NCBI GenBank assembly: GCA_013368445.1
Contig: JAACJO010000002.1
Coordinates: 930,001 to 994,000, forward strand
Length of the DNA stretch: 64,000 nt
Source of the DNA: Leucocoprinus leucothites
Taxonomy: Eukaryota > Basidiomycota > Agaricomycetes > Agaricales > Agaricaceae
Direction: 5' to 3'
This document shows positions 1 through 64,000 of the stretch, piece by piece; position 1 is the stretch's first letter; each line of letters opens with the position of its first letter. The translations under genes were made by a program, and so were the position numbers. The notes below the pieces were generated by a model. The model had not been told where the DNA came from. It searched no databases and worked only from the letters and a program-made list of their open reading frames with translations.

Positions 1-296
1 ATGATCACTGGTGGTCGTAACATGGGTCGTGCTGGTGTCATCACACATCGCGAAAAGCACATTGGTGGTTTCGATATTGTACATGTTAAGGATTCGTTGG
101 ATAGGACTTTCGCTACCCGGTAAGTGTCAAATATTGTTATACCAGCGTGTTGCTAACCTCGCATAGTATCTCCAATATCTTCGTGATCGGTGAGGGCATC
201 AAGCCCTGGGTCTCACTGCCGAAGGGCAAGGGTCTCAAGCTTACTATCTCTGAGGAACGTGACATCAAGAGGAAGCGTGCCCAGCAGGAGCAGTAG
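1..296 (+). CDS. RPS4: 40S ribosomal protein S4 (eS4), 3' end only
   Basis: C-terminal part of the small-subunit ribosomal protein eS4, which binds 18S rRNA in the 40S body. The window opens inside the gene. The first exon reads [20 protein letters not shown] and continues to FATR; after a 47-base intron (120-166, gtaagt..catag) the frame resumes with [20 protein letters not shown] and ends at TAG 294-296. These blocks match the conserved end of eS4 ([18 protein letters not shown], then SLPKGKG). The missing part, roughly the first half, lies upstream. The short intron with a perfect donor sets the splicing pattern used throughout the window. Confidence 0.95.
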
Positions 297-441
297 ATGG
301 TTTGTTGAGTCGCCTTTTGATCCTTTGCCCTCTTCACTTTGCTATGTCTTGTATGCCTAATCCCATCACGTAAAAATGCACATGCAATACATCGCACGTC
401 TCTTATGCCCTCAACCTATGCTACTTGCCATATCTATACGA

Positions 442-3067
442 CTACCAATAGTCCTCATGGCGTGGGGTCACTACGAACTCAGCACCGCGCTTCTTTTTCT
501 CTGATTCCCATCGCTCGACCCATTTTGACATTTTGCCTCTTGAGCTCTCACTGCCTACGTTCACTGTTGCGATCATCTTCGTCCAGTTGAAGGACATGGC
601 AAAACATGTAAGCTCGTAAAATGACGAGTGTTCTGAGTAAGGGACTCCGTAAACCTGGATTGTAGAGGATGATTTGGGAGATAGGTAGAGGTCGGTGTAG
701 TTGAAGTCTTTCTGCACTGTCCTAGTGAGGATGTTAACCACGCTCGGCATTAAGTCCATCCCTGAGGGTTGTGAGTATCTGTGGGTCGAAAGTTAATGAA
801 TGAGTTCCGCCCCCCCCCCCCCCCCCTGAAGTAGAATTACTCACGTCCATCCGGTCGGTCTGAAGCCAATTGCCCTTGTAAAGGCGCCCTTAAAGCGGTC
901 CATATATATCTTCAACCTATCAGTTGCAATTGTACCAAGAGGAACTACGTGAACTGTTGCGGCGAGTGGGTCCGTGGTGAGCATAGCTAATAGCTCGTCG
1001 TCGCCCTCGCAGCGCAATATCGCGGCCTTGCGGGAGTCGCAGTAAACCTTGCTCCCGAGGGCGCGAGCGACGGCTTTCACGATCCGCTCTTTCCCAATCG
1101 AATAAGTTCTGGAAAAGAAATATTGTGAGAAGGAATAAATGCAACAGAATAGAGATGGGCTAGACATACCCAACAACTACGAGTGTTCTACCCTTGCCTG
1201 TCGATGATGAATTGAGAGATGGTAATGAGGAAAGCCAGGATTTCATGGTGCTGTTTGAGGTGGTAGGTTCGCCATTGAGGAGCCTACGAGAGAGCTCGGC
1301 GCAGGCTGATATGACGAGTGGTTGAGCAGGAAATGTATACTAACAATTATATATAAGCTGGTATGCCTGAAGCAAGCTCTGGAAGTACCTTGGGATCGAG
1401 ATAAGTCGTATCCAGATACACATGGTCGATCTTTTTGCCTTTGATAGCAGGATGCATAATGTGTCTAGGTGAAGCTCGAAAGTCTCCACAATGCAAGTAT
1501 CGGAAGGTTCTTGGAGATCCGACAAATGGTGACAGGAATGTGCTGTCTCCTGCGTTTACTGTTTGTTTCCCTTCGAATAAGAAGAGACACGATCCTGGGC
1601 AATGGTTCGCTTCTATAAGCGTGACTTGGACACCGTCCGTATCGGGTATAATGGTTGGTGTGTCCATGGGGAGGGGTCGGACCCATTTCTTGTCTACCGA
1701 AAGCATATGGATGATTAAGTTGGCAGTGCCTTGTGAACAATATATAGGGCCAGATTTCCAGCTAGATGAGAGATTGGTGTAGTGGTCAGAATGTGCATGT
1801 CTGTAAATTTCCTCGATCAGATTCCTCGTGTTCAAGACAGAAACGACGACTAGGGTACGAACGAGAGAAAGTAGGCAGTGACACCTGGAATAGCGCCATA
1901 CCGGAAAGCATCAACAGATATAGGCATGCCTTGTAAAACTTTGTAGAAAGGCGCTTTTCTCCGGCCGCCGTTGGATTTTACAGGCTTGAACGACTTGTCC
2001 TCCACTGATGTTGCCTCTTTCCATGCCTCGTTTTCCTTGAAGGAGGACATGAGAACCGAGAACGCGTTGTTTCCTGTGGAAATCTTCGCGCTTGGTTTGC
2101 TTGTAGTTGAGGGCTCAGAATTGGTGGATGGTCGATGTGAATTCCCGCTTGTTGAGGAGTCAAGACAGTGGTTAATGTGCGCTTGGATCTCCTGTTTGAT
2201 ACATGAATACGAAACGTGTTAACCGGTCAACGAACGACGTACAGAAGGTTGTTGACCAGCCAGCTGCTTCTCGCAACAGGGGCAAACAGTATTGGGAAGG
2301 GTCTCGCACCCCCCCACGAGAGTGCTTTCAACAAATTCAACCTCCTCATCATCATCGCCCCCTTTATTGTTGCTGTTCACAATCTCGTCGTCTCCCATCA
2401 ACCATTCCTCCGTAGGATCCTCGGATAGGTCAATATCAACTTGGGTATTTTCTTCTTCTTTCTTCAATCTCAATTCACGGGGATTGAGACAAAACTCGTT
2501 CGGGTCCCTTCCTTCGCCGTTGAGCTAGAAAGGCTGGTAGCTTTCGGCTGGATTGAAGTTAAGGTCTTCCCTGGACCAAAGAGTCCGGGTACATTTCCGG
2601 CGTTACCAAAAGCGAAGGAAGGATTCGGTTGGGTTACCGTGGCCTCTTTGGTCAGTAGGTAAGGTTCTCCGAACGTGAATGTAGAGATAGTGTCGCTCGA
2701 CGCTGCAAGGAGGGTCGACTTGGGAGGCTGATTCTCCGCCGACAGTTGATCATCAGAAGCGCATTTTATCGGAAAAGGCCCGCGTCTATGATTTCTATGT
2801 CTGAATCTTCACTGAGCCTTCGTTTCTTGACCGCAGTGGCGTTACAGCCACCTCTGACTCATCATCTGAATCGATGACGATGACTTCCGAGTTGCTGTTC
2901 AATGATTTATTGCTTGGTCGAGGCTTGAGTGCGGTGTTTTGTCTCTTGGGAAAAGGGGGTGGATTTGTCGATGAGGGTTCTGGTTTCTTTGAGAAGAAGT
3001 GGTTGAGGGTTCTGCCTGTGTCGTGTCTGGTGCGTGAGGCATCTTGTCGTTCTTTCTGCTTAGGCAT
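442..3067 (-). CDS. PSO2: Pso2/Snm1 family DNA cross-link repair 5' exonuclease
   Basis: Metallo-beta-lactamase/beta-CASP nuclease of interstrand cross-link repair, acting in the nucleus. Visible in order: an N-terminal PIP-like TLNHFF segment; a UBZ4 zinc finger (CPCC, then HINHC) restored by splicing 2192-2242; [14 protein letters not shown] joined across intron 1801-1862 to the metal-binding [31 protein letters not shown]; then the DRMBL region with [15 protein letters not shown] near the C-terminus. Stop TAG is at 442-444. Introns at about 760-842, 1116-1176 and 1342-1388 fit GT-AG. The exon pattern between about 2525 and 2850 is not fully resolved: the frame changes more than once and at least one intron (about 2525-2606) is needed. 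The start MPKQKERQD is the first Met of the open frame. Confidence 0.9.
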
Positions 3068-3405
3068 AAAGTAACTCTAGAATCTAAGGTTAAAATCACT
3101 GGCTGATGGGGCGAATAGGAATCCCTCAGTGAGTGCAGAGGACCGAAAGCTGCTTGGCAGCGCTGAACCCAATTGCCATCATGCTTTACGTAATAAGGAC
3201 ACTGAAAATAGGCTCAGAAGCGGCGATAGGATCGACTTAAGGTTGACTTCGAAGCCGCTTCTCCTGTTCGTCTGAACAGCACTGCGATGCACTCTTCACA
3301 GTTTCCGCACATCCTGACACCCACGGCATGTACAGAAGCTGGACACGCTTATATGTCTCTCAACCCTCTGCCTCCACCCCCCAACTTCATCCCTGCCTCA
3401 CCACC
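3068..3405. promoter_or_regulatory. Divergent intergenic region, PSO2 / NACHT gene
   Basis: A 338-base gap between two start codons pointing away from each other, so it must hold both 5' leaders and both promoters. No clear TATA box or repeat was recognised. The right end has a pyrimidine/CCACC-rich leader that runs into a strong start context (ccaccATGG) for the NACHT gene. Confidence 0.5.
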
Positions 3406-5377
3406 ATGGCCATCCTTCCTGACGCTCAAAATGTCTTGATACAAAAGAGTCAGTTTGGCACTGACCAAACCATTCAAATTCAGAATAATATCTCAGCCGG
3501 TTCTAGTGGTAGGATTCACCCACGAAAAGCACCGTTAAATCCCTAATGACTTTTTAGGCATTGATGTATTGCTCCAGGCATCCTTCCCTGAAGCGACCCA
3601 CGATTCTAATATACGCCACCCACCGCCTCGGTGTTTTCCCGAGACGCGTACGCAGTACATTGAAGACATAACTCAATGGGTCGCCTCCCCTGTTGAGCGC
3701 GACCCACTGCCTATGTACTGGATGAAGGGACCGGCTGGTGTTGGCAAAACCGCCGTCGCTCAGACCTGCGCTGAAAAGTTCAAGGAGCTGAACCTTCTCG
3801 GTGCAGCTTTCTTCTTTTCCGTAAATGGGCGAGCCGACCATACACACTTCTTTCCCTCCGTCGCATATCAACTCTGTACGGAGCTCTCGGATTTTCGCCA
3901 GCTTCTTGACAACAAAATATCTCGCGACAAAACAATTGTTGGGAAAGCGATGGTCTGGCAATTCAAGAATCTGTTCTCCGAGTCGATCCAAGAGCTGCAG
4001 AGGATGGGTAAAAGTGTTCCAAGGAAGGCTATCATCATAGATGGGCTAGACGAGTGTCTCAGCAAAGAAGCGCAGTGCGAGATTATCGAGATTATCGCAG
4101 GGTCTGCGCGAGAATCCTCCACCCCTTTTTATTGGGCATTCTTCAGTCGCCCAGAAATGCACATTGAAACTACATTTGCCAAAAACGACATTGCTCCCCA
4201 TTGTCAACTTACAATCCTGCCAATTTCCCGCACCGCTGATAAAGATATTGAGCTGTACCTCAGAAGCGGGTTCGCTAACATCTTGTTGCGCCGAAATCTC
4301 TCGGTGTCCTCTCCATGGCCCTCTGAACGAGACATGAAGGCGCTTATCGAGGCATGTGCGGGACTCTTTATATACGCAGCGACATTACTTCGGTATGTCG
4401 ACCGTCCTGTCGCACAAGGGCCTATCGAGCAGCTGAACGCGGTCCTGGCGAGCTTGGGTGGCGCTTCTGGTACTGACGGATCGCCTTTCGCGGAGCTCGA
4501 TGCATTCTATACACTCATACTTCGACGGATTCCAACGGAGATCTTTCCCTCTGTCCGAGTTCTCCTCGGGGGCATGTTTCTTTATTCATTCCATCCTACA
4601 CTATTTTGGAGCGCGGTCCAGCTCAGTAATCAGCTGCGACTCTCGGAAATTCAGTTCAAGATCCTTTGTAGCGAACTCCGCGCGGTTCTGTGCTTTTATG
4701 ACCACGATGGACCTTATGACTATGGTCAGTCCATTACAACGATGTCTTCCCTGAGGCACGCCAGCTTCACAGACTTCGCACAAATACAGCAGAAGGCACG
4801 TATGTTAGGAGGTGTCATTACCCTCCACCATAAATCTTTCTGGGATTTCCTCCATGACCCGGCTCGCTCGGGTATATACTGCATTTCGACGCAAGAAATG
4901 TACAATCTCCTGTTTAGCCACTATCTCCAAGTTTGGGGTGATTGTCAGAGGTGCTTCAGCCTCCAAGCCCGGGCAAGTATTTATAATCATCAGGCTACTC
5001 GTTTCTAACTTCAATTCAATTTTCCAGACTCTGAACCCTTAGAGCTGTCATCCGAACCGCCCGTTCCACTTACCTGGCCTCAAACCGACGCTCTCGTGTC
5101 AGCATACAACTATTCTAGGCTGTTCAATATGACTGGAGTGATGCTGGGAACACTGTGTTTCCGTTATGCCCCGGATCCTGCCTTGGTGCGGGCACTTGCG
5201 AGGCTTGATCATCGTAAGCATATTCTCTGTCAAGTACTTGCCTTGCCGGACGGGTTTCCAATTGTCGTACATGGTTTGACTTACGATTGCGATATCATGG
5301 TTCGACGGGCTGGGAATGTTTTGATTCGTTGTATCCAACCATCGGGTTTCATAAATTCAATATCGAAAATTTCCTGA
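3406..5377 (+). CDS. NACHT-domain NTPase (fungal NLR-like/STAND protein)
   Basis: Nucleotide-switch protein of the STAND class expanded in agaricomycetes; relatives act in non-self recognition or programmed cell death, but the role here is unknown. Start ATG 3406 lies in ccaccATGG. Intron 3509-3557 joins SAGSSG to IDVLLQASFPEA. Exon 2 carries the family lead-in RCFPETRTQYIEDI, Walker A GPAGVGKT (about residue 92) and Walker B AIIIDGLDEC. Intron 4977-5027 (gtattt..ttccag) leads to a last clear exon ending at TGA 5375. YHKSFWDFLHDPARSG-type sequence (HHKSFWDFLHDP here) near the end of exon 2 is characteristic. No C-terminal WD40, TPR or ankyrin repeats are seen. The real C-terminus may lie further on: other open frames follow at 5436-5812. 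Confidence 0.85.
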
Positions 5378-6064
5378 GAGTAAGATTTCCTTTTTACTGC
5401 TTTCTAGTATTCTTCTGAATCGTGCGATTTCTTAGATGATCAAAATATGGAGGCAGCATGGACTCATTCGCCCTTATTATCCAACATTCATTTCGAGGAT
5501 TAAATCAATTTTCCAGCAACGCGGCAAGCGAAGTTCGGGTCAGTCTGTGACTGGCCTGTATCGAATGGGACGGAGTACCGGAGCGTCTTATGGTACTGGA
5601 GCATCGATGTGGAGCATAGGTATTTGCGAGAGTACTGGACAACGGACCTGGCCGAAGGCGCAAGGCTCTATTCAGAACAAGATTTTGACTCGTGGGAGGC
5701 TGCTGCTCATCGCGCAAGTGGGTTTCAAGAGTCGGAAGGAAATACCGGAGACAGAAAGGTAGAGGGAGAGGACCCTGGAAGGACGGAAAACGTAGAGAAC
5801 GAAAGCTCTTGATTTGACGAACGTGATCGATGAGGACTGGTCATTAGTCGGGTACAGTCTTAAAGTTGATAGGAGTTACTCTGCATTTGCCTGGATACAT
5901 TTCATGCTAGCTGTAGTTTATTAAAGGCTCGTAAGCTCGGACACCCAGGTTTCGGATGTGGGATTTACCCTCCCATAACTCTAGATATTCAAGAGCTCAA
6001 TTCAATTGGACACAGCGTCCACTAGCAGATTAGCGCGCAGCTCCTACACTACTTCGGAATCCAA
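5378..6064. other. Gap after NACHT gene with possible lost 3' exons
   Basis: Short open stretches on + at about 5436-5530 and 5609-5812 have coding character (for example RYLREYWTTDLAEGARLYSE), with possible splice sites around 5384 (gtaaga) and 5434 (ttcttag). They cannot be joined to the NACHT frame without a frame change. Either extra exons or a decayed C-terminus. From 5815 to 6064 nothing is recognised. Confidence 0.35.
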
Positions 6065-6860
6065 CTATTCCCACTTCTCTACCTCCATCTTCAAGCCTCT
6101 CAACACAAGTTTGTAAACTCGCGTACCCATGTCTACGATCATGATAAAGGGAACAAGGAAGAATGGAACATATCCGGAGAGCAAGATCAGCCGATGCTCA
6201 AAGGTGAGAGCGTGGTCCAAAATCGTAGTGCCAGCGTTGGGCAGAGGAAGAGATAATATATAAACCAGCAAGGCAAAGTTGTAGTTGCAGAAGAAGTGGC
6301 ATAAATCAGTAGGAGCGGGTATATTTTCTTACTGCCTGGAATTTTGGGTAAGAAAAATGAGCGTGCGGTCACGCAACGAAAGGATATTTTTTCTTTACCT
6401 TTCCAAAGTGCCAACAAGCCGAGAATGAAGACTGGAATTTGGAATACTCTTGGGAAATTAAATACAGTGAGCAACATGTTTTCGCTTGCTTGTTAAAGCC
6501 CGTTAACCTACCCTTCGAGAGTGATAAACGTCTTAAACCAGAGAAGTGTAGAATCGTCCTTGATGCCTGCAAGTCCCCCAACGAGTGGGTCATTCGAGTA
6601 TTCAACATAGTATTCCAGCAAAGCCCGCATTGGCTTTGGAACTAGGAATGAAGGATAGAGCCATTGAAGATCAATCAGGAACGACGCAATAAGATGTGAC
6701 TACAAAATTGATGAGCTTGAGCTTGCCAAGGTAGCGAGATTGTAGGTAGGTAACTCACAGCAAAGAAAGAGAAATAAACAAAATCCATTGGACGCGCCGT
6801 GAGAGGTACCCGATGCGCCCGGGTGACCGGGTGATTGGTGAGTTTCTCGTTAAGAAGCAT
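6065..6860 (-). CDS. TMEM97/EXPERA-domain four-helix membrane protein
   Basis: Member of the TMEM97 (sigma-2 receptor)/EXPERA family, ER-type membrane proteins linked to sterol handling. Family landmarks appear in order: RPMDFVYFSFFA, then across an intron SHLIASFLIDLQWLYP; NDPLVGGLAG; LLWFKTFITLEG; across a second intron VFQIPVFILGLLALWKG; across a third PLLLIYATSSATTTL; and a last helix RLILLSGYVPFFLVPFIM. The DLQ, NDPL, WFK, E-xx-FQIP and IY..TTL motifs are diagnostic. The frame that ends in ATTTL is not the one encoding the last helix, and no GT-AG pair was found between them near 6240-6270 (see findings). Start is taken at 6860; the short N-terminal extension before RPMD is uncertain. 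Confidence 0.8.
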
Positions 6861-7157
6861 CTTCAGGTTTTTCTTGTGATGAACGGGTTGATGTGTAGGA
6901 GTTGACTATGCTGCACAAGATGGTTGGGTGGTCGGTTTTTGACGTCGGGAACACGTAGCCCGCGTGTAGCAGTGCAGTGATGGAATGATCAGGAACACGT
7001 CCATGCCTTCCCAGTCCAGCGCGTCAACGCGCTCAGGGCGGCTATTATATTTCACGTGATCTTGAGATTATACTTCGACTTTTTTATTTCAGCGCCTTGT
7101 TGGGCACCTCAATCTAAGCGTGTCTCAATCTAACCCTGCCAGGAAATTAGTGCGAAT

Positions 7158-9160
7158 ATGACAGCACTTGCATATTCCCGTCTTTTCATTGGCTCAGAAC
7201 GAATCATTGCCGTACTGGGCGGCCACTTCTTCGTTTTGGACTCGACGTACGTACTTCACCCTTTTCAAGGTCTTTTATCACATCTAGGGAATGTAATTGA
7301 CGAGACTAGAACAGGCGAAGTCATCTCAAAATGCTCGCTCTCGGATAGTACTACCGAGGGAAAATCTAAATCTAAGGGTCCAATTGTAGCTGCTGCAGTG
7401 AATGAACACACGACGCACTTATTGACTGTCGGAGAAAATAAGATGTTGAGTGTCTGGGAACTACCTGGGCTCACATTGGTAAATGAGAGGTGTGCCGATA
7501 CCTCGTTTTCAGGCGTGAATATGAGCTGACACCGATTCTCCATTCTTAGGGAGCTGCCGAAACGACCAACAGGATTAGCATTCACAAAAGATTCACAGAC
7601 CATTATTGTATCCGATAAATTCGGTGACGTATTCAGGTAGGCATGGCAGTCCTGCCTTCAATTTTGTCATGTCCTGACATTCGTTTAGCTACCCATTCGA
7701 CTTTGTGGCGCCCGAAATCAAACCCACTCGCGACGAATATTCGTCTCACGAAAATCCTTCCGGTGGTCAGCTCGTTCTAGGGCATGCATCACCTCTCAAT
7801 GCGTTCCTTCTATCACAAGACGAAAAATACATTATCACCGCTGACAGAGATGAGCATATCCGAGTGAGCTGGTACCCACGGGGGTACAACATCGAGATGT
7901 ATTGTTTGGGTCATCGAAGGTCTGTTTCGTCCTTCATTCGTTCACCCAGACTACTCATAATGCCGCCCACTCACCTAGATACGTTTCTGCAATACATATA
8001 CCTTTATTTGCCAGGGATGCGCTTATTTCAGGTGGCGGCGATCCCAGCCTGAAAATATGGGACTGGATGTCTGGACAGTGCACAGGCGAAATCCAGATAT
8101 GGGAAGCAGTAGAGCCCTTCATTGCCGTCAAAAGCGACAAGCGGAGGCGCTCAGAGGAAGATGACGACGAGGGAGGTGCGACGCAGAAACGGAAGGGAAA
8201 GGGAAAGAAGAGCAAGAAACGGGCAAATAAAAAGGCCGCCCAAGTGAAGAAGGATATCGAAGACGATGGTGAAGGGGAGGACCCGCAGAAGGAGCTCAGA
8301 ACGACGAAAAGGAGGTGGAAGTAATTGAAGAGAATATTTTGGTGGTGAACAAGATTGAGAGTGTCCAGAAAGGGGAGGCACGATTCATATTATTCTCCGC
8401 AGTTGGGTAAGTGTAACCTCGTTTTCCTCTGGAAGCCTTCTCATCAAATGATCAGAGTGACAGCCTTATTTGGATTCCAGTACCCTGCTGGACCGATTGA
8501 ACACTTCGATTTCGGTCACCCTGTTATCGACTTTACATTGGACACAAGTGCCAGAGTCTGGGTTTCGTTAGACACAAACAAGTCTACTCCAGGAGCCGAA
8601 CTTCGAAGCGATGTAATTTCCGTCGGGCTCGTGGAATTTAATGAGATTGGCAAGGTGATAAAAATTATACCCACACCGAACTCATCTGTTCTGATACATT
8701 CCCATACAGCTTGTCGAGATAACAGAAGAACAGCCACTTCTCAAATCACTAAACGAGAAGGCAGTCAAAGGTACTTCATGACATCCCATACTCGTGGGAG
8801 AGACTGCTCATTGAAGTCGTTGCAGATACCAAAGAAAAGACTCTGGACTTCTACATAGACTTGAAAGGAATGCCCAAGTGGTCTGAACCATCAATGCAAG
8901 CAGCAGCTGGGGAAGGTGAAGACGACGCAACGGAATCTATTTCCAGTAACCCAGCATCAAAATCTCTCCCCAGAAGAAAGGAGGCGAGGATGAAGAACAA
9001 AAGAAATGTCCTTGCCAAGATGCAGGAGGTACAGAATGAACATAATGCTGAGAAGGGCAAGCCCGGAACGGTGAGGTCTATAGAGGACGTAGAAAGCGAA
9101 GACGTAGAAGGAAGGCGAGAGGCGAAGCGAGCCAAATCAGGTGTAGACATAGGAGTATAA
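7158..9160 (+). CDS. TRM82: tRNA (guanine-N7-)-methyltransferase non-catalytic subunit Trm82 (WDR4)
   Basis: WD40 subunit that stabilises the Trm8 methyltransferase for m7G46 of tRNA. Family landmarks: FVLDSTTGEVI after removing an intron (about 7249-7310), ELPKRPTGLAF, then VSDKFGDVFSYPFD, ADRDEHIRVS, CLGHRR followed across an intron by YVSAIHIP, and SGGGDPSLKIWDW. A lysine-rich linker (about 8190-8320) interrupts the propeller, as in fungal homologues. The last exon (about 8860-9160) is a basic, charged tail ending AKRAKSGVDIGV. The Trm8 partner is not in this window. Several small introns (about 7500-7550, 7637-7688, 7919-7980, 8405-8480) fit GT-AG. Confidence 0.88.
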
Positions 9161-9483
9161 ATGAGTTACCCTTCTTCATGAAGTTTGTCGGCCAGTCGCG
9201 ACTAATTTTACCACGACTCTATTGAACATCGATCGAGCCCAGTCGCCGCTGAGCGCTGAGCTATGGCAGCATCAATTTTTACTTAACACATGGAAATCAG
9301 ATTCGACCGGATGCATCATTCTGCAACATAGCATTGTCGAAATTCTCCCAACTCCGTATCATCAGAAGTCGAAGTCTCATTTGAGCGTTTCACACGCCGT
9401 TTGTCTGTTTGTTAGCCGCTTGCTTTGATACCCCAGCATTTATTATCTCGTCACAGGACCCTAGGTTTGCATTCGACCTATAC
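9161..9483 (+). other. Intergenic leader of Rho-GEF/kinase gene A
   Basis: Gap between TRM82 and gene A. I looked here for the missing DH domain of gene A; none of the DH signatures present in genes B and C (for example ERDFVRDLEYL) occur in any frame. Short open frames with no recognisable product. Confidence 0.4.
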
Positions 9484-12400
9484 ATGATGGACAAGTCTTC
9501 GCCACTGAAACCCAGAGCTGAAACTCGGAAGGATTGTCGGACTGACAGCAGAGCAAGCAAAAGGTGCGATCCACAGGTTGAATGGTCCTGAAGGTGTTGT
9601 ATGACTGATACTGACCTTTGACTGTGTCATTGGACCAGAATATATTGCTCAATGGGTCAATTGAGGAACCTCTGTACAAAGGAGAACTACAAGACCGTGA
9701 CCAAGGAGTAATGGTGGTAATCGTCTTTGACCATGCTGTAATGTTTACGAGGAAGAAGAATGAAAAGCGAGCCTATCTGAGTTTGTATGAAGAGGCGAGT
9801 CATATCTCTTTGATTTTCAGCCTACTTACCGATGAATATTTTAGCTAGTACCCCTTGAACTCCTCTCATTCTCTGTGACGCATCCCGGAAACGATAATAA
9901 CAGCCCTGATGAACTTCCTCCCAGTCGGCATAAACAGAGCGATAGAATGCATGATTCCAAAGAACCAGAGTGGATCATTTTTCGTTGCCTGGGCAAGAGT
10001 TCGTTTAGTCTAACGCTCCGTTCAAAGTCTTGGTCGGATCAACAAATGTTGATCGAGGCTATCTGGAAACAGCAGGCTTTGATCCAAAGAGAGACGGCAC
10101 TTTTCGAGCTCAATGAACTCAACCATGGCTATTTTTCATCATGGGACAAGGTTCACTCTGTGGCACCATTTGGTAAGCCCAAAGTATATTTCCGCATAAA
10201 ATATATTAATATATAACAATTCGCTAGATGCAGAGGGACCAAAAAAAATAGCGTATGGAGCTAATTCCGGCGTTCATATCATGGAGCTGGACATTGATAA
10301 GAGCCAGCCTGAGAAGCAGTTTCACCTGCCGGAGGTGTTGCAAATTGAAGTGCTCGAGGAATATGGGATATTACTGATCCTCAGTGGCAAGTCAATCTAG
10401 CTTATCACCTAAACCCTCCGAGTCTTTCACTTACCAGTCAGACTCAGAGCGGCAGGTAATAGCCTTCCCTGTGGACACTCTTAACACAAGGGACACTCCG
10501 GTGGAGCTGAAACATGGAAAACATCTGTCCCCGCATGCATCCTTCTTTAAATGTGGTACTTGCCTCGGCAAGACAATTGTGTGCATTGTCAGAGCAACCG
10601 ATCTTTCCAGTACCTTAAGATTAATGGAAGTGAATGTCCAGGCCTCCGGAAGGGTCAGTAAGATAGCGCAAGAAGACTTTTGGTCACTCAATGAAAATTT
10701 ACTGACATTATACAGGGTGTGTGGTTTTTTCATTTCTCAGGAGCATGTGTTCATCGCTGTAAACATAGGAGATTGAGCTGCCAGGTCGCATAACATCCGT
10801 TCACTTTTTACTCGATAGTCTATGCATGGGCTGGGCCGGTAACTATCTCAGTATCATGGATGTGGATTCAATTGCGATTCAAGAGTTATTGGATCCGACG
10901 GACACTGCATTGGATTTCGTATGGGTAGACAACTTAAACCCTCAGTCTGTGTACCAGCTACAGGCTGATTGTCTACTCTGCTACTCTGGTATGTTTGTTT
11001 TTTAAGGTGTTCGTACTAACAGACAGAACTCTGATGGTCCCGAACTCCAGAATTCGCTTTTTTCATCGACCATCGGGGACACAGGATAAAGAATGAATTT
11101 TTCATACAGTGGAAAGGAAGGCCTACCAGCTTTGGTAACGACTCTGCTCATATAACTGAAAGCGATTAAACTCAACCAAATGATTATAGCATTGTATAAA
11201 CCATATATTCTTGGGTTCGGGTCGGACTTGGTAGAGATATGGAGCCTTGATACCGGACGACTAGTGCAGGTCATACAGGGAAATCTGCGCCTGTTATATG
11301 CGACTCCGCGATCAACATCGACATCTCTGTTTGCATTGGACACTGGTGCATCTTTGAACACAATCTCTGAAAAAGAGAGGGTCGAGCATCAAGTCAACAA
11401 CCTACCAACTTCCGAGAGGCAGCCTGAAATCTATGTTAACTGTGATAGCTCGGTATTTTCATTGCGACTCAACCTTAAACAACGAGATCCTTCGTTGAAT
11501 TCCGGGTCACCGGGAATGGATTCTGACGGTGCCGCATGGCTTGAAAAATGCCAAGTAAGCCCAGAACAAACAGAACCTCTACTGGACGTCGAAAGTGTAG
11601 ATATTCAATCAGTGAGCCCATGCGTTCCCACTGATCCGTATAGTAGGACTCATGGAATGTTCAAGATGATAGAAACGCTATCAGATGTTCTAGTCTCTTC
11701 TGAGAGGAGAAAGAACCTGCAAAATTCTACTCAACAAGACGCTCAGATGCTCGTTGATTTCCTCTACTCTGTAAGTCATTGTAAACTGGGACCTTCCAAA
11801 AATCAATGTTTCATGGTAGCCTATTCATCGCAGCTGTTATCAACACCCGAGTATCTTGAAACTGCAGCTCCGTGGCTGCGCAAACACACGCTCATTGTCC
11901 TCCGTCGTATCTCTGAGGCCTCAGTTCTCTACCCACAATGTTATGTACTTAATGGTATCCAGACCAATTCCCAGGAAGGCGGAGGAGGCTTTTGTGATAT
12001 TTACAAGGGTCATTTCGAGGGTCAAGACATCTGTCTGAAGGTGGTAAGGTTGTACCAGAAGACGGAGACAAACAAAATGTTGAAGGTCAGGATCTACTCC
12101 CTCTTTCCTTCATACCTTTTCCCTTATGATGATTAGATGTATATACGAGAAGCGATATTGTGGGGCCAACTCCAGCATCCGAACATACTGCCTTTCTATG
12201 GTGTTTATTATTACAATCAGGAAAGGCAGAGAGCTTGCCTCGTGTCGCCGTGGATGCCCAATGGCAACATCGTGGCATATATAGAGAAGAATCCATATCT
12301 TCCACGTAACCAGTTTGTTAGTCCACAATTTCTCTGGATCTCTCATGATATCGTATGACAAATTCCCTAGATTCATGATATAGCAGCCGGCCTGTGCTAT

Positions 12401-13190
12401 TTGCACGATGAAAGCATTATTCACGGAGACCTTAAAGGGGTGAGTTTTGTAGGCTTGGGTGTTTGCTTGAAATAACCACTGACACTCGGTTGTAACAGGT
12501 CAACGTCCTTGTCAATGATTTGGGAAATGCCTGCATCGCAGACTTTGGGTTATCAACCATCAAAACCAACAATACGCTTGGATTTACGAGGACGACCGTT
12601 GCTTTTTCGGGTCGCTCAGACCGTTGGGCAGCCCCTGAGCTCCTTGAAGATGAGGTACAACCAAATAGTGCAACCGACATGTGGGCATTCGGATGCCTTT
12701 GTTTTGAAGTGAAGTCCAGGACATCTCTATCCGATTTTCTGTCTCTGATTAGGAGAGCACAGATTCTGACACGACTCCTGCCGTTTCATGAGTGCTCGAA
12801 AGACATCCATGTCATGTGGAAATTAATCAAGGGTGATAAACCTGCTCGTTTTGAGGATACCTTGAAACTGGATCCCATAGATAGGATCGATGTGGAAACT
12901 TGGAGTCTGATTAGCCGTTGTTGGACTTCCCCAGAAAGTCGACCATCTTGCCGAGAAGTTTTACAAGAGTTCGCTTTGATTGCGCCTCTTGCGAACCGCA
13001 ATTCGGACGATTCGGATATAGTCAATGATTTTTCGCGCAAGGTCCAGCAGTTTAGATCTGCAATGCGCAACAGCTCAAGTATACCGATTGATCTAGCTCA
13101 CATTCAGGGGGTGCTCAAAAGGGTGTGTGACTGACATTTTGCCTAGCTACTCTGACGGACTACTAACCCTGGGTGTCCTTACAGACATGA
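9484..13190 (+). CDS. Gene A: PH-CNH-protein kinase fusion (no DH domain)
   Basis: Composite signalling protein. After a tentative start (ATG 9484) and an intron ending ggaccag at 9639, a Rho1-GEF-type PH segment is seen (LYKGELQDRD, VIVFDHAVMFTRKK). A CNH domain runs to about 11300 (ERQVIAFPVDTLNTRD; SFFKCGTCLGKTIVCIVRA; YILGFGSDLVEIWSLDTG; QVIQGNLRLL). A polar linker leads to a kinase domain (about 11770-13070): glycine loop GGGGFCDIYKG, lysine in ICLKVVRL, catalytic loop IIHGDLKGVN, IADFGLS, RWAAPELL and WAFGCLCFE. The PH and CNH match genes B and C, and the kinase matches gene C. No DH exchange domain lies in front. The end is either VCD at 13134 or, with a last intron (gtgtgt..cttacag), at TGA 13188-13190. 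The N-terminus is unresolved. Confidence 0.75.
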
Positions 13191-14252
13191 GCTCACTGTG
13201 ATTAAATGTATCAAAGATATACTGCGATTGTCCAGTCTGAAACTGGAGTGTAGCCGTCTAGTCCTACTAGTAGTAGACTGACCCTGGGGGGAGGAAATCA
13301 CTCCTGATTCTCTTTGCCAATAAATTATCTATGGACTTTGAACAGCATGACAGATTCACGAGGACAATGATCCAGGACGACGTCTTGGGGATCAGGTTGT
13401 TATTTCTATGGGACTTTTGAAGATTTTTTGGGTAGGGCGGTGCAGTGGAACGATTTATTTTTGTGAGGCACCAATGCCACACAGAACACGGCCGGAAGGG
13501 GAAGAATCTGAGGAGGAAGAGCCAGCTCTCCCTCTTTAGTCGTATTGGGCCTCGTGTGAACGTGTCTTCAAGCACATTTGTGATATGAAGCCCCACGTCA
13601 AGGGTGCTCAGCGGGTCTTGGCCCTCTGAGAGGTGGAATCAGTTTCAGAGGCGCCTGAGTATTTAGTCCTGTCTTTGTTAGGTGGAGTCGATCGTTAGGT
13701 TCACCGATAGGAGAAGGTAGTGTTTAGATCCCAGCTTGGAGGCGATGTACTATCTTCCAGTATTTCGTGTTCGCTCAAAGAGAAAATGCCAGTGCGAGAG
13801 TGAGGTAGGAGAATAGGGCTTAGAATCGGTGAGGACGACAGATGTGATCGGTAGACGTGGAGCAACGGTGTTATCGTAGAAGGCGTCCATGCGATGCTTT
13901 CTGTGCTAGCACGGGCTGAGTGATGGACTAGCGAATTTTTAGGACGGATTCTCCACGCGAGTGGGGTTAGGATGCGAACAAGAACGACGTCAGGCAAGAC
14001 CTAGAATAGCACGTCCCTCGGCCAGAAGAGGGTTGGACCTACTGAGAGGTCGCACGAAGGCTAATGTCAACCGGGTGACCGCCGTTCAGTGACTGTGGCG
14101 CATGAGGGAAAATGACGGTGGTGGAGGTGGGTGGCTGGAAAGTGGTAGCTGAAACTGAGTGCAGAGTGGAATGATCGTGGGTGACATGACTTGATTTAGT
14201 CGGTTGACTTGTTCTGATCAGAGACTCCCACCTCGCACGTCGCCCGCCCGCC
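13191..14252. other. Intergenic region upstream of Rho1 GEF gene B
   Basis: About 1.06 kb between the gene A stop and the gene B start. No coding frame carries a recognisable product; minus-strand open frames at 13267-13596 and 13701-13997 lack motifs and splice structure. Presumed terminator of A and promoter of B. Confidence 0.5.
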
Positions 14253-17200
14253 ATGGACCGCCCCATGGGCCCGCGCCAGCCACCCGACAAGCGCCATGCA
14301 GCTGCCTACGAAGCCATCTTCCACGGCCGCCCTGGTCCAAACCACCATGTCTCTTCACAGAGCTTCCCACACTATTCTCCTCCCCACAACTCACCTCCCG
14401 GTTTTCTCATTCCTCAGCATCTTCAGCAGCCTCCCGACAGGCGCACATCCCTTGGTTCTTTCTCGTCAGGCTACTCACACAATAGTCACCACCTTCCCCA
14501 GCAGCAGCAGCTTCCCCCTGGCACGTACAGACAATCTTACTACCCTCCTCCGCCCCACATTCCCCAACATCTCCCTCCCCCAGGACCATATGACCCTCAC
14601 CCACCAGCACAGTACTCTCATCCCCCACCCGGACAACCCAGGGCTCGATCCTTTATCAGTAGCTCCCATTCCCCCGGTATTATTGCTACCCAGCCGGACG
14701 AACCACCAGATCCCAATTCTCATGGCCTCACTCCCGCACAAGCCTACCAGGCCGAGATCTTCAACAACGGTGCTGCTGCCCCACCCCCAGAGTGGAATCG
14801 CTATCGCACGTCCCCTGCCCCACCCGACCGCAGTCCGAATGCTCAACCCCACTCCCAACTCAGCAATCCTCCCAGGCTCGGAATCAATCTTGACCAGGAC
14901 GACGGACGCCTTGGAATCGACTTTGCGGGTGGCAACAGCGGTAATGATTCAAGTGATGAGGGGAGCAGCGAGTTACCATGGGCAAGAAACGAGCGCACAG
15001 GTACGACTTGTGTCTTTTCATCCTCCTGAAAGCTTGTTTTGAAGACGGCTTTTCTTCAAGGCCAAGACAGACCACGATCATCCTACAATCAGTATTCATC
15101 TGTGTGTAACATTCCTGCTGTCCAACCATCTTGGCTTTAGGCCGCCTAACCTTCTTTCCCTTCCCCTTTTAGACCACTTTGCACGTCGACACCAATGCCG
15201 CTGCCTTGTCCATCCGTTCATCAATAGCAAGCGTCTCTCCCATTTCGTCAGCTCCAGACACATCTGTCACACAACCTGATCAGTTGGCCTCTTCTCTTTT
15301 CGCTTCTCGTCGATCTTCCGACTCTACACGGACTATGCCCAAGTTGGCAACTCCCCATCGCCAACGTTCCACTCAAGAACGTTCAATGTCCATGTCAGCC
15401 GCTACCGGCCTTTCCATCTCTCCATCCTCTCGAACACAGATTGAACAAAAACGAAGTATGCGACCGTTTCCTTCCCTTGGAGGCAGTGGTAGAAATTCAC
15501 CTAATCCACCGGTAGCTCAACCTAGACAACGAAAAACCCCCGTTGTCTATCCTGCTTTGCTGTCTCGTGTCGCTGAAGCTTTCAGGGACCGGATACCTTT
15601 GGGTGACCGCTTTAAAGATGGGTTGACGTACAAGGAAGCTTTCGATGGGCGAGAGGCCGTAGACAAGATTGCGTATATAATCAAGACCACCGATAGAAAT
15701 CTGGCGCTGCTGTTGGGAAGAGCGTTGGATGCACAGAAATTCTTTCATGATGTGACGTACGATCATAGACTGAGGGACAGCTCGAGCGAGCTGTACCAGT
15801 TCAGGACGAGTTTAGGACCATATGTGAGCGGGGAGTTGGCTGCCGAGCTGCGGAATGGCGACGAGGTGCGTTCTTGTTCTGTGTACTGAACGTAGCGGGA
15901 CTCACCAATAGTATAGGCTGTGTCGCCGGTGAACGCAACTCCGCCGGAAGAAATGCAGGAGCTCGAGGAAATTCCTCTTCCATCCGGAGTGTTCACCCTC
16001 CTCACAGACTGCTATTCACCGACATGTTCAAGGGATCAACTATGTTACAGCATAGCCTGCCCACGACGGCTAGAACAGCAAGCTAGGCTGAACATGAAGC
16101 CTCAACCAGGGCTATCCAAGCAGATCAGCAAAGAGAGCTTGATTGACCTTCCTGTGCGTTTGCTGTCACTACTTTTATCAGGCTGATAGGTCCTCGTTTG
16201 ATGTCATGCCATTTTTGTATAGGAGGTTGGCACGTTATGGGTTCATTCGGTCCCCCAAGAGATTGTCAATAGCGTATCTGATACGGAGAAGAAGAGGCAG
16301 GAGGCTATCAATGAAGTTATTTATACGGAACGTGATTTCGTGAGGGATTTAGAGTATCTCCGGGATGTCAGTGTCTCCTTTGTCTTCACGCTCTTCTTTT
16401 CCTCACTTATGCTAGACATGGATGACACGCCTCCAAGAATCTGAGGTCATACCACCCGAAAGACGAAAGGCATTCATCCAACAAGTATTCTGGAATGTTC
16501 GGGAAATTCTGGCAGTTAATACACGACTTCGTGACGCGCTCAGTAAAAGGCAAAAATCGTATGCGGTCGTGGATCGGATTGGTGACATTTTTTTGGAGCA
16601 TGTGCCTCATTTCGGTCCTTTCGTCGCGTATGGCGCGCATCAGCTTTATGGAAAGTACGAGTTCGAAAGGGAAAAGGGGCAGAATCCGGCCTTTTCTGCA
16701 TTTGTCGACGTATGTCTTCGTTCCTTGACTTAATGCCACTAGCTAATAGTGATTTCGTAGGCTACTGAACGTCTCCCAGACTCGCGGAAACTCGAACTCA
16801 ATGCCTTTCTCACAAAACCCACAACCCGTCTCGCACGATACCCACTTCTCCTCGAAACCGTACTTAAGCACACACCCGACGACAGTTCCGACAAAACGGT
16901 GATACCAAAAGTAATCGCCAAAGTCAAAGAATTCCTGGCGAGTGTGAATACGGAGAGTGGTAAGACGGAGAATAGGTTTAATTTGATGCAGCTGGATGGA
17001 CAGTTATTGTTTAAGCCTGGGGAGGAGGTGGATTTGAGATTGAAGGAGCCGGGGAGGGAGCTGATTTATAAAGCGGCGTTGCAGAAGAGGGATGGGGAGA
17101 TTTTGGTGTATTTGTTCGATCATGCGATTTTGTTTACGAAGAGTATGCATAAGAAGCATCATCATGAGAGTTTGAGGGTTTATAGAAGGGTGAGCGCATC

Positions 17201-19207
17201 CTTGTTTATTTCCTGAGAGGTAATGCTGATGATTTGGGTCTGGTAGCCGATCCCACTCGAGTTGTTGTATATTACCTTTTCCGACGATCTCTCACCTGCA
17301 AACGGTACCGTCCGCTCTCGAAAACAAACTGGCCTCGTCCGACGGTCTTCCTTTTCTCGAGACTTTTCACCTTCCCTTTCCTCCCACCCTGGTAACAGTA
17401 TCAGTACCAACGGTGGCGGCGCTAGTGGGTCTACTACCACATCACACAACTATCTATCTAAATCCTCGGGCGCCTATAATGTACCCACACCAACAAGGAA
17501 CGAAGCCAAGGGACAATATTGGATACAGTTTCAGTATTTGGGGAGGAAGGCGTATACTTTATTGTTGTGGGCGAACTCAATAATGAGTCAGAAGAAGTGG
17601 GTAGAGAGCATTCAGAAGCAGCAGGTTGCGATGAGGGAGAGGAGTCGGTATTTTGAAGAGGTGGTGTTGAGCGAGGGGTTTTTCAGTGGGCCGAATAAGG
17701 TCAACTGTGCGGCGCCTTTTAGTGAGTGATGGCTCTTCCTTTTCTTTGGTCTTTTTGTTGATTGGTTTGGATTTGCAGGTCATGGGAGGAGAGTTGTGTA
17801 TGGGACGGATGACGGTGTTTATATTTCGGATTTGAGAGAGCCGAATAGGGAGCCTGTGAAAGTCCTTTCATTGCTGGAAGTTTCGCAGGTGGATGTGTTG
17901 GAGGAGTATCAATTGTTGATCGTCCTCTCTGGTACGTTCTTCACTCCCCGCTCATTTCACCGACTGACCTATCTCCCCTGCAGAACGCCAAGTAATAACA
18001 TTCCCACTCGACGCGCTGGACCCTCGAGATCCAATGGCAGGATTAAAGAGAGCCAAAAGGATATCCTCGCACACGTCATTTTTCAAGGCTGGATTTTGTC
18101 TGGGAAGGGTGTTGGTGTGCATTGTGAAATCGAGTCAGTTGTCGAGTACGTTCAAGGCGCTGGAACCGATTGATCAGAATGTGAGGGGGAGGAGTAAGCC
18201 GACGTTTAGGAAGCTGCTGCAGGGTGGGAACGATACTTTGAAGCCCTTCCGCGTGAGTTGTCTCACTCGATCTTGTTCGCCTTTGTTATAACTGAATATG
18301 GGATGGGCAATGTAGGAATTTTATATTCCGGTAGAGTCGACGTCGATTCATTATCTCAAGACCAAGATGTGTGTTGGGTGTTCGAGAGGGTTTGAGATTG
18401 TGGATTTGGAGACGCTGGAGACGCAGGGGTTGTTGGATCCTGAGGATGAGACGTTGGAGTTTGTGAGGAAGAGAGAGAACTTGAGGCCGATGGCGTTGTA
18501 TAGGATTCAGAATAAGTTTTTGCTTTGTTATGATGGTGCGTCTTTACTGCTTTGTGCGCTGCGGATCTTCGGTGGCTGATTTACTTTTTTGTAGAGTTTG
18601 CGTTTTATGTGAATAAGAGCGGGCAGAGGGCCAGGAGTGAGTTTATGGTGTTTTGGGAGGGCCAGCCGACTGGTTTTGGTACGTCATTGAATTTTCGTAG
18701 TGTTATTTTGTTATGAGCTGACGCGCTCGACCTCCAGCGCTACATGAACCTTATATCCTCGCCTTCGAGCCCAACTTTGTCGAGATTCGACATATCGAGA
18801 CGGGTTACCTAGCACAGGTCATCCAAGGATCGAATCTCCGTCTCCTCTTCGCCGATACACCACCAACCTCGGGAGTACCACCGCCAAAGGGTATGATGCC
18901 TCCTCAAGCCATGGGTATGCCACCGTACGGTGGTGGTGCATATCCGCATGGGCAGATGCCGCCGTATCATCAAGGGTATGGGAGGGTGCCACCACATCAA
19001 CAGCAGCAACAGCCGTATGAAGGTAGGGACGAGATTTTGGTTGTTTCGGATGATAGGGTGTTTGCGTTGAAGCCTGTTGCTTCTGCTGCTGCTGCTTCTG
19101 CGAATCTGGCGGGGTCGGTTGAGGGGAGTAGTCAGAGTTCGCATACGGTTTTTTCGGATGGGGGTAGTGTTGCTACTGGATCGTCGTGGACGATGACACC
19201 CCGGTGA
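14253..19207 (+). CDS. ROM2: Gene B: Rom2-type Rho1 guanine nucleotide exchange factor (DEP-DH-PH-CNH)
   Basis: Activates Rho1 at the plasma membrane in the cell-wall integrity pathway. Order: a Pro/Gln/Ser-rich N-terminus of about 250 residues; an intron (about 15000-15173); a Ser-rich stretch; a DEP domain (GLTYKEAFDGREAVDKI..YQFR, about 15620-15805); a linker ending QISKESLIDLP; DH (EAINEVIYTERDFVRDLEYL, FGPFVAYGAHQLYGKY, KPTTRLARYPLLLETVLKHT); PH (LIYKAALQKRDGEILVYLFD); CNH (YGTDDGVYISDLREP; VITFPLDALDPRDP; SFFKAGFCLGRVLVCIVKSS; YILAFEPNFVEI). The tail is Gln/Pro-rich, with EGRDEILVVSDDRVFAL. Introns such as 17190-17246 fit GT-AG. TGA is at 19205-19207. This is the conventional, complete architecture and the reference for genes A and C. 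Confidence 0.93.
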
Positions 19208-19230
19208 TGAGTTTGTTGGGTTTTTTTTCG
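16121..19230 (+). repeat. Tandem-duplicated DH-PH-CNH block, copy in gene B
   Basis: From the codons for QISKESLIDLP to just beyond the stop, this stretch matches about 23418-26505 nearly base for base, introns included. The PH segment (16899-17216) differs from the other copy by one amino acid. Upstream of 16121 the two copies are unrelated. Confidence 0.92.
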
Positions 19231-20029
19231 TTAATTTTCTGTTGTTGTTTTCGTTGATGTTGTACGCTGATGTTTGTTTCATGATCTGTTGTTGTCGTAT
19301 ATAATATCGTTCAATCTCAATGAGAGCTGGTTTGGTTGGTTTTTGTGTTGATATTATCTTCGGCTTTTCTTTTCTTTTTTCGTTTCATCTTGTTTTCTTT
19401 TTCTCGTTGTTTTTAAGTAGGTCAACAACGGCTTATTGATGATTTCGGTTTCTCTCATGCAGTGACCGCAGGTATTGAGGGTCGTTTGCAATCGGGTTTT
19501 GAGCAAACGAATTCTGTGGAAAAGTCCCCGCTTGGCCCACTACCCCTTTTACAATGCCGTACAAATCATGCCAAATAGGGACGTCTGACGACCTTTGCCT
19601 TGAGAATCAACACAACGATGGTCGTATTCTTCTGGGTCGCTCGCACTGGTTATAACTAAGTTTACAGCCTTCTTCGCTGGGTGCGGTGTCTACTGAGACC
19701 TTTTCAAACTCCTTAAAAATCAAGCTCGGGATGCAAGTGAGCTGCGCCTCGTAATTTCCCCATTTTGCCCCACACTTTAGAGCGCATTTACGACTAGAGA
19801 ACTCCAAGGTGGTTGAACAAGAGGACTTTAAATACCCCCCGTCTTGATACCTTTCAAAACACCGCCCTCTTATAGGTCCTATGCGCCATACACTTGTATC
19901 ACTATGTACTCAATCCATCTGGGAACGATGCCTCGATTTTGTCTCGTGTGCCTACCCCTCCTCAGTCACTGACCACGTCTTCTACGTCCTGCCTATCGCT
20001 CAAGCGGAAGCCAACAGCACTGGAACGTA
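19208..20029. other. Intergenic region after Rho1 GEF gene B
   Basis: Starts with a T-rich 3' UTR (runs such as ttttttttcg). A possible first exon of the next small gene lies around 19894-20010 on + but could not be joined with confidence. Nothing else recognised. Confidence 0.4.
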
Positions 20030-20860
20030 GCCCAAGAATGCTAACAAGGAAGATGAAGGCCCATATCAACGTCCTTGCTTCACGGGGAAAGATCCCATCC
20101 TCCTTGCTCATGCTATAGATCAAGATGAGTCCTTCCTCGGAAGACATGGAGAAATTTCAGCGACGTGGAAGATGTATGAGGAGATACGTGAGAGTGGGTT
20201 CAAGCACGAGGAGGTATCGCCCCAGACTGTTTGGGAAAATGCACATGGGCTGGGTCATTATTGCAAGGTATTTGTGTTTGAGTCATTTCATCACCTAGTT
20301 GACCTTGTTCCCTTTAGGATTCTATGTTGCAGAAGAGTGAAGTCAAGGCCATCGCTCGTAAATTCGACGAGAGTGAAACTAGTCGGATCGACACCACACA
20401 ATATGACGAGGGAACAAATAAATCCGAGGAAAAGAAGAAACGGGTGCTCGAGGTAGGTAACTTATGTATAACTTCATCATTTCCTTGGTTCACTGTTTTA
20501 CAGAAGGGTGAAGAAGATCGTGCTGGGGGTGAAGCCATTCGTCGTTTGGCTGTCATCAACGTGGAACGCAAACGCGCACGCCTCGAGAATGACGCCACCG
20601 CCACCACCGCTTGTGAACATCGACGTTTATTGATTCAATGCAATGCTGATTTTGCTATCATCCCCGATATCGCATATAATGACTTCAATGGCATCCCTGC
20701 CGATGCGCCCACTCCCGCTTCACAAGAGTCAGTAGCCACACCTGTCGCACCTCAAGGCTCCCAATCACCAACCCCTCTTGTTCTTCAACACCCGAAGACA
20801 ACGAGCCGCGACCCTCGAGGTGTCGCCGACTCACTCGCGGGGTGCTGGGCGAGGATATGA
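20030..20860 (+). CDS. Hypothetical protein between GEF genes B and C (5' end unresolved)
   Basis: Not recognised. Three exons join cleanly in one frame: 20030-20267 (NANKEDEGPYQRPCF, then ISATWKMYEEIRESGF), 20318-20452 (DSMLQKSEVKAIARKF, then SEEKKKRVLE) and 20504-20860 (KGEEDRAGGEAIRRL, then a Pro/Ser/Thr-rich tail). Introns 20268-20317 (gtattt..cctttag) and 20453-20503 (gtaggt..tttacag) are 50-51 bases. The first exon has an acceptor (gaacgtag) just before it, so an upstream exon with the start codon is missing from this model. The ATW-xx-MYEEI region followed by a charged helix is only loosely like SANT/Myb-type DNA-binding proteins; I do not assign it. It is unrelated to the GEF and kinase modules on both sides. 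Confidence 0.5.
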
Positions 20861-21261
20861 ATGATGAAATTGTTCAGCTCACGAGGCAGGATATTGAACT
20901 TCGTGCACAACAGCAAGCAGAAATTCCGACACACTTGAGGGCCTCAAGAATGCGGCCGCTCAGCACTTAGCCGAGGTCATGGACAAGCTAGTAGAAAGGC
21001 TCTAGTAAATTGCCTTCTGTGTCGGTTTATTAACATATTATATGATCATAACTGTCATGCAATTTAGTGCACAGGTTTCTCCTCAGGTTAAAGCTCAAGC
21101 TACTGAATCTTTTCTACAGGTGCTTGGCAGTTTGAATGCGCGTATCATCATCGTGGGAGGCGATGCCAGATGAACAGGTGTAAGGCCACGTGTGGAAATT
21201 CCTATCTCATTGAAACACCTTGTCATAGTCCGTATCAAACCTCTTCCTCTTCGATTTTTTT
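20861..21261. other. Intergenic region upstream of kinase-GEF gene C
   Basis: No coding motif on either strand up to ATG 21262. A minus-strand open frame (21207-21458) overlaps the first exon of gene C and has no recognisable product. Confidence 0.4.
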
Positions 21262-24200
21262 ATGTCGAAAGAACCAGATGCATACCAATCCTTCGTGAAT
21301 TTGGAAGTAGGAGGAACACACATAGTAAAATCAGGGCCATCAAGTAAAGCGAAGTTGGGGGTGATCTCATGGGCTTTTCTGACTCGTAATTTCCAGGAGA
21401 ACATAGAGCTCAGGCGGCCAGGCTGCTCGGTTCTGTGGGTGACGGGTCGAGACGGCAACTTGGTTTTGAGAAAGAACTTCCCACACTTCCTGACACCATT
21501 GATTCCCCACCTTTCCCTCCATATTCAGATGCACTCAGACAGCCCCCCGGTGAGTATTTGTCAATCCTGCCAGCTCCACCATATGTAATTTTTACTGAAC
21601 CAGGAACAGAAGAATACCGAGATCGAAACGATGACGACTTGGATATCATCGTGCTGCCGCGCACAAGCCACTCACGCGAACGACAATCAACTCCAGTGCC
21701 CGTAAATAGAGGGTATTCTTCTCAAAAGTCCTTGATTTCGCATGCTGTTCCTTGGAATGAGACAGATGCGCAGCTGGCAGAGGTAAGGGCCCAAGAGAAA
21801 CGATAGTGTATTCGTATCTTGACCTCCGTGCTCTCAGGTTTTAGGCACCCTCTCGAGGATTTTGAGCATTCGGGAGAAGAGAAATGCCCTACTTGGTATT
21901 AGATCTGATCGTGCCCAGTTACTCGTTGACTTTCTGGATTATGTCAGTATCCGTCTCATGTACTCTTACTGTTATGATATCGGTGCTGATTTTATTTTTA
22001 CCACTGGTAGTTGCTTTCACTTCCCAACTACCCTCAATCAACTCCAGCTTGGCTTCACAAACATGCCTTCATCACTCTCCGAAAACTTTGCGAGAAGACG
22101 ATGTTGTATCCGCAATGCTATTTTTTGGGTAATATTGAATTTGAATCACAAGAAGACGGAGGGGGGTTTTGTGATATTCACAAAGGACGATATAGCGGAC
22201 AAATCCTCTGCCTGAAGGTTGTGCGACTATACCAAAGGTCAGACACGGATAAGTTACTCAAAGTCTGTCCTGGATTTTATCAGCAAAAAACCATTAAATC
22301 TGATTCCACCACTCGGTTATCAGCTATTTTCCCGAGAAGCGATTCTATGGGGCCAACTTCATCATCCAAACATATTGCCTTTCTATGGTATTTATTATCT
22401 CAACGAAGCCAAGAGACGTATTTGCCTCGTGTCCCCTTGGATGGAAAACGGTAACATTGTCGTCTACCTGAAAAAGTACACTCAGGTTCCTCGTAAACCG
22501 CTCGTTAGTGCAATATCATTACAGCCCCTTCATCACGCTCATATCTAGTTTCTATCCACTAGATCTGCGATGTCGCGAGGGGGCTCAGCTATTTACACGC
22601 CGAAAACATCATCCATGGTGATCTCAAAGGGGTAATTTCCTTTTCTTCAATCTGAAGTATGTGTATCGCTGAGAAAAGGTTCCAGCTCAATGTACTCGTC
22701 AGTAGCTCTGGTAGAGCCTCTATAACCGACTTCGGATTGTCGACAGTCAGGACGAACAAGACACTTGGTATGACAGTCACGGCAAGTGAATTCAGAGGCC
22801 ATACGAATCGATGGGCGGCACCTGAACTCATGGACGATGACTCCCGCTCAACCTGCGAAAGCGACATCTGGGCCTTTGGCTGCGTTTGTTATGAGGCTCG
22901 TCTTCCGTCACTATGTTTGCGGCAACACTTAGTAATTTGATCATAGATTCTGACAGGACTACAGCCATTCCACGATTGCTCTAATGACTCCCAAGTCATT
23001 CGAAAGCTCATTCAAGGAATCCCGCCAGCTCAATTGAATAGTGTCGGAACTCCAGCCTCATTGTTTAGCATCGATAAAATCATGCAGTCTATTATTTCCA
23101 ACTGCTGGAATTCCAAGCCCAAGGATCGGCCTTCCTGCGCAAAGGTGCTTCGGGAGCTCGAGGCACTCGATTTCACCGAGCCCTCTTCAATAGGTCTTGC
23201 GGAAACCCCCTTGCATGAAGGGGTTTCCTCTGCACACTCATACCAGAGATTTCGAGAGGCCATGAGACGGCACTCTGGCGTGAGTATCGCACTATATCAA
23301 GTACAGGAAATTCTCAAGGGGCTCCATGGACCTCCCAATCATGGGGCGACTGACTCGGATGACCCGATACAAGAGGATTCGAAGGAAGACTTAGAGCTCA
23401 TGCGAGCTGTAGGCCATCAGATCAGCAGAGAGAGCTTGATTGACCTTCCTGTGCGTTTGTTGCTACTACTTCTATCTCTTCGCGTTATCGCGCCTATGGG
23501 TCTCCCCTCATTTGATGTCATGCCATTTTTATACAGGAGGTTGGCACGTTATGGGTTCATTCGGTCCCTCAGGAGATTGTCAACAGCGTATCTGAGACTG
23601 AGAAGAAGAGGCAGGAGGCTATCAACGAAGTTATTTATACTGAGCGTGATTTCGTGAGGGATTTAGAATATCTCCGGGATGTGAGTGTCTCCTTTGTCTT
23701 CATGCTCCCCTTTCCCTCATCTCTACTAGACATGGATGATACGTCTCCAAGAATCTGAAGTCATACCACCCGAAAGACGAAAGGCATTCATCCAACGAGT
23801 ATTTTTGAACGTTCGGGAGATTCTGGCGGTTAATACACGACTTCACGACGCACTGAGTAAAAGACAAAAATCGTATGCGGTCCTGGATCGGATTGGTGAT
23901 ATCTTTTTGGAGCATGTTCCTCATTTCGGTCCGTTTGTCACGTATGGTGCGCATCAGCTGTATGGAAAGTATGAGTTTGAGAGGGAAAAGGAGCAGAATC
24001 CGGCCTTTTCTGCATTTGTCGACGTATGTCTTCGTTCCTTGACTGAATGCCACTAGCTAATAGTGATTTCGTAGGCTACTGAACGTCTCCCAGACTCGCG
24101 GAAACTCGAACTCAATGCCTTCCTCACAAAACCCACAACCCGTCTCGCACAATACCCGCTTCTCCTCGAAACCGTACTCAAACACACCCCTGACAACAGT

Positions 24201-26355
24201 TCCGACAAAACGGTGATACCAAAAGTAATCGCCAAAGTCAAAGAATTCCTGGCGAGTGCCAACACGGAGAGCGGTAAGACGGAGAACAGGTTTAATTTGA
24301 TGCAGCTGGATGGACAGTTGTTGTTTAAGCCTGGGGAGGAGGTGGATTTGAGGTTGAAGGAGCCGGGGAGGGAGCTGATTTATAAAGCGGCGTTGCAGAA
24401 GAGGGATGGGGAGATTTTGGTGTATTTGTTCGATCATGCGATTTTGTTTACGAAGAGTATGCATAAGAAGCATCATCATGAGAGTTTGAGGGTTTATAGA
24501 AGGGTGAGCGCATCCTTGTTTATTTCCTGAGAGGTAATGCTGATGATTTGGGTCTGGTAGCCGATCCCACTTGAGTTGTTGTATATTACCTTTTCCGACG
24601 ATCTCTCACCTGCAAACGGTACCGTCCGTTCTCGAAAACAAACAGGCCTCGTTCGACGGTCTTCCTTCTCTCGAGATTTTTCACCCTCCCTTTCCTCCCA
24701 CCCTGGTAACAGCATCAGTACCAACGGTGGCGGCGCTAGTGGATCTACTACCACATCACACAACTATCTATCTAAACCCTCGGGCGCCTATAATGTACCC
24801 ACACCAACGAGGAACGAAGCCAAGGGGCAGTATTGGATACAGTTTCAGTATTTGGGGAGGAAGGCGTATACTTTATTGTTGTGGGCGAACTCAATAATGA
24901 GTCAGAAGAAGTGGGTGGAGAGTATTCAGAAGCAGCGGGTTGCGATGAGGGAGAAGAGCAGGTATTTTGAAGAGGTGGTGTTGAGCGAGGGGTTTTTCAG
25001 TGGTCCGAACAAGGTTAATTGTGCGGCGCCTTTTAGTGAGTGATGGTCATTCCCTTTTTTGGTCTTTTTGTTAATTGGTTTTGGAATCCGCAGGTCATGG
25101 GAGGAGAGTTGTATATGGGACGGATGATGGTGTTTATATTTCGGATTTAAGAGAGCCGAATAGGGAGCCTGTGAAGGTACTTTCGCTGCTGGAAGTTTCG
25201 CAGGTGGATGTGTTGGAGGAGTATCAACTGCTAATCGTTCTCTCTGGTATGTTCTTTCATTCCCCTTCAATTCATCCACTGACCTATCTCCCTACAGAAC
25301 GCCAAGTAATAACATTCCCACTCGATGCGCTGGACCCTCGAGACCCAATGGCAGGATTAAAGAGAGCCAAAAGGATATCCTCGCACACGTCATTTTTCAA
25401 GGCTGGATTTTGTCTGGGAAGGGTGTTGGTGTGTATCGTGAAGTCGAGTCAGCTGTCGAGTACGTTCAAGGCGCTGGAGCCGATTGATCAGAATGTGAGA
25501 GGGAGGAGTAAGCCGACGTTTAGAAAGTTGTTGCAGGGTGGGAATGATACTTTGAAGCCCTTCCGCGTGAGTTGTTTAATTTAATCTTATTCATTATGAC
25601 TGAATGAGATGGGTGGATTGTAGGAATTTTATATTCCGATAGAGTCGACATTGATTCATTATCTCGAGACAAAGATGTGTGTTGGGGGTTCGTGGGGGTT
25701 CGAGATCGTGGATTTGGAGACGCTGGAGATGAAGGGATTGTTGGATCTTGAGGATGAGTCATTGAAGTTTTTGAGGAAGAGGGAGAATTTGAGGCCGGTG
25801 GCGTTGTATGAGATTCAGGATGTGTTCTTGCTTTGCTATGATGGTGCATTTGTACTATTCTGTGTGCTGTGGATTCTTGGTGGCTGACTTGGCCTTTTTT
25901 TTTTTTTGAAGAATTTGCGTTTTATGTCAATAAGAGTGGGCAAAGAACTAGGGATGAGTTTATGGTGTTTTGGGAGGGTCAACCTACTGGTTTTGGTGTG
26001 CTTTTTTTTTTTTTACCCTTGGTATGAGCTGACGTGTTCGACCATAGCACTACATGAACCTTATATTCTCGCGTTCGAGCCCAACTTTGTCGAGATCCGA
26101 CATATCGAGACAGGTTATCTAGCACAGGTCATCCAGGGATCAAATCTCCGTCTGCTTTTCGCCGATACGCCACCAACGTCGGGAATACCACCGCCAAAGG
26201 GTATGATACCACGTCAGCAACCAGATGGCAATGGTGTATATCCACATAGGCAAATGCCACCACATCAACAGCAGCTACATGAAGGTAGAGATGAGATTTT
26301 GGTTGTTTCGGATGATAAAGTGTTTGCGTTGAAGCCTGCTGCGACTGTGACTTAA
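21262..26355 (+). CDS. Gene C: protein kinase-DH-PH-CNH fusion (kinase-linked Rho GEF)
   Basis: Start MSKEPDAYQSF; intron 21344-21396 (gtaaag..ttccag) joins GPS to REHRAQAARLL, followed by a Pro/Asp-rich linker. Kinase domain about 22010-23200: GGGFCDIHKGRYSG, ICLKVVRLYQ, REAILWGQLHHPNILPF, IIHGDLKG then LNVLV across an intron, ITDFGLS, RWAAPELM, WAFGCVCYE. The exon encoding the kinase C-lobe runs without a stop through QVQEILKGLHG and into QISRESLIDLP, then splices into the DH domain exactly as gene B does (EVGTLWVHSVPQEIV). DH, PH and CNH are near-identical to gene B. There is no proline-rich N-terminus and no DEP domain. One kinase intron (22896-22946) appears to use a GC donor. The CDS ends early at TAA 26353-26355, in place of the Ala/Ser-rich tail of gene B. 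Confidence 0.83.
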
Positions 26356-26505
26356 GCGTGACCAGTTGAGGGTAATGGTCAGAGTCCGCATCCGGTTTTT
26401 TCGGATAGGGGTAGTGCTGCCACTAAATCATCGCGGGCGATGATATCTCGGTAATGATGAATATCGGTGAGGATTTGTGTGTATAGTGCTTGTTGGGTTT
26501 TTTTG
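23418..26505 (+). repeat. Tandem-duplicated DH-PH-CNH block, copy in gene C
   Basis: Second copy of the block at 16121-19230. Exon order, intron positions and intron sequence are retained; the intron at 24504-24560 appears identical to 17190-17246. Differences cluster at the two ends, above all in the last 600 bases. Confidence 0.92.
26356..26460 (+). pseudogene. Decayed former coding tail of gene C
   Basis: After the early stop at 26353 the sequence still matches the last coding part of gene B (19108-19210): tcagagt-cgcat-cggttttttcggat, then the gtagtg-tgc-act and cgatga blocks. It is no longer read because the upstream change put a TAA in frame and an Ala-rich stretch was lost. Confidence 0.7.
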
Positions 26506-27089
26506 TAGCCTGTATTGCTTGTTGGTGTTGTTCAACTTATAATCTGTTAGTGGCACATATTTGTTATATTTTTGGTTTCTTCCTCAATTTTGTTTTTGGT
26601 GGTTTATAGTCTTGAACTACTGCGTATTACACCGTGCCGCAAAGCACATTGTCATTCCATGAGCAAATCTGTAGCACTTGATATCCAGGTTTTTTTGGGG
26701 TATTTCTTTTTAGGCCCGTTAGGTGCTGGGTACGCCGTTGTAAGTTCTTAGTGTGTATACAAGGTTTTCTTTGAGTCATACGTACACCAAACTGGTGACG
26801 CGATCTGTGGCTTAAAAACGAAAGCCCGAAGAAGGTTCATAGAAAAAACGAAAATAGTGATGCCAGTAATTTTCAAGCTCATACTAAGGGAAAGAATGAT
26901 TACAAATGGCGCATTAAAAGGAGAAGAGCAGAGATATGGTTGTTGCGAGGGTACAACTTAGAGACGATGATAGTATATGTATGATCATTCGTCCATGTGT
27001 AATATGCATCTATGTGTATCTATAATTAAAGCTATTTGTTAATATTTGTCGGCCGTACAACGAAACACTTTACACCTTCTCACACATCC
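26461..27089. other. Intergenic region after gene C
   Basis: The first about 45 bases still resemble the 3' UTR of gene B (cttgttgggttttttt). The remainder is AT-rich with no recognisable gene. Confidence 0.4.
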
Positions 27090-28162
27090 ATGTCCTCCTC
27101 GTGCGTGGTCCTAGGAGAATGCAAGATTTGCTTCGAGGAAATTGAACTAGAGTCGTTTCAAGTATTTCCTTGTGGCGAGTTTCCTAATTTCCCTGCCCCC
27201 AGAGGTCCTAGACAGCCCAGTTTTACAGGTCACTCGTTCTGTCAAAGTTGCGTTAGTGATTTGTTCTCGTTATATCGCCGACAGACCATCGATTGCCCAC
27301 TATGTCGCAAAAAGTGGCGTAAGGCCGATGCAAGCAAGCTTGTGTTCTTCCCTGTCGTCGTCGGCCTTGTGGATTCACCGGCTGACAATGCCCTGGAAGA
27401 GGAGAATGCTTGGCTTTGGGAATCCAAGGCGGAGTTGGAGAGCAAGCTTGGTGAATCCTCGGACTCTGCTGAAGTGCTTAGGACAATGGCAGAGGAGCTA
27501 CAGGGTAGCTTGATAGCCAAGGAAGAAGAGCTTGATCGAGTGATGCATTCATTCAATCGACTTAGGTTTTTGGTATTTTATCCCGAGTGTATTGGCGCGA
27601 ACTGTACGCTTACCGAGACGCTTTGCCTCCTGATAGGATAAATTGAGGTCGAAGACACTTGAGGTCCTCCAACAGAAAGTGGAGATTTTGACCACGAAGC
27701 TTCAGGAGAAAGAGAATAGGATTGATGAGCGGAATATTGTGATAGTGAGGTTTCATGTTATTCATCCTAGCCTTAGTGTTGACCAGGAACCAGGACCCTG
27801 AACCAAGTTTTTCTTTTGAGGAGGTAGATGAAGAAACTTTGGAGGCTTTTAATGAGGTGGAACGCAACACTCGCCATGATAGCACACCATCCCGTCGTGC
27901 ACACTTCAGTCAGCCTCCTTCAGTCATCCATTCCAGGCCGTTCAGACCGTTTACGGAGGCATCCGGGGACCCTGATCAGCCTGCCCACCGTGATAATGCC
28001 CAACACCTTCATGTAAACATCAATCAACCTTCTTCATTTGATGGCATGGGGCAGGTCGGGGACCCAGACGATGTTCCAGCCCCCTTCCTGGTTCCTCTTA
28101 CGCTTGGTGCCCTGGCGGCCCGAGCACATATGCGCAAAACTAGGGCAAATAGGCTAGGATAA
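27090..28162 (+). CDS. RING-finger protein with coiled-coil (probable E3 ubiquitin ligase)
   Basis: C3HC4 RING at the N-terminus: CKIC, then PCG, HSFCQSC and CPLCRKKW. A run of about 18 residues seems to split the RING between PCG and HSFC. It is best explained as an in-frame 54-base intron at 27175-27228 (gcgagt..ttacag); removing it gives the canonical PCGHSFCQSC. Downstream is a long acidic helix likely to form a coiled coil (EEENAWLWESKAELESKLGE; QQKVEILTTKLQEKENRID), then an Asp/Pro-rich tail ending RKTRANRLG. Further introns at about 27567-27650 and 27747-27788 are needed to join the exons. RING proteins of this kind transfer ubiquitin from an E2; the target is unknown. Start ATG 27090 follows cacatcc. 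Confidence 0.8.
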
Positions 28163-30156
28163 TGAGTCCATTACATCTGCTGGATGTTTCCAGGGCTTGG
28201 TAGGTGACGGCCAAAACTCCTAATTGGTGCTCGTTGCGGCACTATGTACTGCCTTGAATACCTACAAGCCTTTGGACGCATCCCTCGGTGAGTAGATGGA
28301 CTTCCAGTCTGTTGGACAGTGACGCCAAGTGTCCCAGAGCTTCGAACACCCTCGATATATTCTCGCATTTGAACTTGATTTGGTGGTAATTCGACGTATA
28401 GAGCCTATAGGGGTCCTTGGGCAAGTCCTAGAAGGATCCAACTTTTTTTCGTTTGTAGTATACCCCTGACGTTCCCGCTCAGAAGGGTGTGTATACCTAC
28501 AATAGGTAGAATGATTTTTTAAGAATGTGAATACGCAACTATTATACGCCGGTAGTGGATGCAGACAGAATTCGACACAAATCCCGTGCCATTCTTATCA
28601 GGAACATGACCATGGAGTTTCAGGCATCAGGTTCAATACCTCAATGCTGGTCACGTCAGCAGCCCTCATTACATTGTGGCAGAGATAAGATTTCGATGGT
28701 TTGCGTGCCAATCATGTCCGGGGTGATGCTGGACAGGTTAAAATGTATATCACAGCTTACAGAATATATATTCACTAATTTGAACTTGCGGTTTATTTAC
28801 TAAGTCGTCGTGGACGATGTCATCTCATTGATATACACTGCTTCTAGTAATTAGTAAGACTAAACCATATAACGCATATCCAGGTCTCGGAGCTGCGGCG
28901 TAGCACTTCCCGATAAGTTATTGATCCAAAGTTCTACTAAACTGAATACCAGCTATGTACCGCAGTCCAGGTTTGAGCTGGAGGACAAAGTCCCATACAG
29001 CTCGAATAATAGTATTTGACTTGTTTTCTTCAGGAGTCGACCATTCAACGCTGCGCATGAAACCAAATACGATGTGCAGGCTCCTCGAATATTTCGTGCC
29101 GATCGCGAGCGAGCATCTATGCTTGAAACGGACCTGGCTGAGTGGATCCACATCGTATTAAGGAGCATTCCTGATCTGATAACCACTCGCGCCATGCTTT
29201 TTAAGAGAAGATTATTGGATGATCTGTAGCAGCAGCAGCAGCATCAGAGAATTCCAGGAAAACGGTCAAGCCTGATAGCGACATGAGACAGTTTATAATG
29301 ATAGCTAACAGAATGGAATTAATCACCTTTTTTGTTCGCGACCGCTCAACGTATGAGCCCCTGTGCTGACCAAGGAGAGCACTCGAACGCCGCTGTGATC
29401 CCGTTCCTCGCGGGTCGTCACTGCTAAGCATTTTCACAGTGACTCCGAATGTCGTGTTACAGCTGGACCCTGATAAAAACACCCCCTGTTCCCATCCTGT
29501 CGGCTATTGTATCGGCTGCTATCAGTCATGGAGCAAGACCTTAAACACAGAGCTCATCTGCGACACGTTCGTGTTTCGGTCTTGTCGCTTAGAACATTGC
29601 TGAGTATGTTCCTTCTGGCGAGGATGGTTTGAGCTCTCAAGCTCTGCATGGACATCGTGCTACAGAGTCTGGGTGTCAGATTCGGGTTTGAAGGTGGTTC
29701 TCATGTCCACAGTCAGTTTGCTGGGCAGGGGATCAAATATGTTCGCATCAACTATTGATGGGTTGTGTGTCCTTGTAGTAGTCAGGTTTGCGCAAGTCAA
29801 AAACACAGCCTATGGGCTGTTGTTACGGTACATATGATGTATTTTTGGAGGCACCAAAGACTAAGGCTTGACTGCTGCTCGGCTGCTGCCATGGCTTAGG
29901 GGGCCGAAGTGGAGGGAGGTGGAGGCGAGTGGAGGAGAAAATGATGGGACAGCACGTGAAGCAAATGATGGATCTAACCGTCTAAGTGTTTGGGCGGCTC
30001 GGCATTGTTGTCAACTTGGCACTCTCCCTTGGCGCTTGTCTTTCTTTCTTTCTTCTCGTCTCACTTCCTTACCACCTCCCGGCTATCTGCCTTCCTCACA
30101 GCGCTGCCGCGCACCACTCTCTTTTAACCGCAACCCGATATCTGAAATTTTGATTA
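28163..30156. other. 2-kb intergenic region without recognisable gene
   Basis: Only short, motif-free open frames on both strands, with no splice-consistent chain. A small CAG run (about 29228-29245) is the only repeat noticed. The last 250 bases before 30157 are pyrimidine-rich (ctttctttctttcttctcg) and are a plausible promoter/leader for the chitin deacetylase. Confidence 0.45.
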
Positions 30157-32012
30157 ATGAAGCTTCAAGTTCTGACTCTTTTCTGCGCGACGCAGCTCGC
30201 TCTCGTGTCGGCCTCTCAGCACGAGAGGTTACTGCATAGGCGTCAGAATCCTGCCCCAGCACCCAGTGGTACTTCCTCGACGAGGGCTCCTAGTGCTGCG
30301 CCCACCGGGTCGGGCGTCACCACTGTTACCTCAACCTCAGTCACAGTCGTTACCCCTCCTCTTGCTAGCGGGGCCACTGCTACCAATGCCCCTCCTCTCG
30401 CAAGTATCACCATGAGCATGCCTACACAAGCTACCCTTGCGGTTGGCTCTACCTATTCTAAAGGTGCTACTCCCCCCATTTCTGGCGCACCTGGTCTTCC
30501 TACGCCTTGTAAGTTGATTTTTTTTGGTTATGTCGTGCGGACGTTCGTAGACCGTTAATTCTGTTTAGTTGTCTTCAAAATGAGCGAGTGGCCCGCTCAA
30601 GATCGCGTTCCTGACACGAGTGAGTCCATTCTCGGATAGTTGACAACGGGAACTCTGGCTCAAATCAATGTATCAATCAGATTCTCCAGAAGTTCAAGAG
30701 TGGATGAAGGAGCTGGATGGGTTCAACATTCCCGGATTCTCCCCTACTGCTGATGGCTCTTGTGGTGGTGATCCCGCAGCAGCTGCCCAAGCTCAACAGC
30801 GTGGCTGGTGGACTTGTGGTGGTTGGACACGCGATACTGGTAGGAGCCTTGCAAGTTCCCGATGACATGATTTACTCATTTTTGACAGATATTACGGCAT
30901 GTCCTGACAAGGGTACTTGGGGTGTGAGTTTCGACGATGGTCCTGGACCGTATAGTGAGTAGCAGTCGCTGGCCTTTTTCCTTTAACGGGTAAACTGATT
31001 TGTATATGATTTCAGCCCAGAATGTGCTTGACTACCTCAAAAGCAAGGATATTCATGCTACCTTTTTCGTTGTCGGCTCTCGTGTTATTGAGCGACCAGC
31101 TGTGCTGATCGAGGAGTATATGTCTGGTCATGAAATTAGCGTCCACACTTGGTCCCACAGGGTTCGTGTTTAGTTGTCTGGGTTCCAGATATTATGCTGA
31201 AGCGAAAAAAATAAATTAGCCTCTTACGTCCCTTACTACTGCTGAGGTCGTTGCTGAACTCGGGTGGACTCGTAAAGCAATTCATACAGTTCTTGGCGTT
31301 ACCCCCACCACTATGCGCCCTCCATTTGGTGACATCGGTGCGTCGCTTTGGTGATGAGGGTCAATTGGAATATTCATACTGATCGGGAACTCAGATGATC
31401 GCGTCCGTGCTATCTCTCTTGCAATGGGCATGGTTCCTATTATGTGGACACGTACTCCGAGTGGCGGTGTCTTTGACACGAACGGTAGGTGGTGGTTATT
31501 CTGATTTGCCAGTCACCATCTAACTGTTTTTTTTTGTGTAGACTGGCGTGTTGCTGCTGGCCAAGTTACAGGTGTTCAGTCCTTCCAGACTTTCCAAACC
31601 ATCTTGAACAACGCCAGTGGCATTGATACTGGGTATGCGATTGTCTCTACCAACGAGATGGTTTATTGATGGTTTTTGCAGGTTCATCGTTCTACAACAT
31701 GACATTCACGAGGTCACCGTCGACCTTGCAGTCGGATACACACTCGATGCTGCCATTCACCATAACCCTCCTTACAGTCTTAAGGCTATTGGCGAGTGTA
31801 CGAAGACTCCTGCCACCAACTTGTACCTGGAGACAACCCAAAATTCTACATTCCCCTATACCAATCGGACCAATGTTGATGTTGACGGTGATGGCAAAGC
31901 CGAGACAACGAAAGGGGCCGGAGGATCGAGCGGTGCAGAGTTTACGCAAGCCTCAATATTCACAGCTTTGTTAGCCGCCGCAGCAGCAACAAGTAGCCTA
32001 CTCTTTATTTAA
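30157..32012 (+). CDS. Chitin deacetylase, GPI-anchored type (CE4)
   Basis: Secreted polysaccharide deacetylase converting chitin to chitosan in the cell wall. Signal peptide MKLQVLTLFCATQLALVSAS, then a Ser/Thr/Pro-rich stretch. Catalytic NodB motifs lie on separate exons: motif 1 SFDDGPGPY (catalytic base and metal Asp), motif 2 HTWSH (metal His pair), motif 3 RPPFGD, motif 4 PIMWT and motif 5 IVLQHDIHE. The C-terminal Gly/Ser linker plus a hydrophobic tail (ALLAAAAATSSLLFI) fits GPI anchoring. About eight short introns separate the exons (for example around 30508, 30620, 30839, 30953, 31161, 31337, 31483 and 31634). Length and motif set match complete fungal Cda proteins. Confidence 0.93.
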
Positions 32013-32374
32013 TTACTATCATTTTGGCTGGATTCAAATGTTGTCTTTTATCAATTCGTCATGTCATTATTTTAGAACGACTGGATGGACTTTTTCTTCT
32101 TGTTTTGCTCCATACCCCATCAATACATTGTTGCACATATGTTGTGGAGGTTTAGCCAGAGTAACGGATTTCTCCTAGAATTTTGGAATATACACTCAAA
32201 TGTTGTCAGCGGAGATAGCCGTAGAAAGAAGCTGTGTTGCCACTTATGCCAAGAGGTGCCTAACATCCTGTTGTCCAACCTGAGATATTATCAATAACCC
32301 AACCTTACCCCCCAATTTCCTCCATCAATACCTCTCCCTCTGCTGGCAGACTAGTAAACAACATTCGGAATCCA
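32013..32374. promoter_or_regulatory. Intergenic region between chitin deacetylase and SEC1
   Basis: Holds the 3' UTR of the deacetylase and the SEC1 promoter; same strand on both sides. No gene or repeat recognised. The last 80 bases are C/T-rich (cccttaccccccaatttcctcc). Confidence 0.45.
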
Positions 32375-35300
32375 ATGCCATCTTTGATCGATATCGTCAA
32401 GAACAGTGAGTTCGCCGGCCAGCCAAAGCGTGTTCCTTGAACTGATTTGAATGGCGCCACCACTTCCCCTACCCCGATAATAAGAGTTCTTGGAAGCTAT
32501 CCGATCAGTGAACCCTCCTGGGCGGTGGAAGATTCTTGTCGTGGATGAGTTTGCACAAAAGTTGCTTGGGTCGGTGTTGAAGCAGTTTGATATTCTTGAG
32601 GAGAATGTTACTCGTATGTGTCGTCCTGCCAATATTCCCCAACTCTCTCTTATGTTGCGGCCTCATTTATGAATGACGGTGAACACAGTCATTGAGTCTA
32701 TTACGAGCCATCGTGAACCACAGCCCGAGTTTGAGGCCATGTATATGTTGATGCCGACGAACCAGAATGTGGATCGTATTATTCGAGACTTTACAGAGAA
32801 GAAACAGTATGCTGCGGCGCACTTGTTCTTTATTGAAGGTGAGTCTTCAGTTGGCATTCGTGTGTATCATGCAACTGAACAAGAATTCGTATCTGGTCAG
32901 GAATCGCGGAACCGCTGTTTCAACGATTGACCTCGTCACCTGCGGAACCGCACTTACAAGCTTTGAAAGAACTGTTCATTAATTTCTGGGGTAAGCGGTG
33001 TCCTGATCCAGAGATTGAGATTGAGCGGATGTACTGATGCGGGGGTGCGGGGGATTAGCGATCGAAGCGCAGACGTTCACAGTTAATGAGCCGAGTTTCT
33101 TCTATAGCATGTACAGCCCGCCGCGCTCTGAAAGCCAGTTCAGAGGAGCGAAAGATAGGCTGCTGGAGGATATTCGGTTCACGAGTAAGATGGTATGTGT
33201 TCTTTCTCGCTAATCACTATAGTGCTGAATTGATAATCGCCCGGTTGTATACGCGTGAAGATCACAAACGTCTGCATCACACTCAACGAATTTCCCTACA
33301 TCCGATACTACATGCCAACGAACCATGAACCTTTAGGCCCTCTGAAACCCCACAAGTCGATGCGACAACCACCACCTCCAGAGAATTCAGCTCGTTGGCG
33401 AACAAACCTCGCAAGAGGTTCAGAAGCCCGTGCATATGAAGCTATCGAATCGGAATTTGTGACCAAGGTGCTGGCATTTATGGTTCAAAGCAATCTGGAT
33501 GAGCATAAGAAGGCAAATCCGGACTTCGGGGTATGTTGACGATATCTGGCTGTGTCTTTGAAGGTGTGGATGCTGACTTAAGACGTCCATTGTATGGTTG
33601 CTTCATTGACATAAGAAAGTGGATGTGGGTCGAGGAAGAGGGACGTTGATTATTACGGACCGATCGATGGATATGATTGCACCGTTCATTCACGAGTTCA
33701 CGTACCAAGCCATGGCGAATGACTTGTTGCCTATTGATAATGGGACGAAATTTACGTATGTCTACCTCTCTTATCGTGTCTTCGTCTTATCATAACTCCT
33801 CGTTGCGTAGATACAAGTTCCAGGCGGCCGTGGGCACATACGAGGACAAGACCGCTACTCTTTCAGATAATGACAAGCTGTGGACTGAACTTCGACACAT
33901 GCACATGCGAGAGGCCATTGACAAGATCATGAATGATTTCAACAAGTTCACTGAGGAACATGCTGTTTTCAAAGGGTAGGCTGCTTATGGCTGCCCTCGT
34001 GAGCTCTGTTTGCTGACTTTAGGATTCACAGCGAGGGAGCGGCCTCTCTGAACGATATGAAAGACATGCTTGCTAGCTTGCCACAATATCAGGAGCAACG
34101 CGAAGCGGTGCGTTACTCTTTGTCCCGAATTCGCTCCCCATACTGATGTTCGTGTGTTGCGCAGTTCTCCTTGCACACGACGATGGCTCAGGAGTGCATG
34201 GCTATTTTTGAACATGCAAAGTTACCATTAGTCGGTAATGTTGAGCAGGTCAATAGCAGTCCGTGATCCGTTTCCGCAGCCACTGAACAGCTACTAGTGT
34301 TGTGCGACTGGTGTGACAGCTGAAGGAAAGACGCCAAAGAGTCTTGTGGAGGAGATGGTCCCATTGCTGGATAGTCGGGACATCATGTAAGGCTCGCCTG
34401 CCATAGCTGTCTAGTTTCGTGACACTTATGGTCTTCATAGCAACTCAAACAAAGTACGAATTATTGCCCTTTATATCCAGTACCGCGATGGTGTACCGGA
34501 AGAGGATCGTCGTAGATTATACCAACACGCGAGGTTGACACTAGCTGAGCAAGACGCCGTAAATGCAATGGTTCATCTCGGTGTTAAGATTTCGAAGGTA
34601 TGTTTCTTGTTATAGTCAGGCTGAGACCTTTAGATCTGACGAAAGATAAACAAAACAGGGTCCCAACGACAAAGATACTAAGAAGAAGATCAAGCAGAAA
34701 TCGAACAACGAGGAAGAATACGAGTTGTCTCGATTCAAGCCAGCACTCAGGACGGTCATTGAGGTAGACTGCAACCCTTCCGGAGCTTCGTTTACCGAAA
34801 CTCAACTTTTAACAGGACAATATCGCAAACAAATTAGACGAATCCCTCTTCCCCTACGTCAAGGATTCACCTCTGAAAACACCGGCACCTGCTTCCCTCC
34901 GCTCTCCGCCACCAGCCACTTCCTTACGCAGCTCAAAACCTTCATGGCACAAAGCACCTCGAGCGGGTGCACCCGTCCGGGATGATAAGCAACGCCTGAT
35001 CGTCTTCGTCGCTGGCGGCATGACTTATTCTGAGATTCGGGAGGTATATCAGCTCTCTGCATCCCTGAACAAGGATATTTTCATCGGTCGGTCTCTGGTT
35101 TATTATTATTTCTATTCCATACTGAATATCAGGCTATTACAAGGCTCAACTCATTCGATCACCCCGAAACAGTTCGTTGACGATCTCAAGGTCCTCGAAC
35201 TCGCTGGTGTAGGCTCAAAAGCCATTCCCAATGGTCTTCGAGACGCACGCGAAGGGCAAAGACCGTACCAGGAGTATTATGATGATAGATATTATTCACA

Positions 35301-35457
35301 GGATGCCCCACCGCCACCACGTCAACAACCCAGTAATCTATCTGCTCCAAAGCAAAAGATCATCCAACCTTCACCGACGCAATCTTTCTCGAGCTTCCTT
35401 TCGGAGGCTTCACAAGAAAAGGAGAAGAAGAAAAAGAGGGGGCTGTTCCGATTCTAG
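32375..35457 (+). CDS. SEC1: Sec1/Munc18-family protein Sec1 (exocytic SNARE regulator)
   Basis: SM protein that binds and assembles exocytic SNARE complexes at the plasma membrane. [10 protein letters not shown] joins across an intron (donor gtgagt at 32406) to [20 protein letters not shown], the classic Sec1 N-terminus. Then [48 protein letters not shown] (domain 3 signature), [13 protein letters not shown] helix ([12 protein letters not shown] here), [20 protein letters not shown], and [20 protein letters not shown] near the end. The tail is basic ([12 protein letters not shown]). There are at least ten small introns. The full domain order suggests a complete protein; the C-terminal Pro/Gln-rich stretch after about 35200 is an extension typical of fungi. 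Confidence 0.92.
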
Positions 35458-35660
35458 CTCGTTATGGTTTTGACGCTTTCTTTACCTACTTGGGATGTTG
35501 TCTGGCTGTGGTATGTATTTTTGTGTAGTGAATTATGGGTGGTGGATGTAATGGACAATTGATATCTTCACTTTGCCAACGCTCGAAAAATAGTAAGTGG
35601 CAGGGAAGGATCGTATTATCAAGGGAATCATGTCGATGGTACAGTAAAAATACAGTGCGT

Positions 35661-37203
35661 CTACGTGGTATACTCCATTTTGGCTGAAGAGGGAGAATTA
35701 GAACTTGGGTTAACATATTGGAAGTGCGGAACTCACTCTCATGCTTCTTCGCCTCCCCAACCTTTCGAGCAGCCTTCGTGAGATCTTCCTGGTTGACGAA
35801 CTCTCTGTCATCTCGAATGGCAAACATCCCAGCTTCTGTGACGACATTACGAAGATCAGCACCATTGAACCCGTCAGAGAGCTTGACGATCGCCTCGTAA
35901 TCAATTTCGGAGGCTTTATTGACAGGCTTGGCGTGGATCTTGAGAATTTCCAATCGAGCCTGCTCGTTAGGGAGAGGAACTTCAATTTTTCGGTCTAGAC
36001 GACCTGGACGGAGGAGTGCAGGATCGAGAGTGTCCGGTCGATTTGTGGCCATGATAAGTTTTGTCCGGCCGAGGGAATCGAAACCGTCCATCTGGTTTAG
36101 CAGCTATTTGAAAGCCTAAATATCTGGACGAAACAGTTACAAAGACTTTACACACCTCCATCAATGTTCGTTGAATTTCACGGTCAGCACTTGTACCCTC
36201 GGAGAATCTCCTTCCACCGATAGCATCGATCTCATCCATGAAGATAACGCATGGCTCGTGGTCACGAGCATAGCCGAACATTTCACGAACGACACGAGCA
36301 GATTCACCGATATATTTGTCGACAATGGCGGAAGATACGACTTTGAGGAAGTTGGTTTCGAGAGTGGCTGCTACTGCACGAGCAAGGAGAGTTTTGCCAG
36401 TACCCGGGGGACCGTAGAGAAGGACACCTTTTGGTGGTTTGATACCAACTCGTTGGAAGAGCTCTGGGTTGAGGAGAGGTAGCTCGATGATCTGTTAGAA
36501 TTGAATGTCAGATTTTCGTAGTTGGATGTGGGAGGTTTTGGCCACGCACTTCTCGGAGTTCGCGTACTTGCTCGCCTAGACCACCGATACCTGCGAATGA
36601 GGCGTCCCCTGGATCTTCCATGCTCATTTTGTAGACTAATGGGTCGACTTCACGAGGAAGGATTCTCATGATGGTTAACGTGGTCATATCGAGTGATACT
36701 CGTGTACCGGCTTTCAGCTTTGTGACTGGTAGTGCAGGACGGTAGGAGACGACATATCTCGGTCCTGATGAAGCTTTCACGATAACTGGTGGAGAGTTTC
36801 GTCAGCGAGGCCAGATTGCTTATAACGGCTATACGCACAGCGTTCATCATCAAGCTGCTTCATGACCTCTCCAATAATTTGCCCAACAGATTGTACGGCT
36901 TTGATATCATCTTCAGTCTTCTCGTATGCTTTCTCGAGATCTTTCAACGAGAAGCGAACTGGTAGTATCGTCGAGTTTGTTTAGTATTTTGATAAGGCCA
37001 TGAAAAGTCAATACATACGATTCTTGAGATTCTCAGACTGAGTTTCATGCTGCCGCATTTTCTAGTGAAGAATAAAATGACATCAGAGGTCTACATATAA
37101 GGATCGCGGGAGAGTGGGTAAGAAATACCTCGCGGTATGACTTCAGAGCATCCTTTCTGCGTTGGTCTATTGCCCCGGTTGATGTTGAAGCCTGTGCGTC
37201 CAT
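35661..37203 (-). CDS. RPT4: 26S proteasome regulatory ATPase subunit Rpt4 (PSMC6)
   Basis: AAA+ ATPase of the 19S base ring that unfolds ubiquitylated substrates. Start [20 protein letters not shown] at 37203. N-terminal coiled coil and OB region ([28 protein letters not shown]), then [13 protein letters not shown], Walker [29 protein letters not shown], Walker [36 protein letters not shown] (arginine fingers) and [18 protein letters not shown]. The [11 protein letters not shown] and [18 protein letters not shown] wording separates Rpt4 from the other five Rpt proteins. The last intron (gtgagt..cttcag) leads to a short final exon ending KMEYTT, stop at 35661. It is convergent with SEC1, 203 bases apart. 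Confidence 0.95.
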
Positions 37204-37327
37204 GGTAGTTGGGGAATGAAAGGTAGGTGAAGATACCTGATTTGGGAGAGGGCCGCTACGCGCAATGACGCGTCGCCAGTACTGCTTAATAATGGGTATA
37301 TTATTTAACAAGGGAAAGACTTGTACC

Positions 37328-37412
37328 GGCCTGATGGTCTAGTAGTATGATTCCTTGTTAGGGCTGATTGGCAATCTCGAGGAGGTCCCGGGTTCAATTC
37401 CCGGTCAGGCCC
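37328..37412 (+). tRNA. tRNA-Pro(AGG): tRNA-Pro (AGG anticodon), with intron
   Basis: Acceptor stem GGCCTGA (37328-37334) pairs with TCAGGCC (37405-37411), discriminator C at 37412. The D arm is GTCTAGTAGTATGAT. The anticodon stem CCTTG (37353-37357) pairs with CGAGG (37378-37382) once a 13-base intron (37364-37376) is removed after the base 3' of the anticodon. The anticodon is AGG at 37360-37362. The T arm is CCGGG-TTCAATT-CCCGG. Internal A and B boxes are intact and no CCA is encoded, as expected for a nuclear gene. Confidence 0.93.
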
Positions 37413-37890
37413 AAATGGATACCTTTTTCGAACAATGATCTTTTAAAACGAGCCAGGACGGATAAGAGGTAAAAGGAGGTAAATCATGTTACAGTGCTTT
37501 TTTTTTTGGAGGTTGGTATGTCCGCTTCTGCGATCCGGTTGTCTTTTAAGATAGGAGCAGCTGGAAGTAGACATCACCTTCATGCGTACGCGGCCGAGCG
37601 GATATGAAATATGTGGCTAGCTCGATATTGAGCTCTTAAGTAATGTTCAGAGTGCCGGGCCTAGGTTATCAGTCTCCTAGTATGGTAAGCCCTCTCGCTA
37701 GCAATACGGTACCCTAGGAACCCTAAGCCCTCATTACATCCTTCACAGTCACTCAAATTGATTATTTACGATATGGGTTGTAAACCTTTAAAAAAACACA
37801 CAAGGACATCCCAACAAATTGGACCCGAGTTCATTGCAAGAAGCGATTTAATGTTACACACAAACAGACAAAATATTTGCCTTAAATGTC
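37413..37890. other. Gap between tRNA-Pro and carboxypeptidase 3' end
   Basis: A T-run (cttttttttttgg at about 37498) lies about 85 bases after the tRNA, too far to be a sure pol III terminator; a nearer TTTTT does not follow directly, though ccttttt occurs at 37421-37427. Otherwise unremarkable. Confidence 0.4.
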
Positions 37891-40800
37891 TTAAAATATG
37901 AGCATACAGCCTGTCACCAGTCCTGCTGCCACCACGCCAACCAGCGACGACACCAAAACACCATTTCTCCCTGCACCATAAGCAGAATTATTCTGCCCAC
38001 CTGCGTCCACCTTTTTACCCGGAGCACCTGTATTAGCATCCTTCGCCTGAACAACCGCAGTTGGTCTCACCATCTCAGTTTTAATGAAACTATCCCAGGC
38101 GGCTCTTGTCGCTTCTGGGAACACATATGTTGATACTTGATCCGTTTGACCTGGTGTCGGGTAATATATGACTTCATCGCGACCTGGGAGGACGCCGCCG
38201 TTATCTACAAGAGTAAAGTTTTCGCCTCCGACAACTGTGACGCCGTCATTAGGTGTGTTGATAACGAGCCCAGTCTGGTTGTGCCCGAGAACAAAGTTCT
38301 TGAAGAATGTGTATGCCTAGTTAACATTGATTGGTGGGTGAGATATATGGTGATAAGAGGTAGATGAAGGACATTGCGCTTACAGCTGCTGGATTGGCTT
38401 TCGGTACTGTGTGGCCGGCGTTATCGAACAAAACGTATGTCCAGTTCCGTTCTTGATGGATTATGCCGGCGAATTTTCCAGAATCGTCGTGCCATGGTGT
38501 TGCAGGCCTGCGCGTGAAGCCTTGGATCCCACCAAAGGTCGTATTCTACCGTAAACACAAATTTTGCTGTCAACGAAATTTGATGGGGTAGCGAGTGATG
38601 CCGATGGATGAATACCTGGATGGTGACTTCGGTTCCACGATGCGCAATGAGAGCATCATTATTGCCCGAGTAAAACACGACGCCAATGTCTTGTTTCGAT
38701 GCATTCGCTGCTAGCTCCGAGAGGAATGCCATTGGCCTGATAATGTGTATCTTGAGCAACAGTGCTATTGTCAAAACATGAACCACGACACTCACTCGAT
38801 ACCTGTTTAAACAATAACCAGTTCATAATCAGCGCTGCACCCAAGCAACATGAAACAGCAATATGGTGCAGCTACTTACTAGGGTCAAAAGCTAAGCACA
38901 AAAGTAGCCTCATCAGTCATCATGACGACGCAAAGTAAACAATTGGTGAAGGGGAGCACGTACCGTTTGGGTCACCATCGAAAACATAGGGGAATTGCAT
39001 AGCCCAATCTTTACTCGTTGGTGCGTGAAGCGCTGTCCTTACACGTGGGTCGTTCAAAAATACGTCGCCATCGCCGAGGTTACTTGGATTACGAGCGTCA
39101 GGGACGTCGTAGACGTCAAAGCCGAAGGTTTCAGCAGTTTGACTGAGATCTTTTCGTATGGTAGAAAAAGAGAGAGGCAATTAGAGAGTTGTGAAGATGA
39201 ATGAGTGATGAAACGTACTCCAAGGGAAAGTGTAATTCAACGAGTAGTCGATGTACATCCATAATAGGACACATCCGTACTGAAGAAAGAAAGCCGCTAT
39301 CGTCAATTGTGTCCTGTTGTCCTCGCCCAAAATGGACTTACCCAAGGATCCAGCTGATCAAATGGTCTATTCTTGAAAAATTCAGTCGAGTCTCTCTTCG
39401 CCAATGCAGTCTCTCCGCGCTTGACTAAGTCAGTTTGCTTCTCCGTGCCACGTCGATATAGCTCTCGTAAGAAAGTGCGGGACGTGAGTTGATATGCCAT
39501 GAATGGAAGGTCACGCTGGGTTGGATTGACTAAGGGTATCGAGGGTAATATCGAAGTTTGAGGGTATGTGAGGTTTACGTCGTAATTACATAGATGCGAC
39601 CTGTTGTTGAAAGGGAAGGGAAAAGAAACGTGATGAACGCGTGAAGAGAGTAAGCTCGGGAATAAGGCAACGTACTGAGCCTCAAAATATTTGAATACTT
39701 GTTGGTCGTATCCAATCAGCTGGGGGTATGTTTGCAGGATTTGAAGCTAGAGCCAGTTTCCGTCAAGGTCAAAGTGTGAACGATAAAGAATATGTACGGG
39801 ACTTACAGTAGGAAGCAGCTCAAAAACTTGACCTGAAGCAACAGATCCATCACCAATAACAATCTTCCCGATCTTAACGGGAGGATTGGGCATACTGAAG
39901 TATGCTTTCATGATGTATGGCTGAAAAGGGTCACCGGTAATACATCAAACACATAAACGTGAAATCGAAAACGCGACTAGGTCAGCTGGCATACTCGGTA
40001 TGATAGGAATGGGACCTACAATATACATTCCGGCATAACTCTCGCCTGTCAGAAACAATGGGCGGTTCTGAAGATTCGGAAAAACTTTGACGAGGTTAGA
40101 CAGGAAACCCATCTGAAATGAAAACCATCATCGTCAGTTCGGCTCAAGGTGTTGTGTGGTGTAGAGACCATGAACGTACGAAATCTGTAGCCATCTGGTC
40201 TTCATCGTGTACTGCACAGACGGAAATGAATTACTGCCGCATTACTGGGAGCAATAGACTGGCAATACGCACTGTAACCATCAGCATCAGCTGTTGAGAA
40301 ACCTACGCCACTGTAAAGGGAAAAGCGTCAATCATACTGTTGGCAGTCATACAATAGAGGAAAGGCGTGGATCGGAGAAATTCCAAGGTATACTCACACG
40401 GGGTTGTCGACCCAAAAATAGTCGACCAGTCGGGACCAACTGTGATTGTTCTGAGATGCAGAATAATCATCGTGGATGCGTATAGGCCCGTTCTGCGAGC
40501 AGAAAATTAGGGTCGGCAGGCTGTGCCAGAAGGAGACAATAGTGGATGCACCGCACCTCAAAAAGCATTCCGTACATGCTCGAGGATCCAGGGCTACACG
40601 AAGCGTGAATCATCAGCATGAAACACCTTCGATGAGCCAGACACTGAGATGAAAACTCACCCTCCGTTTAACCAGATGCCCCAGGGTTCGAGGTGATCGT
40701 TACTAGGAGGGCTCGTTAATGAACCCGAGGATTTTTCATAGCCGACAAAGAAAAGGGTATTGTTTGGGTGACCAGCACGCCCCACAGGAAGGTTTCCAGC

Positions 40801-41063
40801 GAAACTGCGTTCGAGGTGGAATGTTACATTCGGCAGAGGATCCTTTACGTGGAAATCTACGAAGATATGAGCGGTCAAAGACTTTGAGTTTTCAAAGGTG
40901 AAAAAGTCGTACAGTTCTGCCAGTTGGGACCAAAGTCTCCAGAAGGTTGGCCGGGGTATACATGAGGGAAGGAACTGGGTGCTTGGTCGGACTGGGAAAG
41001 TACAGCAGGAGAGCATGAAAGAAAGACGAGAGCGAGCAAACAAAGGTCCTTGAGCAGCGCCAT
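37891..41063 (-). CDS. Secreted serine carboxypeptidase (peptidase family S10)
   Basis: Removes C-terminal residues from peptides; predicted secreted or vacuolar. Signal peptide MALLKDLCLLALVFLSCSPA. The oxyanion region WLNGG/PGSSS is split by an intron. DNPVGVGFS follows, then the active-site Ser in LTGESYAGMYIPY, Asp in FYSGNNDALI and His in FDNAGHTVPKANP. The tail is Gly/Asn-rich with a hydrophobic end (LVSSLVGVVAAGLVTGCMLIF in full, 21 long, split here as LVSSLVGVVAAG and LVTGCMLIF), suggesting a GPI anchor or membrane segment. More than ten introns. In most S10 enzymes the first motif reads GGPGCSS; here the Cys is Ser. Start at 41063; the longer upstream open frame is shared with the promoter and not used. 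Divergent from TFIP11 with 244 bases between starts. Confidence 0.9.
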
Positions 41064-41307
41064 ACTGGCTCTGGTAGCAAGAACGGGGTATATACAGGGT
41101 ATATACAGGTTTGAGAAGAGAGAGGGGGGTTTGAGGGTGGACTGGTGGACAGGATGTAATTTATACGCAGGAGGGTTGATCAGACATAAATGGTCACAAT
41201 TGGGATATGGGTATTTTGGGCCGATCAACAGGGCAGGCGCGTGCTGCCCAGCGTCTCTATTGTCAAAGTTGATGTCACATTGACTCTTTCCTCTCACACC
41301 CATCAAC

Positions 41308-44300
41308 ATGGCTCGAAGAAAACGTGTTCTCGACGATGGCGATTCGGACTCGTCGGCTGGCGGGTCTGATGATGACAATTTTGACCTTGATAATGACCCG
41401 GATCTGAGAGAGGAACGGGACCTTTTCAGGGATCCTTACAAACGCAAGCGGAGAAAGAAGAATGGAAAAGAAGATGCTATCTATGGTGTATTTGGTGACG
41501 ACAGCGACGAGGGCGACTATAAACGGGGGCCCTCGTCTCGTGTCAAAACCCATTGGACAAAGGCCCCGGCATTTGTGTCGAGCGAGAAGAAAGTTGGTTT
41601 GGAGGAGGATGTTGTGATGAAGGATGCGGGTGCGAGTGCGGGTGCGAGTGAAGACGAAGATGGTGAGGACGAGGGATCTCAAGGCGAGGATGCTGCAGAG
41701 GTCCAAGAAAGTTCTGACGACTCTGAACCATCCAGGCCTCCATTTCCTCGCGTGCAGCTAGAGGAAGAGGACGACTATGGAGAAGAGGAAGCACCAAAAC
41801 CTCGAATTGGCGGAATAGGCTTTAAGCCCGCTGCCGCAGCGGACGAAGGCCCGAGTACCACTGGATTTGGCTTTAAAGGAGGGATTGGTGCGAGCATTGG
41901 TTCCAAAGGTGGAATCGGTGCGCGAGGTGGCATTGGTGCAAGAGGTGGCATTGGGTCTAAAGCCACCAACGACATGGAAACTTCAGAGGAGACCGAACGA
42001 GTCCCAACACCTTCCTTCTCAAAAGGCGGAATTGGTGCAGCAAAATCCCTCAGGTCAACGTTTGGCTTTGCCTCCTCCTCAACCCTCAAAACCGTCTCTG
42101 TTTCCGGGGACAATGAATCATCCGCATCTCCTGTACCTACACCCGCCCCTGCAGCTCAACGCGACGATTCCGACCCCTCCTCTTCTCGAGCCTCCCCTTC
42201 ACTAGATGGTATGCCCACGTCCTTCGGACGGACTCAAGCTCCAAGCAGCCGATTCAAGCGTGAAGCGTTCGCACCTCCTCCTAAAGCTGCAAACCTCTCC
42301 ACATCAGAAATGGCACACTTCTCCAAAATTTCCGGCTCCTTCGGTGCTCGTATGCTTGAAAAGATGGGGTGGGCCGCAGGTCAGGGTCTTGGTGTAGAGG
42401 GTGTGGGTATAGTCACTCCCATTGAAAGTAAACTCCGCCCGCAAAAGATGGGTATCGCATTTAAAGGGTTTAAAGAGAAAACCGAACAAAGTAAAAGGGA
42501 GGCGAAGAGAAGAGGGGAAGAAGTTAGTGATGACGAGCAGGATGAGAAGACGAAGAAGATGAGAAGAAAGGTGAAAGAAGCTGAACAGAAACGTTCAGAT
42601 GTTTGGAAGAAGCCGAAGAAGGTTAAGACGAAAGTCGAGCACAAGACTTATGAGCAGATTGTTGCTGAAGCTGGACAAGAACCTGGTGCTTCTGGTATCG
42701 GACAAATCATAGACGCTACTGGTGCTGTGGTACGTACTTTTCCTCTCCCTCAACACTTCCAGCACTGACAAGTTGTTTTTCAGCCTCGAGAAGTCTCATC
42801 ACTTTCCGAAATCAATCTCAATTCCTGGGCACCCACAAGTGACCCAACCCGTATCCCTGAAATCCGTCACAACATCCGTCTCGTCGCCCAATCATGTAAA
42901 TCCGACCTTGACAACCTAGCCCTCGAAGCTAAAGCTCTCCACACCCGCAAATCCTTCGTGACAACCGAAGAAAACCGCCTGATCAAAAAAATCGAAGATG
43001 AAGCCACTCTCATCTCTCGATTCCAACAAATCCAAATCGTCGCTAATGAAATCTCCGCGCTATCGAAGGAGCAATCCTCAATGTATGAGGTTTCTTTGGA
43101 GCCCTTTTCACCGCTTGTGTATAAGTTGGTGGATCAGTTTCCGATTGAGTTGGAGAAGTATGGATTGGATGAGGTGGTTGTTGCGGCTGTGGCTCCGTTA
43201 GTGAGGAGGATGGTAACAGGTTGGGACCCGCTGAAAGAGCCGAAAGAGTTCATTTCGGTGTTTAGGGGGTGGAGGAGGGCATTGAGGGTGAGAGGTGGCG
43301 AAGAAGAGGAGGGAAAGAAAGAGGGAACACAGGTTGATGTATATGGCGGAAGAGCAGGTAGAGTAACTGTTTCGCCACCGCCAGAAGAGTAAGTTCTTGT
43401 GTTTATCTCTCTTGTTTTGGGGCTTTTATACTAACGAGTGTTTCATAGACTGCCGCCCATGACACCATTTGAGAGCTTGCTTTGGAACGTTTGGCTTCCA
43501 AAAGTGAGGTCTACGATCAACAATGAGTGGTCGCCGGAAGAGTCGCAGCCCGCCGTCAAGCTGTACGAGGCTTGGTCGACATTTTTACCCCCTTTTATTC
43601 GAGATAATATGCTCGACCAGCTGATCTTGCCGAAAGTACAAAAAGCTGTGGCAGACTGGAATCCGAAGAGTTCGAAAACATCATTACGGGCTATTGTATT
43701 TCCTTGGTTACCTTTCGTCGGATTACGATTAGAGGATCTCATGAGCGATGCGAGGAGGAAAATTAAGAGTCTGTTACGAAATTGGGTCGCCGGTGATGAT
43801 ATACCTGATGATTTAACTGCTTGGCGCGAGGTAAGCCCTCCCCAGTCCCCATCGCATATTCAGCACTAATGCGAAGTGTCAAGGTTTATGATAAAGGCGA
43901 ATGGGAGAGTATGATGCTGAAATACATTGTCCCCAAGCTCAGTGCCAACCTCCGTACCAACTTCCGTGTCGACCCACGCAATCAATCACCCTACCTTCCT
44001 ACCTTCCAACAAACTCTCCTCTGGGCCCCCCACATCCGCTCATCCATCTTCTCTCAAGTGTTCGAAACCGAGTTCTTCCCAGAATGGTTGCGTATTTTAC
44101 ACATTTGGCTTATTCAGCCAAGTGCGAATTATGATGAAGTGAGGAGGTGGTATCAAGAGTGGAGAGAGATGTTTCCTAGGGATATGGTGGATCTAAGCGG
44201 TAATGGTGGAGGGTATGTAGGTGTGGGGAGGGGATTTAAGAGAGGGCTGGAATTGATGCATGAAGCGATGACGTTGCCGCCTGGTGAGAAGATGAAGCTG

Positions 44301-44687
44301 AAGAAGCCAGATTTCAAGAAAGAGATGGCCATTTGGGCGGAGGAGAATAAACGCAAAGCGGCAGCCAAGGTTCCTACGGCAAGTACAGCCGCCGGAAAGG
44401 CATCAAGAACACAAGAAATCACGTTCAAGTCTATTGTGGAGGAGTATGCGGCAAATCATAACCTACTGTTCATGCCGATCGGAAAGGTGCATGTCAAGTC
44501 GAGGATGCCGTTGTATGGGGTTAGTCCGGAAGTCGATGGGGCAAAGAAAGGGTTATTGGTGTATGTGTTAGATGATGCCGTTTGGGCGAGTGTTGAGAAG
44601 GGTGGTGCGGGGAGTGAGGAAGATGAATTTAGAGCGATTAGTTTGGATGAGATGGTTAGTAGAGCTCTGGGTCTTGCCAGTGCGTGA
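41308..44687 (+). CDS. G-patch splicing factor TFIP11/Ntr1 (spliceosome disassembly)
   Basis: Homologue of human TFIP11 and yeast Ntr1/Spp382, the G-patch partner that activates helicase Prp43 to take apart the intron-lariat spliceosome. An acidic/basic N-terminus (DGDSDSSAGGSDDD; PYKRKRRKKNGKEDAIYGVF) is followed by Gly-rich GGIG repeats (about 41870-41970). The G-patch lies at about 42330-42470 (FGARMLEKMGWAAGQGLG, then IESKLRPQKMGI). The GCFC-type helical domain follows (PFSPLVYKLV; MTPFESLLWNVWLPKVR; LRILHIWLIQPS). The C-terminal block TFKSIVEEYAANHNLLFMPI is diagnostic for TFIP11. Introns at about 42730-42783, 43390-43449 and 43830-43885. Stop at 44685. Confidence 0.92.
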
Positions 44688-45073
44688 GCGTGATGTATGT
44701 TATGTATGTTTGATTGCGATATATTATGGTCGTTATACTGCTATCTATAATGTCTTGGTCATTTAGATTCCGTTCGTTCCAGAAACTGCAGTTTTAAGAC
44801 TAAAGGTGCCGCTTGTTGATGGTTTACTTGTTTCGAGCCGAAGCTTTCATGAAATCTGGGTCTTGTGACGCTGGGTTTGTTGAACCCGTTCGCTTTCCAT
44901 AATTGGTTTAAGTTCGCCAAACTCCCTAGCCCCCCCCCCTCGAACCCACAAACCCTGAAGTCCTTACGTGTTACTAACTTATGCTCTGCGCGTTTCATTG
45001 AAGCTCAGCGAGTATACCTGTTCGTCATATCTACAATCTCTAATTCTTCTCCCTGTGCTCAAATATATCGCTA
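44688..45073. other. Intergenic region between TFIP11 and WD40 gene
   Basis: 3' UTR of TFIP11 and promoter of the next gene, same strand. A C-run (ccccccccc at about 44931) is present. No gene recognised. Confidence 0.45.
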
Positions 45074-48000
45074 ATGCCAGCCTTGGACTCTGACTCTTTG
45101 GACCTGAGACTCATCGGGCAACGGCTTGGACCGGCTATGTCAGTGTATCGAATAATGTACAGCAATCCGCCACCTCCACCTCCACCTCCGCCACGCCACG
45201 GTAATATTGGTACTATTGACTTGACGGGCGATGACGATGACCTGAAAGAGCCCATTGACTTGACCCATCTCCCGGATTCGGACTCGGATGTGCCGGAGTA
45301 TCGAGGGATGAGGTTTGGTACGACTACGAATAGGATTGTGAAGGAGCGGAAGGAGAAGAGGAGGCGGGAGGGAGGTGATAGGAGGGAGGTGATGAGGCGG
45401 GGGGAGTCGAATGGAAATAGTAGTACTGGTAATGGCGCTAGATCGGGTTCGAGCCCGAGGAGGTCTCCTGGGAGAGGTAACAGTATGGCGTCTTCAGCGA
45501 ATGGCCAGCAGTGAGTAAATCATATGCGACTCTCTTGTCTTGTTCGGGTGTCCTGACCATACATAGTATCGGCTCCAGTCGAAATTCGAGCCATGGCCCA
45601 TCTTCTACAATTCATCCTCAGATCAACAATTTCGGTTCGAGGTCGAGGGTGAGTTGTTCTTGATTCCACAGTTTCTCGATTTACTGAGCATACATTTCAG
45701 CATCCATCCCCTGATCCCGATTCAGAACCGCCTCGGAAAAGGGCCCGCACCCGACTTCGAAAGAAAACAACGAATAACTATATCTGGTCATCGCCAGAGC
45801 CTATCCCGCAGCCGGAACCACGAATACGACCACGTACTCCACCTCGAAAATCTACAACCCCAGCATTTCTCTCACCTCACGAAGAGTTCGATTATGATTA
45901 TGCGACAAGAGGGATGTATGCCGATTTCGCGCCCTATGAATTCACGACCGAGGCTGCATCAACAACAAGAGTTCCTTCGCCAGCTCCGCAAGTATCGTCC
46001 AGTTCAGTGTATCCTTCCCGATCCTCCGAAGTGGAAGATGTACCTCGGGCCTCCACATCAAAAACTGCGCCAACGAATAATCAGTCGCGGAACCCCGAGT
46101 CGCAGATTCCTCCAATGCGGTCAATTACAGGTTACTATGACGCGAGGATGGGAGTGGATCCTGTACCCGCAAAACCTCCTTCGAAACCGATTTCCATAGA
46201 CATCGATCCCGGGCCTTCCTCGACAACAGCTTATCCTTACCGGGCTTAAATTCTAAAGTAAATATCGATATCGAGAACCTGCCAACTGGATACGCCGAGC
46301 GTCCGCAGCACAGTCTTGACGAGGCCGTTGCCGAAGAATCCGATTCGTTTTCGGAACCACATGATTCGGAGGATGAATACGAACGTGCCTATCTTGGATT
46401 AACACTCCAAGATGAGTTTCGCGTGAGTCTTCCCCCTAGTCCACTCTATACACACACCACTACGCATCTTGCGTCGCTTTCTTTGGTTCCGAGCCCCACT
46501 GATTTTTATTTCACCGGCTTGTAGTGGAAGGCACTGATACGCCATGAAGATGAGGATGCCGTCATTGACCTCTTTCACGATAAATGCTCTCTGGACGAGG
46601 ATCGAGAGGAACGTGCCATCACAAGGGGCTTCCGGACTTCGAGAGGAGATGCAAAGTCTGTAAGAGTGCCTAAGACGGATCAAGGGTTCCTTTGGGAAAA
46701 GGTGGGTATTTCAACCCCAAATGAACGGCGCTATATAACTTGGCTTTAGTTCGCGCAACTCAAGAAAGGTTCATCAGCAAGTCGACCACTCCGGAAACCA
46801 TCAAAACTTGACATCGACCATGGACATAGGAGAACGCTTGTTGTTACAAAACCAATGCGAACACGTACTCTCTTCAAATCTGGTCCAGGCGGTATGTTTG
46901 ATACAGTTCTGGTCATTTGTTCACTGTTAATACTTCCCCTTAGCTGTGAACCGCATCGAACAACACGGCGGTTGGCTTGCAGTCGGATGCTCACGTACTG
47001 GTGGCCAAGCTGACTATCCCGATGGTTGGTACCCAAATTTCGCTATCTTGCACTTCTATCCTGCTCATTCTAAAATTCTAGAGGAGCCAGAAGCTTATAA
47101 TTGTGGCGGATCATTATTCACTTGGAACCAGCAGACTTTTATTCCAAAACGTGGGCATTGCCGGGTGCCTCGACCTCACAATGACATCATTTATTCCCGA
47201 ATTCATAGTGAGGACAGCGAGGACAGCGAAGCGGATGAAGAAGAGAGGAGACGTGACTTTAAACACGACAATGTTGAGAATCTGTTTGAAAAGCATTACA
47301 CTGTCAATGATGTGAAATTTAACAACTCAGGGTAAGGATGGCGCGAATCGAACAAACAGAACTCTGAGATAGATGATAGGTCCCGCTTTGTTTCAACTGG
47401 TATGGACAAAAAGGTCAAGGTCTGGAGGAAGAAGGAAAAGGAGAATTGGATTGGGTATGATCGTAAGTTCAGTTTTCTTCTAGTCTAAACTCATCTCTGA
47501 TGTGCAATCCTTAGTTGATGTATATAGTGAAAGGACACCGAACGACATTGTATTTCAACCCGGAGATAAAGACTCGAATGTAGTCGCAGTCTGTGTAAAG
47601 TAAGTCCTCAACTCCATTTTTAGATTGTGATTTATCCATTATTCACCTTATAGAGATATCCATGTATACCCAAATCTTACTCGTCAGGCCCGCCAGTCCA
47701 AGGTCGTACTAAAACTGGGCTCGGGTTCAAATACCGACTACAATACAGGTTCAATGCTCTGGGACACCGAAAGGCAGAATATTTTGTATGCATCCTCTGA
47801 GCCCGTGGACGATGGGCAACCAGGCGTCCACAAGGCTTTTGACGCGAATACGGGTCGAGCCAGACTGAAATTCAAGGTGAACGAAGCCGGAGATGCAATG
47901 GCTCTCAGCAGCCACGGAAGTAAGTTTGTCCTTTTTAGTAGATGCATCACAGTCCTTCATCTTCATGACCCACAGCACTCGCATTGGCTACTCAAGGGGA

Positions 48001-48663
48001 CAACAAACACTTCTTGCGCTTATTTGACATTGATAGGCTTGATCCACACCACACGCAAGAAATTGCCATCAATCCATTTGTTCCCCCAGTTCGTAGCAGC
48101 GAGTCTTTGTGGAGTGCAGAAGTTTCTTGTATGACTTTCAGTCCCGATGGCGTGTACGTTGCCTTGGCACGATCAGACAATTGTGTGCACGTATACGACT
48201 CTAGGATGATCGGGAGAGGTGTTATGCAGGAATACCGGCATGAACCAGCTGCTTTTATCTCTGATTCACGTCATGAATTGTTTGGTATTGTTCGCGCGCA
48301 GTGGATCTCGACACGTTCAGGGCAATATGCTCTTCTGAGCGGAGGAGAAGATGGTGGGTCCATTTCACACTGTATCTGGCTAAATCCGCTGATCGGGTTC
48401 TGAAAATTCCCCCTCATTTTGTTTAGGCTGTGTACGGCTATGGAACCCGATGTGGTCAATCGAGGAGTTATCGAACGGTCGAGCAATCGCTGAGGTAGAC
48501 TCTGATATCGGAGTCTTCTCTGTTGGAGATCCTTTCAAGGGCGAATACGAGCTTGTAGTGTGAGCGCTTGGTGCTGTTCTATATTTGCAAGTCACTAACT
48601 CCAGTTAGCGGTGATTCTTCGGGCGTTGTCAGGATCTTTGAAGGTCTTTTGGAGTTTTTATAA
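45074..48663 (+). CDS. WD40-repeat nuclear-type protein with disordered N-terminus, function unknown
   Basis: The N-terminal third is disordered: a Pro run (NPPPPPPPPPRHG), IDLTGDDDDLKEPIDLT-like acidic segments, then a Ser/Pro/Arg-rich region with basic patches (RKRARTRLRKK) suggesting nuclear location. The C-terminal half, over many small introns, has WD-type blades: FVSTGMDKKVKVWRKKEK, ERTPNDIVFQPG, MTFSPDGVYVALARSDNCVH, YALLSGGEDG then CVRLWNPMW across an intron, and SGDSSGVVRIFEG. I do not recognise the specific family. The frame changes near 46200-46250 without an obvious strong intron, so this could be two genes or hold an error. The end is TAA 48661 in the simplest reading; a further intron to TGA 48808 is possible. 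Confidence 0.65.
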
Positions 48664-49047
48664 TCTATTATCACGTTCCCTTCCTTCCCTACATCTATTT
48701 GTTGGACACCTCTTGCTTGTGCATTTTGTTCTCACCCATGCTGTGATTTATTGCGGATTATTGATCTATTTTATTTCATTTCATTTCAAATCTTTTCAGG
48801 ACAATCGTGATAGAAATAGGCACCAACTGATCGAAGCGACAATCGGCTTCATTCTTCCGAAAGCGGCCCGTGACTGAATAACCAAGGCCAAGAAAACATT
48901 GCACATGGGGAAAACTATTCAAGCAAAATCGAATCCTAAAGATCGTTTGCTAGGCGCTTGAAGGACTCCCCCCTTCAGTTTCCCCACCACTCCAACCTTC
49001 CCCATACCTCTCCAGGTCCCTCTCCCTTAGCCGTGCTACCCGACGCG

Positions 49048-50944
49048 ATGGCACCCATAGAAAACCCCCTATATCTCGGACTCGATCTGTCGACCCAGCA
49101 ACTCAAAGCTATCCTGATCAAGGACGACTTGAGCGTACAAAATGAGATCGCAGTACATTTTGACCGTGATCTAGGAGAGAAGTATGGTGTGACGAATGGT
49201 GCTATCAAGGGACCTGATGAAGGAGAGGTTACGAGCCCAGTAGCGATGTGGGTTGAGGCGATTGACTTGCTGATGCAGAGGATGCAGGATGCTGGTGTAG
49301 ATTTCGGGTCTGTATCTGCGATCTCGGGTGCTGGTCAGGTGAGCATTTTTCATTAAGCCTGAAATATTAACTGACGAGTATTTTGTTCATTCCGGACGGA
49401 ATAGCAACACGGATCAGTTTTCTGGTCGAAAGAAGCTGAATCTCTGTTGAGGAACCTTGACCCTTCGAAAACAACACTGGAACAGTTGTCACCGAGTGCA
49501 TTCACTTTTCAGAGGTCGCCGATTTGGCAAGACTCTTCGACGACGAAAGAATGCGAGGAAATAGAGGCTGCTATCGGTGGCGCACAGGCCCTTGCGGACT
49601 TGTCCGGCAGCAGGGCATATGAGCGCTTTACAGGTACCCAGATTGCTCGAGTGCGCCCTGTCAATGTTTTGTTCATATATTATTTGCTGATTTATAAAAA
49701 ATTTACAGCTTCGCAAAAAAGACTCAAAGTTATATGACCTGACTGCCCGCATCTCGTTGGTATCATCTTTCATTCCTTCAGTTTTCCTTGGCACTATCGC
49801 TCCTGTGGAAATTTCGGATGCAAGCGGCATGAATTTGATGGACGTGTTGACTTGCAAATGGGATGATAAGCTTCTGGATATATGCGGTGGTCCTACTCTG
49901 CGCGAAAAACTTGGGCCGGAACCTGTTGGTGGTGGATCTGTGCTTGGGAAGATCCACAAATACTGGGTAAAGAAGTGGGGATTTAATCCAGGTGTGCCTC
50001 CGAGGTCCTTGACCGTGAAGAATCACTAGCTGAATATTACTCGTAGAGTGTGTAATCGCGCCTTTCACGGGCGACAATCCAGCTACCGTCGTCGCATTAT
50101 CCGCTCCCGGTGATGCATTGCTATCACTCGGTACATCGACCACTTTCCTCCTCTCTATCCCTCCTACAAACGAGGCACCTAAGCGATTTACCAACACTCA
50201 CCTCCTGACCCACCCAACGAACCCACCCCATGGCTTCATTGCTATGCTCTGCTACAAGAATGGCGCTCTCGCTCGTGAACAAGTCCGAAATAAATACGCA
50301 GAATCGGACTGGGATAAGTTCAACGAGCTCGTAGATAGCACACCTGCTGGCAACAACGGATATCTCGGCTTTTACTTCCCTCTCCCTGAAATCATTCCTC
50401 CGAACGTTCTCGGTGACTTCTTCTTTTCAACCCCGCCGATCAAGACAGAAGTCAAGCTGCCTGCACCCTTGGATGCGATTCCACCCAACTCACATCCTCG
50501 TGCCATCCTGGAATCACAATTTGTGTCAATCAAATCGAGGCTAGCACAGATGTTGCCTCCTCATGCACCACCTCTACAGAGACTGGTGGTGACCGGAGGA
50601 TCCTCTGCCAATCAAACCATCAGGCAGATAGCTGCTGTAAGTCACGATGAGTATTGACACAATATATCACTGATACCTCTGTTTAGGATATATTCGGTAT
50701 GAAGGTATACGTGTCGACAACTAAGGAAGCTGCTGCCATTGGTGGTGCCTTGCTCGCCAAATGGGCCCGGTGGAAGATGACCAATGACAGCTCATTTGAA
50801 GACATGACCGGAGGTATTATGCCGGGGATGACTTGCGTGGCTGAGCCGCGCCCTGAAGTTGTCAAGATCTACGACCAATTCCTTGAAACATATGATGCAT
50901 GCGAGAAGCAGGTCATCCAAAGAGGGCGTGGGCTCTTGGAGTGA
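49048..50944 (+). CDS. XKS1: D-xylulose kinase (FGGY carbohydrate kinase)
   Basis: Phosphorylates D-xylulose to xylulose 5-phosphate, feeding the pentose phosphate pathway; cytosolic. The N-terminal FGGY half starts with YLGLDLSTQQLKAILIKDDL (ATP/sugar-binding phosphate-1 loop). ISGAGQ joins across an intron to QHGSVFW, the substrate-site motif. MNLMDVLTCKWDDKLLDICG follows, then PGDALLSLGTSTTFLLS, AMLCYKNGALAREQVR, and the C-terminal signatures RLVVTGGSSANQTIRQIAA and TTKEAAAIGGALLAKWA. About five introns. Start ATG 49048, stop TGA 50942-50944. Length and motif order match complete fungal xylulokinases. It is convergent with the Zn2Cys6 gene to the right. Confidence 0.94.
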
Positions 50945-51103
50945 ATGATGGAAGCAATCTACTGATGTCTGATTTATGCCGACTTATGGATATTGTTATA
51001 TATTTATAACTTCTCGTTCTGATCAAAATATATCTACCTAAGCAAAAAGAACTGGTGTCCTTCCGATAGGAGGTATTAAGAAGATACGACTGCTTTGCTA
51101 GAA

Positions 51104-54100
51104 TTACATGTCGTTGACCAGATTTTGCCATTCTAACATATCTAAGTCAACCGAAGCAGGATAAGGGAACACAGCAGATGGCATTCCTTCCTGTGGCCAT
51201 TCCATAAATATATCTCCAGTAAGACCTTGGAGGTACCCAGAGGCCTCGAACTGTCGGGAAAGTAAAAGAGCCGAATTATCGCATCCAGCGTTATTTGCAG
51301 GACCGAGGAACGAGTTGTTAGCGGTCTCACAAGCTACGGTGTTAACCGTGCACATCGCTGCTTGTTCCGGACTCTGCATCGTAGAGGGGAACGGCTGCGT
51401 ATATAAAGATGACGAAACGTCCGGCGCACTACAGGCGGACCCTGTGTAGCCGGAATATGCAGGAGGTGCGAAGGGTGTCATACCCACAGCTGGTGATTCG
51501 CGCTGACTGGCGGTTTCCGTGTGAGTGATACCGCTGGGCGCGGACGGATACAGTGGATCATCGATCACATCCGATTCCTTCAAGTCTCCACTGTAACAGC
51601 GATCTGGGGAAGGCGGTAGGGATAGTGAAGTGCTGTGTCGAGATGGGGAGGGGGACACCGATTGGATACTTCTATTAATATTGCCTTTCAGCATTTCAAG
51701 CTCCTTATCGACGCTTTCCCGTGAGGGACCAGGGGCGGAGTGTAAATTATGTTCGCGTCGGCCTTGGTGATAGTCCTTCAAAGCCCTATGAGCTTTGCGC
51801 TGCAAATCAAGCATAGTATCCTACAGAGATGTGGGTATAAGTATGATCAGAAGTGATTTAACCAGATCCCAGGTATTAACTCACCAGGGCTGTTGTGGCT
51901 CGGAAATTGGAAGCCACTTTGGAGAAGAGACCGCAAAGGACATCCAACTGGGCAAGAGATGATGGGGCTAGATATATGCCCGGAGACCGCGTTACAATAG
52001 AAGCCAATACAACCTGGGGTATGCTCAGAAAATCCACGCAAGTAGAACAATATATCCACCTACAGAGCACGAAAACAAATGGGTCCACAAGAACCATAAC
52101 CTCTCGCAAGGACCTTGATACTGGGTAGATAGGCTTTTCATCATTGCAACCAACTTCTGTGCACTGTGAAAGGCGGCTTCGACGGACTCTCGATAAGGAC
52201 TTTGAAGGAGGTCATCTGGATAATCACGAATTGCCTTTGCAAAGAAACTTCGGTGAAGGTAAAGGATGTCTGGATTTAATCAACAAATTCTCAGCCAAGG
52301 ATAGCAAGAATAAGAAAGCGCTACAAACTGGTTTCACGAAGAGCAACCACGACGTGGCGCTGTAGGGCGAGAGCGGTATTGACAGAATATCCGGGTGGAG
52401 AAGACTCGGAGCTGACGAGTGATAGCTCAAGGACCGGAGGAATCGGAAAGGCCCGAATCCTCTTGTCTAGTTGGAGAGTGTTCGCGTAAGTAGCCCCTCT
52501 CGCGCCAAACGCCTGATCGTGGAGTAGACTGATACACTCAGATGTGAATCTGTGCTTCCAAGCATGAACTGAGGTTCGTCAGATGAGATTAAATTCCAAT
52601 CAATATCCACAGATGTCACCCACATGCGTCGTTGCAAGAAACATCATCCGTAATATGGGGCTGTTTGCAGTCAATGTGGGAAATAGGGAAAGAAGCGGGT
52701 CGGCCAAACGTCAAACTTTGGCAGGAATCGTACGTGAAGAGCTCCCAAAAGAGTTCGCGCCGATGCTGGATATCTGCGACATCAAAGCCCCAAAGAGAGC
52801 TATCTCTGTCTACGGGAAACATCAGAGGGTTCTGTCAAAGTGTGTCATTGAGAGACTTACGAAGCCCGACCTGTTTAGGAGAGTACTTCAGTCAGCCAAT
52901 AGCTTGGGAGAGACGTAGACCAAGGAGCTTACGGCTTGTGCAGCCTTGATTGCCATCCCCATCATAGCCCACCTGGTTTCGGAAGTAGACCCATGCCGCT
53001 CTGCTAAAAAAAGATAGAAGCTCATAAGGAACTGAAGAGGTATTGTACGCATCAATTGATAGTAATGAAAGCCTAATGATGAAGGCCTACCAGCGCTTGC
53101 ACAGCATATATGTTGGGCGCTTCCAAAAGAGGTGCTTGGAACAGCGCCGCCCTTGCTAGTTGATAAAAGTGCTCTGCGTCCACATTGTACATCGAGAGGG
53201 AACTGTCCATCAGGAAGCCGATTCCCAATACTATGAATAGTATTGATAGTTTCTCAAGAACGAACTGATCGTCCAGCAAATCACATAACGAGTTGTTATG
53301 TTCAGCGCCACGGTCATAGAAAGTCGAGTAAATCTCGTTGTCAAAAACCTCGGCAGAGACAGGGTTATACCTGTGATTGGTATAAGCGAGCTTTAGAGTG
53401 TGAGCTAGAAGGTCCTTACATCCATGCAGCATGAGCATAATAAACGTTGCGCAGTTCGAGGACAATGGTCGACGACCGGGGCAAGGAGCACAGCAGTTTT
53501 TCCAGGCTGTAGTCGTCGAATTGTGTACAGCCTGAGTAAAGGGTCGCAGTTGTTCGCTGTTTACGTTCTGGCAGCAAATTTCGGGGCTGGGGAGTGAAGG
53601 CGGTCTCATCTGAGCCCCTGAATTTGAATGCATCCGCGCCGTTCTGAGCCAAGGATAGTTCGAGCGCTGACGCATTAAGATCAGCAAAACAAAAAGCTCA
53701 CTTGGAAAAAGTACTGTGTTGCCTGTCAGGTAGCGGACGGCGTAGTAAGGCACAGGGAACTTACCCATGAATTCGCTGTATGTCCGTAGTATCTTGATTC
53801 ACAGGAAGTCGTGTTCGACATGGATCCAAACGTATCCCCAACATCAGGGCCATGCTCGTCTTCCATCTGTGAAGAGGTACTATCATTTCTCCCATGACAA
53901 GGGTCTTTCTGGGCGGGAGCTTTGATATTGAGAAGCTCCTTTGTCAGTAAAGGGTGGGTATCCGATGAGAGGCTTGCGTGTTGGGTCCTGAGAGCATCCT
54001 CGAGCTCTCGGATTCGATAAGTTAGCAACGAGATCCTTTCGTGGAGTTCTTCCGTTGAGGCCAGGACATATCTAAAGAAATTAGCCGAGAGAACTTTCTC

Positions 54101-54404
54101 TTCAATAGCGTATACACGCACCTGCCTTGCCCAGCGGTTAGAGACCCCTTTTCAAGGATTAGAGATGAATGTAGGAGGTCCCTGTATGATCAGATACTCA
54201 CGCTGGGGCATATGGCACCACACCCGCGCTTGACACAAGAACTGCACGGTATAGCTCTGTCGCAGCGTAATTTCAACCTGGTCGAAGACGACGTCATTCC
54301 GGAAAAAACGTTTCCAAAGAACAAGCTGCGTACCGTCGACATTCGGCACAGTTGAGGCGGTTAGCACCTCTTTTGCGTTTGATTGGTAGTTCGCTAAGGG
54401 TCAT
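51104..54404 (-). CDS. Zn(II)2Cys6 transcription factor with fungal-specific middle domain
   Basis: Nuclear DNA-binding regulator. Start MTLSELPIKRKRGANRLN at 54404. The Zn2Cys6 cluster is split by an intron (about 54277-54332): CAECRR, then LKLRCDRAIPCSSCVKRGCG and AIC. A coiled-coil dimerisation helix follows (STEELHERISLLTYRIRELE) after the next introns. The middle domain carries LSILFIVLGIGFLMDSSL and EHFYQLARAALFQAPLLEAP, typical of the fungal_trans region. The C-terminal part (51104-51814) is Ser/Pro-rich and ends with an acidic/hydrophobic DLDMLEWQNLVNDM, a plausible activation segment. Exon joins between 51815 and 53090 were not all resolved. Target genes unknown; the neighbouring xylulokinase is convergent, so shared control cannot be inferred from position alone. 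Confidence 0.85.
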
Positions 54405-56970
54405 AGTGCGAGATATGATTCAAAGGAGGATGCTCGGAGAACAACTCGTCAAAGAGCGTTGGTTCATATAGCTGCCAGGGGCCAAGCCGTTACATCTGAA
54501 CAACTTAACAAACATCTGAGCTAGAAGCTAGACTGAGAGGACCATCCATACAAATATCTCGCGAATCTCCGTAGGTGTGAGTTTCTGGGGTGCCTGCTAT
54601 AAAATTAAGTGCTGTCTTTCCCGCCACGCTCGGGACATGTCTTGAGCTCAAAAGAGTCAGTCCCCGTCCGGTGTTACTACTCTTCCAGAGCCAGTCATAT
54701 CAGCGTGGCATCAAAGAGCCTTATGAGTATTCGAGCACTTGAATGCGATATCAGAAAGGCCTCGTATTGGTGTCTTAGAGTTGGGCCTGTTGTCCTAAAC
54801 CAGTGCGTCAAGTCGGGAAATCAGTAAATCAAATTTCCGTGATGGCGCAGGGCTTCCCATCAATCCGTCAAAGCTTTCCTGGACAAGAGCAAACAACATG
54901 ATATAGCCAATCAGATTGCGCATCCACCGCCGTGAGTGCAGTTGCTCCAAGCTTTAGAGCTGATCTTCATCAATCTCTATGCATTGAACACGAGCCCTGC
55001 TAGTGTTTGCGACGGAACGAAGCTCCTAGGCGTCTATCCATCAAAAGTTCTTCCAACGGTTTTTTACTCCACGGGAAGCCACCCGATTGATATCGCACTT
55101 GCTCAGGAAAAGCTACGGGACCGTGTATTTTTTGGTTTGTAGGCAGTGAGGAGTACTGCCAAGCCTCGATCCAATCTCCTGTGTCTTGCTTTCTGTTTCG
55201 CGACCTGGCTTTTAGGCTAGTACTCGAATAACCAATTTCTCTGGCCTCATGTTCAAGAACTCAAATGGTTGTCCGCTACTTGATATTCCGAAACTCTATT
55301 CTGTGGTCGTGCCATAGACTGCGGCTTGTTCGATTGCATCTGGCCAGCCTTGCCGAGTCGAACACCCGTCCAATTCTACCCCTTTTCTCTTGCAACGTCA
55401 TAGCGAGGGTACCACTGTTACATGTTCTTTACTATGAACCCCAAAAGCGGACGTTTCATTCACCGTGGCGAGAGACGGAACAATTTTTGGAGTGGAAGAC
55501 ACTAAGAGTGACTATCATATCACTCCCTGGCGCCTGCTCGTGGACATACACAGCCCAGTGAGTCATTGTGTGTCAAAAGCCCACACATGAGAAGGTATGT
55601 CTTGATCATATCTTCCGTTTGCACTTCTCTCAAGTCAACATTTGCGCTGTCCGAGGTATACATACCATCAGATTCCAATAATGTATAGGCGAAGGCTTCC
55701 AAGCACTGGCAATAGTAAACAGGGCCCAAGTTGAATGATCCCACACTCTGCGTACAAGGAAGGGCACTGATAGGAGCAGCTAACTCGTGGTTTTCCGCAC
55801 GCCATCAAGGTGGCCCTTCTAACCGATGGCTGGGTCTGCGCAGTCGAGAACTGTATGGCGAGGACAAGCTATGTGTTCGGATAGATACCGAGAAACCACA
55901 TGCAAGAATGTGATAGTACCTCTGCATCAAGTCGAGATCCATATCAAGTTGTCTCGTGGATAAAGAATATTAGGAACTGAGTAGGTGCCGCCCAGCAGGA
56001 AAACTTAAGCAAGTGTAAAAGCCGTGGCAGTAGGGGATCACCAAGTATTTTGAACGTTTTATTTCCTTTTAGATCGTCCTTTTGTTTTATTTTGGACATC
56101 AAATTGAACAAGAGCCTTACGGCCCTGCATGAGAGCAATATGCACGAATACACCGCAGCAGACCACAACTTACTGCCTCGCGCGGAGGCAATCGGGTAAA
56201 ATATGCTCGAGTTTGAAGCTTGCTTCCCGGTATATTTATAAATAGCCCAGACGCTCGCCCAACACGATCGGTAGGCGCTAACTTAAGATATTTGCTCCGA
56301 GGTGTTCTTGTGTCTCAAACCATTGACATCACTCCGGCCGTGCTGAAGGGGCTAAAACACCTGTACTTGTTGCTTCGGGTTTAGTCGGGGGTTCACTCAA
56401 TGCCCGTTCTTCAGGCATGTATTAACACCTGTTTGGAGTATTTCGCAAAGTTCTTGTCCCACCTAGTCCTGGATTCACCTTTCTTACAAGCTTAACAACC
56501 ATTGACTTCGGAGACACCAGCATGCGAATGAGGCTTTCAGTCGATTTCCTCGGGGTTATGTAAAATATCGAGTAAAGTTGAACAGGAGGTACCGTACGGA
56601 TTGTGCGGAACGCTGATAGCCTGAGTACGGGTAACAAAATCAAGACTTGAAAATAGTCCCTTATTCGGGTTAGTGAAAATGATTGTCGGGGGTATCAGGA
56701 TCGTGTGCAGGTTCCTGTTGACCTTGCCCACCTTAACTGACATCATACCCATACTCTTTTCGGCAAAATTTGAGTGGCTTGATGCGTGGTCAAATCCTTG
56801 CTTCCCTTCAACGTCACATTCCTTGTATAGCAAAGGCACATTTGCGACATTCGGCTCCACTTTACAGCTTGAGGTCTGGTGATACCTCGATCGTGATCGC
56901 TGAACAGCATTGCAGTGTCGCTATTTTGCGGAAAGACCATTTTCGGCAGTCTTGGTCTATTCATACCAAA
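54405..56970. other. 2.6-kb intergenic region, no gene recognised
   Basis: Lies between two divergently transcribed genes (Zn2Cys6 factor to the left, PUS1 to the right). Several open frames of 60-107 codons exist on both strands, but none shows motifs, splice-consistent extension or a recognisable family. A TATA-like tatttataaatag occurs at about 56230-56242. An unusually long promoter region or an unrecognised lineage-specific gene are both possible. Confidence 0.4.
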
Positions 56971-59002
56971 ATGGATTCCCCGCACGAGGTTCTCGATGAA
57001 CGACCATCCAAGCGTCAACGGACCGGAGCCAGCGATCCCATCGAAAATGTTCCGAGCACGAGTGAGGTGTATAACACGGAAGCCGAAGGTGCTGCGGTAG
57101 GAGAGACAACGACAGAGGATCCCCAGAAAAAGAAAGGAAAGGAGAAGAAAAACAAGGGCCGCAGAGATCGGCGCGCAACGTCGCATCGTAAAGGGGAAAG
57201 GGGGGAACAAGAGGGCTCGGAAAGGCCAGCTGGACCAAAGGCGCCACGTCGACCCAAGCGCCAGTGCGCGCTTCTAATCGGATTCTGTGGTTCTGGGTAC
57301 AATGGCATGCAAATGTGCGCTTCTGTGCTTATCTTTGTGTTTTGAATCTTAACTGACATATGCTCTAGTCAGCCACCCCCTTTGAAAACGATTGAAGGCA
57401 CCCTGTTCCAAGCACTCGTCTCCGTTGGTGCCGTCTCGGAGGACAATGCAGATGATCCAGTCAAGGTATACTTTCAGTTCCAGCTAAGTTGTCGATGACG
57501 CTCTGATGAGTGTCTTCTAGGTTGCCTTGGCTCGCGCGGCACGAACCGACGCAGGCGTACATGCCGCCGGAAACATTGTTTCTTTGAAGATGATCATGCA
57601 TCCTCCTGGTGTTCCGGACCTCGTGGCTCGCGTCAACGAGCTCTTACCCCCAGAAATTAGAATGTGGGGTTATGTCCGAGTGCAAAATTCATTTAACGCA
57701 CGCTTGTGAGTCTCACTGACTCACCTCGTTTCATCGTTTGAATAAAGTCTCGTGCACAGGGCGTGTGATAGCAGGAAGTACACATACTACTTTCCTAGTT
57801 ATCTCTTACTTCCACCAAAACCTGGGAGTAACCTTCATCGCGTACTTTCTCAATATGCAGAGGCCTCCGGACATGAAACATCTTCGCTAGCGCATCCTTT
57901 CTGGGATGATCTCCAGCCATCAAGAGAAGTAGACATGCAAAGGAAACGAGCGTGGAGAGTCGGTCAAGACCAGATCGAAAAGCTGCATGCAGCCGCGCAG
58001 CAGTTTCTTGGCACCCGTAATTTCCACAATTTCACGGTTGGCCGGGATTCATCTGATAAAAGCAACATGCGCCACATTAAGAGTGTCGAGGTGTGTGTTG
58101 TTCTATGGGTCATGTTTTACATTCTTACTCTGAAATTAAGGTTGCGGACCCTGTGACTTATGGGGAAACGGAGTGGATCAGTGTTCTCTTTCATGGACAG
58201 AGCTTCATGCTTCATCAAGTGAGTACCAATCCGATTTCGTTGAAGAAGTACTGACAGCCTAGCTTCGCTAGATTGTGAGTCACCCATCAGGTTATAGCTC
58301 ATCTTAGATTGACACTTCCAAGCGGAAAATGATGTCTAGTCTTATCCTTTCAGCTAGAACCGGAGCGCCAGACAGCGTCATTTCCGAGGTACCTTCCATC
58401 CATTCAGTCCTGTATTGTTGTCTCATTCCCTTCAGTTGTACAAGGACCCCAGTGTCTTTATACCCAAAATGCCCTCCCTCGGTCTCCTGCTCGAAGAGCC
58501 CATCTTCGCATCCTACAACACCAGAATGAACAGTGTGAACGCGAAACTTGAGCCCGATGGCCCAGACTATCGTCCTGCCATTGACTTCGAACTATATAGA
58601 GCACAAATTGAAGAGTTCAAAAGTGGATTCATTTACAAGAACATGCGGGGGATCGAAGACCGCGATGGCTTGTAGGTCTTCTTCTGCGCCTTTCTACTCA
58701 AGACTCTAAAACTTGGATCTCCTAGGTTCGACGCCTGGATTCGTATGGTCGACAACTACGCTGGCAACGATCTATTATACCTTAATCCCCAAGGTATAGT
58801 GCCCGAGGCAGCAATCATCAAAAAGGGCGAGAAGAGGGACCAACCATTCCGTGAGCGACGCGTTTTCGACGCGACGAGTTTCTCGGAAACCGATAATATC
58901 AAGGCAAAATTGCAACAAGCCGAAGAGGGTATTGTAGAAGAGGAGGGCGAGGAAGAGGAAGCCAAATTAGATAAAAAGCAACTTGCTGATACTGAGGGAT
59001 AG
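56971..59002 (+). CDS. PUS1: tRNA pseudouridine synthase Pus1 (TruA family)
   Basis: Converts uridine to pseudouridine at several tRNA (and some snRNA/mRNA) positions, in the nucleus. A basic N-terminus ([25 protein letters not shown]) suggests a nuclear signal. The catalytic domain follows: [31 protein letters not shown], catalytic Asp in [15 protein letters not shown] (about residue 160), NSFNARL joined by an intron to [16 protein letters not shown], then [12 protein letters not shown], then [12 protein letters not shown] and RKMM across an intron. The C-terminal tail is acidic ([11 protein letters not shown]). Start ATG 56971; stop TAG 59000. The set of motifs is complete. Confidence 0.93.
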
Positions 59003-59127
59003 CTCTGAGTAGCAGGTTGACCATCGATTAGTGGATAAAAGTACAGTATGAATACAACGTCAATGCCCTGTCCGAATAAGCACGCTGCTGAGTGTATGGC
59101 TGAAGGTAGGGGAGGCTCATCGAGGTG

Positions 59128-59779
59128 CTATGACTGGAACTTCCTCATTGTCTGAATCTCGTCAAGTAAACCCTGCAGTCGGTCATCGTCGATCTTCACG
59201 AGACTATAATGTAGGAGTAGAGTCAAAAAGGTTGATTTAAGTGTATGTAGTCGGATTACGCACCTAGGAATAACACTCTTCGCCTCTTCGGCATCAGCAG
59301 GACACAAATTAGCAATCTGCGCAGTCTCGAATTGCGTCAAAGCCGGTTCTCTCCTCAAAATTCTACATCCAAGGAAATCTGTCAGTTTCAGCCAAGAAAT
59401 AAGAAACCTAGCAACAGACTCTCGAACAGCACTAGCTGAATCAGTCGTATTGAACTTTGCAAAGGTCTTGACATAATCCAAAGTTTTGCTATACACACTA
59501 ACCACATACCAAAAACCACATCAGTTATCTTATCAAAAGGCAGAAAGGCGGGTGAGAGCAGACATACGCAGTGTCGGGAGCATCTTTATCTCTATTCTCC
59601 AACAAATATTTGACTTCGGAAATCAACAGACAACCAGCATTGTTGAACTCTGCGATACATTATTAGTTCAAGGCGATACACCGTTCAGCATCATGTGCAG
59701 GAAGCTCACCTGGACCCAATTTCAAGGCCGCAGCATCCTCTTCCTCTGTCTGCGGTCTGTGGCGAAGTCGAGATGTCAT
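59128..59779 (-). CDS. RPB4: RNA polymerase II subunit Rpb4
   Basis: Small stalk subunit that pairs with Rpb7 on RNA polymerase II. Start MTSRLRHRPQTEEEDAAALK at 59779. Intron (gtgagc..atcgcag) to FNNAGCLLISEVKYLLENRD; a second intron (donor gtatgt) to KTLDYVKTFAKFN; then LTQFETAQIANLCPADAEEA, and across a last intron LVKIDDDRLQGLLDEIQTMR-KFQS before TAG 59128-59130. The order EF-NN..L-ISEV, QFE-AQ-NLCP-DAEEAKSVIP and IPxLV..LQ-LLDEIQ matches Rpb4 (not Rpc17). About 140 residues, the normal size outside budding yeast, which has an insert. Confidence 0.92.
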
Positions 59780-60684
59780 TTCCGTACGGCGTCAAGGTCG
59801 AGCACGAGTGAGTTGTACAATCACAGTTTCATTTGTAGAAAGAGTTTCGCAGGCTCGTTGGACCGATGCAAATATGCACAAATATGCACCCATCGAACCC
59901 TTAGCCAACAGCAACTGCCCTTCTCGAATCCTCCTGGTATTTCACCGGTCACCTTGGATCCCCGATCCTCCAAAAGCGTGACTAACATGCATGTTTCAAG
60001 AAAGCTTACACAGAAATCGGATTAAGTAATAAATCTCTTTATTAATAGCGCAAAAATACAACAATATAATTCCCAACTGAGGGCCATTCACCATGTTTTT
60101 ACTTAGGATGAGTAAATCAGAAAAGGCGAAGAAAGAAACAGAAGAAGAAGAAACAAAACAGCAAACAAGAAGATCTTAACACAGCGATTTTTTTTTTTCA
60201 AACATCCCCCTCCCCTCCCACGCCACATCTTCCTAGAGTCTCCAACTCCTCAACTCTTCAGCAGATATGTATGTACTTATAGAATCTCGATTTCTTCAGG
60301 GAAAACTCCAACACTCAGTCAACTAGTAACAAATAGGACAGCAACAAAATGTGCGGTATGTGTACGAGACAGGGAATGTGTGCGTGCGGATAAGTGCGAG
60401 TGTACGGTGTACGACGACGACAAGCGAAGGGGAGTGAAACCAGAGGCCAAGAAAAAGGGATGCGAGAATGATGACGGGGATGGCGATGGCAGCATATGGC
60501 AGTGGTGACGGTAGTGACGGCGGTACCAAGACGAGAAAGCATAGAAGGGAAGAAGAGGAATCAAAGGAGTGGCCACTGACGTTGGACCTGCATGAATAAG
60601 TAGATTGACGCATTTCGACAAAGGTTTCGATTCCAAGTCATACTAGATCCTCCTCCTCTCAACTTAGGGACCATTGCCCATCTT
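59780..60684 (-). other. RPB4 upstream region and 3' UTR of R3H-SUZ gene
   Basis: Both genes are read leftwards. The part near 60100-60684 is probably the long 3' UTR of the R3H-SUZ gene; it includes a T-run (attttttttttc at about 60187). Open minus-strand frames at 60315-60636 are Ser/His/Arg-rich without motifs. The part near 59780 is the RPB4 promoter. Confidence 0.45.
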
Positions 60685-63647
60685 TTACTGCTGCAACGAC
60701 ACCGAAGAAGGCGAAGCACCACTTGCAGTTGCCATCGTCATTGAACATTCCGCGGGACCCGTCGCAGAGGCACTGCCATTGCCTAATGACAACGCAGCAA
60801 CCTGTTCAACTATCTTCGCTGTCAACGTCGCCTCTCCCATTATGGTACCAGGACCAGTGGTATTTCCTCCTTGCGGTGGTGATGATGTTGTCGATGATGT
60901 TAATGATGGTTCGTCAATCCCATTCTGTGCCTTCATAGCGTTTTCAGGATTCAAAGGTGTCCGTTTCGGCGTTTTCGGATTATAGAGCTCCACTGACTTA
61001 TCACGGAAGTCAGTGACAGATTACATGGACGCATGAATATTTCGGCAAATACGTACCTTAGGGGGTGGTCTCTCATAGCCCGCTTCATCCAACCGATTAT
61101 TCAGCCCCGTGCTCATGGTACTCATAGGACTCATAACCACACTACTGCCTTGTCCAAATATCGGTTTCGACGGAGGGTTTCCCCAAGCACCCGTCGGACG
61201 TCGTTCCGACGTCGACGTTGAAGTCAAGGGCGGGAAATCCGTTGATTGGAGGGATAATGGAGGGTTTGAGAGCGAATGTGAAGGATGCTGGCGTGGCGGA
61301 TAACTTCCTTGAACCCCACTGCCGCCGCTCATACTTCTAGGAGGAGATATTGGAGACGACATGATTGAAGAACTACGAGAGTTGTTATGAGGTTTGAGAT
61401 TAATCGCCCAGTCTGGTCGGGCGGGTAGAGGATGTTGCGATCCGGCATTCACTGCTGTTGGAGCTTTCCGAGATGAAGAGGAAGCCGATGACTATAAAGG
61501 ATGTATCGTTAGATAATATCGATCATTAAAAAGAAAAAGAAAGAACGTACTGCGACAGACGAAACATCATCACCGCTCGTCGACCGCGCATTCATCGACG
61601 AACTACTCAGATTACTCTGCCTTCGGGCGTTGCTCAACCTCGGGCCTACAGTCTCATTTGTTGGCTGAGGATTCGTGACTATCCCACCTGAACCGATGCC
61701 AGGTCCAAAGCTCCAAGGTGCTCGGCCAGGCTGCACTGCACCACCTCCAATATTTCCACCACTTCGTGGCTTCGGCCCACTTCCAACCATAGGGCCATTA
61801 TACCCGTTTCTTTGCGATGATCGGTTGTTATTGGGAGGAGGGTGAGAAATATTCCCACTCATACTATTCCTGAAACCGTTCGCCTGAGTGTTGTGCCCTG
61901 TGCCATTAATAGTAGACTTGGGATCAAATAATTGCTGGGCACCAGACATGTGAGGTGGATGAGCAGGTGGAGGTGGTGGAGGCGGAGGCATATGATGACC
62001 AGGTTGAGGCTGGTTAGGATAATACCCTGGCATTGGGTATGGGTACGAATGTGGTGGAGGATGCATGTAGGGTTGATAAGATGGTTGTCCCGGAGGAGGT
62101 GAGCTCATAGCATGGTGGAGTTGTGCAGGTGGCTGTTGTGATTGAATAGGCTGAGGTTGCATCGGAGGGGATTGCACGGGAGGTTGACCAGGGTGTGGCC
62201 ACATGTAAGTCGGACCGTAGGGCATTGGCGGCGGCTGAGCATATTGTTCCCCGTTTGATGGTGTGGTGGGATCAGACGCAGGTTGGTGTGGATGGGGAGG
62301 TGATGAGTAAGGAGGATAAGGAGGCGGATAATACGCGTGATAGGACATGTATGGCGGATTGGGTTGGCTCTGATTGTAAGGGTAGCCGTAAGGTGGATGG
62401 TAGATTGGCGCCGCAGGAGCCGAATGTTGTTGCTGCTGCTGCTGGTGAGTTTGTTCGTATACGGACATTGAGGGAGGGTTCTGTTCGTATAATGATGGGT
62501 AATGGAATGATGAAGGCGATGCAGCTCTCGAGTTCCGCGAGGAACTTCCCGAACCATTGCTGATATATGCTGATGAGCGGATGGAACGGGTTGATGAAGA
62601 GGCTGACGAGTTTTGGCGTTGTTCTCCTCTCCGTGCAGGGCCTGACCACTCGCTCTCAGTGGCGGGAGAACTCGAGGAGCTATCTGCATCACCTGCGCTA
62701 CTCCCACCATTTTTTGTACTACCAGAGGCAACGCTGAGGGACGAGGAACTCGAATTAAGATCCTTGTCCTTTTTCTCCTTCTCTTCAAAGCCCATAAAAA
62801 TACGAGAACGGGCTTCATTGTAAGCAGCTTCGCGCTGCTCGATAGTCATGTGCTTTTTAGCACTCCCACCAGTCGTATTGCTTCTTCCTCCCAAGCTCCC
62901 CGCCTCTGATGGCTCGAGATCAGACAACTCGCCATCATCGCCAGTGACCGAGCCTGTCTGATGGGAAGGTTTGCCTCGACGGTCAGTGGATGATCGACGC
63001 ATGATTTTGAATGCCGGTGCTGCGGTAGTTTCTGGCGGGACAAGTTCTGAGATACGCAGCGGGGGGCTTGAATATCCGAATCAGCGAAATGCCAATAAAA
63101 CAGCATATGCGTGGAACACTCACATCCGACTCTCTAGAGTAGAATAAACATAGATCATTTTGGTCGTAGTGTCGACTTCTGGTGTTAGCTTATAATACGC
63201 TGAGCAGCGGTGTACAAGCAGGCGTTGATAGGTCGTAGCGGGAGCTAGTTCTATGCGCTGCCTGCACACGACAAGGATAAAAATTCAAATAAATATCGAT
63301 CAGTATAAGAATTGGGGCACAATAAACACAGCACTGTGCTGGCGAAAATTGCGGGGACAGAACACCTACCTGCGCTCATCGTTAATCAATGACTCCATAA
63401 GCTCTCCGAGCTTCAAAACATAGATTCTATCTTTTCCTCTAAGTGCTTCGACAATCTGGGGGTCTACGTCGCGGGGTGGGCTAGCAGCGGGCTCTGGTTC
63501 AGTACTGACGGGTCTCGTACCGTCTACAAGGGATGTTGAGGAGGCCTGTGCGGCAGTATCTTGAGTATCTTCTGGCTGGGATTTGGGGGCTCCGTTGGGC
63601 TGTTTGACGCTAGGGCCCAGGAGGATGGTCGGGGTGGAGTCGGACAT
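60685..63647 (-). CDS. R3H-SUZ domain RNA-binding protein (R3HDM/Encore-like)
   Basis: Cytoplasmic mRNA-binding protein type, linked in other species to mRNA regulation. The first exon (start MSDSTPTILLGPSV, 63647; a longer N-terminus is possible) leads to EALRGKDRIYVLKLGELMES. The R3H domain spans two introns: NDERR, QRIELAPATTYQRLLVHRCS and YYKLTPEVD, then PPLRISELVPPET. The SUZ domain follows: APAFKIMRRSSTDRRG, then after a Ser-rich loop EQREAAYNEARSRIFMGF. The rest is very low-complexity: Ser-rich, then Pro/Tyr/Gln/His-rich (about 61900-62480, with a QQQQQQ tract), then Asn/Gly/Ser-rich. Introns at about 60985-61055 and 61455-61550 connect to the C-terminal exons ending ASPSSVSLQQ. Prion-like composition suggests a phase-separating tail. 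Confidence 0.85.
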
Positions 63648-64000
63648 AGTGGGCCACTGGGGCCGGGCGGCGGTGAGGATAGTAATGGGTGCCTGGGCGA
63701 TGGGTGTGAGGATGGTGGGTGAGTCAGAGGTGGGCTTGGAGAGGTCAGGTTGCTCTGGCAAGAGGCTCAACAATCTACACTGCACTAAGACAAGTGGGGT
63801 AGAGATTTACCAACGGACATGGGATCGATGCGGGACTTGACGAGTGAGGTCAGCAGGGGACGTGGCAGAGCGACAGCAGCAGGGACAGTGTCCAGCGACA
63901 GGTCAGGACATGAGGTTTGAGGAAAAAGTGCCAAAGATCCCCGCTGCTAATTCCATCATCCACTCTGACCGTGGGTAAATATTCCTGTGTCCTGACAGAT
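63648..64000 (-). promoter_or_regulatory. 5' region of the R3H-SUZ gene to the window edge
   Basis: The open minus-strand frame continues upstream of ATG 63647 to about 63785 (rich in Pro/Thr/Ile), so the true start could be an upstream Met such as MSVG near 63820 followed by an intron, but the join I tried gave a stop. No other gene up to the window edge. Confidence 0.4.

Follow-up and report, generated by a model that had tools for sequence, protein, structure and literature searches.

How a TKL-type protein kinase came to share one reading frame with the regulatory module of a Rom2-type Rho1 GEF, and which half of the resulting protein acts as the enzyme, are the questions raised by a locus of Leucocoprinus leucothites termed here gene C. 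It lies within a window of 64,000 nucleotides, the whole stretch of DNA that was analysed, and the splice model predicts a single gene of 1369 codons with an ATG at 21262, a TAA at 26355 and the following parts:

21262-26355, + strand: entire coding region of gene C, kinase-RhoGEF-PH_5-CNH, 1369 aa in 18 exons
21262-21782, + strand: N-terminal part, aa 1-138, without a Pfam domain
21838-22157, + strand: pre-kinase region, common to the kinase of gene A (37 of 83 aa identical)
22158-23159, + strand: TKL-type kinase domain, aa 223-481, from Pfam and the closest solved structures
22896-22946, + strand: GC-AG intron within the kinase, placed by homology
22947-23450, + strand: junction exon of the gene model, with kinase C-lobe, tail, linker and, as its last 11 codons, the B-type QISRESLIDLP
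23618-24263, + strand: RhoGEF (DH) domain, aa 606-787, from Pfam
24375-24938, + strand: PH_5 domain, aa 825-993, from Pfam
25099-26157, + strand: CNH domain, aa 1028-1304, from Pfam and a solved-structure match

After predicted splicing, the kinase and RhoGEF are joined in one open reading frame, with no stop or frameshift across the 1369 codons. GT-AG borders delimit 16 of the 17 introns, and for the remaining GC-AG intron an alternative GT-AG pair (donor +4 bases, acceptor +10 bases) keeps the frame likewise. A Pfam search of the spliced protein found the kinase, RhoGEF, PH_5 and CNH domains each well above the cut-off, confirming the architecture proposed in the first-pass annotation and including the RhoGEF-PH_5-CNH order of Rom2-type Rho1 GEFs. 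The same search gave no match for a DEP domain in C, which is present in the neighbouring gene B; Pfam results for both genes thus bear out the earlier idea that a kinase replaces the proline-rich/DEP half of such a GEF. The kinase motifs quoted in that annotation were found, and in frame. As read from the translation, the K, E, HGD, DFG and APE motifs are retained, the catalytic loop carrying HGD rather than HRD in C as well as in gene A, and the closest solved structure is B-Raf. By motifs and domain match, this domain is predicted to be a TKL protein kinase, and gene C as a whole is predicted from sequence to be a real chimeric gene.

The origin of the GEF half can be traced to gene B:

14253-19207, + strand: gene B, DEP-RhoGEF-PH_5-CNH by Pfam, Rom2 type, source of the block in C; first intron tentative
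23418-26457, + strand: block common to C and B, with 87.7% DNA identity to 16121-19210, introns included

A search of the genome with the shared block returned two places, B and C. Homology to B begins at 23418, within the junction exon, so that a partial copy of gene B, from QIS to the stop codon, stands in frame behind the TKL kinase of C. As claimed before, C is laid out like gene B, since ten exons and nine introns match one to one, the first exon being represented by its last 33 bases only. The proteins are identical at 754 of 803 residues (94%) over the block. Compared with Rom2/Rgf-type fungal Rho1 GEFs (DEP-DH-PH-CNH), represented by gene B, C is therefore alike in DH-PH_5-CNH, exon layout and protein identity, but lacks the proline-rich part and DEP, carries a kinase in front and has Gln for Arg at the CR3 position discussed below. 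A Rom2 (5o51) is the best solved relative of the C CNH (E 5.3e-96), which supports the Rom2-type ancestry suggested earlier; at the 17 CNH differences between B and C, it shares the residue of B at 8 positions and that of C at 1, and differs from both at 8. Judged from these positions, C is the derived copy.

The two copies differ by 132 synonymous and 54 non-synonymous changes over the block, a dN/dS of 0.099. When free drift was simulated in 500 runs, with half of the synonymous changes placed on C, non-synonymous changes averaged 193 and never fell below 118, and about 10 stops arose per run. This dN/dS of 0.10 indicates that the copied block in C is protected by selection. Moreover, dS is uneven along it, being lowest in the PH (0.135) and highest in the tail (0.59), and 50/51 and 57/57 positions are identical in two of the introns. 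This combination is indicative of gene conversion between the two genes and rules out one uniform age for the block.

Two further genes of this genome join a kinase to a Rho-regulator part. One of them, gene A, is located upstream of B and C in the window:

9639-13134, + strand: gene A, PH_5-CNH-kinase by Pfam, in the order opposite to C; neither a DH nor a start codon found
11190-11770, + strand: exon of the gene A model running from the CNH end into the kinase pre-region

The other, gene D, is located on another contig and combines RhoGEF, a helical region and a kinase in one predicted model, with a single exon of 1425 nt in which the DH ends and the kinase part begins. Its unfused twin, gene E, differs from it with a dN/dS of 0.18. 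D arose separately from C, and kinase/Rho-regulator joins, as read from C and D on separate contigs, appear to have been made at least twice in this genome.

The question of which half is the enzyme turns on one residue of the DH domain, located by DH alignments and an HMM:

24150-24152, + strand: codon 750 of C, Q where a basic CR3 residue is conserved (gene B has R)

This position is K or R in 14 of the 14 unfused DH copies scored with the HMM, a set that includes mutual near relatives and leaves out five RhoGEF loci without a CR3 row above threshold, while it is Q in C and T in D. A basic residue (K or R) is also found in all seven DH proteins of solved structure among the top five alignments per search, namely XPLN, NET1, intersectin 1 and 2, P-Rex2, ARHGEF11 and Vav. 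C, with Q750, thus departs from the Rom2-type Rho1 GEF in this respect. The association between the change and fusion status amounts to 1 in 120 (one-sided Fisher test, by hand); however, only D serves as an independent test of the pattern, because the position was chosen after C had been seen. The Vav substitution K335A reportedly kills activity and Tiam1 K1195A is said to weaken it, whereas ECT2 is active although it has no basic residue at this position. By analogy, R750Q may lower nucleotide exchange by the C DH.

We tentatively favour, with close to half of our confidence, a kinase that is guided by a blunted Rho-GEF module, in which C would bring its kinase to Rho1 while exchanging nucleotide poorly. 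The main role of the GEF part would be to place the kinase next to Rho1 and at the cell cortex, with the DH binding Rho, the PH binding the membrane and the CNH binding the partners of Rom2, and exchange would be poor because the basic CR3 residue is gone. The kinase would then be the output, phosphorylating partners at the sites of action of Rho1 and the cell-wall-integrity pathway; alternatively, it might compete with gene B there. D, where the CR3 residue is likewise changed, and A would be devices of the same kind.

An active kinase-GEF, in which the Rho1 exchange domain still works and is controlled by the kinase of the same protein through autophosphorylation or an upstream cue, is rather unlikely but the most serious alternative. 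The DH, PH and CNH of C are maintained by selection, the CR1 glutamate of the DH is retained as read from the translation, the Pfam RhoGEF score is 130.8 in C versus 132.9 in B, and the conservation of the DH (172 of 182 aa identical, dN/dS 0.08) is what still-working exchange would predict. However, the basic CR3 residue has been changed in C and, independently, in D, and gene A joins a GEF-derived part to a kinase with no DH found. Thus, of the first-pass annotation the architecture stands, whereas its proposal that C couples phosphorylation to Rho1 activation is weakened by the loss of the CR3 residue, and that the kinase of C switches Rho1 on is doubtful.

It is improbable that the locus yields separate kinase and GEF mRNAs, through an internal promoter and linker Met or through a kinase ending in a retained intron. 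The earlier description of a single open exon from kinase to QISRESLIDLP holds for the open frame, while the borders are 22947-23450 rather than 23034-23460: the frame stays open beyond the kinase end (23159) to 23450, and the DH exon follows at 23537. Base shuffling of the 255 nt at 23160-23414 left the frame open in 399 of 20000 cases, and the two other frames of this stretch hold 5 and 3 stops. Its first ~160 nt are probably a tail belonging to the C kinase itself; gene A aligns weakly over this tail (14 of 53 identical), as do two C6 kinases up to residues 533-535 of C. The new linker therefore measures only ~31 codons, a length open in 4997 of 20000 base shuffles, and its openness by itself is not remarkable. 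A Met 17 codons ahead of the junction splice (MRAVGHQIS), and a frame that would remain open to 23657 if the intron after 23450 were retained, would suit two transcripts. Nevertheless, the linker is open in frame, the copied block starts mid-exon without the start region of B and has no ATG of its own from 23418 to the DH core, and A and D are joined inside single exons.

Equally improbable is a reading that makes these proteins the fungal parallel of plant kinase fusion receptors: copies of Rho-pathway regulators, captured again and again by the expanded TKL kinase family, with the enzyme site disabled and the binding surfaces maintained by selection, would serve as baits or Rho1 sensors on the kinases. 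A disturbance of them, e.g., by an invader acting on Rho1, would fire the kinase; such devices would be C, D and A, and maybe also the kinase-TKL frame L049 and the kinase-RasGEF neighbour L069. Slightly less probable still is that C is a chimera becoming a pseudogene, for which the faster evolution of its CNH relative to B (8 versus 1), the CNH score (237 versus 252 in B) and the one weak GC-AG intron could speak. Yet C is unlikely to be a pseudogene, since selection has retained the block with a dN/dS of 0.10 at a dS of 0.14-0.59 along it, its 1369 codons are intact, and none of the 500 simulated runs remained free of stops. An assembly chimera, a kinase gene wrongly joined to a GEF gene, is hardly credible given that the C block differs by 12% from B with introns included, that the switch point is mid-exon and in frame, and that D is a separate kinase-RhoGEF join on another contig.

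Kinases and Rho regulators share a chain elsewhere as well. BCR has a kinase region ahead of DH-PH as in C, but it is metazoan, lacks a CNH and has a kinase of a different sort. Trio, Kalirin and obscurin combine DH-PH and a kinase in one chain, in the GEF-first order of D; unlike C, they contain Spectrin, SH3 or Ig parts, no CNH and a different kinase family. Citron kinase and MAP4K join a kinase to a CNH, with a PH also in citron, but have no RhoGEF, citron being a Rho effector and not an exchange factor. As judged from gene B alone, the join in C appears separate by descent from the Trio, Kalirin and BCR fusions, because its block copies an unfused gene.

To our knowledge, few functions have been assigned to the expanded TKL kinases of mushroom-forming fungi. 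Joins with Rho regulators that arose twice or more in a single genome, with the GEF part maintained by selection, link this family both with Rho1 and with the cell cortex. They pose a direct question, namely whether the kinase depends on Rho1 or the GEF on the kinase. The same residue being changed in C and D yields a sharp prediction as to the half that acts as the enzyme, and suggests that the kinase is guided by a blunted Rho activator and that the fusion is not a simple on-switch.

TKL expansions are common in Agaricomycetes, and the family is expanded in this genome. C resembles its other members in pre-kinase region, kinase and tail, but has a whole GEF module after the tail. For the other kinases, partner domains were judged by eye from frames of at least 160 aa in 16 loci, and Pfam was applied to L049 alone. 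Over the positions compared, its kinase is 57% identical to that of gene A and at most 61% identical to others. In a FastTree phylogeny of 34 rows, three of which repeat a locus or contig already included, gene A groups with two kinases at C2:1.30 Mb (support 0.91), gene C weakly with one C6 kinase, L044_785 (0.36), and A, C and these three partners form one clade (0.975); these groupings do not support a direct sister relationship in which A and C would descend from a single ancestral kinase-GEF gene. As a control for whether regulators in general lie beside such kinases, a rough count by eye among the kinase matches listed gave, within 3 kb of a kinase, 0 of 12 loci for RhoGAP, 0 of 4 for RasGAP, 1 of 7 for RasGEF (L069, whose kinase is among the listed matches of only one of the two kinase searches) and 2 of 18 for RhoGEF, the latter being C and D.

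The genes compared here come from a source genome of 47 Mb in 110 contigs, and those without a locus number are given in window positions. The window corresponds to C2:930001-994000, and its genes and introns are of fungal character, by our reading from a mushroom-forming species.

9639-13134: gene A, with PH_5 (43 bits), CNH (178 bits) and kinase (128 bits) domains by Pfam in this order, the reverse of that in gene C
14253-19207: gene B, DEP-RhoGEF-PH_5-CNH by Pfam, Rom2-like, first intron tentative
21262 (ATG) to 26355 (TAA), plus strand: gene C, a spliced model of 18 exons
L034 3866-7297 (locus G000:C8:1206001-1216000), minus strand: gene D, with RhoGEF (96.5 bits) and kinase (148.3 bits) by Pfam and a long helical region between them
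L035, opposite strand to gene D and about 5 kb from it: gene E, with DH and middle as in D and a different, low-complexity tail

The order kinase-DH-PH-CNH proposed for gene C in the first-pass annotation is recovered by Pfam in the spliced protein, which contains a kinase (aa 223-481; PK_Tyr_Ser-Thr 137.8 bits, Pkinase 137.3 bits), RhoGEF (aa 606-787; 130.8 bits), PH_5 (aa 825-993; 104.2 bits) and CNH (aa 1028-1304; 237 bits). All 17 introns measure 49-86 nt and 16 of them have GT-AG splice sites, while that at 22896-22946 is GC-AG if gene A is taken as the guide to its splicing. By our reading, shifting the donor by +4 and the acceptor by +10 bases gives a GT-AG alternative that preserves the frame as well. 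Further GC-AG introns are placed by homology in gene A (9795-9844 and 10387-10447) and gene D (L034 7092-7041), making four among these few genes, and thus a single one in C is not alarming. With its kinase motifs present, gene C is, at the level of the gene model, an intact fusion.

The two halves of gene C have separate relatives. Aligned through exons and introns alike (3122 columns), positions 23418-26457 match gene B at 16121-19210 with 87.7% DNA identity, from 33 bases ahead of the end of the junction exon (22947-23450) to just beyond the stop codon of B. A DNA search of the same genome with 23400-26500 matched two places, B and C. The closest solved relative of the C CNH is a Rom2 (5o51, E 5.3e-96), and this domain is of the Rom2 kind. 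In front lies a TKL-type kinase whose top solved match is B-Raf (E 1.1e-31), from a family with at least 185 exon-level matches in the genome (115 of 467 candidates scored).

When 803 codons of B and C are aligned, 132 synonymous and 54 non-synonymous changes separate the two genes, giving in a scripted Nei-Gojobori calculation a dS of 0.298, a dN of 0.029 and a ratio of 0.099 for the block (DH 0.079, PH 0.038, CNH 0.088, tail 0.209). Free drift was simulated in 500 runs by counting mutation events. With 66 synonymous changes on C, half of the total, at least 118 non-synonymous changes and about 10 stops were expected, against at most 54 and none in the real gene; with 30, the mean was 89 and the minimum 44 non-synonymous changes, and 5 of 500 runs were stop-free. 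Therefore, the copied module has been in use since copying. On the kinase half, selection is seen only over the long run, since it has no close relative and synonymous sites are saturated between the A and C kinases (151/259 identical).

Along the block dS varies from 0.135 to 0.59, and the introns at 24024-24074 and 24504-24560 are identical in 50/51 and 57/57 positions (431/493 for all nine together), a pattern that bears the mark of gene conversion with B, which probably overwrote parts of the C block. Between 24024 and 24560 the introns are almost the same in both genes and the flanks more diverged. C is the faster-changing copy: polarised against the 5o51 Rom2, the 17 CNH differences divide into 8 changes in C, 1 in B and 8 left unpolarised, and with gene A as outsider the counts are 5, 0 and 22.

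A comparable join is found on contig C8, where the gene D kinase belongs to the same family as that of C, and the GEF lies ahead of the kinase instead of behind it. The D exon at L034 6634-5210 comprises the DH end, the middle and, by our reading, the start of the kinase pre-region. The middle of D and E has no Pfam BAR match, and we read that of D as BAR-like. Between D and E, 303/375 aa are identical (dS 0.58, dN/dS 0.18), and their DNA matches at 83.6% across 1942 columns; a tblastn search with the A and C sequences as queries gave no kinase match near E across 10 kb. A resident RhoGEF gene was thus copied and joined to the same kinase family twice, on separate contigs. Gene A is a third join, and by this count kinase-GEF fusion is not a single accident. 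Its single stop-free exon 11190-11770 runs from the CNH end to the kinase pre-region; no start codon was found, and the genome RhoGEF search gave no match from 9160, the stop of the preceding gene, to the PH exon. Its PH-CNH part, 187/447 identical to B, is an old copy. In the kinase tree, A and C fall in one clade with three other kinases, yet not as sisters.

The CR3 helix of the DH reads TRLARYPLLL in B and TRLAQYPLLL in C (R750Q). An HMM built on eight copies, C and D among these, was run on every reading frame of window 14001-27000 and of 16 RhoGEF loci, and 16 rows above threshold span this column. K or R occupies it in all 14 unfused copies (B, E, two each in L031, L032 and L033, and L036, L060, L061, L063, L067 and L068), whereas the two kinase-fused copies carry Q (C) and T (D). 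This count excludes one more L068 row ending short of the column, and loci L059, L062, L064, L065 and L066, with no row above threshold. Among the top five alignments per search of solved DH proteins, R is present in intersectin 1 and 2, and K in XPLN, NET1, P-Rex2, ARHGEF11 and Vav. Since the site was chosen after C was seen, D is the sole test of its loss, and the change in D may be a chance hit, as 20/105 compared DH positions have changed there.

As judged from substitution patterns, selection acts on the B-derived and E-derived parts, and the CR3 residue is altered in both C and D. We favor a reading in which the DH of C, mostly conserved, would still bind Rho but be poor at exchange, PH and CNH would carry the chain to the membrane and to the partners of Rom2, and the kinase would be the output. 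The first-pass view of a working GEF gated by the kinase in the same chain is less probable. The CR3 site corresponds to Vav K335 and Tiam1 K1195, which touch the GTPase, and K335A serves as dead Vav, but ECT2 is active without a basic residue there.

The other alternatives are less likely than an exchange-poor DH with kinase output. Kinase and GEF on separate transcripts would be improbable. The 255-nt kinase-to-block stretch stays open in 399 of 20,000 shuffles (2%); for the 93 nt at its end, which alone are truly new, the figure is 25%. Selection is stronger evidence against chance than this openness. Decay of gene C, the faster-changing but stop-free copy, is slightly more improbable still, and misassembly of the intact model very remote.

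RhoGEF and kinase are joined, as in gene C, in the animal proteins BCR, Trio, Kalirin and obscurin, and kinase and CNH in citron and MAP4K; here, the kinase-RhoGEF join was made afresh out of fungal parts.

Other loci also show unusual joins. In L049 (G000:C6:2085500-2089000, minus strand), the C-lobe of another kinase (Pkinase by Pfam, Pat1/Ran1-like by our own label) continues in a 520-aa frame into a TKL pre-region, which looks like a tandem kinase fusion. In L069 (G000:C5:2271601-2274700), a RasGEF domain lies about 1.2 kb past a kinase C-lobe on the same strand, with splice pairs compatible in frame, a possible kinase-RasGEF fusion. L031, L032 and L033 (C2:704-736 kb) show a DEP-region match and, after it, two tandem RhoGEF matches, followed in L031 and L033 by CNH, and may be DEP-DH-DH-PH-CNH genes. 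Close to the locus, window 3539-5008 holds a P-loop frame that we read as NACHT-like, and in L038 frames of similar reading adjoin tandem TKL kinases.
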